From Gammaproteobacteria bacterium (GTDB lineage Bacteria > Pseudomonadota > Gammaproteobacteria > HK1), in contig JAJFJV010000021.1 of NCBI GenBank assembly GCA_021773635.1, positions 1 through 64,000 of the forward strand: DNA of 64,000 bases, given 5' to 3'. The notes beneath the pieces are model-generated. The model was given only the letters and a program-made list of their open reading frames with translations, made no database searches and was not told the origin of the DNA. Both the position numbers and the translations under genes were made by a program. Positions 1-64,000 of this stretch are shown here, piece by piece (positions within the stretch are counted from its first letter, which is position 1; each line of letters begins with the position of its first letter).

Positions 1-307
1 CCACCAGCTTGGGATAATAGTTGAGCCCGTTACTGTAATAGGCCTCGGCCCAGCTCCAATCGAAGACAAACTCACCATAGGAGTTGCTCTTCAGATACAT
101 GGGGGCCGCCCCGACTAACCGATCGCCTGCATAGGCGAGCATATGTCGGGGCCACCAGCCCGCCTCGTCCCCGACACAACCGTGGCGCTCCAGCGCCGCC
201 AGAAATTCATGCCGGGCAAAGGGATAGTCCGGGGGGCAGAGGGAATTCCAGTCCTCTGCCGCAATCTCCTCAATACTGCTGGCAACCTTATGCTGCAGCG
301 CTTCCAT
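1..307 (-). CDS. FemAB/GNAT-like protein (DUF482/PF04339 family), 5' part only
   Basis: This is the N-terminal ~102 residues of a gene that runs off the left edge. The translation has the pattern typical of the DUF482 (PF04339) family: a Trp-Asn then PFARHEFLAALE, a GWWPRHMLAY segment, GAAPMYLKSNSYGEFVFDW and YYPKLV. Family members have a GNAT/FemAB-like fold and are usually annotated as peptidoglycan-related or N-acyltransferase proteins; the substrate is unknown. The ATG at 307 is chosen because an in-frame TAA lies 24 codons' worth or less upstream and the trxB stop is just beyond. It lies 28 bp downstream of trxB on the same strand and may be co-transcribed with it. Confidence 0.8.
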   Translation of the reverse strand, partial: MEALQHKVASSIEEIAAEDWNSLCPPDYPFARHEFLAALERHGCVGDEAGWWPRHMLAYAGDRLVGAAPMYLKSNSYGEFVFDWSWAEAYYSNGLNYYPKLV

Positions 308-335
308 GACATTCGGCGGCCGCTGGGATGGTTAT

Positions 336-1445
<1,110 letters not shown>

Positions 1446-1582
1446 TCACATCAGGGATTTGAGAAACATGTCCTGTTTAATTCCTTATTATCTGGTAAGT
1501 TAGATAATCTTCCTATAAAACACATCAGATTGTGGGCCAGGCGTATCCTAAAAAAACCAAAGCCGTTCTGATGGAGACAGCC

Positions 1583-3838
1583 ATGGGCAAGGGACTCCGT
1601 GAAGGCGCGCTGATTCTGTGCTCTGCCCTTGCGATATACCTGCTGCTGGCACTCGCCAGCTATCATCCATCCGATCCCGGCTGGTCCTTTAGCGGCGAGG
1701 CCCGGGGAATTGCCAATCTGGGGGGCGTCGTTGGTGCCTGGATTGCCGATGTCCTGCTCAATCTGTGCGGCTATCTCTCTTATCTGTTCCCGTTAATGAT
1801 TGGCTACAGCGGTTGGCTGTTTTTCCGCCAGCAAGTTGGCTCCATTACGAATCCGGGACGCGCCCACCTGTTCAGTCGGGCCGGTGGTTTTATCCTGACC
1901 CTGGGCGCCGGTGCCGGTCTCGCCTCACTGCATTTTGCTGCTCGCGGCCCCCTGCCTAACGACACCGGCGGAATCCTTGGCAATACCGTAGGAAACGGCC
2001 TTATTCAGGTCTTTAGCATGCTCGGTGGCACGCTCTTTCTGCTCGCCCTGTTTCTCACCGGCATCACCCTGTTCACCGGACTGTCCTGGCTGGCCCTTAT
2101 GGATAGCGTTGGTGGCATCACCCTCAAGCTACTGAGCCGCAGCCTGCTATTCCTGAAGCACTGTCGTGAACAACAGGAGGCCTGGAAAAAGCGGCGCCAG
2201 CGCCAGCAAAGTGTGGTAGCGGAGAAAGCACGCAGCCGACGGCGGAAGAAACCACGCATCGAACCCAGCATGCCGGCTGTGGAGCCCAGCCTCCGGGTTG
2301 CCAAGGAGCAGCAGGTTCCGCTATTTGAGCCACCTGTCGCAAGTTCGTTGCCACCACTTTCGGCGCTTGATGCCCCCCAAACATCGGTGAAGGGCATGTC
2401 CAAAAGCGCCCTGGAAGCCCTGTCCCGCCAGGTAGAGCTAAAACTGCGTGACTTTGGTATCGAGGTGGAGGTGGTAGCGGTACACCCGGGGCCTGTGATT
2501 ACCCGTTTTGAACTCAATCTTGCCCCGGGGATCAAGGTCAATCGTATTAGCAACCTTGCCAAGGATCTCGCCCGTTCCCTCTCCACTATCAGCGTACGTA
2601 TAGTCGATGTTATTCCCGGTAAATCTGTGGTCGGGCTGGAGATTCCCAATGAAGAACGGGAGCTGGTGAACCTGGGTGAAATCCTCAAATCCAACGAATT
2701 TGATGAGAGCCTTTCGCCTTTAACCATTGCCCTCGGCAAGGATATATCGGGCTATCCGGTGGTGGTGGATCTGGCTCGCATGCCCCATTTGCTGGTCGCC
2801 GGTACCACCGGCTCGGGGAAATCTGTCGCCATCAACGCCATGGTACTCAGCCTGCTCTACAAGGCGAGTGCCCGCGATGTCCGTCTGATCCTGGTAGACC
2901 CCAAGATGCTGGAGTTATCCGTCTATCAGGACATCCCGCATCTGCTGGCACCGGTTATCACTCAAATGAAGGACGCCGGCAACGCACTGCGCTGGTGTGT
3001 GGCCGAGATGGAGCGGCGCTATCAGCTGATGGCCGCATTGGGTGTACGCAATCTCTCGGGCTATAACCGCAAGCTCAAGGACGCCCACGGCAAAGGGACG
3101 CCCATCGCCGACCCGCTCAGTAATATTGAGGCGGGGGAGGAGGATGCGGAGTTGCCATTGCTTGAACCTTTCCCCCACATTGTGGTGGTTATTGACGAAC
3201 TGGCCGATCTGATGATGACCACGGGGAAGAAAGTGGAAGAGCTCATCGCCCGTCTGGCCCAGAAGGCCCGGGCGGCCGGTATACACCTGATCCTCGCTAC
3301 CCAGCGCCCATCGGTAGACGTGATCACCGGCCTTATAAAAGCCAATATCCCCACCCGGATTGCCTTTCAGGTCTCCTCACGCATCGATTCCCGCACCATT
3401 CTGGACCAGGGCGGAGCGGAACAATTGCTGGGTCACGGCGACATGCTATACCTGCCGCCAGGGACCAGTACCCCGACCCGTATCCATGGGGCTTTTGTCT
3501 CCGATCAGGAAGTTCATCGCGTGGTGAACAATCTGCGTGGGCGGGAGGAGGCAGACTACCTTGACGAGATTATCGAGGGTAAGCACGCCTCACTGCCAGA
3601 AGCCGATGATGCCTCGTCCGATGGTGGGGATACCGAGGATGATCCCCTTTACGATCAGGGGGTCCGCATCGTCACCGAGACCCGTCGGGCCTCGATCTCC
3701 GGGGTTCAGCGCCATCTGAAAGTAGGCTATAACCGTGCCGCGCGCATGATCGAACAAATGGAACGGGTCGGTATCGTCAGCCCGCCACAAAGCAATGGCA
3801 ACCGCGAAGTACTGGCGCCCCCGCCCCCGGAGAACTGA
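1583..3838 (+). CDS. ftsK: DNA translocase FtsK
   Basis: FtsK pumps DNA at the division septum and coordinates dimer resolution at dif. The 751-residue product has several N-terminal membrane helices (about residues 9-190), a short charged linker (about 200-270) and a C-terminal motor. The Walker A box [14 protein letters not shown] is near residue 410, [14 protein letters not shown] follows, the Walker B is [12 protein letters not shown], and a winged-helix gamma domain ([20 protein letters not shown]) closes the protein. The linker is much shorter than in E. coli FtsK, as in Pseudomonas-type proteins. ATG 1583 is preferred because GGAG lies 6-7 bases before it; ATG 1571 is an in-frame alternative. 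The stop overlaps the lolA start (TGATG). Confidence 0.96.
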
Positions 3839-4478
3839 TGTTTTCAGCCCCTCGTTTCGACCTCCACCTGTTTATATATCTTGCGGCGCTGCTGTTTGCT
3901 CCAATTTCCGGTGCCACCGGCAAGGCACAATTACAGTACTTCCTGGCGGAAACCCGTTCGCTGGAGACCCGCTTTCAGCAAACGCTCATCGACGAAACAC
4001 GCACGGTGCGGGACCGTTCCGAGGGTGTTTTCTATCTGCATCGCCCGGGGCGTTTTCACTGGGATTACAGTGGGCCCGAGGGACAGCAGATCATCGCCGA
4101 CGGTGAGCGAGTATGGTTCTACGACGTGGAATTGGCCCAAGTTACGGTCAAGCCCCTGACTGAGGTGTTGGGTAACTCGCCTGCCATGCTGCTATCGACT
4201 GATGAGCCGATTGAAAAAGGCTACGTGCTCGAAGAGTTGGGTACGCGTGAGGCAATGGAATGGGTGGAACTGCGCCCCCGCGACTTGCAGGAAAACGTAT
4301 CTACGGTGCGGCTGGGCTTTAAAGATAATTTGCTGCGGAGCATGGAGTTCGTCGATGGATTTGGTCAAATTACCAATTTCCGTTTTACTGCCATCCGCAC
4401 CAACCCGGACCTCAAGCCTGAGCGCTTTAATTTTGTTGCTCCACCCGGTGTGGATGTCATTGGCGACGGCGCTCCCCG

Positions 4479-4482
<4 letters not shown>
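3838..4482 (+). CDS. lolA: Outer-membrane lipoprotein carrier protein LolA
   Basis: LolA carries lipoproteins across the periplasm from the LolCDE/LolDF transporter to the outer membrane. The 214-residue precursor begins with a hydrophobic signal peptide (about residues 9-27) and continues with typical LolA features: FxQTL, GVFYLHRPGRFHWDY, GQQIIADGERVWFYD and a C-terminal FVDGFGQITNFRF stretch. It overlaps ftsK by one base and rarA by four, so the three genes are translationally coupled; the ftsK-lolA-rarA-serS order matches E. coli. The partner transporter genes lie about 30 kb away in this window. Confidence 0.95.
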
Positions 4483-7093
<2,611 letters not shown>

Positions 7094-7111
7094 ACCGCTG
7101 GCTTCAATATT

Positions 7112-7148
7112 GGAAGGGGGCGAAACGATGGGTTTGGCTTATGACTGA
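7112..7148 (+). promoter_or_regulatory. Strong Shine-Dalgarno and six-codon ORF before the carbonic anhydrase
   Basis: GGAAGGGGG at 7112-7120 is ideally spaced for the ATG at 7128, which opens a six-codon reading frame (MGLAYD) ending in TGA at 7146-7148. The carbonic anhydrase ATG at 7141 lies inside this small frame, 20 bases from the same Shine-Dalgarno. Either the small frame couples translation into the enzyme gene, or the enzyme simply uses a poorly spaced site. This is inference from spacing only. Confidence 0.35.
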
Positions 7149-7767
7149 ACGCCTGCTTGAGGGATATCAGCGCTTCAGAAAGGGCTATTTTCGTGAGCAG
7201 AAAAGCCACTTGGGTACTTTAACCAAGGGGCAGTCTCCCAAGGTCGCCCTGGTCAGTTGTTGTGACTCCCGCGTGGACCCGGGGATCCTCTTCGACGCCA
7301 CGCCGGGCGATATCTTTGTCGTTCGCAATGTTGCCAACCTGGTGCCTCCGTGGGAGCCGGATGGTCTCCACCATGGCACCAGCGCGGCACTGGAGTTCGC
7401 TGTCACCAAACTTGGTGTGGAACATCTGGTGGTCCTTGGACATGCCAACTGTGGAGGAATTCGGGCGCTGATGGAGCATTCCCCGGATGCGGCGCAGGAC
7501 AGTTTCATCGCCCGCTGGATGGATATTGCCGCCGCCGCAAAAAAGGAAGTGCTTGGCCGTAAAGATTTGCAGGGGATTGAGGCCCAATGTCACGCCTGTG
7601 AACAGGCCGCAGTTCGCATCTCACTGCGCAACCTGATGAGCTTCCCATGGATTCGCAGTGCGGTAACCAAAGGCCAATTGAGCTTGCACGGCTGGTATTA
7701 CGATTTACACGACGGACTTATCCTGCAACTCGAAGATGGCATGGAGCTTGGTCAGTCCGGTGACTGA
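7141..7767 (+). CDS. Beta-class carbonic anhydrase
   Basis: Interconverts CO2 and bicarbonate in the cytoplasm. The 208-residue product carries the zinc ligands of beta-carbonic anhydrases: Cys41 in CCDSRVDP with the Asp42-Arg44 dyad, and His101 and Cys104 in GHANCGGI. The RNVANLVPP segment and a second conserved aromatic/Leu-rich end (GQLSLHGWYYDLHDGLI) are as expected. It stands alone between serS and a strong terminator, so it probably ends the transcript. No bicarbonate transporter is adjacent. Confidence 0.93.
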   Translation: MTERLLEGYQRFRKGYFREQKSHLGTLTKGQSPKVALVSCCDSRVDPGILFDATPGDIFVVRNVANLVPPWEPDGLHHGTSAALEFAVTKLGVEHLVVLGHANCGGIRALMEHSPDAAQDSFIARWMDIAAAAKKEVLGRKDLQGIEAQCHACEQAAVRISLRNLMSFPWIRSAVTKGQLSLHGWYYDLHDGLILQLEDGMELGQSGD

Positions 7768-7803
7768 CCATCAGGGACAGGGAAGAGGGGGCTGTATGCT
7801 GCC

Positions 7804-7842
7804 TCCATAAAAAACCCGGCCACGAGCCGGGTTTTTTATGGA
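7804..7842. terminator. Bidirectional rho-independent terminator
   Basis: A perfect inverted repeat of 17 bases per arm (7804-7820 and 7826-7842, loop CACGA) has the GC core ACCCGGC/GCCGGGT bordered by A6 on one side and T6 on the other. It lies between the convergent carbonic anhydrase gene and the BAX-inhibitor family gene and can serve both. Confidence 0.93.
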
Positions 7843-7855
7843 GCATGATTTGCAA

Positions 7856-8524
7856 CTAGTCCTCGCCGGCAAAGGCCCCCAGAAGATGAAGCAGGGAGGT
7901 GAACAGGTTGAAGATGATCACATATAAGCTGACGGTCGCCATGATGTAGTTGGTCTCTCCACCGTGAATCATTGCACTGGTCTGATACAGAATCAGCCCG
8001 GACATCAGCAGGATGAAGATGGCGGATACCGCCAGCGAAAGGGCCGGCACACTGAAAAACATTGCCCCGAGGCCCGCAAGGAAGGCCACCAGGATGCCGA
8101 CCATGAGGAAGCCGCCCATGAAGCTGAAGTCTTTCTGTGAGCTCAGCGCATAACCGGAAAGCCCGAGAAAGATGATGCCGGTCCCGCCCATGGCCATCAT
8201 CACCAACTGGCTGCCATTACCGAAAGCGTGTACGTAGAAGCTGAGGATGGGACCGAGGGTCAGACCCATGAATCCGGTCAGGGCAAATACACAAACCAGA
8301 CCCATGGCGCTGTTACGCAGGCGTGTGGTGAGGAATAGCAGGCCAAAGTAGCCTCCCAGGACTATAAGAGGATGCATGGGAGGGAAACCAACGGCCATGG
8401 AGATGCCTGCGCTCAGGGCACTGAACAGCAGGGTCATGGACAGCAGGGTATAGGTATTGCGAATCAGTTTGCTGGTAGCAAGGCTCGCGACCGGGCGGGC
8501 AATTGCGGGATTGTTGGGAAACAT
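7856..8524 (-). CDS. BAX inhibitor-1 / YccA family membrane protein
   Basis: The 222-residue product has seven hydrophobic segments and family features such as NTYTLLSMTLLFSA near the N terminus and a conserved C-terminal SLYVIIFNLFTSLLHLLG. Bacterial YccA-type members are inner-membrane proteins that modulate FtsH; BsYetJ-like members conduct calcium. Which role applies here cannot be told. The ATG at 8524 is used because AGGAGA lies 5-6 bases upstream; a longer in-frame reading from 8551 adds nine residues without a ribosome site. Confidence 0.92.
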   Translation of the reverse strand: MFPNNPAIARPVASLATSKLIRNTYTLLSMTLLFSALSAGISMAVGFPPMHPLIVLGGYFGLLFLTTRLRNSAMGLVCVFALTGFMGLTLGPILSFYVHAFGNGSQLVMMAMGGTGIIFLGLSGYALSSQKDFSFMGGFLMVGILVAFLAGLGAMFFSVPALSLAVSAIFILLMSGLILYQTSAMIHGGETNYIMATVSLYVIIFNLFTSLLHLLGAFAGED

Positions 8525-8674
8525 GACATATCTCCTGTAAAAAGCCATCAATCAGACGCGCCATCTTACCTGCGCGTGCAATCTCGTCAACCGCTTAGAT
8601 GGGGTCGCACCACACAAGTTTCAAGTCCCCCATACTTTCGTTGTTCCACCTCAATACGCTATTCTTCGCCCCCC

Positions 8675-8762
8675 GGAGAGGTGGCCGAGTGGTTTAAGGC
8701 GGTAGTCTTGAAAACTATTGAACCTAACGGTTCCGGGGGTTCGAATCCCTCCCTCTCCGCCA
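8675..8762 (+). tRNA. tRNA-Ser (TGA)
   Basis: An 88-base class II tRNA with acceptor arms GGAGAGG/CCTCTCC, a D-arm GTGGCCGAGTGGTTTAAGGC, anticodon loop CTTGAAA (anticodon TGA), a long variable arm around CCTAACGG, TTCGAAT in the T loop and an encoded CCA at 8760-8762. Its last 19 bases recur at 8883-8901 (see the repeat entry). Confidence 0.96.
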
Positions 8763-8784
8763 ATTTAGTTTTTTCTATTAATCA

Positions 8785-8901
8785 GGGAGGGATGAGAACC
8801 CCCGTCGGGTTCGACAAATTCGCCAGGAGCGAATTTGGACGCGTAAGCGCCCGTAGGGCGAAGGCTAGGGATGGCCTGAGTCAATCCCTCCCTCTCCACC
8901 A
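8785..8901 (+). repeat. Structured element ending in a copy of the tRNA-Ser 3' end
   Basis: Bases 8883-8901 repeat the last 19 bases of the tRNA-Ser gene with one change (G to A at the discriminator, then CCA). The element opens with GGGAGGGAT (8785-8793), which is complementary both to ATCCCTCCC in that copy (8884-8892) and to the same stretch in the tRNA itself. Between them are three further hairpins: GAACCC/GGGTTC (8796-8812), a perfect 9-bp CAAATTCGC/GCGAATTTG (8815-8837), and CGCCC/GGGCG (8848-8860). There is no convincing reading frame. It resembles in plan the repeats after E. coli tyrT that carry the last 19 bases of the tRNA gene (rtT RNA); homology is not claimed. Confidence 0.75.
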
Positions 8902-9094
8902 ATATATCCTTTACAATCAACGGATTATTAATGGCGTTTTCACTTAGCGACCCTGGTGCGACCCCTGATCACCCTACTATCCGTCACTCTCACGTCACTA
9001 CTTTCCGGCGCGAACAGTTTGATGGCCTTCTGGCCAATCCTACCTAGGCCCATGCTATAACACTCCCTAACCCCAGTGGAAAAAGGAGAATTCC
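8902..9094. other. Intergenic region, no gene seen
   Basis: Together with the element above, this makes about 330 bases without a protein gene between tRNA-Ser and the zinc-ribbon protein. The last 25 bases hold the AAGGAGAA ribosome site of the next gene. No clear terminator or promoter was recognised. Confidence 0.5.
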
Positions 9095-9361
9095 ATGGCC
9101 GAAGAACAACTCATCTGCACCAACTGCAACACCCCCAGCTACGGCACGGTTTTCCATGAAGGCAGCATCTTCATCGAAATTATACTTTGGCTCGCCTTCC
9201 TGATCCCCGGCCTTGTCTACTCTGCCTGGCGCCACACCAGCGGCCGTAAAATCATCTGCCCTGCCTGCCACCAAGAAACACTCATCCCCATCCATAGCCC
9301 CCGCGGTGAACAAATCGCCGCCGAAATATACGGCCAAATGCAACAGAAAAAAGGGCAATAA
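9095..9361 (+). CDS. Small zinc-ribbon membrane protein, unknown function
   Basis: The 88-residue product has two Cys-x2-Cys pairs (CTNC near residue 8 and CPAC near residue 55) flanking one hydrophobic segment (IEIILWLAFLIPGLVYSAW, about residues 27-45). The GLVYSAWR stretch resembles the membrane segment of small Imm_superinfect-type proteins (inference). The two cysteine pairs would form one zinc ribbon across a hairpin. Translation signals are good: AAGGAGAA before ATG 9095. It is convergent with the cyclophilin gene. Confidence 0.72.
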   Translation: MAEEQLICTNCNTPSYGTVFHEGSIFIEIILWLAFLIPGLVYSAWRHTSGRKIICPACHQETLIPIHSPRGEQIAAEIYGQMQQKKGQ

Positions 9362-9392
9362 AAAAACCGGTTGGTCCCGCTCCGCCAATTAT

Positions 9393-10013
9393 TTACTTCC
9401 CCTCAACCGAGGTCGCCGCGACGACCCGCTGCACCGAAGTAATTTTCACCATGGTCCGCGGGACATCCCGGCCAAAAGGGCCACCGGCCCCCGTCGGAGT
9501 GCTCCGAATCTGTTCCAATACCTCCAGTCCCTCCACCACTCGTCCAAAGACGGTATAGCCCCAGCCGCGCCGGGTCGGTGCCGTATGATTGAGAAAATCG
9601 TTGTCCACGACGTTAATGAAAAATTGGGCGGTAGCGGAATGGGGATCGCCCGTGCGGGCCATGGCAATACTGCCACGGAGATTCTTGAGGCCGTTATTTG
9701 CCTCGTTGTGGATTGGCTCATGAGACGTCTTGCGACGATAGCTCGCATCGAAGCCGCCACCCTGGATCATAAAGTTACCGATCACCCGGTGAAAAATGGT
9801 GCCATCGTAAAACCCCTCATCCACGTAGCGCAGGAAATTGGCCACTGATAGGGGTGCCTTCCTGGGATTAAGCTCCAGAACCATGTTTCCCGCCGAAGTC
9901 TTCATCAGCACACGGGGTGCTGTTTCTCCGCGTGCCTGCAAGGACATACTGACGAGCAGGAGTAGGGAGAGCAGGGCAGTAAGGTGGTTTTTCCAACCAC
10001 GCGAGTTGAGCAT
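9393..10013 (-). CDS. ppiA: Periplasmic peptidyl-prolyl cis-trans isomerase, cyclophilin type
   Basis: Catalyses proline isomerisation during protein folding. The 206-residue precursor has a signal peptide (LTALLSLLLLVSMSLQARG, cleavage probably after about residue 30) and a single-domain bacterial cyclophilin: FHRVIGNFMIQGG, SIAMARTGDPHSATAQFFINV and VFGRVVEGLEVL. The active-site Arg (in FHRV) and Phe/Gln residues (FMIQGG, AQFF) are present. AAGGAG lies 7-8 bases before ATG 10013. The signal peptide makes it PpiA-like rather than cytoplasmic PpiB. Confidence 0.92.
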   Translation of the reverse strand: MLNSRGWKNHLTALLSLLLLVSMSLQARGETAPRVLMKTSAGNMVLELNPRKAPLSVANFLRYVDEGFYDGTIFHRVIGNFMIQGGGFDASYRRKTSHEPIHNEANNGLKNLRGSIAMARTGDPHSATAQFFINVVDNDFLNHTAPTRRGWGYTVFGRVVEGLEVLEQIRSTPTGAGGPFGRDVPRTMVKITSVQRVVAATSVEGK

Positions 10014-10439
10014 GGATCTTTCTCCTTAAAGTTGGTTTCAGGCAAAGCGCGCATGGTAGCGCCTCCGCGAGGCGGCGCAAGTATCTCCCAGCTCGCTCAG
10101 AGCAGAACATCGTTTTTGGCCTACATAACACGGGGGGATTTCCTACATTTGACCTGCGGTAATTCCATGACATGGTTCAGCCACATCTATAAGGTTCATC
10201 CTGTGCACATGGAAACCAAGGCAGGTCTTGGTGCACAAGGACTTTTACTGGTATCTCTTCCTGTTGTGCGCTCTCCCCAACACCCGAACTCTCAGCCTGG
10301 TCGAGGTGCATTCCATTTTGTCCCCATACGAGACTCGGCATACACTTTACTGCCGAAAACGCCTAAGCCATATGTGTACCGCCGTCCCGTGCGGGACGAA
10401 TGAAGCGACACCGAGAAAGCCACTTACTGGAAACAGAAC
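10014..10439. other. 426-base divergent intergenic region
   Basis: No protein gene is visible. It must hold the promoters of the divergent cyclophilin and response-regulator genes. A near-palindrome GTCCCG-TG-CGGGAC lies at 10384-10397, about 45 bases before the regulator start, and could be an operator or leader hairpin. No terminator was found. Confidence 0.45.
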
Positions 10440-11084
10440 ATGCCGCGTATTCTCCTCGTAGATGATCATGCTCTCGTACGGGCCGGCGTCCGGCGCTTGC
10501 TGGAAGATGCTGACGATGTCGAAATTGTTGCCGAGGCGGCGAGCGGAGAAGAGGCCATCAATCTTGCCCGCACGCTCGATTTCGATCTCATCCTCATGGA
10601 TATCAATATGCCTGGTTTTGGTGGTCTGGAGGCAAGCCGAAAGCTGCTTAAACTCGACCCGGCAATGAAAATTATTATCCTCAGCATGCACGTGGATGGA
10701 CCTCTGCCCGGCAAACTCCTGGATATTGGCGTCATGGGCTACCTCACCAAGGGCTGCAGCCAAGAAGAAATGCTGCTGGCTCTGCGAGAGGTGCATGCCG
10801 GGAAACGCTATATCTGTGCCGAAACGGCGCAACAGATGGCGCTCAGTCACCACGGCAAGAACGCCTCTCCTTTTGCTGAACTATCGCCCCGAGAGATGGA
10901 TATCGTGATTCTCTGCGCCAAGGGAATGCGGATCCAGGCGATCGGCGAACAGCTGTGTATCAGTCCCAAGACCGTAAGCACATATCGCAGCCGGATCCAT
11001 GAAAAGCTTAATATCGAGAACGATGTCGAACTGACTCGCCTTGCCATCCTCCATCAGCTTGTTGAGCTTGAGCCCAACAGCTGA
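10440..11084 (+). CDS. uvrY: UvrY/GacA-family response regulator
   Basis: A 214-residue two-domain regulator. The receiver domain has the acidic pair Asp8-Asp9, phospho-acceptor Asp54 in LILMDINMPG and Lys104 in YLTKG; the C-terminal LuxR/FixJ helix-turn-helix is LSPREMDIVILCAKGMRIQAIGEQLCISPKTVSTYRSRI (about residues 148-190). GacA/UvrY is the partner of the BarA/GacS kinase and drives CsrB/C-type small RNA synthesis. The assignment rests on sequence plus position immediately before uvrC, the standard gammaproteobacterial arrangement. The ribosome site (GGAAACAGAAC) is weak. Confidence 0.93.
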   Translation: MPRILLVDDHALVRAGVRRLLEDADDVEIVAEAASGEEAINLARTLDFDLILMDINMPGFGGLEASRKLLKLDPAMKIIILSMHVDGPLPGKLLDIGVMGYLTKGCSQEEMLLALREVHAGKRYICAETAQQMALSHHGKNASPFAELSPREMDIVILCAKGMRIQAIGEQLCISPKTVSTYRSRIHEKLNIENDVELTRLAILHQLVELEPNS

Positions 11085-11153
11085 ACCCGGCTTTTCGGTG
11101 TCAGGAGCCTAATCCGGTGTCAGGGTTTATTCCAGAGCGGTATAGTTGCCGCG

Positions 11154-13007
11154 ATGCCTGCTGAAAAATCTACAACACCCTCCTTTGATGGCCAACGCTT
11201 CCTGCGCACCCTGACAGCAAAACCGGGGGTATACCGCATGCTGGATGACGCGGGACAAATCCTTTATGTCGGCAAAGCCAAAAATCTCAAGAAACGGGTT
11301 TCCAGCTACTTCCGGAAAAGTGAAACGCTCGCCCCCAAAACCCGTGCGCTGATGTTCGTCACACGGGCAATGGAAGTGACCGTGACTCACACGGAAACCG
11401 AGGCCCTGTTGCTGGAAAGCAACCTCATCAAGGAATATCACCCTCGTTTCAATATCCTGTTTCGTGACGACAAGAGCTTTCCTTATATCTATCTCTCCAC
11501 CGAGCAAGGCTATCCGGGGTTGAGCTTCCATCGCGGTTCCAGACGCAAGGCGGGGCGCTATTTTGGTCCCTTTCCCAGTTCCGCCGCGGTACGTGAAAGC
11601 CTCAGCCTGCTACAAAAACTGTTTCATGTACGCCAGTGTGAAGATAGCTTTTTTCAGAATCGCTCACGCCCTTGCCTGCAATACCAGATCAAGCGCTGCA
11701 GCGGGCCTTGCACCCGCGAAATCAGTGAACAGGCCTATCGCGAGGACGTCAGACATACCCAAATGTTTCTGGAAGGACGCAGTCAACGCGTCAGCAAGGA
11801 GCTGGTGGGGCGTATGGAGACGGCGGCGACGGAGCTGGATTTTGAGCTGGCCGCGCGTTACCGGGATCAGATCGCCTGGCTGAAGCAAATTCAGGCGCGT
11901 CAGCATGTCAGTGGCATACGCAGCGTCGGTGAAATCGATGTCATTGCCGCACATCATGAACATGGTGCGGCCGTCGTGGAGGTCTGTTTTATCCGCCGGG
12001 GCGAGCGTCTTGGCAATAAGGCCTATTTCCCGCGTCGCGCCACTGAGGCCAGCGCAGCTGACTTGCTGCAGGCCTTTCTGCCCCAGTATTACCTCGCCAG
12101 TCGCCCCGTACCCCGTGAGATTCTCGTCAGTAGCGATTTTCCCGGATTGGAAGCGCTGGCCGAAGTACTCAGCCAGCGTTGTAAACGCCGTGTACGCATC
12201 GCCTATCGGCTACGCGGTGAACGTGCGCGCTGGCTGCAGATGGCCGAAGAAAATGCCCGCTTCGCCCTGCGCCAGCATCTGGCAGGAAGGGAAAGCATCC
12301 AGCAACGTCTGGAAAAACTACAACAAGCCCTTGGACTGGAATCAATGCCCGAGCGCCTGGAATGCTTTGATATCAGCCATACTCGTGGCGAAGCAACGGT
12401 GGCTTCATGTGTAGTTTTTGGCAGCGAGGGTGCGCGCAAGGGCGATTACCGAAAATTCAACATTGAGGGTATTGTTCCCGGCGATGACTATGCCGCCATG
12501 CACCAGGCTTTAAGTCGACGCTATGGTCGTATGCAGCAGTCTGAAGACGCGTGTTTACCCGATATCATTATCGTGGATGGAGGCAAGGGACAACTCAGCC
12601 AGGCACTGGCGGTAATGGCCGAATTGGGGTTGCCCGGCGTTACCTTATTGGGCTTTGCCAAGGGGCCGGGCAGAAAGGCCGGCCTTGAGTCGCTGTTCTT
12701 GCCGGGAAGCAAGGCCCCTCTTATACTTCCGCCAGAATCCGGGGCTCTGCATCTGGTTCAGCAAATTCGCGATGAGGCTCACCGTTTTGCTATCAGCGGG
12801 CACCGTGCACGGCGGGCAAAAAAGCGCATGCACTCAGTGCTGGAGGATATTCCTGGCGTCGGCAGCAAGCGTCGCCAGAATCTCCTCAGGGCCTTCGGTG
12901 GCCTGCAGGGTGTCTCCGGTGCGGGGATAGAAGATCTCTCCGCAGTGGATGGCATCAACTCCCAACTGGCAAGCAGTATTTACGAGTATTTTCACGGTAG
13001 CGAATGA
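11154..13007 (+). CDS. uvrC: Excinuclease ABC subunit C
   Basis: UvrC makes the dual incision in nucleotide excision repair. The 617-residue product has the N-terminal GIY-YIG nuclease (PGVYRMLDDAGQILYVGKAKNLKKRV, about residues 22-50), a UVR motif region (ELDFELAARYRDQIAWLKQ), the RNase H-like 3'/5' nuclease half (LECFDISHTRGEATVASCVVF and PDIIIVDGGKGQL) and a C-terminal helix-hairpin-helix pair (LEDIPGVGSKRRQNLLRAFGG). It sits 69 bp after uvrY and overlaps pgsA by four bases (ATGA). Confidence 0.98.
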   Translation: MPAEKSTTPSFDGQRFLRTLTAKPGVYRMLDDAGQILYVGKAKNLKKRVSSYFRKSETLAPKTRALMFVTRAMEVTVTHTETEALLLESNLIKEYHPRFNILFRDDKSFPYIYLSTEQGYPGLSFHRGSRRKAGRYFGPFPSSAAVRESLSLLQKLFHVRQCEDSFFQNRSRPCLQYQIKRCSGPCTREISEQAYREDVRHTQMFLEGRSQRVSKELVGRMETAATELDFELAARYRDQIAWLKQIQARQHVSGIRSVGEIDVIAAHHEHGAAVVEVCFIRRGERLGNKAYFPRRATEASAADLLQAFLPQYYLASRPVPREILVSSDFPGLEALAEVLSQRCKRRVRIAYRLRGERARWLQMAEENARFALRQHLAGRESIQQRLEKLQQALGLESMPERLECFDISHTRGEATVASCVVFGSEGARKGDYRKFNIEGIVPGDDYAAMHQALSRRYGRMQQSEDACLPDIIIVDGGKGQLSQALAVMAELGLPGVTLLGFAKGPGRKAGLESLFLPGSKAPLILPPESGALHLVQQIRDEAHRFAISGHRARRAKKRMHSVLEDIPGVGSKRRQNLLRAFGGLQGVSGAGIEDLSAVDGINSQLASSIYEYFHGSE

Positions 13008-13564
13008 ATATCCCCAATACCCTCACCTTAATTCGTATCGCACTGATACCACTTTTCGTGGCCCTTTTTTTCCTGCCATTCTCGTGGGCACATGCAGCAA
13101 CTGCGGCAGTCTTTGGTATCGCGGCCCTGACCGACCTGCTGGATGGCTACCTTGCCCGCCGCCTGCATCAAACCTCGGCCCTGGGCGCCTTTCTCGACCC
13201 CGTGGCGGACAAATTAATGGTCACGGTAGCACTGGTTCTGCTGGTGCAGGCTCATCCCTTCTGGTGGATGGCATTGCCGGCCGCCATCATCATCTGTCGC
13301 GAGATCGCAATTTCGGCCCTGCGCGAATGGATGGCGGAGCTGGGGCAGCGCACCCAGGTGGCCGTGGCCACCATCGGCAAAGTGAAAACTACGGTGCAAG
13401 TCTTTGCCTTGCTGCTATTGCTCTACCATCAGGCTGTGGGCTTCTTCCCCACCTATGAAGTCGGCGTAACCCTGCTATATCTCGCCGCCATCCTCACGCT
13501 CTGGTCAATGGTGGTGTACCTGCACGCAGCCATCCCCTTTCTGCTGGCCTCCGACAAGCACTAG
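13004..13564 (+). CDS. pgsA: Phosphatidylglycerophosphate synthase
   Basis: Transfers a phosphatidyl group from CDP-diacylglycerol to glycerol-3-phosphate, the committed step to phosphatidylglycerol and cardiolipin. The 186-residue membrane protein contains the CDP-alcohol phosphatidyltransferase motif DG-x2-AR-x8-G-x3-D-x3-D (DLLDGYLARR ... GAFLDPVADK, about residues 43-69) and several membrane helices. It overlaps uvrC by ATGA and precedes tRNA-Gly, as in E. coli. Confidence 0.96.
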   Translation: MNIPNTLTLIRIALIPLFVALFFLPFSWAHAATAAVFGIAALTDLLDGYLARRLHQTSALGAFLDPVADKLMVTVALVLLVQAHPFWWMALPAAIIICREIAISALREWMAELGQRTQVAVATIGKVKTTVQVFALLLLLYHQAVGFFPTYEVGVTLLYLAAILTLWSMVVYLHAAIPFLLASDKH

Positions 13565-13580
13565 CCGATGGAATCTGTCC

Positions 13581-13608
13581 TTGACAGGCCGGGGTTCGCC
13601 GCTAGAAT
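13581..13608 (+). promoter_or_regulatory. Sigma70-type promoter for tRNA-Gly
   Basis: TTGACA (13581-13586) and TAGAAT (13603-13608) are separated by 16 bases and lie 15 bases before the mature tRNA start. The GC-rich stretch CAGCCCCC after the -10 box is of the kind found in stringently controlled stable-RNA promoters (known pattern; not tested here). Confidence 0.8.
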
Positions 13609-13623
13609 ACAGCCCCCTGTAGT

Positions 13624-13699
<76 letters not shown>

Positions 13700-13712
13700 A
13701 ATTTAGTAATCG

Positions 13713-13748
13713 GCCGGTGTGGGGCAGTATGACCACCGGCTTTTTTTT
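13713..13748 (+). terminator. Rho-independent terminator between tRNA-Gly and tRNA-Cys
   Basis: GCCGGTG (13713-13719) pairs with CACCGGC (13734-13740) across a 14-base loop and is followed by eight Ts. It would end or reduce the tRNA-Gly transcript before tRNA-Cys. Confidence 0.8.
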
Positions 13749-13781
13749 CGCGCGGGCTCTGCCGGGTTCACGCGTTCCTCA

Positions 13782-13855
13782 GGCTGAGTGGCAGAGTGGT
13801 CATGCAGCGGCCTGCAAAGCCGTGTACGCCGGTTCGATTCCGGCCTCAGCCTCCA
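13782..13855 (+). tRNA. tRNA-Cys (GCA)
   Basis: A 74-base tRNA with acceptor arms GGCTGAG/CTCAGCC, anticodon arm CGGCC-TGCAAAG-CCG (anticodon GCA), TTCGATT in the T loop and encoded CCA at 13853-13855. Equivalent to E. coli cysT by position. Confidence 0.96.
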
Positions 13856-13889
13856 ACTATTTCCTTTCTGAATCTCAGCAAAAACCCAC

Positions 13890-13977
13890 GCCCGGGTGGC
13901 GGAACAGGTAGACGCAGCGGACTTAAAATCCGCCGGTCATTGCGACCGTGCCGGTTCGATTCCGGCCCTGGGCACCA
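13890..13977 (+). tRNA. tRNA-Leu (TAA)
   Basis: An 88-base class II tRNA with acceptor arms GCCCGGG/CCTGGGC (one G-T pair), anticodon loop CTTAAAA (anticodon TAA), a variable arm CGGTCATTGCGACCG, TTCGATT in the T loop and encoded CCA. Equivalent to E. coli leuZ by position. Confidence 0.96.
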
Positions 13978-14027
13978 TACGATACTCCGCAAGCATCCAG
14001 CCCGAACCCCGGCAAGAGTTTCCGGTT

Positions 14028-14894
14028 TCATGCAGGTGCAAGTGCCAGGCGGTAGCTAATCTGCTTCCCCAGCGGTTTCGAGCGCAAGCGCCGGGCGAAA
14101 TTGGCCATGCTGCGGAAATATTTCTCGCTGGTAGCAAAGCGCACAATCCGATATCCCTCATCGAAGCTTTTTCGGGAAAATCGCTGCCACAGGGTGGGGG
14201 TGACCCAGAGCTGTCTGAATCCCTCGTCGACTACGGTATGTGGCACGTAGACGGACTTGCCCGCCGTCCGGGCAAGAATGACCCCGACAATCCGGGGTCC
14301 AAACTGGACGACGGTAGATATGTCCTCAAGAAACCCGGGGGCGGGCAGCTGTAGGCTGATGCCAAATTGGCGTCGGACGAGTTGTAGTGCGGCCTGTTCT
14401 GATGCCGCGCCGAAGGGCAGGATACGCGCTTCCGGGGGAAGCTTGTCTTTATGGCGCAATGAGGTACAAACCCGATTGCATGCCTCCAGCAGTTTTGGCA
14501 GATCCATCTCGTAATCGGTCAGGGTTTGTACGGCAGTAAATCCTTGCGCCACGAGAAAATTACTCATCACCGAATCTTCCGGCAGCATGGTTTCGTAGCC
14601 GAGGGTGGCGGCACCTTGCTTACGGGCCTGCACAATGCAGCCCCGCAACAGCAACGATCCGAGATCGGCAAACTCCTCATCTTGCGAGAAGTCCAGATGA
14701 AAGGCAGCATGCTGGCGCCGGTCCGCTCCTTTTGATAGCAGCACATAGGCACCACCCAGAAAATCGCCACCGGGGTCGGTCTCCGCCACCAGGTAACGAG
14801 TGTCGCCTGGTTGTTTGAAGCCTCTAGGCAGCCATCGTGCCAACAGATGCAGGTCGGCAGGAGCAGCGGCACGAATACGTATGGAGGATCGCAC
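14028..14894 (-). CDS. Acetyltransferase-like protein, unknown substrate
   Basis: The 288-residue product begins like a GNAT domain (IRAAAPADLHLLARWLPRGF, then a strand-rich region with LGGAYVLLS and FLVAQGFTAVQTLTDYEMDL), consistent with an acyl-CoA N-acyltransferase fold; a second, weaker domain follows. No signal peptide or membrane segment. It lies 17 bp downstream of the phosphodiesterase-TPR-sulfotransferase gene on the same strand, so it is probably in that operon and could modify the same product (inference). The specific family is not recognised. Confidence 0.72.
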   Translation of the reverse strand: MRSSIRIRAAAPADLHLLARWLPRGFKQPGDTRYLVAETDPGGDFLGGAYVLLSKGADRRQHAAFHLDFSQDEEFADLGSLLLRGCIVQARKQGAATLGYETMLPEDSVMSNFLVAQGFTAVQTLTDYEMDLPKLLEACNRVCTSLRHKDKLPPEARILPFGAASEQAALQLVRRQFGISLQLPAPGFLEDISTVVQFGPRIVGVILARTAGKSVYVPHTVVDEGFRQLWVTPTLWQRFSRKSFDEGYRIVRFATSEKYFRSMANFARRLRSKPLGKQISYRLALAPA

Positions 14895-14911
14895 GGGGTT
14901 CCTTAGTACAG

Positions 14912-17677
14912 TCAGGCCGGCACCACGGTGGCCACCTGCCGCTGTCGGTAGAGCTCGGGCCTTACCGCAGAGGCCATGAGTTCCGGTTCACAGGCATACC
15001 GGGAGCCGAGGAATGCGGTGATATTGCGGGCGAACTTCAGCGGTTGGGCCACCAGTTCCGGATAGCTGATTACCAGCACCTCCACCTGCGGAAGTTTTTC
15101 GAGACGACTGATCACCGCCTTCTGATGACGCTCAAACATCGTGATCAGTTTTGCTGTATCGACGGTTGCTTCGGGACCACCCTGACGTTCCAGCATGCGC
15201 AGCTGGGATGCCGCAACTTCCTCAGCGGGACGCGTCATAAAAATAACCCGATAGCCATGCTGTGGCGGCAGGCAGCGTAGCAGCAGCGAGACCACCTTGA
15301 CCGCCTTGCCCTCCGCCGCCTCGATAACATCCGGTTCCCTGGGAAGCCTCTTGATGGCCTCCCACTCGTAGTAGCCTTCGGGGTTGTCTTCATCAGCGAG
15401 GCGTTTCGCATCAGTCATCACGGAGACGCCTCCTTTGGCCAGTAGCTGCATCATCAGCGAGGTGCCGCTACGGGGCAGACCCGAGACGATGAGGAATTCT
15501 TTCCCCGAGGAGGCAGGTCTGGCGCTGCCGTCGTCAGCCTGTTCAGGAGATTCGCTACCGGCCACCGGAAGTGGCTCGCTAAGAATGGCATCCATGAGCT
15601 CACGGGATTCCTGCTCCCGACGTCGCTTTCGCTCCCCCGCCCGGGTTCGGGCATCCACGCGAATATATCGACGCCGCTGGCCCATGCGCCGCCGCCAGGT
15701 GATGCTGTCGCGAATCAGCCTGCGATGCCGGGCCGCCTTCTCCCTGCCATCGGGCAGTTTCTCATATAGATCGACCAGCAGGCTGTGGGCGACAGGCCAC
15801 CAGGGCCGGAAGCGCAGGGCAGTTTCAAAAGCCTCTATCGCACGCGCCTTATTATCGAGGCGCAACAGCGACCTGCCCAGCAACAGGTGAGCGGGAGCCA
15901 TACTGAATTCCAGAGCCACCGCCTGTAGCGCCGCCTCCGCTGTCGCCTCGTAGGCCCGGACACGAAAGTGGCATCGGGCCATACCCAGATGAGCGGCGGC
16001 CGTATCCGGATCGATCTCCAGTGCCTGCCGGAAGGAAGCCATGGCTTCCCGGGTACGCCTCAAGGCCAGATAGACCTCGCCAGTCTGTATAAACAAAGTG
16101 GGCAGACGAACCTGAATGCTCGCAGCCTGCTGCAGGTGCTTAAGAGATGTTTCGAGATCTCCCCGGTAGTATTCCGCGATGCCCAGCAGCAGTTGGGCAC
16201 GCGGATGCCGGGGGAATACCGCACCCAGATTGTGCAGGATTTCATAGGCCTCCTCCGTGAGGCCGAGGCGGAATTGGCACTCGGCCAGGGTCAAACTGAA
16301 ATCCAGGCGCAGGGGGTTTTTGTCGCACAGATACTCCAGCAAGGGCAGCGCCTTGTCGAAGCGCCCGGAATAAATATGAACCCTGGCGAGATTCCAGCGG
16401 TTTTCCAACACTGCGTACTGGGCATCCTGTTCCTCCCCCGCGGGCTTTTCCACATAACCCAAGGCAACAAACTGGTCCAGCAGGGCCTGGGCATCACCGC
16501 TAGCCATCCGGGCGCCGTGAGCGTGCATGCCGGCGTCGCCTTCCAGTTGTTCCCAGGATGGCACGGTCTGGACATTCGGTGGCTCCTCCCAGGCTTCAAG
16601 CAACGGGCGCCCATCCATATCAAGGCCCACAGGCTGGCTGAGCGCCGTGAGGACTGTCGGTGCGATATCCAGCACATTGGCACCGTGGAGCAGCTCATCC
16701 CGTTTTATATCGGGGCCTTTCATGGCCACCATACCAACGGGTCGGTGTTCCTCGGCGGGTCCGGCTGGAATCCGGGCCAGACGGGTGGGGCGCAGCTCAC
16801 CCGTGTGAAAACCATGATCCGAACAGATAATCACCGTGGCATCGTCGCCAGCCAACTGCAGCAGTCGTCCCAGTAGTAAATCCTGAAGCCGATAGGCACT
16901 GTTCACCGCATCGCCATAGAGTTCAAACTCCCGCTCGTTGACCTGGGATTGGCGCGGTGGGTGAAAGCGCATGAAGCCATGGCAAAAGTTGTCGATGGTC
17001 TGGTAATACACTCCAAGGAAATTCCAGGGGCGGTTTTCCAGGATCCACGTGGCCGCGGCGTGCACCGAGAAGCACTTAGCGAGCAGCTGGGCGATGATTT
17101 CCAGGCGGCGATCATTGTGCTGATCCACCTCCTGGAAACGGCGTACAAAAAGGGCGATGGTCTGGCTGTCGATCTCTTCGGGCCGAACCAGTAATTCAGC
17201 CAGAGTCTCCTTCAGCTCCTCGGGATGTATCGTGCCCACCGGCAGGCTGATCGGCTGATCGGGCGGTCGCCGGTTAAGGTGGGGATAGAGGGCTGAGACA
17301 CACACGCCGTTGACGGGCTCCGCCGGATGTCCACAGAACCAGTTCACCACATGGGTATCCAGACCCCGCTGGGACAGCATATTCCACAGGGCCTTTACCT
17401 TGCGCGACAGGCTGGTGGAGGGGCGTGACCTGCCAGTGGACGCATCCAGTTCGGTAAAGCCAAGGATGCCGTGCTTGTCCGGCAGCATGCCGGTGGCGAT
17501 GGAGGTCCAGACCATCGGCGAAAGGGTTGGCTGCAGACTCGCCAGATTGCCCATAACGCCGTTATTTACAAGGCGCTCCAGATGAGGCATCTCGCCTTTT
17601 TCAAGCAGGGGCAGGATAACTCGCCAGTCGGCACCGTCCCAGCCGATGAGAAGGACCCGCTTGTGACCAGTATTCAT
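14912..17677 (-). CDS. Phosphodiesterase - TPR - sulfotransferase fusion protein
   Basis: A 921-residue protein with three parts. Residues ~1-370 are an alkaline-phosphatase-superfamily phosphodiesterase/nucleotide-pyrophosphatase domain: metal ligand Asp14 in IGWDGAD, the nucleophile region PTLSPMVWTSIATG with Ser in the nucleophile position, IDNFCHGF, and the metal pair in ICSDHGF. Residues ~430-650 contain tetratricopeptide repeats (for example LFIQTGEVYLALRRTREAMA and AHLLLGRSLLRLDNKARAIE). Residues ~720-915 are a sulfotransferase-like domain with the PAPS 5'-phosphate loop GLPRSGTSLMM and VIFMTRPAEEVAASQLRML. There is no signal peptide, so it should act in the cytoplasm. It is followed by the acetyltransferase-like gene and preceded, 62 bp away, by a PEP-CTERM protein gene. 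The substrate is unknown. Confidence 0.88.
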   Translation of the reverse strand: MNTGHKRVLLIGWDGADWRVILPLLEKGEMPHLERLVNNGVMGNLASLQPTLSPMVWTSIATGMLPDKHGILGFTELDASTGRSRPSTSLSRKVKALWNMLSQRGLDTHVVNWFCGHPAEPVNGVCVSALYPHLNRRPPDQPISLPVGTIHPEELKETLAELLVRPEEIDSQTIALFVRRFQEVDQHNDRRLEIIAQLLAKCFSVHAAATWILENRPWNFLGVYYQTIDNFCHGFMRFHPPRQSQVNEREFELYGDAVNSAYRLQDLLLGRLLQLAGDDATVIICSDHGFHTGELRPTRLARIPAGPAEEHRPVGMVAMKGPDIKRDELLHGANVLDIAPTVLTALSQPVGLDMDGRPLLEAWEEPPNVQTVPSWEQLEGDAGMHAHGARMASGDAQALLDQFVALGYVEKPAGEEQDAQYAVLENRWNLARVHIYSGRFDKALPLLEYLCDKNPLRLDFSLTLAECQFRLGLTEEAYEILHNLGAVFPRHPRAQLLLGIAEYYRGDLETSLKHLQQAASIQVRLPTLFIQTGEVYLALRRTREAMASFRQALEIDPDTAAAHLGMARCHFRVRAYEATAEAALQAVALEFSMAPAHLLLGRSLLRLDNKARAIEAFETALRFRPWWPVAHSLLVDLYEKLPDGREKAARHRRLIRDSITWRRRMGQRRRYIRVDARTRAGERKRRREQESRELMDAILSEPLPVAGSESPEQADDGSARPASSGKEFLIVSGLPRSGTSLMMQLLAKGGVSVMTDAKRLADEDNPEGYYEWEAIKRLPREPDVIEAAEGKAVKVVSLLLRCLPPQHGYRVIFMTRPAEEVAASQLRMLERQGGPEATVDTAKLITMFERHQKAVISRLEKLPQVEVLVISYPELVAQPLKFARNITAFLGSRYACEPELMASAVRPELYRQRQVATVVPA

Positions 17678-17739
17678 TACAGCCAGCTGGCGCCCTCTGA
17701 ATACAAACAGGGAATATCGTCGGTGCGGCTCTTCAGGAC

Positions 17740-18702
17740 TCAGGCGGGCGCTTCGATCATCTCCTTTCTGCGTCGCCGCAGCGCTGCCACGCCCGTGGCA
17801 CCAAGAGTAAACAACGCGATGCTACTCGGCTCCGGAACGCCGGGACCGCCCGGTGCCGGGACGCCCGCACCGGCCAGAATGGAGCCCCCACTATCCTCGT
17901 AGGCGTAGCCCCACAGGGTGAGGGAATTACTGCTAGCACCCAGGGTAATGTCCGCCCAGCCGAAGAAGGTGCCGTCTCCAGGGCCGTCGAACTGCAGGCC
18001 GAGATAGCCCCGGGTGTCAGCAGCAACGGTACGGAACAGCGGAATACCTTTGGTGGTACCGACGGTAATCTGGGTCTCGTTAGCCCAGGGGCCATTGGAG
18101 CGCAGAATATCTACCCCCCCCGTTTTCAGGTCAGCAGCTGTCGTTTGGCCACGAAGATGTTGACCCTCAAGGGTCTTCGTTTTGGTGTTACTAAGCAGTG
18201 TGTGTGTTACGACGGCACGAGACACGGGACCCGGTTCCTGCCCCCCGGGACCAATGGGATCACCTGCGGCCAACGGGCCGATAACCGCACCTACGGTGAC
18301 AGGGCTAACCTGTGTCGTGGTATTGGTTTTAGTCTTGTTCTTGCTTCCGGGAGTGTGAACAACCGTCGTCGTCGTCGTTTCAACGGGTTCGGTACCGAAA
18401 CCGTCGCCGGGATACAGAAACATATCCCGACTATGCTGCGAAACTTTCGCGCCTATAGGCAGATCAGTGTCGGACGCGTTGTCAATATAAAACTGCTCAT
18501 CCGCCACATGGGTGCCGTCGGTCATAACTTCACCCGCCAGGTTAAAGCTGATGAGCGTTTTATTGCTGCCTGATGACAACCAGGGACCCTCATAGTAAAT
18601 AATATCGGCCTGCGCAGCAGGCGCCATTACCATGGCCGCGCCGGTGGCTACCGAATAGGCCAATAGCCTCGTTTCCAACCCTGTTTTCTGTTCCCTGTTC
18701 AC
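17740..18702 (-). CDS. PEP-CTERM sorting domain protein
   Basis: A 320-residue secreted protein with a signal peptide (ATGAAMVMAPAAQA, cleavage near residue 32) and a C-terminal PEP-CTERM signal: VPEP at residue ~289, a hydrophobic stretch and a cluster of four arginines before the end. Such proteins are cleaved and anchored by exosortase. The middle (about residues 107-135) is a low-complexity, Thr-rich stretch (TTTTTVVHTPG ... TNTTTQV), a plausible O-glycosylation region. The body ends in LTLWGYAYEDSGGSILAGAG, seen in other PEP-CTERM proteins. No exosortase gene is present in the window. Function beyond surface location is unknown. Confidence 0.92.
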   Translation of the reverse strand: MNREQKTGLETRLLAYSVATGAAMVMAPAAQADIIYYEGPWLSSGSNKTLISFNLAGEVMTDGTHVADEQFYIDNASDTDLPIGAKVSQHSRDMFLYPGDGFGTEPVETTTTTVVHTPGSKNKTKTNTTTQVSPVTVGAVIGPLAAGDPIGPGGQEPGPVSRAVVTHTLLSNTKTKTLEGQHLRGQTTAADLKTGGVDILRSNGPWANETQITVGTTKGIPLFRTVAADTRGYLGLQFDGPGDGTFFGWADITLGASSNSLTLWGYAYEDSGGSILAGAGVPAPGGPGVPEPSSIALFTLGATGVAALRRRRKEMIEAPA

Positions 18703-18935
18703 GGCACCCTCCCATCTATGGGGTGATCATGCCTCCCTGCCAAACACACTTGCTCCTGTGTTTAGGTATAGCAGAGAAAAGCACATAAATCCGTGCTTGT
18801 TACAATACATTGAGAACAGGGGGACCGTGTTGTATATGATTGATTATGCGAGAGTTTATAGCGATCCCGATAAGAGCAAGCAAGGCGGCGTACGAAAGAA
18901 GCTGGGCGCCGATCAATTGCTCCCGGCCACCCGGC
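18703..18935. other. Intergenic region upstream of the PEP-CTERM gene
   Basis: No gene is supported. The part near 18770-18860 is AT-rich compared with its surroundings and probably holds the promoter of the PEP-CTERM gene. No repeat or terminator was recognised. Confidence 0.4.
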
Positions 18936-19145
18936 TCACGGACTCGATGACAAAGGCGAGGCCAGTACGAAACCTCCATGGCGCTCCATCGTGCGGATAT
19001 CCTCTTCGATGAAGGAAGCTAGTAGCTGATACACGGCAAGCTTGAGCGCCCGCGGGTCGCCCACTAGTGGGGTGACGCCCCTGAACGCGATGCCAAGTTT
19101 GGGCAAAACCAGAACGGCACAGATCTCCTGCTCGAGCCGATGCAT
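18936..19145 (-). CDS. Possible small ORF or gene remnant
   Basis: A 69-codon frame 41 bp after the hydratase gene on the same strand. Codon use looks like coding sequence (GC-rich third positions, several acidic/hydrophobic alternations such as KLAVYQLLASFIEEDIRTMERHG), but there is no good ribosome site and no recognisable family. It may be a real third gene of the MFS-hydratase run, or the remains of a longer gene. Confidence 0.3.
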   Translation of the reverse strand: MHRLEQEICAVLVLPKLGIAFRGVTPLVGDPRALKLAVYQLLASFIEEDIRTMERHGGFVLASPLSSSP

Positions 19146-19186
19146 TGCCCGCGCTCTACAGTTTTAAGGCTCCTCGATACCGAGCC

Positions 19187-19948
19187 CTAAGGAATGAACT
19201 TCAGACTTGCGGCATCCAGACCCTCAAAAGAGGCGGTAGCAGTATCTCCGGGCAGGGCGGGGTTAATGCCAACGTAGGAGCCCGTGGTGACCACCTGACC
19301 TGCCTTCAGCATCAGGCCGCGGGCCGCACAATGATTGGCCGCCCACACCAGCAGGCGCACGGGGTCACCGGCCTTGTTGCCACCCTTGTGTTCAGCCACA
19401 ACATTGCCGCCAATGCTCAACTTGACTGGCAACTGCGGGATATCCAGGCCCTGCCAGTCAGCGACACCCGCGCCATAGACGAAGGTACCGTTACTGTTGG
19501 TGTCGGCCAACTGCGACAGCTTGTGGGCGGACATGCCCTCGGTGAAGCGGGAATCGGCGATCTCGATGGCCGGATGGGCGCCGGCCACCGCGGAGAGGAC
19601 CTCCTCACGGGTATAGGGTGCGCCTTCCGGCGGCAGGGCACGCGCGAGGGTAAAGGCAACCTCGGCCTCGGTACCCAGGAGATGAAAATCTCCTGCCGGT
19701 AATGCTGCGGGGCTGTCATGTACGTAGCGGGCAAATAACGGCGCACAGATGGGCTCTGCATCGGCCCCCGGGGCACCAATCTTCCAGCCGGCGATGGCTC
19801 CCTCCAGGGGAACCATGGCGTCCTGAATCGCGTAGGCCTCCTCGATACTCTCGGGCCGACAATCTTCCGGGAGTTCATCCACAAGCCGGTGTTCATGGCG
19901 TGCAGTTACCAACAGTTCCGCCGCCTTATTTGCTGCCGCTGTATTCAC
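19187..19948 (-). CDS. 2-keto-4-pentenoate hydratase / fumarylacetoacetase-family protein
   Basis: The 253-residue product looks like the MhpD/DmpE group: an N-terminal helical part (ESIEEAYAIQDAM, GWKIGAP), the metal-binding region LLGTEAEVAFTLARALPP, PAIEIADSRF, and NKAGDPVRLLVWAANH before the C-terminal strand GQVVTTGSYVG. Family members hydrate 2-hydroxypenta-2,4-dienoate or decarboxylate 4-oxalocrotonate in aromatic meta-cleavage, but no other genes of that pathway are here. The start is GTG at 19948 with GGGAG about nine bases before it. Confidence 0.85.
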   Translation of the reverse strand: MNTAAANKAAELLVTARHEHRLVDELPEDCRPESIEEAYAIQDAMVPLEGAIAGWKIGAPGADAEPICAPLFARYVHDSPAALPAGDFHLLGTEAEVAFTLARALPPEGAPYTREEVLSAVAGAHPAIEIADSRFTEGMSAHKLSQLADTNSNGTFVYGAGVADWQGLDIPQLPVKLSIGGNVVAEHKGGNKAGDPVRLLVWAANHCAARGLMLKAGQVVTTGSYVGINPALPGDTATASFEGLDAASLKFIP

Positions 19949-20046
19949 TGTTTAATACTCCCGGAAAATATAAAGGGGGCAGGGTGGGTACTGCCCGGTC
20001 AGAAGGGTCTGGATTTTCCCACATCCGGACAGAGAATACCGATGTC

Positions 20047-21255
20047 TTATTCCGCCAGTGCCGACTCCGGCTTTGCCGCGGACGCATCCCGTGGTAGCCC
20101 TGTCGCCAACAGGGTTGCCGCCATTGCCAGGCCTGCAAGGCTCGCAAAAACCCAGTAGAAACTGCCAGTCTGGCTAATTACCAGCGCGAGAAATTGTACC
20201 GCTACCGGACCGGCGCCAAAGGTCAGCACAAACTTCATACCAAAGGCGAGTCCCTGACGATGGCTCGGGGCGTAACGGGCCAACAGCATGTTCTCGGCGG
20301 GCAGGGCGCCAGCGCCGGCCATCACCATCAGGGCGGCCACGAGCATGAAGGGCAAACCACTAAACCCGGCCGCCAGCCACAGGAGGGGTATCTGTACCAG
20401 ATAGGTGCCTACATAGACCCATTTAAGCGTCAACCGATCGGCCAGGTAACCACCGATAAGTTGGCTAAAGCCTGCGAGTACGTAGATGGTTGCCACCAGG
20501 GCACCAATGCCCGATAACCCGTCACCGGCGAGGCCCTCATGACGTATCTCCAGCACCTTGGGCAGTGCGCCTTGGGTGGACTGGTAAATGAGCCCCGCGG
20601 CAAACATGCTGAACATCAGAATGGTGAAGGCGCGCAGGCGGTCCCCGCGACTGTGGCTGGATGGCTCTTCGGCGGCCACTTCATCGCGCCGAATCACACC
20701 AGCCCACAGGAAAATAAGCATTATCAGCCCGGTAAGTACGGAAATCAGGCCCGGAACAACAAAGGCCGCACGCCATCCCGAGAAATCGATGAGGGCTCCC
20801 GCCACCAGGGCCGCCCCGGCGACCCCGAGCGAGCCGAAAATACCATTGAAGGCGAGTAATTGTCCCTGCCTGCCCGCCCGCGCATTGCGTACCAGCCACG
20901 GAATGCCCACCGGGTGATAGATGGCTGCAAATACCCCAATCCCGCCCAGCCAGAGCATCAACACACTTGGGCTGTCAGAGAGTCCTGCGAAAATTGAGGA
21001 TGCACCCAGGCCCAGAAAGTAAGCACTCATCATGATGGGTGCGCCAATGTGGTCACTGAGCCAGCCAGCAGGCAGGGCCGCGAGCCCTACCATGAGCGCC
21101 CCCAGTGTCCATAACTCGATGAGCTCGTGATAGGGCAGGGCCCAGACCTCCTCAAGGGAGAGGACTATGACGAAGTAAAAGGCGGTAAACAGATGGACGT
21201 AGAAGTGCCCGAGACAGGAAAAAATCAGTGACAGGCGCGAACCGTTGTTGCTCAA
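20047..21255 (-). CDS. Major facilitator superfamily transporter
   Basis: A 402-residue inner-membrane protein with about 12 hydrophobic segments and MFS loop motifs (GWLSDHIGAPIM between helices 2 and 3; GYLADRLTLKWVYVG in the second half). The pattern resembles the fosmidomycin-resistance/Fsr-like group, but the substrate cannot be inferred. The start is TTG at 21255, with GGAG six bases upstream; there is no suitable ATG. It lies about 100 bp before the hydratase gene on the same strand. Confidence 0.85.
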   Translation of the reverse strand: MSNNGSRLSLIFSCLGHFYVHLFTAFYFVIVLSLEEVWALPYHELIELWTLGALMVGLAALPAGWLSDHIGAPIMMSAYFLGLGASSIFAGLSDSPSVLMLWLGGIGVFAAIYHPVGIPWLVRNARAGRQGQLLAFNGIFGSLGVAGAALVAGALIDFSGWRAAFVVPGLISVLTGLIMLIFLWAGVIRRDEVAAEEPSSHSRGDRLRAFTILMFSMFAAGLIYQSTQGALPKVLEIRHEGLAGDGLSGIGALVATIYVLAGFSQLIGGYLADRLTLKWVYVGTYLVQIPLLWLAAGFSGLPFMLVAALMVMAGAGALPAENMLLARYAPSHRQGLAFGMKFVLTFGAGPVAVQFLALVISQTGSFYWVFASLAGLAMAATLLATGLPRDASAAKPESALAE

Positions 21256-21325
21256 TAGGGGCTCCGACGAGAAGAGCGGGCAGGGCGGCTATCTTAGCGC
21301 CGGGGCCCTGCCAGAGCCATGCTTC

Positions 21326-22195
21326 CTAATCTTCACACCACTTTGCCGGTTTCCATTCCCGTGCCAGCCGTCCACCCTCGGCAATTTCCCCAGACGTCAT
21401 GGTGCTGGCCAATTTCTCCAACCTCGTTCCCAGCCAGTGAATTTTTTTTTGCCTGTTCGTGGGGGTTGATCTCCATTTGTTCAGCCAGGCAAGGGCCTTT
21501 TCCTCTTTCTGCAATCGTATCCGTGCAATACCGAGCCATTTGTAGGCCTGAATATCGTCGGGATGGGTACCCACTCCGTAAGTATAGGCTTGGGCAAGCT
21601 CATACTGTTCCTTAACACTTCCGCACTCGGCTTCGACGACTACTGCTGCAACTTTTATAGTCTCCAGGCTACAAATGGCGCCTTTGTCCGAGATGGGCAC
21701 GTACGCAATTTCCGGCTCTCTAAAATGGGCCTTCTCAATCCACTTCTTTGCGGCCTCCGGGGCTACCTGGCTCAAGATAGGCCTCGCCCCCTGGCTTGAA
21801 CCGACTATGCCTCGTGAAGCTGCAAATACGAACAGCTCTCCAAGGTCAAACTTAGGTCGCAAATACCCGGATATCACGTAATAGCTTTCCCCCTTCTCTG
21901 CCCACAGTTCCACACATCTCAGGCGTGACGGGTGGTGGGGCACATCGATCAGGTGTTGGCCAGGCTCCAGTTCCAGCCGCGTATATTCACTCATCTCCAG
22001 GGCGACTACTTTTTTTTCGCTGACATATATATCAGGGTAATAAGCCATAACATCGGGCCGGAAAATGTACAGCACCGCACGCTCCGGGTTCCTGCTTTCA
22101 ACTTCCTTGAATACCGGGCCGGTCGCGCAACCCATCTGAAGGAAAGACCAGGCAATAAGGATAAGGATGCTTGGCAAACGGACCGTGAAGATCAT
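21326..22195 (-). CDS. DUF2846/Sel1-like lipoprotein (copy A)
   Basis: A 289-residue lipoprotein: signal peptide with lipobox (LQMGC, lipid Cys at about residue 23) followed by CATGPVF. Residues ~35-120 resemble DUF2846 (ERAVLYIFRPD ... EMSEYTRLELEPGQHLIDVPHH ... GESYYVISGY), and the C-terminal half includes a Sel1-like repeat (AECGSVKEQYELAQAYTYG, then ayKWLgiA). It is a clear paralogue of the lipoprotein at 22787-23623: shared PVF.E..S..P.RA.LYIFR, LELEPG.H.IDVPH and the ending REWKPAKWCE. It is the last gene of a five-gene run. Function unknown. Confidence 0.8.
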   Translation of the reverse strand: MIFTVRLPSILILIAWSFLQMGCATGPVFKEVESRNPERAVLYIFRPDVMAYYPDIYVSEKKVVALEMSEYTRLELEPGQHLIDVPHHPSRLRCVELWAEKGESYYVISGYLRPKFDLGELFVFAASRGIVGSSQGARPILSQVAPEAAKKWIEKAHFREPEIAYVPISDKGAICSLETIKVAAVVVEAECGSVKEQYELAQAYTYGVGTHPDDIQAYKWLGIARIRLQKEEKALAWLNKWRSTPTNRQKKIHWLGTRLEKLASTMTSGEIAEGGRLAREWKPAKWCED

Positions 22196-22248
22196 GATTC
22201 AGACCCTTCCAGATACTGTAATTGCCTCATATTCATTTTCGAAGCAGG

Positions 22249-22695
22249 TCAGTAGCGGTAGGAAGGGGCTTTTGCCATCCAGACAATCATCAACACAAAT
22301 AAAGCCAGGGCGGCCAGGCTGGCAATAAGCCGGGTGACGTCCTTCACATTGCCATTCTCATTTGCCACTTCAAAGCTGGTTTCGTTGACCTCCTGGTCTT
22401 CTGGCGTCGTATTCCGACCAGATGTGTCCTGGATGATTTCCGCGCCCGTTACATCTTCATTATCCACTTTGAACGGCCTTTCCTGCATATCGGATGGCGC
22501 CAGAACGACAAGCCCGGCCGCCTTGTACTGTTGGTCGATAACCAGGGATTGATAGAATTTTGTATCCAGCTGACTAAAGGGAGTGCGGGGAACTTCACTG
22601 GCCCAGCCTGGGGGAGACCCGACGAGCAGCCGGCCCAGCATCAGCGCTATACAAAGAAGTGCAACTCCAAAACGTAGCTTCCGGGAAATAGCCAT
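22249..22695 (-). CDS. Small secreted protein with repeated motifs and C-terminal membrane helix (copy B)
   Basis: A 148-residue protein with a signal peptide (residues ~8-32, ending PPGWASEV) and a C-terminal membrane helix (LIASLAALALFVLMIVWMA). The exported part contains one EVPRTPFSQxDxxxYQS motif followed by IDQQYK, and two PF/SFxVxNE motifs (RPFKVDNED, TSFEVANEN). The same motifs occur in the gene at 24245-24910, so the two are paralogues. ATG 22695 follows GAGGAC. It lies 53 bp before copy A of the lipoprotein. Not a recognised family. Confidence 0.75.
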   Translation of the reverse strand: MAISRKLRFGVALLCIALMLGRLLVGSPPGWASEVPRTPFSQLDTKFYQSLVIDQQYKAAGLVVLAPSDMQERPFKVDNEDVTGAEIIQDTSGRNTTPEDQEVNETSFEVANENGNVKDVTRLIASLAALALFVLMIVWMAKAPSYRY

Positions 22696-22786
22696 TTTGG
22701 ATGTCCTCTGCCAAGAGCGACTATTGTTGCTCGCTCTCGAGTCTATCCGCCCTAAAAGGCGAGTGTTTACGGAAATATAGCCGCTG

Positions 22787-23623
22787 TTACTCACACCACT
22801 CTGCCGGTCTCCATTCTCGCGCCAGGCGCTCGCCCTCGGTCACTTGTGCCGAGGTCAGGATGGCACCCAATTCACCCATCTTTTTCTCCACCCATCGGAT
22901 TTTTTTCCCTTCCTTCCCGGAGGGCGCCCCAAGTTTCCCTGTCCAGGAAAAGCCCTGCCTTTCCTTCTGTAATTTGGCTTTCATAATACGCAGCCATTTG
23001 TATGCCTGAACCTTATCCGGGTGGGTGCTAGCCCCCTCCAGATAAGCCTTGACCAGTGCATGTTGCTCCTTGGCCCCTCCGCATTCGGCCTGTTCCGCTA
23101 CCGCCTCAAATTTCTTTCTCTCCCAGCTGCAGACAGGGTCCTTTGAGGCGACGGGAACATAGCTGACGTCAGGCTCTTGAAAATGCGTGTCCCGAACACC
23201 CCAGGGGGAAGACATATGACGCAGAAAGGGAACCACGCGAGGGGTTCCGAAGGCGGCCTCCATAAATGTGGTTCGGTCCTGGAACCCATATATTGCATAG
23301 TATGAATTCCCACCCTGGACAATCAGGTCGAGACACTCCAGCTCCGGGTACTGGTGAGGCACATCGATCTGATGTGATCCGGGCTCAAGCTCCACCCACG
23401 TATAGCCACCGGTTTTTAAGGTGACGATTTTTTGGCTGCTTACGTAGACATCAGGCACAACACCTATGCCATAGAAGGAAGCACGGCGGAAAATATACAG
23501 AATCGCACGATCAGGATGGCTGCTTTTGGCCTCCGTGAATACCGGTCCCGTTGCGCAACCTGCCAGCAGGAAAGAGCAGGCCATAAGAATGAAGATACCC
23601 GATAAACGGAAAAAGGAGCTCAT
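22787..23623 (-). CDS. DUF2846/Sel1-like lipoprotein (copy C)
   Basis: A 278-residue lipoprotein with lipobox LLAGC (lipid Cys at about residue 23), then CATGPVFTEAKS as in copy A. The DUF2846-like part is RAILYIFRRASFYGIGVVPDVYVSSQK ... LEPGSHQIDVPHQYPE, and a Sel1-like segment (AECGGAKEQHALVKAYLEGA, KVQAYKWLRIM) follows. The protein ends REWRPAEWCE like its paralogue. It begins three bases after the stop of the C39-like gene, so the two are probably translated together. Confidence 0.8.
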   Translation of the reverse strand: MSSFFRLSGIFILMACSFLLAGCATGPVFTEAKSSHPDRAILYIFRRASFYGIGVVPDVYVSSQKIVTLKTGGYTWVELEPGSHQIDVPHQYPELECLDLIVQGGNSYYAIYGFQDRTTFMEAAFGTPRVVPFLRHMSSPWGVRDTHFQEPDVSYVPVASKDPVCSWERKKFEAVAEQAECGGAKEQHALVKAYLEGASTHPDKVQAYKWLRIMKAKLQKERQGFSWTGKLGAPSGKEGKKIRWVEKKMGELGAILTSAQVTEGERLAREWRPAEWCE

Positions 23624-23626
23624 GGT

Positions 23627-24232
23627 TCAGGGCCTTCCGGATGCGACAATTGCCTTATAGTCATTTGCCTCCCAGGCAGTAGAAAATGCCTCGAAATCCA
23701 TCATGCGCACCCCCTTTTCCGGGTCGCCCAGCATGAGCGCTCCGCTGAAGCCATCCATGCCGATAACAGCAACCACGATTTTTCCCAACCAAGCGTTCCG
23801 GTTCAGGCGCACGATGACCGGACGGCCGGCACTGATTTCACGTGCCAATATGTCGCGGTCAGCCTTGATAATGAAAGCCTGAAGCCCCCGCTCCTGCAGC
23901 ATCCGTCGTACTTCTTCGAGGGAATAGTCAAATATCCGGCGTGGTGGATTAGCGGCCAGCATCCGAGCTATATCGTCCGAGGGTTGTTCCCAATAACGCA
24001 GAACAGCCGCCGTGACCGCCATTCCGGGCTGGCGCTTGCCAGAACCGAAATCGCGCAGTAACACCCGGTATTTAAGAAAAGTGAAATCTTTGCGGGAGGC
24101 AAGAAAACTCGGAATTTCCTGTGCGGGCGGTGTTGCCGGTTCTGCTTTCCTCAGAAAAGGAATGTCATATTTCGCACACCCCGACAAAAACAGGAGCGAG
24201 GCCAGCACGAAGAGGAGAGAAGTAGATTTCAC
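23627..24232 (-). CDS. C39-peptidase-like lipoprotein lacking catalytic residues
   Basis: A 201-residue lipoprotein with lipobox LFLSGC (lipid Cys19). The rest follows the plan of C39-like papain-fold domains: KRQPGMAVTAAVLRYWEQP (residues 66-84) matches the active-site helix, where family enzymes read DCGPAALATVLRYY; RPVIVRLNR matches the strand before the catalytic His; KIVVAVIGMDG (151-161) matches HxVVVxGYD; and MLGDPEKGVRMMDFEAFSTAW matches the final Asp/Asn motif. The catalytic Cys is Pro69 and the His position is Lys/Ile. The protein has no histidine at all and no cysteine beyond Cys19, so it cannot be a cysteine peptidase. It is probably a binding or scaffold protein (inference). Confidence 0.8.
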   Translation of the reverse strand: MKSTSLLFVLASLLFLSGCAKYDIPFLRKAEPATPPAQEIPSFLASRKDFTFLKYRVLLRDFGSGKRQPGMAVTAAVLRYWEQPSDDIARMLAANPPRRIFDYSLEEVRRMLQERGLQAFIIKADRDILAREISAGRPVIVRLNRNAWLGKIVVAVIGMDGFSGALMLGDPEKGVRMMDFEAFSTAWEANDYKAIVASGRP

Positions 24233-24244
24233 AAGACGTACCTT

Positions 24245-24910
24245 TTATTGCGACGGTATATGCGTCACCTTCCCACCACTGAGATCCAGAAAATCACCCG
24301 AACTCAGTGCAACAAGCATTGCTATCAAGACCACCAGCAGCACTACTCCCAAGATACTCTTCATAGCCTCCTTGGTATTTTGTGCCTTTTCATTTTCTAC
24401 CTCGAAAGGGTCTTCCTCGGTAACCGCAATCGCCGCGGCGACGGTCATATCAGGAGGAACCACTCCGTCCACTCCGCTTAGGTTTTTAACCGTTGCATCC
24501 TCATTCGCCACCTGAAACGGGCTTTTCCCTGATTCAGGAACGGGTCCCAAAGCAATAAGTCCAGCAATCTTGAACTGCTGATCAATATTGAGTGATTGAT
24601 ACAGCTGCATGTCCGTCTGGCTGAAAAGCGTACGGGGAACTTCGCCGGCAACCGGGGCATCTGAAACGACGCCTGTTGCCTGAAATGGCTTTTCAGTTGC
24701 TTTGGAAATGGGGGCCGCAGCACGAGATTCACCGGCCTTGTACTCTGGATCAATATCCCGGGATTGATAGAACTGCGCGTCTGGCTGGCTAAAAGGGGTG
24801 CGGGAAACTTCGCTGGCCCAGCTGGCTGGGGAGCAGATGAACAAGCGGGTCAGCATCAGCCCAATACAAAGTAGTGCAGTGCCCGAACGCAACTCGAGGG
24901 GAATAGCCAT
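24245..24910 (-). CDS. Small secreted protein with two repeats and C-terminal membrane helix (copy E)
   Basis: A 221-residue protein, first in the five-gene run. It has a signal peptide (residues ~10-30, ending PASWASEV), two copies of EVxRTxFSQxDxxxYQS followed by IDxxYK/FK (about residues 33-60 and 82-107), three PFxVxNE-like motifs (KPFQATG, SPFQVANED, DPFEVENEK), and a C-terminal membrane helix (ILGVVLLVVLIAMLVAL) with a short tail. The doubled motif suggests internal duplication compared with copy B. The stop is 12 bp before the C39-like gene. Not a recognised family. Confidence 0.75.
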   Translation of the reverse strand: MAIPLELRSGTALLCIGLMLTRLFICSPASWASEVSRTPFSQPDAQFYQSRDIDPEYKAGESRAAAPISKATEKPFQATGVVSDAPVAGEVPRTLFSQTDMQLYQSLNIDQQFKIAGLIALGPVPESGKSPFQVANEDATVKNLSGVDGVVPPDMTVAAAIAVTEEDPFEVENEKAQNTKEAMKSILGVVLLVVLIAMLVALSSGDFLDLSGGKVTHIPSQ

Positions 24911-25151
24911 GGCGCACCTCCCACAGCAGGCACCCTAGCCGCACTCCATTCCCAGCCTGCACCTGCCTTATAGTCCAAGCATAGGACACAGATCTGGGTG
25001 ATCAAGTAGAGATTGGATGGAAAACAAGGAGATGGGAAAAGACAGATTAAAGCTACTTTGAAGAAGCCAGCTAAAATCAACTATAATATATATAAATCAG
25101 TTATATACAATCACTTATTAACCTTTATTCTAATATAAATGGCGACTGATT
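24911..25151. other. AT-rich intergenic region upstream of the lipoprotein run
   Basis: About 240 bases with no gene. The stretch 25070-25140 is strikingly AT-rich (repeated TATA/ATAT) in an otherwise GC-rich neighbourhood and likely holds the promoter of the five-gene run; it could also be the 3' region of the HD-GYP gene. No hairpin terminator was recognised. Confidence 0.45.
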
Positions 25152-26522
25152 TTAGAGAATGAAGTGACGCGAGACCACTTCATTCATGGCCCTTTCTACA
25201 CCATCATCATCCCGGCCGGCATATTCCTGGTAGAGCTTGCCAGCCATGTTCCGGAAGACATCAAGCAGGGCCGGATCAAAATGACTTCCCCGCGACTCGT
25301 CCAGAATCTTCATCGTCTTTTCCAGGCTAAAGGCCTTCTTGTAGGGCCGCTCCGAGGTCAGCGCATCAAAAACGTCGACGATGGCAAAAATCCGTGCGGT
25401 CAGCGGGATTTGTTCGCCACTTAGCCCCCGGGGATACCCGCTGCCATCAAACTTCTCATGATGGCAGTGCACAACGTCGACCGCCTCCCGTAGCCACGGT
25501 GCATTGGCCAGGATATCAACACCGTGCTGGACGTGGGTCTTCATGGTCTCGAATTCCTGTTCGTCCAGTTTGCCGGGCTTGAGCAAAATAAGGTCGCTAA
25601 CACCAATTTTTCCCACATCGTGCAGAAAGGCCCCCTTAATCAGAGGACGAATGCTGGCTGCATCGAGCCCAATGGCCTCGGCCAGCCGTACCGAGTACAG
25701 GACGACGCGATGATTGTGCTGATGGGTGTCACTGTCGCGCTTGGCGATACTGGAACCAAGCACATCCAGGCTCTCAAGATTTGCGGCCAGAAGCTCGTGC
25801 GACGAGCGTAACAGGCGACGGTGCATGCGGATGATGAGCGGGTAGAGCAGGTAGGTGGTAGCCAAGACACTGATAATCACAAAGCTGACAATTGCAAAGA
25901 CAGAGTTCTTAACCTCGGCCACCTGTGCCGGATCTGCACGATAAATACCCCTGAAATAGCCAAGCAGCCTCTGGTTGCCATTCCTTATGGGAAGCAGCAC
26001 ACGAATATAGACCTGGTCGTAGAGTCGTATCTTTTTGTAGCTAAAAGCGCCTTCATCTTGAACGGTCTGTTGTACGCGCCCAAAGGCTCTCTCTATATAG
26101 TGGATGCCCGCTTGCCCAAGGCTCGCGAGCTCGGTGCGATCCGGTGCCTGCAGCTGGGTCTGGATGAAATGTCCCCGCACAGCCCGATGCCGGCTCTTTG
26201 AAAATTCAGCAAGACGGGCCTCCATCTCCTGCTTGCCGGCGCTGCCAGGCGTCAGATCCTCGGTTACCAGTCGGGCAATGATTGTGGATTCCAGCTGCGC
26301 ATTGGTTACCAGCAGTTTGTCTATGTGCTCAAGCTGATACACCAGCGCCACGCCACCCAGGCTCAGCGATAGCACTACCGCAGCCAAACTCAGGCGAACA
26401 AAAAGCTTCCAACGTATCCGGCTGGTGTCCGCGAAGGACAGGCTTTCCCGTAGCCAGCGAATAAGGGGCGGGAAGTGCGGGTGGGGGGGCGCGGCTGTTA
26501 TGGCGCTGAGACCAGGTTTCAT
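25152..26522 (-). CDS. Membrane HD-GYP domain protein (probable cyclic-di-GMP phosphodiesterase)
   Basis: A 456-residue inner-membrane protein. Two membrane helices (LFVRLSLAAVVLSLSLGGVAL near residue 45 and AIVSFVIISVLATTYLLYPL near residue 215) bracket a periplasmic sensor region of about 150 residues; a C-terminal HD-GYP domain follows, with HNHRVVLYSVRLAEAIG, HDVGKIGV, HCHHEKFDGSGYP, and DVFDALTSERPYK. The metal and GYP motifs are intact, so it should hydrolyse cyclic-di-GMP. ATG 26522 is chosen because GGAG lies six bases before it; a longer reading from 26534 has no ribosome site. The gene stands alone, with an inverted repeat just upstream. Confidence 0.92.
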   Translation of the reverse strand: MKPGLSAITAAPPHPHFPPLIRWLRESLSFADTSRIRWKLFVRLSLAAVVLSLSLGGVALVYQLEHIDKLLVTNAQLESTIIARLVTEDLTPGSAGKQEMEARLAEFSKSRHRAVRGHFIQTQLQAPDRTELASLGQAGIHYIERAFGRVQQTVQDEGAFSYKKIRLYDQVYIRVLLPIRNGNQRLLGYFRGIYRADPAQVAEVKNSVFAIVSFVIISVLATTYLLYPLIIRMHRRLLRSSHELLAANLESLDVLGSSIAKRDSDTHQHNHRVVLYSVRLAEAIGLDAASIRPLIKGAFLHDVGKIGVSDLILLKPGKLDEQEFETMKTHVQHGVDILANAPWLREAVDVVHCHHEKFDGSGYPRGLSGEQIPLTARIFAIVDVFDALTSERPYKKAFSLEKTMKILDESRGSHFDPALLDVFRNMAGKLYQEYAGRDDDGVERAMNEVVSRHFIL

Positions 26523-26534
26523 GCAGTGCTCCAT

Positions 26535-26570
26535 CGTGACAGGAGGTAATGTTTAAAAATAGCTGTCACG
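26535..26570. promoter_or_regulatory. Inverted repeat just upstream of the HD-GYP gene
   Basis: CGTGACAG (26535-26542) and CTGTCACG (26563-26570) are perfect inverted copies, separated by 20 AT-rich bases. Their position directly before the coding start suggests an operator or a leader hairpin. The binding protein is unknown. Confidence 0.5.
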
Positions 26571-26825
26571 CGGGATCTAGCGGCCGGAAACTCCTTAACT
26601 GTAACGGGAAGGCCCATCACGTTCCTGGTTGGAGAACCCGCAGAGCATTTGCAGGTCCGGCAGGGTGGGCAGATTGCCCATAAAGCCGTCTTGCAGCATT
26701 TGGCTTGAAAGACTCACAGCACAACGTTTTCGGCCTGATTGGGGCCGGTATCGTAGTGCGCATAATGTATATTATGTTAAATCATGAGGGCGCAAGCTAA
26801 AGCAGCTTAGGAAAAATAGATGGCG
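26571..26825. other. Intergenic region, no gene seen
   Basis: Together with the inverted repeat, about 300 bases between the HD-GYP gene and the phosphatase gene carry no protein gene. A small AT-rich palindrome (CATAAT-GTAT-ATTATG) lies at 26761-26776, and could be a regulatory site or chance. Confidence 0.4.
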
Positions 26826-27305
26826 CTAGGTGAGCTTGTAACGACTGCGTATATCCCCTAACAGCCCTTCTGCGCCGCCCTGGACAAGATCAAGCACGTG
26901 ATCGAAGCCGTCGCGGCCACCGTAATACGGGTCAGGCACCTCTCTAGCATCGGCCTCCGATGCAAAGTCCAGAAACAGAAACAACCTGTCTTCAAGCCCT
27001 GGCGGGCAAAGTATTTCCAGGCTGGCGAAATTGTCGCGGTCCATGGCCAGCACATAATCGAACTCTTCAAAGTCACGCGCACGAACCTGACGCGCCCGTT
27101 GTGCGCTGATATCAATACCTCGGCCCGCTGCCGTAGTGATTCCGCGCGGGTCTGGTGGCTCGCCAATATGGTAGGAATGGGTGGCCGCTGAATCAGCCTG
27201 TATCGAATTACTTAAATCTCGGTCAGCTAACAGGCGCGTAAAACTTCCCTCCGCCAGTGGTGAACGACAGATATTCCCCATACAGACGAATAGAACCTTG
27301 ACCAT
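26826..27305 (-). CDS. Low-molecular-weight protein-tyrosine phosphatase
   Basis: A 159-residue cytoplasmic phosphatase with the P-loop VCMGNICRSP (nucleophile Cys8, Arg14) at the N terminus and the general-acid Asp in PDPYYGG near residue 124. GGAG lies nine bases before ATG 27305. In Gammaproteobacteria such phosphatases control tyrosine kinases of polysaccharide export or act elsewhere. Here the gene follows kdsB, the Pseudomonas order kdsB-ptpA. No tyrosine kinase is in the window. Confidence 0.93.
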   Translation of the reverse strand: MVKVLFVCMGNICRSPLAEGSFTRLLADRDLSNSIQADSAATHSYHIGEPPDPRGITTAAGRGIDISAQRARQVRARDFEEFDYVLAMDRDNFASLEILCPPGLEDRLFLFLDFASEADAREVPDPYYGGRDGFDHVLDLVQGGAEGLLGDIRSRYKLT

Positions 27306-27331
27306 CTCTTACTCCATACACCGGCATTTCA

Positions 27332-28099
27332 TTAACAACACGACATTCCCATCAAACTCCTGACTCGCTCCAGATCTTCCGGCGTGTCGACTCCAGGGCC
27401 AGGACCTTCCTGCGCCTCCGCCACGTGAATTCTATAGCCGTGGTAAAGCGCACGGAGTTGCTCCAGCGACTCTGCTTTTTCGAGGGCGCATGGGGTCAGC
27501 TTTGGATAGTTCTGGAGAAAATCCGCGCGGTAAGCATAGACGCCGACGTGCCTTAAATATACTGTTTTATCAGGTAGTTGCCGAGGATTCTTGATAAACT
27601 CTTCACGATCCCATGGCAGCGGTGCGCGGCTGAAATAGAGGGCGTAACCTCTGTAGTCCAACACCACTTTGACCACATTGGGGTCGAACAGCTGAGCGTC
27701 TGTTTCCAATTGCTCACACAAGGTCGCCATCGATGCATCATCATTGGTGGCCAGGTTGGACGCCACTTGGTCAAGCAGCGCCGGTGGCATAAGTGGTTCG
27801 TCACCCTGGAGGTTGACCACGATGTGTTCTGTGGGTAACTGTCGACGCTCCACCACCTCCGCCGCCCGCTCGCTACCGGAGCGATGCTCGATGGAGGTCA
27901 TCATGACTTCGGCACCAAAGCCCTCGGCGGCATCGACGATGCGGGTGTCATCGGTAGCGATAATCACGTTAGTCGCAGCACTTTCACAGGCGCGCTCGTA
28001 AACGTGCTGCAACATGGGCTTGCCTGCAATATCCAGCAAAGGCTTTCCTGGCAGGCGGGTGGAGGCAAAGCGGGCTGGGATAACGACTGTATAGCCCAT
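27332..28099 (-). CDS. kdsB: 3-deoxy-manno-octulosonate cytidylyltransferase
   Basis: Makes CMP-Kdo for lipopolysaccharide inner-core synthesis. The 255-residue product shows [17 protein letters not shown] (nucleotide loop), [14 protein letters not shown], and [12 protein letters not shown] plus [15 protein letters not shown] near the end. It begins one base after the lpxK stop and is probably translationally coupled. In Pseudomonas a small Trm112-type gene lies between lpxK and kdsB; here there is no room for it. Confidence 0.97.
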
Positions 28100-28100
28100 A

Positions 28101-29111
28101 TCAGGCCTCTGGCTCAGCGGCTTTCAATTTCTTGCCGCTTAGCTGCAACAGGCGTATGAGGCGAGTCTCAAAGACCGCTTTTGGACGCGTTTCTATCGGC
28201 AGATACCAATGCTCCGGGCCGGCGAAGAAGGTGCATTTCACCGCGTCTTTTTCAGTCATGATGACCGGCAGTTCATCTCCAAAAGTGATGTCGGCACGGA
28301 CAAACGGGTAATGATCCGGAAACGGATGCTCGACGGGGCTAAAACCCGATTGCCGCAAGCTATGGAAAAATTTCCCCGGGTCCCCAATGCCGGCCACCGC
28401 ATGAACCTCAGGAGTGCCCAGGCTGTCTGGAACGAGCACCCGGGAGTTATCCGCGACACCACGTATCGCACCGGGTATGGTCTGTAAACCAAACTCCCCT
28501 CTTCCAGCCACGCCATTGACCACCAGCATATCCACACTATCGAGCCTGGAGATGGGCTCTCGCAGGGGGCCAGCCGGCAGGCAGCGGCCATTGCCGAAGC
28601 GTCGCTCACCATCTATAACTGCAATATCTACATCCCGTGCAAGGGCCAGATGCTGCAGGCCGTCATCACTGATGATGATGTCACAATGGTCGTATTGCAG
28701 CAGCGCCGATGCCGCTTCCGCGCGTTTTGGACCCGCGGCCACCGGGCACCCACAACGTTTTGCCAATAGTACGGCTTCGTCGCCCACGGCCACCGGATCG
28801 CTGTCCGGGCGCACCTGCTGTGGCCAGCTACCGGCTTGGCCGCGGTAACCGCGGCAGATAATGCCAGGATGAAAACCCTGCCCCCGCAGGAACCCCGCCA
28901 GCCAGATAACCAGGGGCGTCTTGCCGGTACCGCCGACACTGATGTTGCCCACCACCACCACGGGCACCGGTAAACGGGTTACCTTGCGCAGGCCAAAACG
29001 AAAAGCAGTGCGGCGAAGGGAAACCGCCAGCTGGAACAGGATGGCCAGGGGCAGCAATGGCAGCCCGAGGCGGGAATCTCCATACCAGATATCCTCAAGC
29101 CATTTTCTCAT
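28101..29111 (-). CDS. lpxK: Tetraacyldisaccharide 4'-kinase
   Basis: Phosphorylates the 4' position of the lipid A precursor at the inner membrane. The 336-residue product has an N-terminal membrane-associated helix ([16 protein letters not shown]), the P-loop [17 protein letters not shown] (about residues 50-66), [27 protein letters not shown] with the catalytic acidic residues, and [19 protein letters not shown] near the C terminus. The ATG at 29111 lies seven bases after the exbD stop; its ribosome site is weak, which suggests coupling. Confidence 0.96.
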
Positions 29112-29118
29112 GGAGCGT

Positions 29119-29541
29119 TCAGCGCTTGCCTGCTTCTTCAAAACGGGTGGCAAAGGAAAGGCGCACCAAACCCAGCTGGCTGGCCGCATCCATCACCGTG
29201 ATAACCGCCTGGTGCGGGGTGTTGGCATCCGCGGTAACGATGATCGGCGGTGTTTCGCCCGCTGCGGCTTCTCTCAGGGCGCGCTTGAGGCTCTGCAACT
29301 GGCGATTCACCAGAGCTTTGCCATTCAGATAGTAGGCTCCCTTGGCATCAATGGTGAGCTCTATCCGCTTCTCTTTCTTAATCTCGGGCTTGGCCGAAGC
29401 CTCGGGCAGATCAATAGCGAGTTCAGCATCCTGGTTAAAGCTGGTTGAGACCATAAAGAAAATTAACAGCAGGAACACCACATCGATGAGTGGAGTGAGA
29501 TTGACGTCCGGATTCTCCAGACGTGAGTGTCGGAGTTTCAT
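29119..29541 (-). CDS. exbD: ExbD/TolR-family biopolymer transport protein
   Basis: A 140-residue inner-membrane protein with a single N-terminal membrane helix carrying the functional Asp (NLTPLIDVVFLLLIFFMVS, about residues 15-35) and a periplasmic domain. With ExbB it uses the proton gradient to energise a TonB-like partner. Two bases separate it from exbB. No tonB gene is nearby, and the position before lpxK is shared with Pseudomonas. Confidence 0.94.
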   Translation of the reverse strand: MKLRHSRLENPDVNLTPLIDVVFLLLIFFMVSTSFNQDAELAIDLPEASAKPEIKKEKRIELTIDAKGAYYLNGKALVNRQLQSLKRALREAAAGETPPIIVTADANTPHQAVITVMDAASQLGLVRLSFATRFEEAGKR

Positions 29542-29543
29542 GC

Positions 29544-30167
29544 CTAACTCATCTCTGCACCGGAACGTTCGCCGTGCAGCACTTCGATCATTTTCAACAC
29601 TTCCTGTTCCATGCTGATGACCAGCTCGTTTACACGGCCGCGGAAATAGCGATAGAACATCAGGCTGGGAATGGCCACGGATATCCCGGTTGCAGTGGTG
29701 ATGAGTGCCTCGGATATCCCACCTGCCAGCACCCCCGGATCGCCGATTCCCTGGGTGGTGATGACGGCAAATACCTTGATCATGCCGATAACTGTTCCCA
29801 GCAGACCCAGTAGTGGTGTAATAGAGGCAATGGTCCCCAAGGTGTTGAGGTAGCGCTCCAGTTCATGGATTACGTGTCGGCCGACATCCTCAATCCCCTC
29901 TTTCATGATCTCGCGCTCGCAGTCCCGATTGACCAGGCCGACGGCAAGAATACGCCCGAGGGGCGAGGCAACTCCCACATCATGAATTCGCTCCTCGGTC
30001 AACTCCCCCTTTTTGAGCCATTGCCAGACCTGCACCACCAGTCCGTCGGGGCAAATGCGCTGGCGTTGCAAGGTCCAGAAGCGCTCGCCGATGATTGCCA
30101 GTGCGGCAACCGAACACAGAAATATGGGCAGCATCAACCAGCCGCCGGCTTTCACAAGTTCCAGCAC
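29544..30167 (-). CDS. exbB: ExbB/TolQ-family proton channel protein
   Basis: A 207-residue MotA/TolQ/ExbB protein with three membrane helices: WLMLPIFLCSVAALAII near the N terminus and the conserved pair TLGTIASITPLLGLLGTVIGMI (about residues 108-130) and ISEALITTATGISVAIPSLMFYRYF. It pairs with ExbD. A 101-bp gap separates it from comEC, which is transcribed in the same direction. Confidence 0.94.
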   Translation of the reverse strand: MLELVKAGGWLMLPIFLCSVAALAIIGERFWTLQRQRICPDGLVVQVWQWLKKGELTEERIHDVGVASPLGRILAVGLVNRDCEREIMKEGIEDVGRHVIHELERYLNTLGTIASITPLLGLLGTVIGMIKVFAVITTQGIGDPGVLAGGISEALITTATGISVAIPSLMFYRYFRGRVNELVISMEQEVLKMIEVLHGERSGAEMS

Positions 30168-30268
30168 GGGACAATTCCTCTTCAGAGAGTCAGGTGGCGG
30201 GGCTGAGATGAATGGCCCCTCAAACGGTTGCTAAATGTAGCAGACCTGCAAGGCGGTGGAAAAGCGGA

Positions 30269-32593
30269 CTATGGAGACGGATCGGGCCCAATGTCCTTCC
30301 GCTGAAAATTCCAGAAATGCCTCGCCTCGTCACGGTAACGTGTAATTGGCCCAATGGCGCCAGGAATACTTTGAAAACTGATAGCGCCGGATCGGTCGGT
30401 GCGATAGATCCGGCTGCCCGCACGTTGATAACGGGCAAGCACCTGTTTATGAGGAAAGCGGAAGCGGTTTCGATAGGCCACGGGGAAAAAAACACTGCCT
30501 GGCTGCACTGCATCTATAAAAGCCGTGGTGGAAGAAGTTTTACTGCCGTGATGTGGAGCCACCAGCACATCCACAGGAGGCAGGCTCCTAACAATACTCA
30601 GCAACTCGGATTCAGCCGCCCTTTCGATATCTCCCGGCAGCAACACACTGCCGCCGGGCGCGGAGACATAAAGCACGCAGGAACGGTCGTTGCCGCGCAA
30701 TAGACTACCCGTCGCGGGACTCAGGATACGAAATTCTACTCCGTCCCAGTGCCAGTGCTGACCGGCCCCGCAAGGGGTGGCGCCCGGAAAGCGTGTTGGT
30801 TCAGAGCTGGTTAGATGCTTTATATCAATACCGCGACGCAGGCTTTTTAGCCCCCCGGCATGATCGCTATCACCGTGACTGACTATGAGCCGATCGACCT
30901 GCTGCCATCCGCGTGCACGCAGGAAGGGCAACAGCACCGCCCGCCCGGCATCAAAACTGACGGAATAAGCGGGGCCGGTGTCGTAGATCAACACCCGGTG
31001 ATGCGTCTCCACCACCGCGGCCAGGCCCTGTCCCACGTCAAGCAGACTAAAGCGATAGGAACCGACTGGTGGTCGGTCGGGCACATGAAAGAGTAGCGGC
31101 AGCAGCCAGAACAAGCCGGTCCAGCGAGCAGGAAACCCGGCTGGCAACAGCAACATGGCAATCCCGAAGAAGCTGGCTATTACCGTCCATAACGGTGGCG
31201 TTCCGGCCAGGGCATGCAATGGCTCCAGTGCTGCGAGTAACTCCAGCGTGGGCCAGAGCAGCGCCAAAATCTGCTCGGCCAGCCCGAGCAAGCTGGCACC
31301 AACTGTCGGCAGGGGCAGCAACAACAGCACGCCGACGAGGGTCAGGGGAACCACCAGCAGACCCACCCAGGGCACGGCAATCAGATTGGCGAGCGGTGCC
31401 GCCAGCGCTTGTTGCTGAAAGAACACCAGGCTAAGCGGCAGCAAGCCAATCACCACCACTGCCTGTACCCTGCCCCACTTCCACCATATGCCCCCGGGGG
31501 ATATTCGCGCCCCCATGGCGTATAGAATCACCCCTACTGCCGTGAAGGAAAGCCAGAATCCTGCACTGAGGGCGGCAAAGGGATCGAGCAATAAAACCAC
31601 GAACAGTGCTGTTGCGAGTGAAATACCGGGCGGAATACGACGCGCGAAAATGATCCCGGCCATGAAAATCACCACCATCACCAGTGCGCGTTGTGCGGGT
31701 ATGGCAAAGCCTGATAATGCGGCGTAGATCGCCGCGGCCAGGATGGCCATGGCTGCGGCAAATCGGGGCACCGGAAGCCACAGCATGAGCCGCCCGGAGT
31801 TGCGCCACAGAAGCTGCCCGAGGGCAAAGCCAAAGGCGGCTACCAGGCCGATGTGCAGGCCGGATATGGCCATCAGATGGCTGGTGCCGGTACGTCGCAG
31901 GGTCTCCCACTGACTGCTATCCATTTCCCGACGCATGCCCAATGCAAGGCCCTTCAACATGCCACGAAAAGGTGTGGCCCCCACGGCCGCGTCCATGGCT
32001 TCAGCCAGGCCTTCCCGTTTGTGGGCTACCCATTGACCCGTGGAGATCGCCAGGCGCCTGTTTTCGTCCTTGCCGCGCACGTAGCCGGTTGCTCCGATGC
32101 CCTCGCGGAACAACCAGCCCTCGTAGTCAAAACCTCCGGGGTTTCGAAAGCCGTGAGGCCGCTTCAGGCGTACCGTCAGCTGCCAACGTTCTCCTGGATG
32201 CAGTGCGGGTGGGTGCTGATACCAGCTCAATCGAAATCGCTTGGGACCAGCCCAGGGGATGGGTGCCAAATGTTTGGCCCGGATCCACTGAGTCGGCACA
32301 AAATCAAAACGAACACGGCGTGCATCGCGTACGGGAACCGAAGCTATGGTTCCAATAAGGGCAAGGTCTTGCCCTTCCAATTCCGCGGGGAGTGCCGGAC
32401 TGAGGGCCCACCCGGCGCGCAGCAGCGCCCACAGAAAGCCACACGTGAATAATGCAGGAAGCCGCCAGGGGCGACCGAACAGCGCGAAAAAAACCGCGAC
32501 TGGCAGAAATTGCACCCACACAAGTTCTGGCAATTCCGCCAGGCCGACACAAAACAGAATCCCCAACAACAAAGCGATCGTCCCTGAACGCAT
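30269..32593 (-). CDS. comEC: ComEC/Rec2 DNA-uptake channel protein
   Basis: Forms the inner-membrane channel for single-stranded DNA uptake in natural transformation. The 774-residue product has N-terminal membrane helices, a ComEC_N soluble region (GMLKGLALGMRREMDSSQWETLRRTGTSHLMAISGLHIGL), a multi-helix competence domain, and a C-terminal metallo-beta-lactamase-type domain with LLDVGQGLAAVVE, VSHGDSDHAGGL and VLVAPHHGSKTSS. The histidine motifs are intact. ATG 32593 follows GGGAG; it is divergent from the DUF2062 gene. Its presence suggests the organism can take up DNA. Confidence 0.95.
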   Translation of the reverse strand: MRSGTIALLLGILFCVGLAELPELVWVQFLPVAVFFALFGRPWRLPALFTCGFLWALLRAGWALSPALPAELEGQDLALIGTIASVPVRDARRVRFDFVPTQWIRAKHLAPIPWAGPKRFRLSWYQHPPALHPGERWQLTVRLKRPHGFRNPGGFDYEGWLFREGIGATGYVRGKDENRRLAISTGQWVAHKREGLAEAMDAAVGATPFRGMLKGLALGMRREMDSSQWETLRRTGTSHLMAISGLHIGLVAAFGFALGQLLWRNSGRLMLWLPVPRFAAAMAILAAAIYAALSGFAIPAQRALVMVVIFMAGIIFARRIPPGISLATALFVVLLLDPFAALSAGFWLSFTAVGVILYAMGARISPGGIWWKWGRVQAVVVIGLLPLSLVFFQQQALAAPLANLIAVPWVGLLVVPLTLVGVLLLLPLPTVGASLLGLAEQILALLWPTLELLAALEPLHALAGTPPLWTVIASFFGIAMLLLPAGFPARWTGLFWLLPLLFHVPDRPPVGSYRFSLLDVGQGLAAVVETHHRVLIYDTGPAYSVSFDAGRAVLLPFLRARGWQQVDRLIVSHGDSDHAGGLKSLRRGIDIKHLTSSEPTRFPGATPCGAGQHWHWDGVEFRILSPATGSLLRGNDRSCVLYVSAPGGSVLLPGDIERAAESELLSIVRSLPPVDVLVAPHHGSKTSSTTAFIDAVQPGSVFFPVAYRNRFRFPHKQVLARYQRAGSRIYRTDRSGAISFQSIPGAIGPITRYRDEARHFWNFQRKDIGPDPSP

Positions 32594-32726
32594 GCAATCT
32601 CCCTTGCGCATTTACTTGAAATATCAGCATAGCCCGCGGATTATCAAAGATAATGTTCCAGCAGCCGATATCTGAAATAATTCCGGGACCACCTGCTTTC
32701 ACTATGACGAAGACGCGCCACACGCC

Positions 32727-33254
32727 ATGCCTCGTGCCTTTCTAAAGAGACATCTTCCCCATCCGCACCGCTTTCACAAGCACCGGAAGCTGCAGCTCCT
32801 GGGAGATGCCTTGCACAATCCCAATCTCTGGCATCTCAACCGGAATTCAGTGGCCAATGGGATTGCCGTAGGCCTGTTTATCGCCTTCGTTCCACTGCCC
32901 CTGCAGATGCTGCTGGCCGCCGCGATATCCATTGCCATCGGCTGCAATCTTGCCATCGCGGTGATCTTCGTCTGGATTAGCAACCCGCTTACCATGGCAC
33001 CCCTGTTTTATGGCGCTTATCGGCTCGGCGCCTGGGTCCTGGATGTGCCCGCCACAAAGATGGGCTTTGAGGTCTCCATAGACTGGCTCATGACACAATT
33101 CGGGGCCGTCTGGGAGCCTTTTCTGCTTGGTTGTTTTCTGAGCGGGACGCTGGCAGCCCTGATTGGCAATGGGCTTGCCCGTCTGCTGTGGCGCTTCCAT
33201 GTGATAAGAAGTTGGCGGGAGCGTGCCGCGCAGCGCCGCAGCCAGCGAACCTGA
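32727..33254 (+). CDS. DUF2062 membrane protein
   Basis: A 175-residue inner-membrane protein of the DUF2062 family: a basic N terminus (RHLPHPHRFHKHRKLQLLGD), SVANGIAVGLFIAFVPLPLQMLLAAAI, ISNPLTMAPLFYGAYRLG, and a C-terminal helix ending in a basic tail. Its biochemical role is unknown. In Pseudomonas a DUF2062 gene sits between comA and lolC, exactly as here. Confidence 0.9.
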   Translation: MPRAFLKRHLPHPHRFHKHRKLQLLGDALHNPNLWHLNRNSVANGIAVGLFIAFVPLPLQMLLAAAISIAIGCNLAIAVIFVWISNPLTMAPLFYGAYRLGAWVLDVPATKMGFEVSIDWLMTQFGAVWEPFLLGCFLSGTLAALIGNGLARLLWRFHVIRSWRERAAQRRSQRT

Positions 33255-33271
33255 GCCCGCTACTTTTCGAC

Positions 33272-33436
33272 TAGGAGCCTGTCGGATTTAGGCGCTCCTA
33301 GCGAGGGGAAGCCATATTGAGACAGATTTTTTGGTCATTTGAGGATAATAGTCACTCTATTAGACGAAAAGGACCAGAAAATAGGGCCAATAGGGCTTTT
33401 CCGCAGTAGGGCCGTCCTAAGTCCGACAGACTCCTA
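33272..33436. mobile_element. MITE-like element with 21-bp terminal inverted repeats
   Basis: The ends TAGGAGCCTGTCGGATTTAG (33272-) and, read on the other strand from 33436, TAGGAGTCTGTCGGACTTAG match in 19 of 21 positions. The 165-bp body is AT-richer than its surroundings and contains no reading frame of note. The outer TA at each end could be a target duplication of the Tc1/IS630 kind, or part of the repeat; no longer duplication is visible. A local hairpin (TAGGAGC/GCTCCTA, 33272-33300) lies at the left end. The right end overlaps the last codons of lolD. Confidence 0.75.
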
Positions 33437-34106
33437 AAACCCCGTCTTCCAGCAGCAGCACCCGATCCATGCGTCCGGCCAGTGTCGAGTCGTGGGTAAC
33501 CACCACCAGACTGGTGCCAGACTCGCGATTGAGCTCCAGCATCAATTCGTAAACCCGCTCCGCGGTATCGCGGTCAAGATTTCCCGTTGGTTCATCGGCA
33601 AGCATGCAGTCCGGTTGTGTCACCAGCGCGCGCGCGATGGCCGCGCGTTGCCGCTCACCACCCGAGAGTTCTCCCGGCTTGTGCTGCAAGCGATCGTCGA
33701 GCCCTACCCGTGCCAGTATCTCGCTTGCGGTCGCCATCGCCTGTGCCCCGCTCTGGCCACGGATGAATAGCGGCATGGCAACATTTTCCACCGCGGTGAA
33801 CTCCGGCAACAGATGATGAAACTGGTAGACGAAACCAAGCGCACGGTTACGCAGTTCGCTGCGTCCCTGTTCACCCAGGGCATGGATATCCGCGCCTTTG
33901 ATAACCACCTGCCCGGCATTGGGTTCATCCAGACCACCCAGAATGTGCAGCAAAGTGCTTTTTCCGGAACCCGATGTGCCGATAATGGCGAGCCGCTCTC
34001 CCGGTTCCACCCTGAGTCCCACTCCACGTAACACTTCGACCCGCAAACCACCCTCGGCAAAGGTCTTGTGCACGCCCTCGCAGGCGATGATCGCCGGCTT
34101 ATTCAT
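33417..34106 (-). CDS. lolD: Lipoprotein-releasing ABC transporter ATPase LolD
   Basis: The ATPase of the lipoprotein sorting system. The 229-residue product has Walker [19 protein letters not shown], the signature [16 protein letters not shown], Walker [13 protein letters not shown] and the H-loop VVVTHD. ATG 34106 overlaps the lolC stop by eight bases. The final codons (GVCRT-stop) are provided by the right terminal repeat of the MITE-like element, so the natural C terminus after LLLEDG has been replaced; the catalytic parts are intact. Confidence 0.95.
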
Positions 34107-35346
34107 AGCGCAGCGCCGTGGCTGGATGGGTGCGAGAGGCTCGCCAGGCGGGATAGAAAGTGGCAACGATGGTCATGAGAAAGGCCACGACCGCAATTAT
34201 GCCCACATCCGCCCAGCGCAGATCGGAGGGTACTTCACTGATGTAATAGACATCCGCGGCCAGAAATTTGGTCTCAAACAGGGACTCGATAGCGGGCACC
34301 AGGGTCTCCACGTTAAGCGCCAAGGCAATACCGCCTGCGACTCCCAGCAGGGTTCCAAAGAGCCCAATCACCATCCCCTGGACAATAAAGACGCCCATCA
34401 CCCGACGCGGAGTGAGCCCCAGGGTTCGCAGAATGGCGATATCGGATTCCTTGTCCACTACCACCATCATCAGCGTGGCGACGATATTGAAGGCAGCTAC
34501 CGCAACGATAAGGGCGAGGATAATGAACATCACGGTTTTTTCGGTTTTAAGTGCGCGAAAGAAATTGGCATGAACCTGGGTCCAGTCACTGACCCATACC
34601 GCCCGGCCAGCACTACGCCCGAGATCCTGACTCACCCGTGGAGCCTCCATCAGCTTGTCCACGCGGATACGGAGACCACTGACCGTCTCTCCGTAGCGAA
34701 ACAACTTGGCCGCATCCTGCAGATGGACCAGGGCCAATGCAGAATCATACTGAGCGTGGCCGACACGGAAGATCCCGGCGACGGTAAAGCGCTTCAGACG
34801 AGGCAAAACACCTATCGGGGTGACGTTGGGCTGTGGCGCCAGGGTCGTGAGTTTATCGCCAACGCGTAAACCCAGCGCACGCGCGAGATCTGCGCCCACA
34901 AGAATCTTGAAGGCATTTGCTTGCAGGGCATCGAGACTGCCTGCCTCCATATAGCCCCGGATGTCGGAAACCGCGCCCTCTTCCGCGGGCAAAATGCCGC
35001 GCAGCAGGGCACCCCGAACATAGCTACCCCGGCTCAGCATGACTTCACCGCGCACATAAGGCGCCACACCGGTGACCTGCGGGTGCTCGCCGGCCAGCCG
35101 AGCCAGTTTGGGCCAGTCTTCCAGCCGCCCATTGACTCCGGAAATAGTGGCGTGGGAGGCCATCCCGAGGATGCGTTCCCGCAATTCCTTCTCGAAGCCA
35201 TTCATCACGGAAAGCACGGTAATCAGTGCAGTCACCCCGAGGGCGATACCCGCCATAGAGCTGAAGCTGATGAAGGAAATGAAATGATTTCGGCGCTTGG
35301 CGCGGGTGTAGCGCAGGCCGATGTAGGCTTCCAGGGGTCGAAACAT
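34099..35346 (-). CDS. lolC: Lipoprotein-releasing ABC transporter permease (LolC/LolE/LolF)
   Basis: A 415-residue FtsX-like permease: N-terminal [33 protein letters not shown], a periplasmic domain of ~200 residues, and three C-terminal helices ([60 protein letters not shown]), ending TALRYE. It works with LolD to hand lipoproteins to LolA. Only one permease gene is present in this cluster, so it may act as a homodimer in the manner of LolF, or the second gene may be elsewhere. AGGGA precedes ATG 35346. Confidence 0.92.
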
Positions 35347-35465
35347 GGCGCGTCCCTAATCCTGGCAACGAAGCTTGTTGTGGCTGAAAAATAGAATTCT
35401 GCAGATCATATTATCTAGCATATACAACAGTTTAATGGATAAACTTAACTCAGTAAATTATATCT

Positions 35466-36158
35466 TTAGGGTTTCTTCCCGGCCCCGGGGAGTTGAGCCA
35501 CCTGGTCGCGCAGATATACCGGCAGGGCCTCCTCTGCTGCGACGTCGAGCCCCTGGGAGAAAAACTCCGCCCCCAGCAACACCACATCCCGGGCGCTGGG
35601 GTATTCGTCGGGAAAGCAATCTTGCGGACGACCACAGGCGCCGGTCAATGCGGCCTTATAACTCTCCCAGCCGCAACCCGCACCCGCCCATTGCCCGCCG
35701 GCAGCCAGGCTAACTGCCTCGGGAGGGCTTAGTCTGTCTGGTTCAGAGATTTGCATAATACCGTTTGCATCGGCCTCGTAGACACCCCAGTAAACCTCGT
35801 CCATACGCGCATCCAGCGCGGCCATTACCCGCGTGTAACCGTGGGCACGGAACACGCCCTGGGCAAGGGCCTGCAACGAGGAGACCCGGGCAACCCTGAG
35901 CCCCAATCCCAACGCAAGCCCCTGGATCACGCCAGTGCCAATACGTATCCCGGTGAAAGCCCCTGGTCCACAACCAAAGGCCAGGCCATCCACAGCGCTC
36001 GCCTTCAATCCGGCCTCGGCAAGCGCCGACTCCACCATGGGTAAAATCAGTTCCGTATGCTGGCGTGGCGCCAGCTGGAAACGCTCGACAATTTCTCCAT
36101 CCACGGACAGCGCACAGGAGCAGGCGTCACTGGTGGTATCCAGGCCAAGTAACTTCAT
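35466..36158 (-). CDS. tsaB: tRNA threonylcarbamoyladenosine modification protein TsaB
   Basis: Part of the TsaBDE complex that makes the t6A base at position 37 of tRNAs. The 230-residue product has the ASKHA-like N terminus LLGLDTTSDACSCAL, HTELILPMVESALAEAG and FGCGPGAFTGIRIGTGVIQGLALG, all typical of TsaB. The ATG at 36158 overlaps the yoaA stop (ATGA). The tsaC-type synthase for the same pathway is at 47.1 kb in this window. Confidence 0.95.
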   Translation of the reverse strand: MKLLGLDTTSDACSCALSVDGEIVERFQLAPRQHTELILPMVESALAEAGLKASAVDGLAFGCGPGAFTGIRIGTGVIQGLALGLGLRVARVSSLQALAQGVFRAHGYTRVMAALDARMDEVYWGVYEADANGIMQISEPDRLSPPEAVSLAAGGQWAGAGCGWESYKAALTGACGRPQDCFPDEYPSARDVVLLGAEFFSQGLDVAAEEALPVYLRDQVAQLPGAGKKP

Positions 36159-38095
36159 CCCGTATACCCAACCTGCTTGTCGCCGTCCATCATGCCAAAA
36201 AAATCGATCACGTCGTCCAGGCGACGACTCCGTGGCATCGGCGGCAGGCTGTCCAGAAAGGCACGCCCGTATGACTTGCTGCGCAGCCGCGGGTCGCACA
36301 GCATCAGCACGCCGTGATCTTCCCAGTCACGAATCAATCGGCCGGCCCCCTGTTTAAGCGCGATAACCGCCTGCGGTAACTGATATTCCATGAAGGGCGA
36401 GCGGCCTTGCTGCTGGATGCACGCCAGGCGCGCCCGCAGCAGGGGATCATCCGGTACCGCGAAGGGCAATTTATCGATAATCACGCAGGAAAGCGCCTCA
36501 CCCCGTACATCCACTCCCTGCCAGAAACTGGCCGTTCCCAGCAGGATGCAGTTGCCGTCAGCACGAAAGCTCTCCAGTAATTCGGTTCGCGGCGCGCTGC
36601 CCTGCACCAGTAATGGATAAGGCAATACTCCGCGCAAACGCTCTGCCACTGCGTCCAGCACCCGATAGCTGGTAAATAAAAAGAAGGCCCGGCCACGGCT
36701 TGCCTGCAGTACCGGCACGGCAACATCCACCAGGGCTTGCGGATATTCGGGCGATGCGGGAGCGGGCATGCCCTCGGGAAGATAACAGAGGGTCTGGTTG
36801 GCAAAGTCAAAAGGACTCTCCCAGCAGGCTTCGGAATAGTCCTGCAGCCCCAGACGCGAGGCAAAATGCCCGAAGTGCCCACCCACCGCCAGGGTGGCCG
36901 AGGTAAAAACCCAGGCACAGTGCCGGGCTGCAATATGAGCAGAGAAACTCTCGGCCACATCCAGTGGCGCCTGATGCAGGGTAAAACCACGTGGGCGCAG
37001 CTCCACCCAGCGCACCCGTCCCGCGCTTTCCTCCTCGCGCAGCAAGTGCCAGTTATCCAGCAGGCTGGCAGCACGTCGATAACACTGGGCCAGTTCCCGG
37101 CCCCGCTCGGCCAGTATCTTTAACAGCTCAACAAAATCCTCCAGGGCCTCTCCCAGGGCCTGTAGCGAGGCAGCTACCGCCGGTTGCCCGGCATATTCAT
37201 CCCATTCAAGTCGATTCCGACTGATACGCCCCGTTGGACGAAGCCCGGCCACCGCCCTGCTCATACGGCCAACCGCCACCGGCAGATCAGGCATATCCCC
37301 TGCTTCCCGGCCATAGGCTTCCGTCAGGTCGTGGAGCAACTCGGTCAGCTGACCACTGCCAAGGGAAAAGCCAAAAAACTGGGTGGCGATATCGGGTAAC
37401 ACGTGAGCTTCGTCGAAAATCACCGCCTCGACACTGGGTAACAACTCGCCGAAACCCTCCTCGCGGAGCGCGAGATCGGCAAAAAACAGGTGATGATTGA
37501 TCACCACCACATCGGCCTCGATAGCCTGCTTGCGTGCCTGCAAGACGTGACACTGCTCGATGAGGGGGCAATCGCCACCCAGACAATTTTCCACGGTCGA
37601 GGTGACCTGGCGCCAAATCGGGTCCTCTTCCGAGATCCCGGAGAGCTCTGCAATATCTCCGCTACGAGTGTGAGTGGCCCAATCATCAATACGACTCAGT
37701 TTGTCGCCTTCGTCTGCATCCCCCAGTTCGAGCTCCTGGGTGACCATACCCAGGCGAAAACTGCAGAGATAATTCGCCCGCCCCTTGAGCAGGGCGATCC
37801 GGCAACCGCCTCCCAGTGCGTCACGCATGAGGGGCAAATCACGGCTATATAACTGTTCCTGAAGGTTCTTGGTGCCGGTGGAAACCAGCACTTTCTTTCC
37901 CGATGCAATGGCCGGGGCCAGGTAGGCAAAGGTCTTACCTATGCCCGTGCCCGCCTCGCAGACCAGTACACCCGCCTCTGCCAGTGTGGCTTCAACTGCT
38001 GCGGCCATTTCCTGTTGCGGGGGACGCGGGCGAAATCCGGGAATCAATGGCTCGAGAGGGCCCGCCTCACCGAGGAGTTCCGCTGCATTCAACAT
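36155..38095 (-). CDS. yoaA: YoaA/DinG-family Fe-S ATP-dependent DNA helicase
   Basis: A 646-residue XPD-like helicase. It has a Q-motif-type RPPQQEMAAAV, Walker A CEAGTGIGKTFAYLAPAI, TGTKNLQEQL, the Fe-S cluster cysteines (YLCSF; NCLGGDCPLIEQC), the DEAH box in AVIFDEAHVLPDIA, and the C-terminal motifs VLVTSY-like LFTSYRVLDAV and GAGRLIRDWEDHG. Length and position beside tsaB fit YoaA rather than the longer DinG. ATG 38095 is used over upstream in-frame starts because it matches the family N terminus. Confidence 0.92.
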   Translation of the reverse strand: MLNAAELLGEAGPLEPLIPGFRPRPPQQEMAAAVEATLAEAGVLVCEAGTGIGKTFAYLAPAIASGKKVLVSTGTKNLQEQLYSRDLPLMRDALGGGCRIALLKGRANYLCSFRLGMVTQELELGDADEGDKLSRIDDWATHTRSGDIAELSGISEEDPIWRQVTSTVENCLGGDCPLIEQCHVLQARKQAIEADVVVINHHLFFADLALREEGFGELLPSVEAVIFDEAHVLPDIATQFFGFSLGSGQLTELLHDLTEAYGREAGDMPDLPVAVGRMSRAVAGLRPTGRISRNRLEWDEYAGQPAVAASLQALGEALEDFVELLKILAERGRELAQCYRRAASLLDNWHLLREEESAGRVRWVELRPRGFTLHQAPLDVAESFSAHIAARHCAWVFTSATLAVGGHFGHFASRLGLQDYSEACWESPFDFANQTLCYLPEGMPAPASPEYPQALVDVAVPVLQASRGRAFFLFTSYRVLDAVAERLRGVLPYPLLVQGSAPRTELLESFRADGNCILLGTASFWQGVDVRGEALSCVIIDKLPFAVPDDPLLRARLACIQQQGRSPFMEYQLPQAVIALKQGAGRLIRDWEDHGVLMLCDPRLRSKSYGRAFLDSLPPMPRSRRLDDVIDFFGMMDGDKQVGYTG

Positions 38096-38115
38096 GGGGT
38101 TAAGCGTTGCGGGGC

Positions 38116-38622
38116 TCAGGACGAGGCCTGATTGTCCCAATAATCGTCATCTTCCAGCCCGCCTTCACGGGTCCAGACGAGACGGCCGATAATCTTGAAT
38201 TTGGCCACCGACATGATGCCGCGACTGGCCCGACTGCCCACACCATCACCCTCCACGGCGTCGAGAATCTCCTCCCGATCCGCCTCGTAGATCTCAAAGG
38301 GCTCAAACTCCTCATCCATGAGCACCAGTACCACATCATCCCACTGCTGCTGCAGTTTAAGTTGGCCGATGCGGTAGGCACCGCTCTTTTCATTGAAAAT
38401 CGCCCGTCCCTTGACCTGCACCCGACGCCCTTCGCGGGCCCCTCGACCGATGGCATCGCAACCACCCTCGGGCTGTTTCAACAATTCGAGATCGAGCAGA
38501 CGTGCAGCATCGTAACGGGCGATCTCGCCACTGATAGCCAGCGGCTTGCCGGTTGCCTTACGATATTCCGAGGCCAGACGCCGGGTCTCGGACATGAGTT
38601 TATCTATGGAATAGAGGGCCAC
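38116..38622 (-). CDS. Conserved hypothetical protein, possible PD-(D/E)XK nuclease fold
   Basis: A 168-residue cytoplasmic protein 20 bp before yoaA on the same strand. It has an N-terminal helix, then GEIARYDAARLLDLELL (Glu33), GCDAIG (Asp56) and RVQVKGRAIF (Gln69, Lys71). The spacing Glu-Asp-(Q)xK resembles the core of restriction-endonuclease-like folds, where a Gln can replace the second acid (inference only). The C terminus holds KFKIIGRLVWTREGG and an acidic tail. The location next to a DNA helicase agrees with a DNA-related role but does not prove it. Confidence 0.72.
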   Translation of the reverse strand: MALYSIDKLMSETRRLASEYRKATGKPLAISGEIARYDAARLLDLELLKQPEGGCDAIGRGAREGRRVQVKGRAIFNEKSGAYRIGQLKLQQQWDDVVLVLMDEEFEPFEIYEADREEILDAVEGDGVGSRASRGIMSVAKFKIIGRLVWTREGGLEDDDYWDNQASS

Positions 38623-38665
38623 GGGAAAGCATCATATGGGCTGCCACAGGCCTTGTACACCCGAT

Positions 38666-39118
38666 TTAGCGGGCACCTGCCCGCACGACCACGCGCAGGC
38701 GCCGCATCTCATCTGCCCCGAGCATATCGGGCAGCAACAGCAGCCGCTTTTTTCCACCGGCCGCAAGACCGAAATCAAGCACCACCAGCAGGGGGTGGAG
38801 GTAGCTACCGGGAAGGAGTTCGACCGGCTGTTGTTCCGCTTCGCCGAGATCAAGCCACCATTGACCATCCAGACTGCAGCCAAACAGGGTCACGGTCCCG
38901 GGATTGCCATGACGAAAATATTTGGCCACCCCCATCCCCATCCCCAAACTGATGGTTAACGAGACAGCCCCCATAGCAAGCAGCGGAGCGGGAAGATCGC
39001 TTGAAATCAGACAGACAAGCGCTCCGATGTGGCTAAATAGCAGAAAGACACGCAACACAAGTGAACGCCGAAGCGAAATCCGAAGCGGCGCTGCCAAACT
39101 GTTGGACCGGGTTACCAT
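38666..39118 (-). CDS. ygfX: YgfX (CptA)-like membrane protein
   Basis: A 150-residue protein with two membrane segments near the N terminus (LVLRVFLLFSHIGALVCLI and LLAMGAVSLTISLGMGMGV) and the YgfX-type soluble part: W..L..G, PVELLPGSYLHPLLVVLDFGL and a C-terminal GKKRLLLLPDMLGADEMRRLRVVVR. In E. coli ygfX lies beside sdhE and was reported as a toxin acting on cytoskeletal proteins, with sdhE as antitoxin; that pairing is debated since SdhE is an SDH flavinylation factor. Here ygfX is divergent from the sdh operon rather than adjacent to sdhE. Confidence 0.8.
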   Translation of the reverse strand: MVTRSNSLAAPLRISLRRSLVLRVFLLFSHIGALVCLISSDLPAPLLAMGAVSLTISLGMGMGVAKYFRHGNPGTVTLFGCSLDGQWWLDLGEAEQQPVELLPGSYLHPLLVVLDFGLAAGGKKRLLLLPDMLGADEMRRLRVVVRAGAR

Positions 39119-39240
39119 CAGGACCTATCGCCTTGGATAGGGAACTGTGAGTGTACCCCTCCGCAGCTCGTTGCACCGCATGGCGTGGAGAGCTTCACAT
39201 CGCCAGCTGACTGGCCTAAGATTTCCATTCATTTCCATGA

Positions 39241-39417
39241 ATGCTCATGATGAAAGAAAAACAAAAACAACCGATCCTCATTCCAGTAAAAAACCTGTCA
39301 AATAAAACGAAGCAGGTGAAGGATAGCCTGGTACAGCCAGAGTCAGGTGGCCCGGATGGCCCCGAGCCCACCCGTTACGGGGACTGGGAGCGGCGTGGCC
39401 GGTGTATAGACTTCTGA
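39241..39417 (+). CDS. DUF1674 / SdhAF4-like succinate dehydrogenase assembly protein
   Basis: A 58-codon gene immediately before sdhC. The C-terminal half reads ESGGPDGPEPTRYGDWER followed by RGRCIDF, the diagnostic DUF1674 signature (GGPxGPEPTRYGDWExxG...DF) shared with mitochondrial SDHAF4, which binds flavinylated SdhA and assists complex II assembly. The N-terminal part is short, basic and low in complexity. ATG 39241 is the first in-frame start; ATGs at 39247 and 39250 are alternatives, and none has a good ribosome site. It ends 28 bp before the sdhC start. Confidence 0.85.
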   Translation: MLMMKEKQKQPILIPVKNLSNKTKQVKDSLVQPESGGPDGPEPTRYGDWERRGRCIDF

Positions 39418-39445
39418 TGCCGCGGTGGTTCGCAAGGAATTAATT

Positions 39446-39853
39446 ATGACGACTCGAGAACGACCTCTTTCCCCGCACCTGGAACTCTACGTCATCCAAA
39501 AGCCCCAGTTCACCATGGCGCTGTCAATGACGCACCGTATCACCGGGGTTTTACTTTTTTTTGGTCTGATTGTCATTGCCTGGTGGTTGTTGGCGATTGT
39601 GGCAGGTCCCGAGGCCTACGCTGGCGCCCAAGGTGTGCTCGGCTCCTGGTTCGGCAGGCTGATTTTGCTCGGTTGGTCCTTTTGTCTCTTCTATCACCTG
39701 TGCAACGGTATCCGGCATCTGATCTGGGACACCGGACGCGGCATGGAAATACGCCAGATTGAGTGCTCCGGTATTGCCGTGCTTATAGTCTCCATAGGCC
39801 TCACCCTGCTGACCTGGATTCTGGCCTATGCCAGTCGCGGAGGCCCGGCATGA
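39446..39853 (+). CDS. sdhC: Succinate dehydrogenase cytochrome b556 subunit
   Basis: A 135-residue membrane anchor of complex II with three helices. Family marks are RPLSPHLELYVIQKPQFTMALSMTHRITG at the N terminus (quinone-site Ser and Arg) and the heme-ligand region FYHLCNGIRHLIWD. AAGGAAT precedes ATG 39446. The gene overlaps sdhD by four bases. Confidence 0.95.
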   Translation: MTTRERPLSPHLELYVIQKPQFTMALSMTHRITGVLLFFGLIVIAWWLLAIVAGPEAYAGAQGVLGSWFGRLILLGWSFCLFYHLCNGIRHLIWDTGRGMEIRQIECSGIAVLIVSIGLTLLTWILAYASRGGPA

Positions 39854-40230
39854 ATCTGCGCACACCGCTCTCCATCGTTCGCGGTCGCGGCACCGCCCAC
39901 AACGGCGTCCACCATTGGTGGTTGCTGCGCCTGAGCGCCATCGCCCTCATTCCGCTGAGTTTATGGCTAATGGCCTCTCTCATCTGTGTCTCTACCGCCG
40001 ATCACGCCACCGCAGCGGCCTGGCTGGCATCGCCCACCGGGGCCCTGTTTTCCGTGTTGTTCATCATTGCCGCAACCCTCCATGGACAAATGGGGTTGCA
40101 AGAGGTGGTGGTGGATTATGTCCACAATGAAAGCTGCAAGATGATCAGCCTGATCCTTATAAAACTTTCTGCCTTTGCCCTCGCCACGCTTTGCATCCTG
40201 GCGATAGTCCGCATGTCCCTGGGAGCCTAG
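39850..40230 (+). CDS. sdhD: Succinate dehydrogenase hydrophobic membrane anchor subunit
   Basis: A 126-residue membrane anchor with three helices: WWLLRLSAIALIPLSLWLMASL, LFSVLFIIAATLHGQMGLQEVVVDYV (heme-ligand His followed by the VxDYV motif with the conserved Asp-Tyr) and a C-terminal helix. ATG 39850 lies in the sdhC stop (ATGA), and sdhA begins immediately after its own stop. Confidence 0.94.
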   Translation: MNLRTPLSIVRGRGTAHNGVHHWWLLRLSAIALIPLSLWLMASLICVSTADHATAAAWLASPTGALFSVLFIIAATLHGQMGLQEVVVDYVHNESCKMISLILIKLSAFALATLCILAIVRMSLGA

Positions 40231-42027
40231 ATGACGAATAACGCAACCTCGACGGTTACGGAACACACTTACGATGTCATAGTGGTCGGCGCCGGCGGTG
40301 CTGGCCTGCGTGCAACGCTGGGAATGGCATCCCGCGGCCTTTCTACCGCCTGTATTACCAAGGTCTTCCCCACTCGTAGCCACACTGTAGCAGCCCAGGG
40401 CGGCATGAGCGCCGCGCTCGGCAATATGGGCGAGGATGACTGGCGCTGGCACATGTACGACACCGTCAAGGGTTCTGACTGGCTGGGAGATCAGGACGCC
40501 ATTGAATATATGTGCCGTGAGGCCGCCGATGCGGTCATTGAATTGGAGCACTACGGGGTGCCCTTCTCGCGTACCGAGGAAGGCAAGATCTATCAGCGCC
40601 CCTTTGGCGGCATGACCACCCACTACGGTGAGGGTACCGCCCAGCGTACCTGTGCCGCAGCGGATCGGACCGGCCACGCCATACTCCATACCCTCTATCA
40701 GCAGAGCCTTAAGCACCAGGCGGAATTCTTTATCGAGTATTTCGCCATCGACCTGATCATGGATGACGACGGTAACTGTTGCGGGGTGCTGGCATGGAAT
40801 CTCGACGACGGTTCGCTGCACCGCTTCCGGGCCCATAGCGTCGTGCTTGCCACCGGCGGCTACGGGCGTACCTTTTTCTCCTGCACCTCGGCCCATACCT
40901 GTACCGGCGATGGCAACGGCATGGTGTTGCGTGCCGGTCTGCCGTTGCAGGACATGGAGTTTATCCAGTTCCATCCCACGGGAATCTACGGCTCCGGCTG
41001 CCTGATTACCGAGGGCGTGCGTGGCGAAGGAGGATATCTCACCAATGCCAAGGGCGAGCGTTTCATGGAGCGTTATGCCCCTCACGCAAAGGATCTCGCC
41101 TCACGGGATGTGGTCAGCCGCGCCATGACCATCGAGATCCGCGAAGGAAACGGGGTAGGTCCTGATGAGGATCACATCTACCTGCACCTGGAGCACCTGG
41201 GTGCCGAGGTTATTCAGGAGCGCCTGCCGGGCATTTCCGAAACCGCCAAGATCTTCGCGGGAGTAGACACCACCAAGGAGCCCATTCCGGTACTACCCAC
41301 CGTGCATTACAACATGGGTGGTATTCCCACCAACTATCATGGCGAGGTGGTCACCCTCAAGGATGGCGAGCCTGACCATGTGGTGCCCGGGCTCATGGCC
41401 ATTGGTGAATGCGCCTGCGTTTCCGTGCACGGAGCCAACCGGCTGGGTTCCAATTCACTCCTGGATATCGTGGTATTTGGCCGCGCGGCGGCGGAGCGGG
41501 CGGCTGAGGTTATCGAGCCAGGCAGCCCCCTGAGAAACTACCCCATGGCTGCTGAAGAACGTGCCGTAGCCCGCCTGGAACGCCTGCGCAACGCCAGCGG
41601 CAGCACCGCTACCGCTGATATCCGACTCAATATGCAAAAGACCATGCAGGCCCATGCGGCGGTATTCCGTACCGGCGAATCCCTTGACGATGGGGTAAAG
41701 CTCATCAACGAGGTACGCGATTCCTTTGCCGACATCGGCATCCAGGATCGTTCAATGATCTGGAATACGGATCTGGTGGAAACCCTGGAACTGGATAATC
41801 TGCTGGTGCAGGCGGTGGTTTGCATGAAGGCCGCCCAAAATCGCACCGAGAGCCGTGGCGGACATGCCCGTGAGGACTATCCGGATCGCGATGATGACAA
41901 CTGGATGAAGCATACCCTCACGTGGATAGACGAGCAGGACGAGGTAAGCATCGATTATCGGCCGGTACATCTCTACACCCTGAGTGATGACGTCGAGTTT
42001 TTCCCGCCCAAGCCGCGGGTATACTGA
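40231..42027 (+). CDS. sdhA: Succinate dehydrogenase flavoprotein subunit
   Basis: The 598-residue catalytic subunit oxidises succinate to fumarate with covalent FAD. Visible are the dinucleotide fold [17 protein letters not shown], the FAD-attachment His in [13 protein letters not shown], the substrate-site [21 protein letters not shown], the active-site Arg in a [12 protein letters not shown] segment and the C-terminal [18 protein letters not shown]. It starts directly after the sdhD stop, in the compact sdhCDAB order. Confidence 0.98.
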
Positions 42028-42060
42028 GCTTTCAAGGGCCCGGGACAAGGAACCTACTCC

Positions 42061-42843
42061 ATGGCTGAATTCCGTCTTCCCCCCAATTCCGTCGTACGTA
42101 CCGGCAAACATTATCCGGCGAAAGACGGTGTCACGCGTAGCAAGCGTTTCCAGATTTATCGCTGGGATCCGGACAGTGGAGAGAATCCACGCACTGATAC
42201 CTTCGACCTGGACCTTGATCGCTGTGGACCCATGGTGCTGGATGCCCTGATCAAGGTGAAGGATGAGGTGGATTCAACCCTGACCTTTCGCCGCTCATGC
42301 CGCGAGGGGGTCTGTGGCTCCTGCGCCATGAATATTGACGGGACCAATACCCTCGCCTGCACCCAGTCCATCGAGGACATAAAAGGTGATGTGCGGATTT
42401 ACCCCCTGCCCCACAGCGCAGTGGTGAAAGATCTGGTCCCGGACCTCAATCAGTTCTATGCCCAGTACGCGGCGATACAACCCTGGATGAAAACCCAGAC
42501 CCCCGCGCCACCAGACCGTGAACGGCTTCAGTCGAAGGAAGATCGGGAAAAACTGGATGGGCTCTATGAGTGCATACTCTGCGCCTGCTGCTCCACCAGT
42601 TGCCCCAGCTACTGGTGGAACCCGGACCGATATCTCGGGCCGGCCAGCCTGCTTCAGGCCTATCGCTGGATTGTGGACAGCCGGGATGAATATACCGGGG
42701 AGCGCCTGGATTTTCTCGATGACTCCTTCCGTCTCTATCGCTGCCATACCATTCTCAACTGTACCCGCACCTGTCCGAAGAGCCTGAATCCAGGAAAGGC
42801 TATTTCGGAGATTCGCAAACTTCTGCTAAACCGAACGGTCTGA
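42061..42843 (+). CDS. sdhB: Succinate dehydrogenase iron-sulfur subunit
   Basis: The 260-residue electron-transfer subunit has the [2Fe-2S] cysteines in [12 protein letters not shown] and a later Cys (TLACTQ), the [4Fe-4S] motif [16 protein letters not shown], and the [3Fe-4S] motif [17 protein letters not shown]. It follows sdhA by 33 bp and is followed by sdhE after five bases. Confidence 0.98.
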
Positions 42844-42848
42844 CGCCC

Positions 42849-43118
42849 GTGACATCGGCAAGCACCTCGGCGCAAGCGCGGCGGGCGAAATTACGTTGGC
42901 GCTGTCGGCGTGGCATGCGTGAACTGGATATCGTACTGGAACACTTCCTGAGCGAGGAATTTCCTGCTCTTTCCGAGGCCGAACAGGCAGATTTCGAACG
43001 GCTGCTCAAGCAAACCGACCCCGATCTCGTTCATTGGCTGACAGGTCAAAGCCAGGCACCGGATGAAGGCCTTGCGCGACTTGTTCAGCGGCTGGCGCGG
43101 ATTCTTTCCAATGAATGA
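42849..43118 (+). CDS. sdhE: FAD assembly factor SdhE
   Basis: An 89-residue protein with the SdhE signature RRGMRELDIVL (the RGxxE motif) and a helical bundle: HFLSEEFPALSEAEQADFERLL, TDPDLVHWLTG. SdhE (YgfY) promotes covalent attachment of FAD to SdhA. The start is GTG at 42849, five bases after sdhB, which links it directly to its substrate's operon. It overlaps the ygfZ start. Confidence 0.95.
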   Translation: MTSASTSAQARRAKLRWRCRRGMRELDIVLEHFLSEEFPALSEAEQADFERLLKQTDPDLVHWLTGQSQAPDEGLARLVQRLARILSNE

Positions 43119-44124
43119 GGTGTGGCAATACTTTATCGAACAGCAGAACATCGGCAGAAACGGCGGAGAGCCAAGCATCTCCGGATCCCCGGAGAAGAAT
43201 CTGCTCGTTGACCTTTCTCACCAGGGCCTGTCGCGGGTTTCCGGAAAGGATGCCGCCGGGTTTTTGCAGGGCCAAACCACCAACGATATCGAAGCCCTCG
43301 CCGAAGGACAGAGTCAACTGACGGCACTGTGCTCGGTGCAGGGAAAAACCCTCGCCATTTTGCGCATCCTGCGCTGGCATGAGTGCTTCTACCTCGGGCA
43401 CTTCCCCCGAGAACTGACAGAACTCATCCAAAAACGCTTACAGCCCTACATCCTGCGCGCCGATGTCCTGATCGAGGACTGTGGTGATGAATATTCCTGC
43501 CTGGGCGTTTCCGGCCCTCGGGCCGAACGCATCCTCGGCCTGTCCCTTCCCGGGCCTCTCCCGACGGCGCCGGGAGAAGCGGTATCCCGCGGCACCGGGG
43601 TACTCATGCGGATGCCCGGAGCGGCACCCCGCTTTACCTTATGGGACCAGACTCCGGCACTTATGCCACGCTGGAAAATGCTTGCAGAACACCTTCAACT
43701 CGCGGGCGGCCATCGCTGGCGACTGCTGGATATCCTTGGCGGGTTGCCCGCGCCAGGGATAGAGACCACAGACCGTTTTGTGCCCCAGATGCTGAATCTG
43801 GATGCGCTGGACGCCATCAGTTTCAACAAGGGTTGTTATACCGGACAAGAGATCGTGGCACGTGCCCAGCATCGGGGAACGGTTAAACGTCGCACTTATC
43901 TGGCAGAAATCAAAAGCACCCGGCTCCCCGCACCCGGAGAGTCCCTGTATAGCAGCGACGGAAACAGTATCGGGCAGGTGCTTAATGCGGAAAGAGAGGG
44001 TGCTGAACGGAATCTGATGCTGGCCGTCATCCGCACCGCGGCTACCAGCCAGAGTCTCCACATAAAAGGACCCGAGGGGGTACTTCTCAAATTGGGCACC
44101 CTGCCCTACATCCTGCCTGAATAA
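43111..44124 (+). CDS. ygfZ: YgfZ folate-binding Fe-S maintenance protein
   Basis: A 337-residue aminomethyltransferase-like protein with the YgfZ signature KGCYTGQEIVARAQHRGTVKR near residue 245, and an N-terminal SGKDAAGFLQGQTTND-type region. YgfZ uses tetrahydrofolate to protect or repair certain Fe-S enzymes. ATG 43111 overlaps the sdhE stop; a longer frame from 43063 exists but has no family similarity. The position after sdhE fits a role in complex II upkeep. Confidence 0.93.
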   Translation: MNEVWQYFIEQQNIGRNGGEPSISGSPEKNLLVDLSHQGLSRVSGKDAAGFLQGQTTNDIEALAEGQSQLTALCSVQGKTLAILRILRWHECFYLGHFPRELTELIQKRLQPYILRADVLIEDCGDEYSCLGVSGPRAERILGLSLPGPLPTAPGEAVSRGTGVLMRMPGAAPRFTLWDQTPALMPRWKMLAEHLQLAGGHRWRLLDILGGLPAPGIETTDRFVPQMLNLDALDAISFNKGCYTGQEIVARAQHRGTVKRRTYLAEIKSTRLPAPGESLYSSDGNSIGQVLNAEREGAERNLMLAVIRTAATSQSLHIKGPEGVLLKLGTLPYILPE

Positions 44125-44223
44125 GCAATTGCTCCCAAACTTTTATAGCCGGGTTCCCCCAGATCGGAAATCCCCTAGTGTTTCCGAAAACATTCCTGTC
44201 TATCGGCGCAGCCTGCTCCAGAC

Positions 44224-44261
44224 AAAAAAAACGGCACGCCGCGTATAAACACGGCGTGCCG
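44224..44261 (-). terminator. Rho-independent terminator after the first OmpA-type gene
   Basis: A perfect 10-bp stem CGGCACGCCG/CGGCGTGCCG (44232-44241 and 44252-44261) is followed on the minus strand by a run of eight Ts (As at 44224-44231). It lies about 35 bp beyond the stop of the OmpA-type lipoprotein gene and matches the terminator of its neighbour. Confidence 0.9.
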
Positions 44262-44297
44262 CCCTGGTTCAGAGGCTATCCGCCTCCGCGATATTGC

Positions 44298-45101
44298 CTA
44301 ATTGGAAACGACGATGAACTCCACCCGTCGATTCTTCTCACGACCAGCCCGCGTACTGTTGGTGGCAGCGGGTTGGGTTTCACCCAAACCCGACACGCTC
44401 AGCCGTGAACGCGCCACACCGTTGGCAACCATGTACTCACGCACACTCTCGGCCCGTTTCAGAGACAGGGCCCGGTTGTACGCGTCTTCACCGGTAGCAT
44501 CCGTGTGACCAACCACACGCACGCTGACGCTCGAGTGTTTCTTGAGCAGGCGAATCGCACTGGCATCCAGCAGAGCCTGAGAAAAACCAACTAACCGGGC
44601 GCTATCAAACTCGAACTCAACTGCCTGTATGAGCAGGGCCTGATTCACCTTGGAGCAACCCTTGGCGTCCACCTTGGCACCAAACGGGGTTTTTGCGCAC
44701 TTGTCCATATTGTCCGCGACACCGTCCAGGTCCTTATCCACCGCACAGCCGTAGGGATCGACGTGGGAACCAAACACAGTGTGGGCACATTCGTCCTTGT
44801 TGTCGGCAACACCATCTACATCCTTGTCGAACATGCAGCCAAATTTATCTATCTTCGAACCCATCGGGGTATAGGCGCATACGTCCTTGCTGTCTGCCAC
44901 GCCGTCGCCATCCTTATCCGGCACGCAGCCCCAGTCCGTAACCTTGGCACCCTTGGGACTATAGGCACACTCATCCTTCGAGTTTGGTACTCCATCACCG
45001 TCATTGTCTGGTGCCGCCGGAGCCCCCCCTCCCGAGGTTGCACATGCAGATATAAATAATGGCAGCATGACTACCGCAAAAATATTCAACATCAAACGCA
45101 T
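44298..45101 (-). CDS. OmpA-type lipoprotein with thrombospondin type 3 repeats (copy 1)
   Basis: A 267-residue outer-membrane lipoprotein (lipobox FISAC). Residues ~30-150 hold four calcium-binding thrombospondin type-3-like repeats (DNDGDGVPNSKDEC, DKDGDGVADSKDVC, DKDVDGVADNKDEC, DKDLDGVADNMDKC), each with a paired Cys. The C-terminal OmpA domain (RVVGHTDATGEDAYNRALSLKRAESVREYM, GREKNRRVEFIV) binds peptidoglycan. AAGGAG seven bases before ATG 45101 sets the start. It is a tandem paralogue of the gene at 45299-46174. Confidence 0.92.
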   Translation of the reverse strand: MRLMLNIFAVVMLPLFISACATSGGGAPAAPDNDGDGVPNSKDECAYSPKGAKVTDWGCVPDKDGDGVADSKDVCAYTPMGSKIDKFGCMFDKDVDGVADNKDECAHTVFGSHVDPYGCAVDKDLDGVADNMDKCAKTPFGAKVDAKGCSKVNQALLIQAVEFEFDSARLVGFSQALLDASAIRLLKKHSSVSVRVVGHTDATGEDAYNRALSLKRAESVREYMVANGVARSRLSVSGLGETQPAATNSTRAGREKNRRVEFIVVSN

Positions 45102-45223
45102 GGTTTTTCTCCTTATGTTCACCCTTTATAAATTTCGCGCTAAGAGTCTGCCTGAGTTCAACTCATAAGTGCAACTCCAGCTTAAGCGCCTGGTGGGTGA
45201 AGCTAGGAATTCCCGGGCTACAC

Positions 45224-45262
45224 AAAAAAAAACGGCACGCCGCGTATAGGCGCGACGTGCCG
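45224..45262 (-). terminator. Rho-independent terminator after the second OmpA-type gene
   Basis: A 12-bp stem (45233-45244 with 45251-45262, one mismatch) begins with the same CGGCACG as the terminator at 44224-44261 and is followed on the minus strand by nine Ts. The shared sequence shows the duplication included the terminator. Confidence 0.88.
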
Positions 45263-45298
45263 TCTGGGTTCAGAGGCTACCCGCCTCCGTTTTATTGC

Positions 45299-46174
45299 TT
45301 ACTTGGAAACGACGATGAACTCGACCCGCCGATTCTTCTCACGACCCATCCGGGTCTTGTTGGTAGCCATCGGCCGGGTTTCACCCATGCCCGCCACGCT
45401 TAGCCGCGAGCGAGCGATGCCATTGGCGACCATGTACTCACGCACGGCTTCGGCCCGTTTCAGGGACAACACCCGGTTGTACTCGGCACTACCCCTGCTA
45501 TCGGTGTGGCCAACAATACGTACATTGGTATTCGGCTGCTTCTTGAGCAGGCGAATCGCACCGGCATCCAGCAGGGCCTGAGAGAAGCCGACAACCCGGG
45601 CACTGTTAAGCTCAAACTCAATCCCCTGTATAAGCAGAACCTGATTTACCTTTGAGCAACCCTTGGCATCGACCTTGGCACCAAACGGAGTCTTCGCACA
45701 CTTGTCCATATTGTCCGCAACGCCGTCCAGATCCTTGTCAAACATACAGCCGAAGGCATCTACCTTCGAACCGGGTGGAGTATAGGCACACACATCCTTG
45801 CTATCTGCTACGCCGTCACCGTCCTTGTCTGGCAAGCAACCCCAGTCCGTAACCTTGCTTCCCTTGGGTGTGTAAGCACATTCATCTTTAGTATCCGGCA
45901 CACCGTCACCGTCTTTATCCGATGGCGCCTTCATTGCCGTCTTGGCAGCCACCTCTTCACCACAGAGGAAGGTGCCACCCAGTGCGCCCACGCCAGCACC
46001 AAGAACTGCGCCAACCGCTTCACCACCCACGACCAGACCCGTAACGGCACCGATAACAGCCCCGCCAATGGTGCAGCCATTCAAGGCGCTGGGGCTACTC
46101 CCTCCCGAGGTCGCACAAGCAGATACAAATAATGGCAGCATCACTGCCGCAAAAATGTTTCTCATGGAACGCAT
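45299..46174 (-). CDS. OmpA-type lipoprotein with glycine zipper and thrombospondin repeats (copy 2)
   Basis: A 291-residue lipoprotein (lipobox FVSAC) with a glycine-zipper segment absent from copy 1 (GGAVIGAVTGLVVGGEAVGA and on to about residue 72), three thrombospondin type-3-like repeats (DKDGDGVPDTKDEC, DKDGDGVADSKDVC, DKDLDGVADNMDKC) and a C-terminal OmpA domain nearly the same as in copy 1. The gene and its terminator form a tandem repeat with copy 1. It probably binds peptidoglycan from the outer membrane. Confidence 0.92.
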   Translation of the reverse strand: MRSMRNIFAAVMLPLFVSACATSGGSSPSALNGCTIGGAVIGAVTGLVVGGEAVGAVLGAGVGALGGTFLCGEEVAAKTAMKAPSDKDGDGVPDTKDECAYTPKGSKVTDWGCLPDKDGDGVADSKDVCAYTPPGSKVDAFGCMFDKDLDGVADNMDKCAKTPFGAKVDAKGCSKVNQVLLIQGIEFELNSARVVGFSQALLDAGAIRLLKKQPNTNVRIVGHTDSRGSAEYNRVLSLKRAEAVREYMVANGIARSRLSVAGMGETRPMATNKTRMGREKNRRVEFIVVSK

Positions 46175-46342
46175 GATCTCTCTCCCTATGTTTTGCCTGT
46201 AGAAAACTTGAAATATAAGGGAATGTTTTCCAATCCAAGCCCGGAAATACAGGCGAATTCGCCACCCCTTGCACCGAGACTAGCCGAGTTCTCCGGTTTT
46301 CGCAATCTGCTAAGATGAACGCAGTTTTTGGGGGAATAGAGT

Positions 46343-46999
46343 ATGGAAATTGCACAAACAATCGCGCTCACCATGGGGGTTGCCTGGGCCAGCGGAATCA
46401 ACCTCTATGCAGCCATTTTCATGCTTGGAGCACTGGGTGCTACGGGCCACACCACCCTGCCCGCTGATCTCCAGGTCCTGAGCGACCCACTGGTGCTAAT
46501 GGCGGCGGGATTCATGTACTGCGTGGAGTTCTTCGCCGATAAAATTCCGGGTGTAGACACGGCATGGGACGGCATCCATACCTTTATCCGTATTCCTGCA
46601 GGCGCCATGCTTGCTGCCGGTGCCGTCGGGGATGTCAGTCTGGCAACCGAAATAGCGGCAGGACTGGTAGGAGGTGGCCTGGCGACAGGTAGCCATTTAA
46701 CCAAGGCAGGTGGACGGGCGCTAATCAACACATCACCGGAACCCTTCAGCAACTGGACCGCATCGATCAGCGAGGATGTGGCCGTATTTGGGGGCCTGTG
46801 GGCGGCGCTTAATTACCCCTGGGTATTTTTGGGGCTACTGGCCGCCTTTATTCTGCTAGTCGCCTGGTTACTGCCAAAGATCCTCCGCGGAATCGGCCAT
46901 GTGATTCGTGCGATTGGCCGATTTTTCTCGGGGCAACGCGGTGCCCCAGTGCCCGTCAGCGGTCCCACAGAGTCCTCCGGACCACCACAGGAAAGTTGA
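46343..46999 (+). CDS. DUF4126 membrane protein
   Basis: A 218-residue inner-membrane protein of the DUF4126 family: WASGINLYAAIFMLGALGATG at the N terminus, VLMAAGFMYCVEFFADKIPGVDTAWDGIHTFIRIPAGAML in the middle and a Leu-rich C-terminal helix with a basic, Pro/Ser-rich tail. Several helices are predicted. Function is unknown. It is divergent from the OmpA-type genes. Confidence 0.88.
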   Translation: MEIAQTIALTMGVAWASGINLYAAIFMLGALGATGHTTLPADLQVLSDPLVLMAAGFMYCVEFFADKIPGVDTAWDGIHTFIRIPAGAMLAAGAVGDVSLATEIAAGLVGGGLATGSHLTKAGGRALINTSPEPFSNWTASISEDVAVFGGLWAALNYPWVFLGLLAAFILLVAWLLPKILRGIGHVIRAIGRFFSGQRGAPVPVSGPTESSGPPQES

Positions 47000-47053
47000 A
47001 GTCGGAATAAACCCCGGGGCATCCAGGCCCCCTATCCTTTTCCCCCATAACTG

Positions 47054-48034
47054 ATGGCAGACATCCCCTTTCCCGCCAGCGTGGAAAAAAATATTGAGCA
47101 GGCCCTCCGTGTATTGCGGCGTGGAGGCCTCGTCGCGTTTCCAACGGAAACAGTCTATGGCCTGGGAGCCGATGCCCTCAATCGGAAAGCGGTTGCCCGT
47201 ATTTTTACGGTCAAGCAACGCCCCCCCGGACATCCCCTGATTGTGCACCTGGGCAATACCGACGACCTCGCTCTTTGGGCACGTGATATCCCGGATTATG
47301 CGCTGGCGCTTGCACGGCAATTCTGGCCCGGACCGCTTACCCTGATTCTCAAACGCACCCGGCAAGTTCCCGATGAAGTCACCGGTGGACAGGACACGGT
47401 AGGCCTGCGGGTTCCCGGGCACCCGCTGGCCCGCACACTATTGCAACGCTTTGCCGGAGGTATTGCCGCCCCCTCGGCAAACCGCTTCGGGCGTATCAGC
47501 CCAACCCGTGCCGAACATGTGCGCGCAGGGCTTGGCGGTGAAGTTGATTTTATCCTTGATGGTGGCGCCTGCGAACTGGGGTTGGAATCTACCATCGTGG
47601 ACTGCAGCCGGCCCAAGCCTCGTATCCTGCGTCCTGGGAGTATCGGCAGAGAGGCACTGGAGAACGTATTGGCTGGCGGCCTTGGCAACGGTGCAGAAGA
47701 GCTGCCGCGGGTCCCCGGCTCTCATGACAGCCATTATGCGCCCTCAATCCCACTGATCCTGGTACCACGCACCGAAATAACTGCCCGCGCACGCGCTTAC
47801 TGTGCCCAGGGGAAGCGTGTGGCGGTCCTCGCGCGACAGAAGGCACCGGCAGAAATGCCAGCCCAATGGAAAACAATGCCCGTCAACGCAGAAGACTACG
47901 GACACCGGCTTTACGCCAGCCTGCATGCCCTGGATGGGAAGAATTATGATCTGCTGCTGGTGGAAGAACCCCCTCAACTAAGTGAATGGGAGGCGGTTAG
48001 CGACCGTTTGCGACGCGCAGCATGCAAAATCTGA
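47054..48034 (+). CDS. L-threonylcarbamoyladenylate synthase (Sua5-type)
   Basis: Makes threonylcarbamoyl-AMP for t6A modification of tRNA. The 326-residue product has the YrdC/TsaC fold (GGLVAFPTETVYGLGADA, KQRPPGHPLIVHL, RQFWPGPLTLIL, VGLRVPGHPLA, APSANRFGRISPT) plus a C-terminal Sua5 domain (from about residue 215), so it is the longer Sua5 version rather than the short TsaC. TsaB for the same pathway is at 35.5 kb. No strong ribosome site precedes ATG 47054. Confidence 0.94.
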   Translation: MADIPFPASVEKNIEQALRVLRRGGLVAFPTETVYGLGADALNRKAVARIFTVKQRPPGHPLIVHLGNTDDLALWARDIPDYALALARQFWPGPLTLILKRTRQVPDEVTGGQDTVGLRVPGHPLARTLLQRFAGGIAAPSANRFGRISPTRAEHVRAGLGGEVDFILDGGACELGLESTIVDCSRPKPRILRPGSIGREALENVLAGGLGNGAEELPRVPGSHDSHYAPSIPLILVPRTEITARARAYCAQGKRVAVLARQKAPAEMPAQWKTMPVNAEDYGHRLYASLHALDGKNYDLLLVEEPPQLSEWEAVSDRLRRAACKI

Positions 48035-48121
48035 AGACAGCCCGCAAAATCCTTTATACCCCTTTCCCAGGCAGGGCTTTTGGTTATAATCACGCGCCTA
48101 TTCGCGCAATGGACATTAGCA

Positions 48122-48616
48122 ATGCCTGAACTTGTAGGCCTGATCATGGGATCTCGTTCTGACTGGGAGACCATGCGTCACGCGGCAGAAATCCTGGAGC
48201 AATTGGGGATACCCTACGAATCCCGGGTGGTCTCCGCCCATCGTACCCCCGACCTGCTCTTCGAGTACGCCGACTCGGCAGCTCAACGTGGACTTGAGGT
48301 GATCATTGCCGGTGCCGGTGGTGCCGCCCACCTGCCGGGCATGGTGGCCGCCAAAACCAGCCTGCCCATATTGGGGGTGCCGGTACAGTCACGGGCACTC
48401 AAGGGGATGGACTCCCTCCTTTCCATCGTGCAAATGCCGGCCGGCATTCCGGTTGCCACACTCGCCATTGGCCGTGCCGGCGCAGTCAATGCTGCCCTCC
48501 TCGCGGCCGCTATCCTGGGCAATAAATATCCGCAGTATCGCGAGGCGCTGGACAGCTTCCGCAATCAACAGACCGAAACCGTGTTGGCCCACTCCGACCC
48601 CTCATCTGAAGCATGA
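48122..48616 (+). CDS. purE: N5-carboxyaminoimidazole ribonucleotide mutase
   Basis: The 164-residue class I PurE converts N5-CAIR to CAIR in purine synthesis. Motifs: [20 protein letters not shown] at the N terminus, [13 protein letters not shown] and [27 protein letters not shown] 48122 gives the family N terminus. It overlaps purK by four bases (ATGA). Confidence 0.97.
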
Positions 48617-49698
48617 TTATTGGTATCCTCGGTGGCGGCCAGTTGGCCCGTATGATGGCACTGGCGGGCTATCCGCTTGGGCTGCGTTTTCGGGTGCTCG
48701 ACCCCGCACCTGATGCCTGTACCGGACACCTGGCAGAGCATATTCAGGCAGAATTCGATGACCCGGCGGCCCTGCGTAAGCTAGCCCGTGGCTGCGACGT
48801 AGTTACCTACGAGTTTGAAAATGTCCCTGCAGGGGCGCTGGAACAGCTGGAAGGCACGGTACCGCTCTATCCGCCCCCCGCGGCACTGCGATACTCCCAG
48901 GATCGCTTACGTGAGAAAGAGCTGTTTGGGCGGCTGGATATTCCTACTCCCAATCACAAGCCGGTGGACAGTCGCGATGGCCTGGAAGCTGCCGTCGCTG
49001 AGGTCGGCCTGCCCGGGGTACTCAAAACCCGGCGCCTCGGATATGACGGCAAAGGACAAACCGTGCTGCGAAAAAATGCCGATCTGGATCCGGCCTGGGA
49101 GCAACTGGGCGCGCATGCATTAATTTATGAGGCGCTCATTCCGTTTGAACGCGAACTTTCGATCATCGCCGTGCGCGGGCGCAACGGCAAGTCAGCCTAC
49201 TACCCCGTGCCCGAGAATAGTCACTGCAATGGCATCCTGCGGGAATCACGGGTTTGCCCCGGTGATCCCATGCAGCAACCGGCTGAAGAGTATGCCCAGC
49301 GTCTGCTGGATGAACTGAATTATGTGGGTGTTCTAACCCTGGAGCTTTTCCAGCTGAACGGCCAATTGCTTGCCAATGAATTTGCTCCACGGGTTCATAA
49401 TTCCGGCCACTGGAGCATAGAAGGGGCCGAAACCAGCCAGTTTGAAAATCACCTGCGCGCCCTCATGGGCCTGCCCTTGGGGAAAACCACCCCGCTGGGT
49501 CATATCGCCATGGTGAATTTTATTGGCCACCTTCCCGGCACTGCAGAGGTATTGGCCTGCGCCGGAACCCACTTTCATGGTTATGGCAAACCGGAGCGTG
49601 CGGGCCGCAAGGTGGGGCATGGAACAATCCGGGCGTCAACCGTAGAAAAACTTCAGACAGAGCTGGAGCGCCTGAAAAAACTTGCCATGCCTGAATAG
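48613..49698 (+). CDS. purK: N5-carboxyaminoimidazole ribonucleotide synthase
   Basis: The 361-residue ATP-grasp enzyme carboxylates AIR using bicarbonate and ATP, providing the PurE substrate. Motifs: [44 protein letters not shown] (ATP grasp), and [29 protein letters not shown]. It ends at a strong shared terminator, closing the purEK operon. Confidence 0.97.
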
Positions 49699-49732
49699 TT
49701 GTATTCATCTGGCACCACACCGACGACGACAT

Positions 49733-49769
49733 AAAAAAACCGCCGAACTTTCGTTCGGCGGTTTTTTTT
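49733..49769. terminator. Bidirectional rho-independent terminator between purK and pnp
   Basis: A perfect 9-bp stem CCGCCGAAC/GTTCGGCGG (49740-49748, 49753-49761, loop TTTC) with seven As on the left and eight Ts on the right can terminate both the purEK transcript and the leftward nusA-pnp superoperon. Confidence 0.93.
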
Positions 49770-49791
49770 CGGCAACTACCGGATTAGCGAT

Positions 49792-51873
49792 TTAAGCGTC
49801 GGCGTTAACCGCCTTCATACTCAGGCGTATACGGCCCTGGCGGTCTACCTCCAGCACCTTCACATCGATGTTGTCTCCCTCACTCAGCTTGTCGCTGACA
49901 TTCTCGACCCGCTCATTGGAAATCTGGGAGATATGAACCAGGCCGTCTTTACCGGGCAGGATATTTACGAAAGCGCCAAAGTCCATAAGTTTGACGACTT
50001 TTCCGTGGTAGACGGTACCCACTTCAACATCAGCAGTAATCTGCTCGATTCGCCGTACGGCCTCCTGGGCAGCGGCATTATCCGCCGAGGCAATCTTGAT
50101 CACGCCATCGTCGGTAATATCGATGCTTGCGCCGGTTTCCTCGGTAATGCCGCGGATGGTGGCACCACCCTTGCCGATCACATCACGAATCTTCTCCGGA
50201 TTAATCTGGATGGAGATAATACGCGGGGCATACTCGGACATTTCCGCCCGATGCTCGGTGAGAGCATCCGCCATACAACCAAGAATGTGTATCCGGCCTT
50301 CACGCGCCTGGGTCAGGGCATCTTGCATGATTTCCTTGGTGATGCCGTCGATCTTGATATCCATCTGCAAGGCCGTAACACCTTCCCCGGTACCCGCCAC
50401 CTTGAAGTCCATATCGCCGAGGTGATCTTCATCACCCATAATGTCGGAAAGCACCACATGGCTATCCCCTTCCTTGATGAGGCCCATGGCAATACCCGCC
50501 ACCGGCGCCTTCAGAGGGACACCGGCATCCATCATTGACAGGCTGGCACCACAAACCGAAGCCATGGAGCTGGAACCATTGGACTCGGTGATCTCCGAAA
50601 CAACGCGAATAACGTAAGGAAAATCATCGACATCCGGCATCACCGCCAGCAGACCACGCTTGGCCAGGCGCCCATGACCGATTTCCCGACGTTTGGGGCC
50701 CACGAAACGGCCAGTCTCACCCACACAGTAGGGAGGGAAATTGTAATGCAGCAGAAAATGCTCCCGACGTTCACCCTCAATGGCATCAATGATCTGTGCA
50801 TCCCGACCACTGCCCAGGGTCGTAACGACCAGTGCCTGGGTTTCGCCACGCGTAAACAATGCAGAACCATGGGTGCGTGGTAACACGCCTACCCGCGGGG
50901 TGATGGGACGAACGGTACGGCTGTCCCGCCCATCGATGCGGGCGGCACCGGAAAGAATCCGTCCGCGAACGAGATTTTTTTCCAGCTTTCCAAAGGCTCC
51001 CTTAACCGCATCTTCCGAGAGCTCTTCCGTGCCAAGCGTTGCCGCCACTTCTTTGCGTAGCGCGCTAACCTGTTCCTGGCGCGCCAGTTTGTCGACTATG
51101 TTATAGGCCTCGCCCAAGCGCTCTGCCGCGAGTGTTTCTACATGGCTGGTAAGAGCCTCATTCTCCTCCGGCGCAGTCCAATCCCAGGTAGGCTTGCCCA
51201 CCTCGGCAGCCAGCTCTTCAATCGCCTGGATTACCGCCTGCATCTGTTCGTGGCCGTGAAGCACGGCGCCAAGCATGACTTCTTCGGAAAGCTCCCGGGC
51301 TTCCGACTCCACCATCAGGACGGCATTCCTGGTACCCGCCACCACGAGATTAAGGTCTGAATCAGGTAGTTCACCGAGACCTGGATTTAACAGATATTCA
51401 CCGTCGCGATAACCGACCCGGGCAGCGCCGATGGGACCATTAAAAGGAATCCCGGAAATAGCCACCGCCGCAGAGGCTCCAATAAGGGCAGGAATGTCGG
51501 CATCGATCTCCGGGTCCAGGGAAACCACCGATGCAATCAACTGCACTTCATTCTTGAAACCCTTGGGAAACAGGGGGCGCAACGGCCGGTCAATCAGCCG
51601 GCAGGTGAGCGTTTCCTTCTCCGTCGGGCGTCCTTCGCGCTTGAAAAAGCCGCCGGGGATCTTGCCTGCCGCATAGGTTTTTTCCTGGTAATCCACGGTC
51701 AGCGGAAAGAAGTCGCGACCCGGATCCGCGGTCTTGCGACCGGTCACCGCCACCAGCACTGCCGTATCGCCCAGACTAACGAGGACTGAACCGGCGGCCT
51801 GGCGCGCAATCTCGCCGGTTTCTATGGTCAGTGTGTGATTCCCGTAAGGAATAACTTTCTTGGTTGCGTTCAT
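49792..51873 (-). CDS. pnp: Polynucleotide phosphorylase
   Basis: The 693-residue 3'-to-5' exoribonuclease of the RNA degradosome. Two RNase PH domains (first with [31 protein letters not shown]; second with [12 protein letters not shown]-type sequences), followed by KH ([22 protein letters not shown]) and S1 ([34 protein letters not shown]) domains. AGGAAC precedes ATG 51873. It lies just after rpsO, as in E. coli, and ends at the shared terminator. Confidence 0.98.
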
Positions 51874-51909
51874 GAGTGTTCCTGTAGTCAGCGACGAAGG
51901 ACGGGCGCT

Positions 51910-52179
51910 CTACTTGCGCAGGCCCAAGCGGGAAATCAGTGAGCGATAACGCTCAGCATCATTTTTATTCAGGTAATCCAGCAACTTGCGCCGCTTACTC
52001 ACCATTTTCAACAAACCCTGCCGGGAATGATGATCATGGATATGGGTGCGAAAATGCTCCGTGAGGTAGCTGATGCGTTCAGAAAGCAGGGCCACCTGTA
52101 CTTCTGTTGAACCCGTGTCGCCAGGAGCCTGCTGATATTCCTGAACGATGGTACTTTTATCCTCGGTATTAAGAGCCAT
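51910..52179 (-). CDS. rpsO: 30S ribosomal protein S15
   Basis: The 89-residue primary 16S rRNA-binding protein of the small-subunit platform; its motifs [51 protein letters not shown] are diagnostic. The ATG at 52179 fits the conserved length. The AT-rich gap after truB (52180-52309) probably contains a separate rpsO promoter, as in E. coli. Confidence 0.98.
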
Positions 52180-52309
52180 TTTCTCGATTCCCGTTATTGC
52201 GCCTAAATGCTGAATTCCAAAATGGGCGGGATGCTTGACCAATAAGCAAACCTGACCCAACCTATTACATTAACTTATATTTATAACAAATTGTTTTTAC
52301 AAACTTTAA

Positions 52310-53224
52310 CTAATTAGTTGCGAGCAGTTTTCTTGGGGCGATTTTACCATCTGCCTGCACCTCGCCCACTCCAAGAAAGCACGCCTTTCCGGCATATATC
52401 CTGACCCACCCCCGTGTCGGGGCATGAGGGACCAGTATTGCCTGCCCCTGACGCAGGTAGTAGGCCATATCGTCAGACAAATTCACATCGGGCCAACCCG
52501 GCAAGGCTGTGTCCATGGGCAGCAGAAGCTTGTCCAGAGCCTCCATACCCTCCTCGGCCGGCTGTTCCAATGCCGCCAGCGTTACCATCTGCTCCGCAGC
52601 AAAAGGACCTGAAGCAGTACGTCTCAAGGCCGCAAGGTGGGCGCCACAACCCAAAGCGTCACCAATATCCTCGCCCAGGGTGCGTATATAGGTTCCCTTG
52701 CTGCAGAACACCTCAATACCCACCCGATTTTCCGACATTTCCGTCAGCTTCAGTTCCTTGATGGTCACTGGTCGCGCCTTGCGCTCCACCACCAGGCCCT
52801 GATGAGCCAGCTTGTACAAACGTTGTCCCTTGATCTTGAGCGCCGAGTGCATGGGAGGAATCTGTTCAATTTCCCCCCGGAAGGTTTCCAACACCTGTTC
52901 CACATCATGGCGGGACAGAGCAGGAACTGCCCGCTCCTGTATCACCTCTCCTTCCGTATCACCGGTGTTCGTCTTGACGCCCAAATGCAGTACGGCTTCA
53001 TAACGCTTGTCCGCATCGAGCAAAAAGCCCGAGAGCTTGGTTGCCTCACCAAAACAAATGGGCAGCAAACCACTCGCCTGACGATCCAGACTACCGGTAT
53101 GTCCTGCCTTGCGGGCCCGGTACAAGCGTTTTAAGCGCTGTAAAACCGCATTGGAACCAACACCCAGGGGCTTATCCAGGAGCAAAATTCCATGCACGTT
53201 GCGGCCTTTTTGCCGACGTCCCAT
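52310..53224 (-). CDS. truB: tRNA pseudouridine-55 synthase
   Basis: The 304-residue enzyme makes pseudouridine 55 in the T loop of tRNAs. Motifs: GILLLDKPLGVGSNAVLQRLKRLY, GHTGSLDRQASGLLPICFGEATK with the catalytic Asp, RYEAVLHLG and CSKGTYIRTLGEDIG; the C-terminal PUA-like domain completes the length. It starts three bases after the rbfA stop, with its GGAGG ribosome site inside the rbfA coding end. Confidence 0.97.
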   Translation of the reverse strand: MGRRQKGRNVHGILLLDKPLGVGSNAVLQRLKRLYRARKAGHTGSLDRQASGLLPICFGEATKLSGFLLDADKRYEAVLHLGVKTNTGDTEGEVIQERAVPALSRHDVEQVLETFRGEIEQIPPMHSALKIKGQRLYKLAHQGLVVERKARPVTIKELKLTEMSENRVGIEVFCSKGTYIRTLGEDIGDALGCGAHLAALRRTASGPFAAEQMVTLAALEQPAEEGMEALDKLLLPMDTALPGWPDVNLSDDMAYYLRQGQAILVPHAPTRGWVRIYAGKACFLGVGEVQADGKIAPRKLLATN

Positions 53225-53227
53225 GGC

Positions 53228-53623
53228 TTAGCTTTCCTCCACCGGATCTATCGGGTCTTCCCGTTCCCCGGCACGCCCTGAGTCTGCCTGGTCCACCAGC
53301 GCCCAAAGGCGTTCCGCCTCTTCCTCTTTATGGTCATAGCGGAACACCAGTTCTGGCGCCATGCGTAAACGCATACGCCGCGCGATGCCACTGCGCAAAA
53401 ACCCCGATGCCTTTTTCAGCGCCGTTGCCACCTCACCCGCATCTGCCTTTTCTGGCAACACGTAAAAAATGATGGCCCGTTGGAGGTCGCGGGCGACTTG
53501 CACATCGGTTACAACCAATTGCCGCAAGCGCTCGTCGTGTACTTCCTGATGCAACAATTCGGCGGTTTCCCGACGCAACTGCAATGCGATCCGATCAGAC
53601 CGGCCGAATTCTTTAAAACCCAT
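53228..53623 (-). CDS. rbfA: Ribosome-binding factor A
   Basis: The 131-residue 30S assembly factor has a KH-like fold: RSDRIALQLRRETAELLHQEV, LVVTDVQVARDLQRAIIFYV, and a C-terminal acidic tail. It sits between infB and truB as in most Gammaproteobacteria. A 57-bp gap precedes it. Confidence 0.95.
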   Translation of the reverse strand: MGFKEFGRSDRIALQLRRETAELLHQEVHDERLRQLVVTDVQVARDLQRAIIFYVLPEKADAGEVATALKKASGFLRSGIARRMRLRMAPELVFRYDHKEEEAERLWALVDQADSGRAGEREDPIDPVEES

Positions 53624-53680
53624 ATAAATCAGAAGCCTGCATTAACAACCAAAGAGCTCTTCACTATAAGCTGCTCGCGC

Positions 53681-56266
53681 TTACAGGCTTCTTTCTACCT
53701 CAACTCGTTCATAGACTTCGATCTGGTCACCGGCCTTGATATCGTTGTAATTCTTGACCCCGATACCGCATTCAACACCAGATTTCACTTCGTTGACGTC
53801 ATCCTGGAAGCGCCGCAGTGACTCCAGCTCACCTTCATAAATCACTACATTGTCACGCAACACGCGGATAGGATTGCTGCGTTTGACTGTACCCTCGGTA
53901 ACCATACAACCGGCAATCGCACCAAACTTGCGGGCGCGGAAGACATCCCGTACCTCCGCAATACCCGTGATCTCCTCCTTGAGTTCGGGCGAAAGCATGC
54001 CTGAGGCCACCTGCTTGACGGTATCGATAACATCATAAATAACGCTGAAGTAATTCAGGCTGATGCCCTCAGCCTCGATCAGACGGCGGGCGGTTGCGTC
54101 AGCCCGGACATTGAAACCAAACATCATGGCCTTCGAGGCGATAGCAAGATTAACGTCACTTTCATTAATGCCGCCGGTACCGCTGGCCACCACCGAGATG
54201 CGTACTTCATCGGTAGAAAGCTGGGTTACCGCATCATTCAGGGCCTCCACCGAACCCTGCACATCGGCCTTGATAATCAACGGCAGAATAGAGCTCTCAC
54301 CCGCACCCATCTGGGCAAACATGTTTTCCAGTTTGGAGGCCTGCTGACGGGCAAATTTACTCTCTCTGTATTTGGTTTGCCGCTGGGTCGCCAACTCGCG
54401 CGCCTTACGTTCATCAGCCACTACGACCATGGAATCGCCAGCCCCTGGCGGGCCCGACAAGCCAAGCACCTCGACCGGGGTAGATGGCCCCGCCTCGCGC
54501 AAATCCCGACCATTTTCATCAAGCAGGGCACGCACACGACCAAATTCCCGTCCCACCAGAACCACATCGCCCTTGAGCAATCGTCCCTGCTGTACCAGCA
54601 GGGTTGCGACTGCGCCACGTCCACGATCGAGGCGAGACTCCACCACGATACCCGTGGCGGGCCCTTTATCCCGCGCCGTTAGTTCCAGCAATTCCGCCTG
54701 TAACAACACGGCATCCAGCAGCGCATCGACACCCTCGCCGGTGATTGCCGAGACGTCGATAAACATGGTGTCACCGCCCCAGTCCTCGGGTATAACCTCC
54801 CGGCTCGAGAGCTCTTGGCGGACCTTGTCGGGATTGGCATCTGGCCGATCAATCTTGTTAACCGCCACCACCAGCGGTACTTCCGCCGCACGGGCGTGCT
54901 GGATGGCCTCCTCGGTCTGCGGCATAACGCCGTCATCCGCTGCCACCACCAAAATAACGATGTCGGTTGCCTTGGCGCCACGGGCTCGCATCGCGGTAAA
55001 AGCGGCATGTCCCGGGGTATCCAGAAAAGCGATCTCTCCCTTTGAGGTCTTAACTTTGTAGGCACCAATATGCTGGGTAATACCGCCCGCCTCGCCCGAT
55101 GTCACCTTGGACTTGCGCAGGTAATCGAGTAACGAAGTTTTGCCGTGATCAACATGCCCCATCACGGTCACTACCGGTGCCCGGGGCGCTGCCTCTCCAC
55201 CCTCTTCCTCGCTCGCCTGAAGCACTTCCTCTTCGAGCGCATCGCTGCGCATTAGCTTGACCTTGTGACCCATTTCCTCGACCACTACGACTGCTGTTTC
55301 CTGATCGATGGATTGATTGATGGTCACCATGCTGCCGAGGTTCATCAGAGTACGAATGACCTCTGGTGCCTTGACCGACATTTTCTGCGCCAGTTCACCG
55401 ACGGTCAGGGTTTCAGGAATACTGACTTCACGCACCACCGGCTCGGTGGGTGCCTGAAAGGTATGGGCGCCAGGAGCCGCCCGCACGGCCACTCGCCGGG
55501 AACCCTTTTTCCGCCGCCGACCACTCTTTTGTGCCGCAACGTGAAGTTCTTTGGGGCGATCCGCCCTTTTGGCCCCGCCACGCGCGCGACGTGAATCAGA
55601 CTTTGCCGAGGTCGCCTTTTCGGAGGGAGGCTGAACGATTTCTGGAACAACCTTCTTAGGTTCAGAAGCACCCTTCTTCGTTTCAGGAATGACTTTTTCG
55701 GGTGTTTTGGCTGCAGGCTCTTCTTTTCCCGTCTCGGGAGCCACAGCCTTGGGTGCCGGCTTGCGGCGAGGCTTTGGCGGGGGCGGGGGCTCCTTTGCAC
55801 GAGCCTCTTCTTCGGTGCGGAGCGTCTCGTCCAGTTCCTGCTGCCTGCGCTTGGCCTGATCGTGCAGATCCCGCTTCGCAGCCTCCATGCGTTCGCGAAC
55901 ACCCTTGTCTTCCGTCAGGGTCTCCGTCTTGCCCGCCTGTGCCGTTCCGCGCACAAAGGTTCTCTTCTTCCGAACCTCCACGGTCACAGTCTTGCTCCGT
56001 CCCACGGTGCGTGTCGTTGGGGGAACCTTAATCTCGCTAACGGATTTCCGTTTCAGGACAATCTTTTTCCTAGCCGGAGTTTCTCCAGCTTGCTTCCCCT
56101 TGCCGTGCAATTGACGCAGATAGGAGAGCAATATCCCCTTGTCCTTGTCGTTGACAGGCTCATCAGCCTTACGCTGGGAAAGACCGGCCTCTTTTAGCTG
56201 CACCAGCAGCCGATCCAGCGGGGTTCCTACGCTTTCGGCCAACTGTTTTACGGTCACTTCAGCCAT
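53681..56266 (-). CDS. infB: Translation initiation factor IF-2
   Basis: The 861-residue GTPase brings the initiator tRNA to the 30S subunit. It has the IF2_N domain ([25 protein letters not shown]), a long charged linker rich in Lys/Glu/Pro/Ala (residues ~80-280), a second IF2_N, the G domain ([34 protein letters not shown]) near residue 370, and the C-terminal domains that bind fMet-tRNA. It begins three bases after the nusA stop. Confidence 0.98.
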
Positions 56267-56269
56267 CTG

Positions 56270-57802
56270 CTATTGCCCTTTGCCTGCGCTGTCTTGGCCG
56301 TCGTCCTCAAACCAGGACGCACGTGCTGCCATAATCAATTCGCCCGCAAGAGAAGGCTCTATATCGGAGATTTCAACCAGCTCATCCACAGACTGCTCAG
56401 CAAGGTCTTCCTTGCTAACCACGCCCTGTTCGGCAAGCTGGTGTGCCAGTTCCGAATTCATCCCCTCAAGTTCAAGCAAGTCTTCCGCGGGTTCTGACCG
56501 CTCCTCGGTGGCAATTTCGCGGGTCAGCAAAATATCCTGTGCCCGGGTCCGCAGCTCATTGACGACCTCATCATCAAATTCTTCAATCGCCTGCATCTCC
56601 TCAAGCGGAACGTAGGCAATTTCCTCCAGGGTAGAAAAACCCTCCTGAGTGAGAATTATCGCAACCTCCTCATCAACATTGAGCTGGTCTTTGAACTTGG
56701 CAACGATTTCGTCCGCCTCGGCCTCACTCTTTTCCGCTGCCTGGGTCTCGTCCATGACGTTGAGTTTCCAGCCGGTCAACTGACTTGCCAGGCGTACGTT
56801 CTGGCCACCGCGGCCTATGGCCTGGGCCAGTTTTTCCTCCTCCACAGCAACATCGATGGAATGGGATTCTTCATCCACAACAATGGAAACCACCTCGGCG
56901 GGTGACATGGCGTTGATGACGTACTGGGCCGTACTTTCGTCCCAGAGAATGATATCCACGCGCTCACCACCCAGTTCATTTGACACCGACTGCACCCGGG
57001 AACCACGCATACCCACGCAGGCCCCCACCGGGTCAATCCGCGCTTCCAGGCTGCGCACACCAATCTTTGCCCGTGAACCCGGATCCCGTGCCGCACCTAT
57101 TATTTCGATTAAGCCATCGCCGATCTCCGGCACTTCGATACGAAATAACTCAATCAGTAGTTCCGGCGCCGTGCGGCTGACAAATAGCTGGGGACCACGC
57201 ATTTCTGCGCGCACCTCCCGTAGATAGCCACGCACCCGGTCACCCGGGCGCAATGCCTCGCGTGGAATCATTTCCTCGCGGGAGATCAATGCCTCGGCAT
57301 TGCCACCCAGATCAAGAATGACGTTGCCCCGATCCATGCGCTTGACCACGCCGTTGATGATCTCGCCAACCCGGTCCTGATAAGCCTCGACTACCTGCGC
57401 ACGCTCTGCCTCGCGAACCTTCTGCACGATAACCTGCTTGGCTGTCTGCGCGGCGATGCGCCCGAAGCTGACTGACGCCATGGGCTCTTCAATAAATTCT
57501 CCCAGTGCTATTTGGAGATGTTCAGCTTGCGCCTGACTCAGGGGAATCTGGCGGTCCTCCTCCAATTCCGGGATTTCACCGTCCTCGTCCGCCTCGGGGT
57601 TATCCGAAACCACTTCCCAACGGCGAAAGGTATCGTAATCCCCACTTTCACGGTCGATAGCCACGCGCACATCAATATTTCCGCGTTCACGCTTCTTGGT
57701 AGCGCTCGCGAGAGCGGCTTCGATAGCCTCGAATATGATGTCCTCGGCAATGCCCTTTTCGTTCGAAACAGCTTCGACGACCAGGAGTATTTCTTTTGCC
57801 AT
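56270..57802 (-). CDS. nusA: Transcription termination/antitermination factor NusA
   Basis: The 510-residue product has the N-terminal RNA polymerase-binding domain ([27 protein letters not shown]), an S1 domain ([44 protein letters not shown]), two KH domains ([49 protein letters not shown]) and two C-terminal acidic repeats ([43 protein letters not shown]). ATG 57802 is used; a TTG two codons upstream is an alternative. The gene follows rimP in the superoperon. Confidence 0.98.
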
Positions 57803-57863
57803 AATCAATTCACCGTATACCGCAAAAATTTATGCGGGTTTTGCGGGCCACTGTTAGCCACGA

Positions 57864-58352
57864 TTAGTGCTTCTTGTTATTTTTCTTGCCCAGGTTAGCC
57901 AGCAGATGTGCACGCGCTATCTGCTCCACAGGAAAAGTCTCTTCCTCTCCATCATCCAGCAATAAACGAACTACTCCCGCATCGCAGGCCATAATCACGC
58001 CCTTGTACTTGCGCCGCCCGCTCAAGGTATCCGGAAAGCGTGTCTGCAGATGGATCCTCTCACCTGCAAATCGTTCATAGTGCTCGGCACGAAACAGCGG
58101 ACGCTCGATCCCCGGGGAAGACACCTCCAGCGCATAATTCCCGGGAATGGGGTCTTCCACGTCCAGGATGCCGCTGATTTGATGGCTAACCCGCGCGCAG
58201 TCATCGACAGAAATACCGTCAGCCTGCTCGATATACACCCGTAATACCGGCGCCCCACTCTGGATGTGTTCAATCCCCAGCAACTCATAACCCATGGCAA
58301 CAACGGCCGGTTCCAACAATGCGTACAAGCTGTCCTGTCTGTCTGCTGCCAT
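57864..58352 (-). CDS. rimP: Ribosome maturation factor RimP
   Basis: The 162-residue 30S assembly factor: LEPAVVAMGYELLGIEHI, CARVSHQISGILDVEDPIPGNYALEVSSPGIERPLF (diagnostic) and a C-terminal SH3-like domain. The start ATG 58352 has GAGGAC upstream and matches family length. It is the first protein gene after the initiator tRNA. Confidence 0.97.
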   Translation of the reverse strand: MAADRQDSLYALLEPAVVAMGYELLGIEHIQSGAPVLRVYIEQADGISVDDCARVSHQISGILDVEDPIPGNYALEVSSPGIERPLFRAEHYERFAGERIHLQTRFPDTLSGRRKYKGVIMACDAGVVRLLLDDGEEETFPVEQIARAHLLANLGKKNNKKH

Positions 58353-58507
58353 CCTGCTGTCCTCGCCGGAACGGGATACATCCCTCCCGACAACACTTCC
58401 CCAGCGACCATAAAAACAAAAAAATGGGCGCAAGGCCCACTTCCAACCAGCCCTGTAAGCGGCTGATAAATATAAATTTTACCTAACAGGCGCCGCTCTA
58501 ACTCAAC

Positions 58508-58526
58508 AAAAAACCCCTGACGGGGC
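58508..58526 (-). terminator. Weak hairpin plus T run after the initiator tRNA
   Basis: CCCC/GGGG (58514-58517 and 58522-58525) with a 4-base loop is followed on the minus strand by six Ts. With only four pairs it may attenuate rather than stop transcription into rimP-nusA, or it may be a processing site. Confidence 0.45.
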
Positions 58527-58533
58527 AATTAGT

Positions 58534-58610
58534 TGGTAGCGGGGGCAGGATTTGAACCTGCGACCTTCGGGTTATGAGCCCGACGAGCTGCCAAACTGCT
58601 CCACCCCGCA
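58534..58610 (-). tRNA. Initiator tRNA-fMet (CAT)
   Basis: A 77-base tRNA with anticodon CAT. Initiator identity rests on three consecutive G-C pairs in the anticodon stem (CGGGCTCATAACCCG) and the unpaired first base. Here bases 1 and 72 are T and T (mismatch) where E. coli has C and A. CCA is encoded (58534-58536). It occupies the metY position ahead of rimP-nusA-infB. Confidence 0.95.
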
Positions 58611-58625
58611 TCAATTAGGAGGCGC

Positions 58626-58654
58626 ATTCTAACCCTCGGGATGGCCCACAGCAA
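58626..58654 (-). promoter_or_regulatory. Sigma70-type promoter of the initiator tRNA and nusA operon
   Basis: On the minus strand TTGCTG (58649-58654) and TAGAAT (58626-58631) are separated by 17 bases, placing the start of transcription about 10 bases before the tRNA. It lies between the radical SAM gene stop (58663) and the tRNA. Confidence 0.78.
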
Positions 58655-58662
58655 GACGAATT

Positions 58663-59760
58663 TTAACTGTCGGAACGGTTCACAAAAGTATTCATATGAA
58701 CTGGCTGGCGGCGAGCCCCCCAGTGCCCGGGGCTGGCCTCGAACACACCAGCGCAGGGCGTGCCGCAATGTGTACATGCGCCCGCTGCATCGAGCTTCCA
58801 GTCTTCCAACTCGTACCAGTCGCGAACAATCAGGGCATGGCCACATTGATGACAGTGGGTTGTACCACCCGCCGGATCGTGAATATTCCCCGTATAAACG
58901 TAGTGCAGGCCATTTTTCAACGCGATATTACGGGCCCGCCGCAGGCTTCGTGGCGATGTTGGCGGAATATCCCGCATCTTCCAGTCGGGATGAAAGGCGG
59001 TGAAGTGGAGTGGCACATGGGGCCCAAGCTTCTCCATCACCCAACCGCTAAGGGCCTCAATCTCACGGGATGAATCGTTTTGTCCCGGGATCAGCAAGGT
59101 CGTTATCTCCAGCCAGACTCCGGTTTCATTAACCAGATATTCAAGCGTATCCAGTACCGGTTGCAGGTGGCCACCTGTCAGTTTGTAGTAAAAGTCCTCG
59201 CTAAAGGCCTTGAGGTCCACGTTGGCAGCGTCCATGTGGGCGAAAAATTCCGCGCGTGGTTCTTCGCAGATATATCCGGCGGTGACCGCAATCGACTTGA
59301 TGCCGAGCGCGGCGGCGGCCTGTGCCACGTCTACCGCATACTCAAGAAAGATGACGGGGTCGTTGTAGGTAAAGGCGATACTGCGACACCCCAGCTCGCC
59401 AGCGGCACGCGCCAGGGCCTCGGGACTGGCCTGGTCCGCAAGGATATCCATCTCGCGTGACTTGCTCATGTCCCAGTTCTGACAGAATTTGCAGGCCAGA
59501 TTACATCCCGCGGTACCAAAGGACAGTACCGGAGTCCCGGGAAGAAAGTGATTGAGCGGCTTCTTTTCCACGGGGTCGATACAAAAACCACTGGAGCGCC
59601 CGTAGCTGAGTAACACCACCTCACCGCCCTCACAACCACGCACGAAGCACAGGCCCCGCTGGCCATCCCGCAGCTTGCAGGCCCGCGGACAAAGATCACA
59701 CCGAACCCGCCCATCCGGACAGGGCGACCAGTAGCGAGTGGGAACGGCAACCTCCGCCAT
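58663..59760 (-). CDS. amrS: AmmeMemoRadiSam-system radical SAM enzyme
   Basis: A 365-residue radical SAM enzyme with the [4Fe-4S] motif CNLACKFC (GTAGCNLACKFCQNWDMSK, about residue 85) and additional cysteine pairs at the N terminus (CPDGRVRCDLCPRAC) and C terminus (CHQCGHA, CTHCGTPC). It resembles the pyruvate-formate-lyase-activating-like member of the AMMECR1/MEMO1/radical SAM trio. The AMMECR1 partner is divergent at 59872; no MEMO gene is in the window. The reaction is unknown. Confidence 0.92.
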   Translation of the reverse strand: MAEVAVPTRYWSPCPDGRVRCDLCPRACKLRDGQRGLCFVRGCEGGEVVLLSYGRSSGFCIDPVEKKPLNHFLPGTPVLSFGTAGCNLACKFCQNWDMSKSREMDILADQASPEALARAAGELGCRSIAFTYNDPVIFLEYAVDVAQAAAALGIKSIAVTAGYICEEPRAEFFAHMDAANVDLKAFSEDFYYKLTGGHLQPVLDTLEYLVNETGVWLEITTLLIPGQNDSSREIEALSGWVMEKLGPHVPLHFTAFHPDWKMRDIPPTSPRSLRRARNIALKNGLHYVYTGNIHDPAGGTTHCHQCGHALIVRDWYELEDWKLDAAGACTHCGTPCAGVFEASPGHWGARRQPVHMNTFVNRSDS

Positions 59761-59871
59761 TATCTCCGATCCTCCAACGTATCTAGCAGCCTGCCAGCGG
59801 CAAAGCTCCTATACTTCACTCAGGCAGGCCGTGTAACCAAGTATAGAAAATCCTCATCCACATTTATTCAG

Positions 59872-60423
59872 ATGCCACTTTCCATCACTCAACAGCAGTT
59901 TTTACTGGAACTGTCCTTGCGTTCCATTCAGTCCGGGTTGACGGATGCCCGGGCACTGCAAATTGGCCGGGATGATTGTGAGGCCGTCCTCTGGGAGCCA
60001 GGCGCGGCCTTTGTAACCCTGGAACGGAGTGGCCGATTACGCGGATGTATCGGCAGCCTGGAGGCCACACGGCCGCTGGCAGTGGATGTCGTGCAACACG
60101 CCTTTGATGCAGCGTTCCGCGATCCCCGCTTCCCGTCCCTGGAGGAATCTGAACTTACCGACCTGGAGCTGCACATCTCGGTTCTGTCGCCCAGCGAAGC
60201 TCTGGAATTTTCCTCGGAAACCGAGCTGCTTCGTCTGTTACGCCCCGGGGTCGATGGCCTGATCATCGCCAGCGAGGGACGACAGGCGACCTTCTTGCCC
60301 AGCGTGTGGGCCATGCTGCCGGAAAGGCAGGAGTTTCTCTCTCACCTGAAACAGAAGGCCGAAATTCCTGAGAATGTTGCCGTATCCAGGGCGTGGCGCT
60401 ACCACACCCAAACCTTTCCCTAG
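59872..60423 (+). CDS. amrA: AMMECR1-domain protein (AmmeMemoRadiSam system)
   Basis: A 183-residue AMMECR1 protein with the signature RLRGCIGSLEATRPLAVDVVQHAFDAAFRDPRFP (about residues 52-84) and PGVDGLIIASEGRQATFLPSVW. AMMECR1 proteins form an enigmatic conserved family linked to MEMO1 and a radical SAM enzyme, the neighbour transcribed away from it here. Function unknown. Confidence 0.93.
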   Translation: MPLSITQQQFLLELSLRSIQSGLTDARALQIGRDDCEAVLWEPGAAFVTLERSGRLRGCIGSLEATRPLAVDVVQHAFDAAFRDPRFPSLEESELTDLELHISVLSPSEALEFSSETELLRLLRPGVDGLIIASEGRQATFLPSVWAMLPERQEFLSHLKQKAEIPENVAVSRAWRYHTQTFP

Positions 60424-60433
60424 GTATCTATAA

Positions 60434-61309
60434 CTAGCGCCGACAGCCACCCAGCGAGCCTGGCCCACATGGCAATCCATCCATCCAGATAGCCTGATCG
60501 AGCTTGGCATCAGCTAAATCCGAGCCCGTCATATTCGCCCCGCTGAGATCGGCGTAACTCAGATCGGCACCGCGAAAATCCGTGTCAATGAGCGTGGCAT
60601 GCTGCAGGTTCACGCCAGTAAGCCGTGCCTGGCGCAAATTCGCACCACTGAGATTGGCATAGGCCAATTCGGCATAGGCAAGATCGGTGGAATCCAGGCG
60701 AGCGCCGGGTAATTCAGCGCTCCGCATACGTGCATTGCGCAATACGGCGCCGGCAAGATCCGCCTGCGGCAATTTCAGCGCCTCAAAACGGCAATTACTC
60801 CAGTTGACCCCGGGCCGAGGCGCGGCGGCACAGTCCGGTGGGTTATCGGAAGACTCCGGGGTAAGAACGATGCCGCTGACGAGGATCACGGCCATCATGC
60901 CGGCAAGCAAAGTGTACTGTAATTTGCGGTTGCGCCGTGGCGGCTGAAACTCGGTGGCCATGCGGGCCCGGCGCTGGCGATGGCGAACGATGGGTTCCGG
61001 CTCAAAATCACGGCGCTCTTCCAGGCTACGGCGCTCAATACCATCCGGCGCCTCGCCATCCTGCTGGCGACGATCGGCAGGCCCACGTTCATCCTGACGC
61101 CAGTTCTCGGAAAGCTCCGGCGCCGGCGCATCTTCAGACTCAGCCAGGAGACCCTTACGCAACTCCGCCACCCGCTCCCAGCCGTCGCTATCAAGGCTCA
61201 GTTCATCGTCATCATTGATTCGCCCGATGCCGATAAAACGACGCACCAGTGGTTCCGGGAAAGGCCCCTTAACCGTACGCCCCCGCCGCACGTACCAGAG
61301 TTTTGCCAT
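60434..61309 (-). CDS. GYF-like and pentapeptide-repeat membrane protein
   Basis: A 291-residue protein: an N-terminal GYF_2/DUF4339-like domain (WYVRRGRTVKGPFPEPLVRRFIGIGRI ... LDSDGWERV, residues ~3-50), a charged linker, one membrane helix (YTLLAGMMAVILVSGIVL, about residue 135), a Cys pair, then about 12 pentapeptide repeats of the A(D/N)LxxA type (for example AELAYANLSGANLRQARLTG). The repeats form a right-handed beta-helix outside or inside the cell depending on orientation. AGGAG precedes ATG 61309. No known role. Confidence 0.82.
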   Translation of the reverse strand: MAKLWYVRRGRTVKGPFPEPLVRRFIGIGRINDDDELSLDSDGWERVAELRKGLLAESEDAPAPELSENWRQDERGPADRRQQDGEAPDGIERRSLEERRDFEPEPIVRHRQRRARMATEFQPPRRNRKLQYTLLAGMMAVILVSGIVLTPESSDNPPDCAAAPRPGVNWSNCRFEALKLPQADLAGAVLRNARMRSAELPGARLDSTDLAYAELAYANLSGANLRQARLTGVNLQHATLIDTDFRGADLSYADLSGANMTGSDLADAKLDQAIWMDGLPCGPGSLGGCRR

Positions 61310-61383
61310 CTCCGCTCCTAAAGACTTGTCGGCGAAAGGATAACCTATACTATGCCCTTCGAGGGCCATTTCTCTGTGGAGCC

Positions 61384-62592
61384 ATGCTACCTACCGGCAT
61401 TTCAATTCCCCCGGTTATCACGCCGCTATCCCAACCCGCGCCATTGATCCAGGCGCTACAGCCTGGTGCCATTCTGGAAGCGGTGGTCATTAACCAGATG
61501 GGGAATTCCCAGGCATTATTGCTATTGGCCAACACCCCGATCCGGGCACAGACCACCACCCCCCTACACCCGGGCGAGACCCTCAGTCTGAAAGTTGAGG
61601 AAACCACGCCCCGGCCTACCTTGAGCATCGTTGCACGAGAGGCCGGTGAAACGGAGGCCACGACGATTGCCCGCTCACTGAGAACAGTGCTGCCGCGTCA
61701 GGCGCCCTTGCCACCCTTGCTCTCATTGCTGGAAGCACTTGCCAAACCCGAGGTAGCCAGAAAATCATCACTGCCGGCCCCTCTGCTCAAGCAAGTCCAG
61801 GAGTTTTTCCGGACCCTTCCCCAGATTCAGACCTTGTTCAAGGGAGAGGGCGTAGCCCGGGCGGTACAGGGTTCTGGCCTGTTTCTGGAGGCGCAGCTGG
61901 CAAATCACATACCTTCCTCCCCGGGGCCAGCTCCCCGGCGTGATCTCAAGGGGGCTCTGCTACGCCTGTTGCAGACCACCCACCCGGTGACGCCAGAGTC
62001 TGCAAGCACTCCAAAGCCCCCATCATCATTCCTGACCCCGGGGCAAACGCCTTCTAGCCCGACAGCTCCCAAGCCTGAGCTGCGCGCGCCTGTAACGCCC
62101 CCGGCAACGGTGCTTGCAGGGCAGGACGTAGAGGGAGACCTCCAGCGTCTGCTGGAAGGTGCCGTGGCGCGTGTCCAGGCCAATCAGCTGGCCTCGCTAC
62201 CTGGCGAAGACGGCACGTCACGTGCGTGGGTTGTAGAAATTCCCGTGCGCGAGCCACCACAAGGCAGTGTGGTCAAACTCCGTATTCAGCAGGAACCCGG
62301 GCATCAGGAAGACAGTGCCCTCCCCTACTGGTCAGTGAATCTCAGCGTGGAACCGCCACGATTAGGCCCCATTCACGCAAGAATTTCCCTCGGTGGCGAA
62401 AAAATTTCCACCACCCTTTGGGCGGAAAGAGAAAGCACCCTCAAACTGGTGCAACGACACTTGCAGGATCTGGACGACGGGCTGCGTAAAGCGGGCCTGA
62501 AAGCCGAGCGGGTTTGTTGTCATGGAGGAGAGCCCCCAGAATTCATTAACCCGCGGCCAACCACCACCAGCCTGGTGGACATACACGTATGA
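61384..62592 (+). CDS. FliK-like protein (flagellar hook-length control family C-terminal domain)
   Basis: A 402-residue soluble protein with a Pro/Thr-rich middle (about residues 170-245) and a C-terminal domain resembling the Flg_hook region of FliK (WSVNLSVEPPRLGPIHARISLGGEKISTTLWAERESTLKLVQRHLQDLDDGLRKAGL). It overlaps the FlhB-tail gene by four bases (ATGA), a pairing seen in Pseudomonas and relatives. FliK and FlhB interact during hook-length control, but here no other flagellar genes are near, so a role outside classical FliK is possible. ATG 61384 is chosen over a longer frame. Confidence 0.8.
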   Translation: MLPTGISIPPVITPLSQPAPLIQALQPGAILEAVVINQMGNSQALLLLANTPIRAQTTTPLHPGETLSLKVEETTPRPTLSIVAREAGETEATTIARSLRTVLPRQAPLPPLLSLLEALAKPEVARKSSLPAPLLKQVQEFFRTLPQIQTLFKGEGVARAVQGSGLFLEAQLANHIPSSPGPAPRRDLKGALLRLLQTTHPVTPESASTPKPPSSFLTPGQTPSSPTAPKPELRAPVTPPATVLAGQDVEGDLQRLLEGAVARVQANQLASLPGEDGTSRAWVVEIPVREPPQGSVVKLRIQQEPGHQEDSALPYWSVNLSVEPPRLGPIHARISLGGEKISTTLWAERESTLKLVQRHLQDLDDGLRKAGLKAERVCCHGGEPPEFINPRPTTTSLVDIHV

Positions 62593-62888
62593 ATGGCGAT
62601 CAGCCAAAGCCACCAGAAACTGCCGTTGCCCTGCGCTACAACGGCCTGGGGGCGCCGCGACTCAGCGCCAAGGGGCGCGGCGAGGTGGCACGGAAAATCC
62701 TCAGCCTGGCAGAGGAAAACGGCATTCCTGTACACGAAGACGGGGATCTCGCCTACCTGCTTTCAACCATTGACCTCGACAAGGAGATCCCGCGCAACCT
62801 CTATCTTGCAGTTGCCGAGGTCCTGGCCTTTGCTTATGCCCTATCGGGCAAGGCGCCGCCCGAAAAAGATGTAACCAAGGCTATTTGA
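62589..62888 (+). CDS. FlhB C-terminal-domain protein (FhlB/EscU-type)
   Basis: A 99-residue protein equal to the cytoplasmic export-switch domain of FlhB without the membrane part: VALRYNGLGAPRLSAKGRGEVARKILSLAEENGIPVHEDGDLAYLLSTIDLDKEIP and YLAVAEVLAFAYAL. The autocleavage NPTH motif of FlhB is absent; the protein begins where the post-cleavage half starts. It overlaps the FliK-like gene and is likely its partner. Confidence 0.88.
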   Translation: MNGDQPKPPETAVALRYNGLGAPRLSAKGRGEVARKILSLAEENGIPVHEDGDLAYLLSTIDLDKEIPRNLYLAVAEVLAFAYALSGKAPPEKDVTKAI

Positions 62889-62903
62889 GATAGCCCGTAA
62901 CGA

Positions 62904-63440
62904 CTATTTTCCAGCACCGGTTTTAGCATCGATCACGCGCTGAAGTTTTCGATTCTCCGCGAGCAGCCGCGGGTTGCCTCCAGCAAGAGCCGCCGATTTA
63001 CGCGCCAGCAAACGGGCCTGATCCAGGTCGCCTTCCGCCAAACGGACCCGCGCCAGGCGATGCCAGAGCCAGGCATCTCCAGGAGCAATTTCGAGCGCCC
63101 TTTCCAGACTCGCCGCACTCAGTCCATAGTCACCCGAGCGGGCCTGCCGCTCAGCACGATAAACCAGATGTTTGACCGCCGGATTTTCACTGTCATCTCC
63201 CGCCGGTGCCGGCGCCGCCAGGGGGCGAACCAGCACTCCGGGGGCGGTCGTTCCCGCTGGCGTACGCGGCCATGAATGCGGAGTCTGCCCAGATACCGGT
63301 GCCTGACGTTCCTCGACCGGAGCGCCTGAATCAGGGCTGCTAGCACAAGCCGTGAGTAACAAGAGCAATAGTAGCCCCGACCATCCCCATGCACCTCCGG
63401 TTCTGGCCAGGCCTTTGTTGTCACCCGTTCGATAAATCAT
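62904..63440 (-). CDS. TPR lipoprotein next to mrcB, LpoP-like
   Basis: A 178-residue lipoprotein with lipobox LLLTAC (lipid Cys near residue 31), a Pro/Ala-rich linker and a tetratricopeptide-repeat region (VYRAERQARSGDYGLSAASLERALEIAPGDAWLWHRLARVRLAEGDLDQA, residues ~93-150). ATG 63440 overlaps the mrcB stop (ATGA). In Pseudomonas aeruginosa a TPR outer-membrane lipoprotein, LpoP, encoded beside the PBP1b gene activates that synthase; the arrangement here suggests the same role (inference). Confidence 0.78.
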   Translation of the reverse strand: MIYRTGDNKGLARTGGAWGWSGLLLLLLLTACASSPDSGAPVEERQAPVSGQTPHSWPRTPAGTTAPGVLVRPLAAPAPAGDDSENPAVKHLVYRAERQARSGDYGLSAASLERALEIAPGDAWLWHRLARVRLAEGDLDQARLLARKSAALAGGNPRLLAENRKLQRVIDAKTGAGK

Positions 63441-64000
63441 GAGGCACATGGCTGATACTCCGGCATGGCAGCGGCCACAAAGGGCATTCGCACGGCGCCC
63501 GGGCAGTCCGGGTCCGTACGATACCCGCCCATGCGATCCACCCAATGCCAGGCTACACCCTCGGGGGGAGGCGCGTTACTGGGCCTGGGTCGCAAGGCTG
63601 GCATCAGATCTGCCCAGACCGCAAGCGCGCCCCGGGCCCCGCTGAGGCCAGCGGGTCGATTATCGTCCCGTCCTATCCACACCACCATCAGACGGTTGCC
63701 ACTGAAACCGGCAAACCAGCTATCCCGGAGATCGTCGGTAGTACCGGTTTTACCCGCCACCGACAAAGGCAACAGGTGCGTCCGGGTGGCGCGCGCCGTA
63801 CCCTCGCGCATGACCCCCTGCAAGGCAAAACGCAATAAAAAGGTACTTTCAGCCGAGGCCGCCTGGCTGACGGACAAGGCATAGCGCTGCAGCGGTTGCC
63901 CATGGGCATCGGTCACGGCACGGATAGTCCGTAAAGGAACGCGAAATCCACTATTTGCAAGGGGTTGATAGATTCTGGATACCTCGTAAGGAGAGAGCGC
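63437..64000 (-). CDS. mrcB: Penicillin-binding protein 1B, C-terminal part
   Basis: The last 187 residues of a bifunctional peptidoglycan synthase that extends past the right edge. The transpeptidase KTG box is in VAGKTGTTDDLRDSWFAGF, preceded by the typical ALSPYEVSRIYQPLANSGFRVPLRTIR segment, which continues to base 64000. The C-terminal end overlaps the LpoP-like lipoprotein gene. The assignment as PBP1b rather than PBP1a rests on the adjacent lipoprotein and the sequence of the C-terminal region. Confidence 0.85.
   Translation of the reverse strand, partial: ALSPYEVSRIYQPLANSGFRVPLRTIRAVTDAHGQPLQRYALSVSQAASAESTFLLRFALQGVMREGTARATRTHLLPLSVAGKTGTTDDLRDSWFAGFSGNRLMVVWIGRDDNRPAGLSGARGALAVWADLMPALRPRPSNAPPPEGVAWHWVDRMGGYRTDPDCPGAVRMPFVAAAMPEYQPCAS

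Follow-up and report, generated by a model that had tools for sequence, protein, structure and literature searches.

The tRNA-Ser(UGA) gene in the window, the whole stretch of 64,000 nucleotides analysed here, is followed by a structured repeat that carries a copy of the end of that same tRNA. We read this feature as a tRNA-linked repeat (TLR) whose mobile core lands in T-loops and yields a weak CsrA-decoy RNA, and we put the probability of this joint reading at roughly 0.6. TLRs have been known in E. coli since 1978 (Egan and Landy 1978; Rudd 1999; as cited in PMC8144298), where 22 of them lie at ten loci in 1–5 copies per locus, the 3' 18–19 bp of each being identical to the upstream tRNA or rRNA (PMC8144298). 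They have remained without an accepted function or origin ever since; the starvation phenotype formerly credited to RtT was retracted, and conservation had earlier been reported inside the Enterobacteriales (PMC8144298). One TLR copy sits within the rrnB T1–T2 terminator region that is widely used on expression plasmids (PMC8144298). A testable origin and a testable RNA role can now be offered for these repeats.

The element begins about 20–22 nt downstream of the tRNA, behind a 21-nt spacer, and the locus is laid out as follows.

8675-8762 (+): intact tRNA-Ser(UGA) gene, anticodon TGA in DNA, CCA encoded (ARAGORN, Rfam tRNA).
8763-8783 (+): spacer S, in part repeated 3' of the element at 8902-8920 (direct repeat).
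8784-8804 (+): inverted copy (19/21) of the T-arm together with the inner acceptor strand, forming the 5' strand of stems P1 and P2.
8807-8814 (+): GGGTTCGA, a direct copy of the 5' strand and the start of the T-loop; 3' strand of P2 (from the sequence).
8815-8882 (+): core, 68 nt, with TTCGA on its left and AATCC on its right (boundaries from identical cores at different tRNAs).
8815-8837 (+): P3 hairpin, loop CAGGA, with GGA at 8826-8828 (fold and family covariation).
8849-8859 (+): P4 hairpin, GCCC-GTA-GGGC (fold and family covariation).
8862-8877 (+): P5 hairpin, loop AGGGAT (ANGGAN-type) at 8867-8872 (loop assigned from the family).
8883-8901 (+): 19-base copy of the tRNA 3' end, 18/19, terminated by CCA; 3' strand of P1.

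An earlier note on this DNA, made from the letters alone, had placed a repeat with a tRNA 3'-end copy after tRNA-Ser, and both its coordinates and the copy, including CCA, proved correct; the single mismatch in the 19 bases is the discriminator base (CGCCA to CACCA). It had described the start of the element as complementary to the tRNA 3' region, which holds for the T-arm and part of the acceptor but does not reach CCA. The closed structure that it proposed was borne out: P1 pairs 8785-8793 with 8884-8892 and closes over P2–P5, four inner hairpins instead of the three then counted. The folding energy of the 117-nt stretch is -55.2 kcal/mol, whereas its shuffled versions give -41.5 +/- 4.3 (z = -3.2). 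In the single-sequence minimum free energy fold, the P5 loop of the window element is partly paired. The inverted repeat (8734-8754 and 8784-8804) spans 21 nt with 90% complementarity, and the direct repeat (8744-8781 and 8883-8920) spans 38 nt at 79% identity, starting in the T-loop and extending 19 nt beyond CCA into the spacer, where identity is lower; everything that these repeats enclose amounts to a 139-nt unit. A candidate third copy of the tRNA 3' end at 9369-9390 (16/22) fell within the range of shuffles (maximum 17) and was rejected. Between the TLR and the next gene lies an 88-aa ORF (9095-9361) with a weak, below-cut-off zf-LITAF-like match, which is missing at the equivalent site in two other genomes (G001 and G002). 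The Rfam family sX4, a proteobacterial sRNA, matches 8665-8795 at 33.7 bits (cut-off 70), overlapping tRNA-Ser, and may itself be tRNA-derived.

The feature is almost certainly a TLR of the RtT/RttR/RrB kind, since it lies directly 3' of a tRNA, repeats 18 of the last 19 bases of that tRNA and is homologous to the E. coli TLRs. The Rfam model RtT (RF00391) matches 8771-8901 over its whole length in a search by E-value (44.7 bits, E = 1.3e-7), a score that misses the gathering score of 45 bits by 0.3, so that under Rfam's rule the element is not an RF00391 member; at the gathering threshold, tRNAs alone were reported. The parts of the E. coli tyrT/tyrV sequence follow in the identical order, and the annotated E. 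coli rttR starts 8 nt past the tRNA CCA and ends on the copied CCA. The same core occurs in E. coli rrB, placed there before a copy of the 5S end, and rrB is matched at 45.3 bits (E = 1.1e-10) by our covariance model R1, whose seed of 15 elements includes the window element and the E. coli Tyr elements and none linked to 5S. GTTCG is invariant across the 15 elements aligned. What had been noted as an analogy with E. coli tyrT is thus homology, given the full-length RtT match and the architecture common to tyrT/tyrV and rrB.

Each element tends to carry the end of its own tRNA. Among the 81 elements with a same-strand tRNA at most 1 kb upstream, 59 copy the last 19 bases of that tRNA at 16/19 or better (37 exactly), whereas the same stretches never reached 16/19 in 3,728 comparisons with unrelated tRNAs. 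Together with the covariation of five helices, this excludes chance as the source of the repeat. The spacers beyond CCA are also repeated, often including a terminator. At Gln(CUG), the two spacer copies agree within a genome and differ between sister species, a sequence pattern that points to homogenisation or repeated formation.

The search of other genomes, which the earlier note had set as a check, placed such elements behind many tRNAs (Ser, Gln, Arg, Tyr, Pro, Val, Glu and others). At E 0.001 or better, R1 matched 128 of the 274 gammaproteobacterial genomes scanned and 107 of 221 genera, against 18 of 274 genomes in which RF00391 scored above its cut-off. A pattern scan in the named collection likewise gave matches in nearly all cases from Gammaproteobacteria, and matches beyond the class are concentrated in one family within the same phylum; four loci outside the class (L314, L315, L317 and L318) lie behind Ser and Asp tRNAs and carry their own 3' ends. 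The sample of loci is skewed towards high-scoring matches and one core pattern. In the 2.55-Mb genome from which the window comes, R1 found nine matches against one copy found by BLAST. The sites there, counting R1 matches and traces seen by reading, lie at Ser(UGA), Arg(ACG), Ser(GCU), Phe(GAA), Gln(CUG) and Ser(CGA), with two at Met(CAU), a tandem pair at Arg(CCG) and a further site between prophage genes. Plasmid and phage sequences gave no BLAST match to the element. A TLR-type element lies on an IMG/VR contig classed as viral (L312, 2230-2348). At another locus (L127, G130:C11:28500-38500), several TLR copies stand 1–4 kb apart with small genes between them, which resembles a gene-cassette array behind tRNA-Ser; two of the intervening AbrB-like proteins are near-identical.

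The core of about 70 nt has probably moved as a unit. Its mobility, a putative property of TLRs that is new in this analysis, is well supported by the positions and flanks of the cores. The usual position is TTCGA^AT of the T-loop. Mean core identity is 0.634 between different tRNAs of the same genome against 0.488 between different genomes at the same tRNA, a within-genome likeness that could partly come from gene conversion. In one genome (G264), the cores at Pro(UGG) and Arg(UCU) are identical while each is flanked by its own tRNA's end; the Arg(UCU) copy runs 5' into the anticodon arm, and this extent places the core between TTCGA and ATCC. Inverted cores occur at Met and Phe in the window's own genome and at Phe in another (G030). 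A pattern scan that required TTCGA and the P3 hairpin but no tRNA gave 130 hits, of which 90 lay behind a tRNA; the remainder include full-length tRNA copies broken in the T-loop. Upon excision of the core in silico and joining of its flanks, ARAGORN called a junction-spanning tRNA at 14 homologous sites, several of which tolerate a wide range of cut lengths, while the strict ones (e.g. L207, L241 and L234) fix the boundary. R1 already recovers core-only copies, and three further settings illustrate where cores lie.

G000:C11:221363-221489 (L093/L178; also L176 in G002): full-length Ser(CGA) copy with its T-loop interrupted by a core, 44 nt upstream of the intact gene, in the window's own genome.
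G000:C5:8566-8691 (-) (L094, 1501-1626): core with a prophage-like structural gene on either side, CCCG-ATGA-[core]-ATGA-ACGCC, in the window's own genome; prophage nature judged by eye from ORFs.
L229, about 6084-6160, and L305, about 510-590: on each of these two contigs, a core interrupts a Y2_Tnp (IS91-type) transposase gene at GGTTC.

ATGA flanks the prophage-site core on both sides as a possible target-site duplication; none is clear in T-loops. The P5 hairpin of that core, with AGGGAGG, stands directly before a start codon. Genomes of the genus differ at the tRNA-Ser(UGA) site, which is full in the window's genome, truncated in G001 and empty in the sister species G002, where the same tRNA-Ser and conserved flanking sequence are found; both insertion elsewhere and loss in G002 fit this pattern. 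The Met and Arg(ACG) sites also vary within the genus. By the script's criterion, an inverted T-arm copy is present at the join in 88 of 205 sites. An inverted T-arm to the right of the interrupted tRNA copies had seemed likely by eye and was unsupported when tested. No candidate mobility enzyme for the core was found. IS91 elements prefer GTTC as a target, and an IS91-type target preference may be one route of mobility; the prophage site is without GTTC. A retro-copy origin, by 5'-truncated cDNA and end inversion, was also considered and would fit the variable 5' extents.

The earlier note would have counted its idea as refuted if there were no transcript and no conservation of the hairpins; the hairpins are conserved, so that this refutation does not hold, and all helices covary. 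In the alignment of 103 matches, which was fitted to the model, 90.8% of cells pair and 30 of 31 pairs have two-sided changes; the covariation score is 0.471 against 0.148 for shuffles, and none of 500 shuffles reached it. Covariation in P1 and P2 is expected if both arms were copied from the tRNA, an objection from which P3–P5 are free. Among imperfect pairs in P3–P5, G-U exceeds A-C (38 against 18, p = 0.01), as expected for RNA from the element's strand. GGA occupies the P3 loop in 81 of 97 elements (shuffled mean 26, maximum 38) and the P5 loop in 74 of 97 (shuffled mean 36, maximum 48), with few in the P2 and P4 loops; both P3 and P5 loops carry it in 71 of 97, including the window element. 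The motif CANGGANG is found on the sense strand of 32 cores and on the opposite strand of none, and since CANGGANG is partly stem, the GGA loop count is the fairer number.

Such GGA loops are the CsrA signature reported for RrB, and RrA, RrB and RrF are read-through products from between dual rRNA terminators that bind Hfq and CsrA (PMC8144298). The hypothesis that TLRs may act as CsrA decoys follows from this likeness of sequence, and that decoy action would be the main cellular effect of the element is a tentative suggestion. The host genome carries a csrA gene. Across genomes, element presence was not associated with csrA (114/128 against 121/146, p = 0.17), and csrA was not detected in 14 genomes with the element, some of which are incomplete. 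P3 and P5 are without GGA in the E. coli tyrT/tyrV elements, and inverted cores would present UCC, not GGA, relative to the tRNA promoter. The genes csrA and tRNA-Ser(GCU) and a TLR are often adjacent (L086, L115, L146 and others), and csrA-serV synteny is conserved; this adjacency would place a GGA-loop RNA beside the csrA gene itself.

An intrinsic terminator separates the tRNA from the element in 23 of 53 first copies and in none of the shuffled spacers; one follows the copy in 19 of 53. Terminators before and after the element are the arrangement published for RrB (PMC8144298). Terminator scans found no intrinsic terminator in spacer S (8763-8783), and read-through at the window copy would therefore pass none. 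In silico, the full precursor loses the T-stem and acceptor pairs (pair probabilities 0), and the inverted arm, with its 19/21 complementarity, could capture the T-arm. The competition with the tRNA fold that had been proposed is thus seen in the computed fold, but as a general function it is unlikely, given the 23 of 53 first copies behind a terminator and the co-transcriptional folding of tRNAs. A cis regulator on this basis would use the inverted arm to bind the T-arm and acceptor, and the 3' copy to lift or take over that pairing, and would thereby tune tRNA folding or processing; this is a very improbable account of the element. The decoy for processing enzymes that the earlier note also suggested gained no support and met no contrary evidence. 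tRNAs normally fold and are processed co-transcriptionally, the computed fold ignores this as well as modifications and tertiary contacts, and in several elements the inverted arm is missing or the intact tRNA comes after the element.

To account for these observations, we propose that a small mobile hairpin core of about 70 nt would land preferentially at GTTCGA^AT in the T-loop of tRNA genes. The surviving alleles would be those in which one half of the tRNA was duplicated and the intact tRNA retained, the duplicated half usually being the 3' end along with the spacer behind it, to which an inverted T-arm is often added, and in some cases the entire 5' part. Insertion with duplication of a tRNA half would explain why each element bears the 3' end of its own tRNA. 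Transcription that starts at the tRNA promoter and continues past the tRNA would produce the RNA, which may mature at the copied CCA in the way that the E. coli RttR annotation indicates. Its two GGA loops would be able to bind CsrA/RsmA, creating a weak decoy tied to tRNA transcription. Active mobility, an enzyme for it, transcription at this locus, CsrA binding and a benefit to the cell are what we infer from sequence. If the proposal is true, insertion of a core brings a CsrA sponge under tRNA-promoter control. The broadest form of the proposal, in which these are class-wide minimal mobile elements that land in T-loops, survive through tRNA-half duplication and carry a two-site CsrA decoy as cargo under a tRNA promoter, strikes us as rather doubtful.

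A possible but less likely account is that of a purely selfish or neutral palindromic element, whose core spreads into T-loop-like DNA and decays without any RNA function; its hairpins and GGA loops would persist through being recognised, in single-stranded or cruciform DNA, by the mobility machinery. The variable presence inside one genus, both orientations of the core, decayed and truncated copies, insertions into a prophage as well as into transposase genes, the terminators ahead of many elements and the lack of csrA association are all in keeping with it. However, the G-U excess in the core stems is expected for an RNA from one strand, GGA is strand-specific and confined to two loops, and E. 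coli transcribes both rrB, which binds CsrA there, and RttR (PMC8144298). The earlier note had also raised the scar of an integrated element, and of its functional suggestions this came nearest to the new evidence, but in a form that it had not foreseen, a core of about 70 nt inside a T-loop copy. Taken strictly, with the 19-base copies as the attL and attR sites left by a tyrosine-recombinase element that has since shrunk, the scar is the least probable of the readings weighed: att sites are usually laid out as a direct repeat of the 3' end of a tRNA, and the repeat begins in the T-loop, but att integration predicts neither a core inside a T-loop copy nor an inverted T-arm. Moreover, this core is found again at numerous tRNAs across 128 genomes and also away from tRNAs, and no integrase was recognised by eye among the ORFs at 5000-14000 of the window.

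The mobile-core TLR with a decoy RNA can be set beside several known systems. Rickettsia palindromic elements, which are short, palindromic and inserted inside genes of several kinds, are a lead for comparison. Like the putative RNA proposed here, 3'ETS-leuZ derives from the tail of a tRNA transcript, but it acts by pairing with RyhB and RybB, and we know of no tRNA 3' copy or hairpin core in it. CsrB/CsrC, McaS and GadY also present GGA in hairpin loops, with two sites believed for McaS and GadY (PMC8144298); in contrast, they have no tie to a tRNA 3' copy, and CsrB/CsrC have many sites. RrA, RrB and RrF have a core with two GGA loops and a direct repeat of the upstream RNA 3' end, but they lie behind 5S rRNA rather than tRNA, and CsrA and Hfq binding has been measured for them, whereas the window element is known from its sequence. 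The RtT model (RF00391) covers the window element in full, and the copy in E. coli RttR likewise terminates on CCA; RttR differs in lying behind tRNA-Tyr, in tandem and without GGA loops. With the E. coli TLRs as a whole, the elements described here share the place directly behind a tRNA or 5S, the 18–19 bp of its own 3' end, the hairpin layout and, at some loci, dual terminators; unlike those repeats, known from E. coli and the Enterobacteriales, they occur in about half of the genomes sampled from the class, and their cores are also found inverted, in full-length tRNA copies and away from tRNAs.
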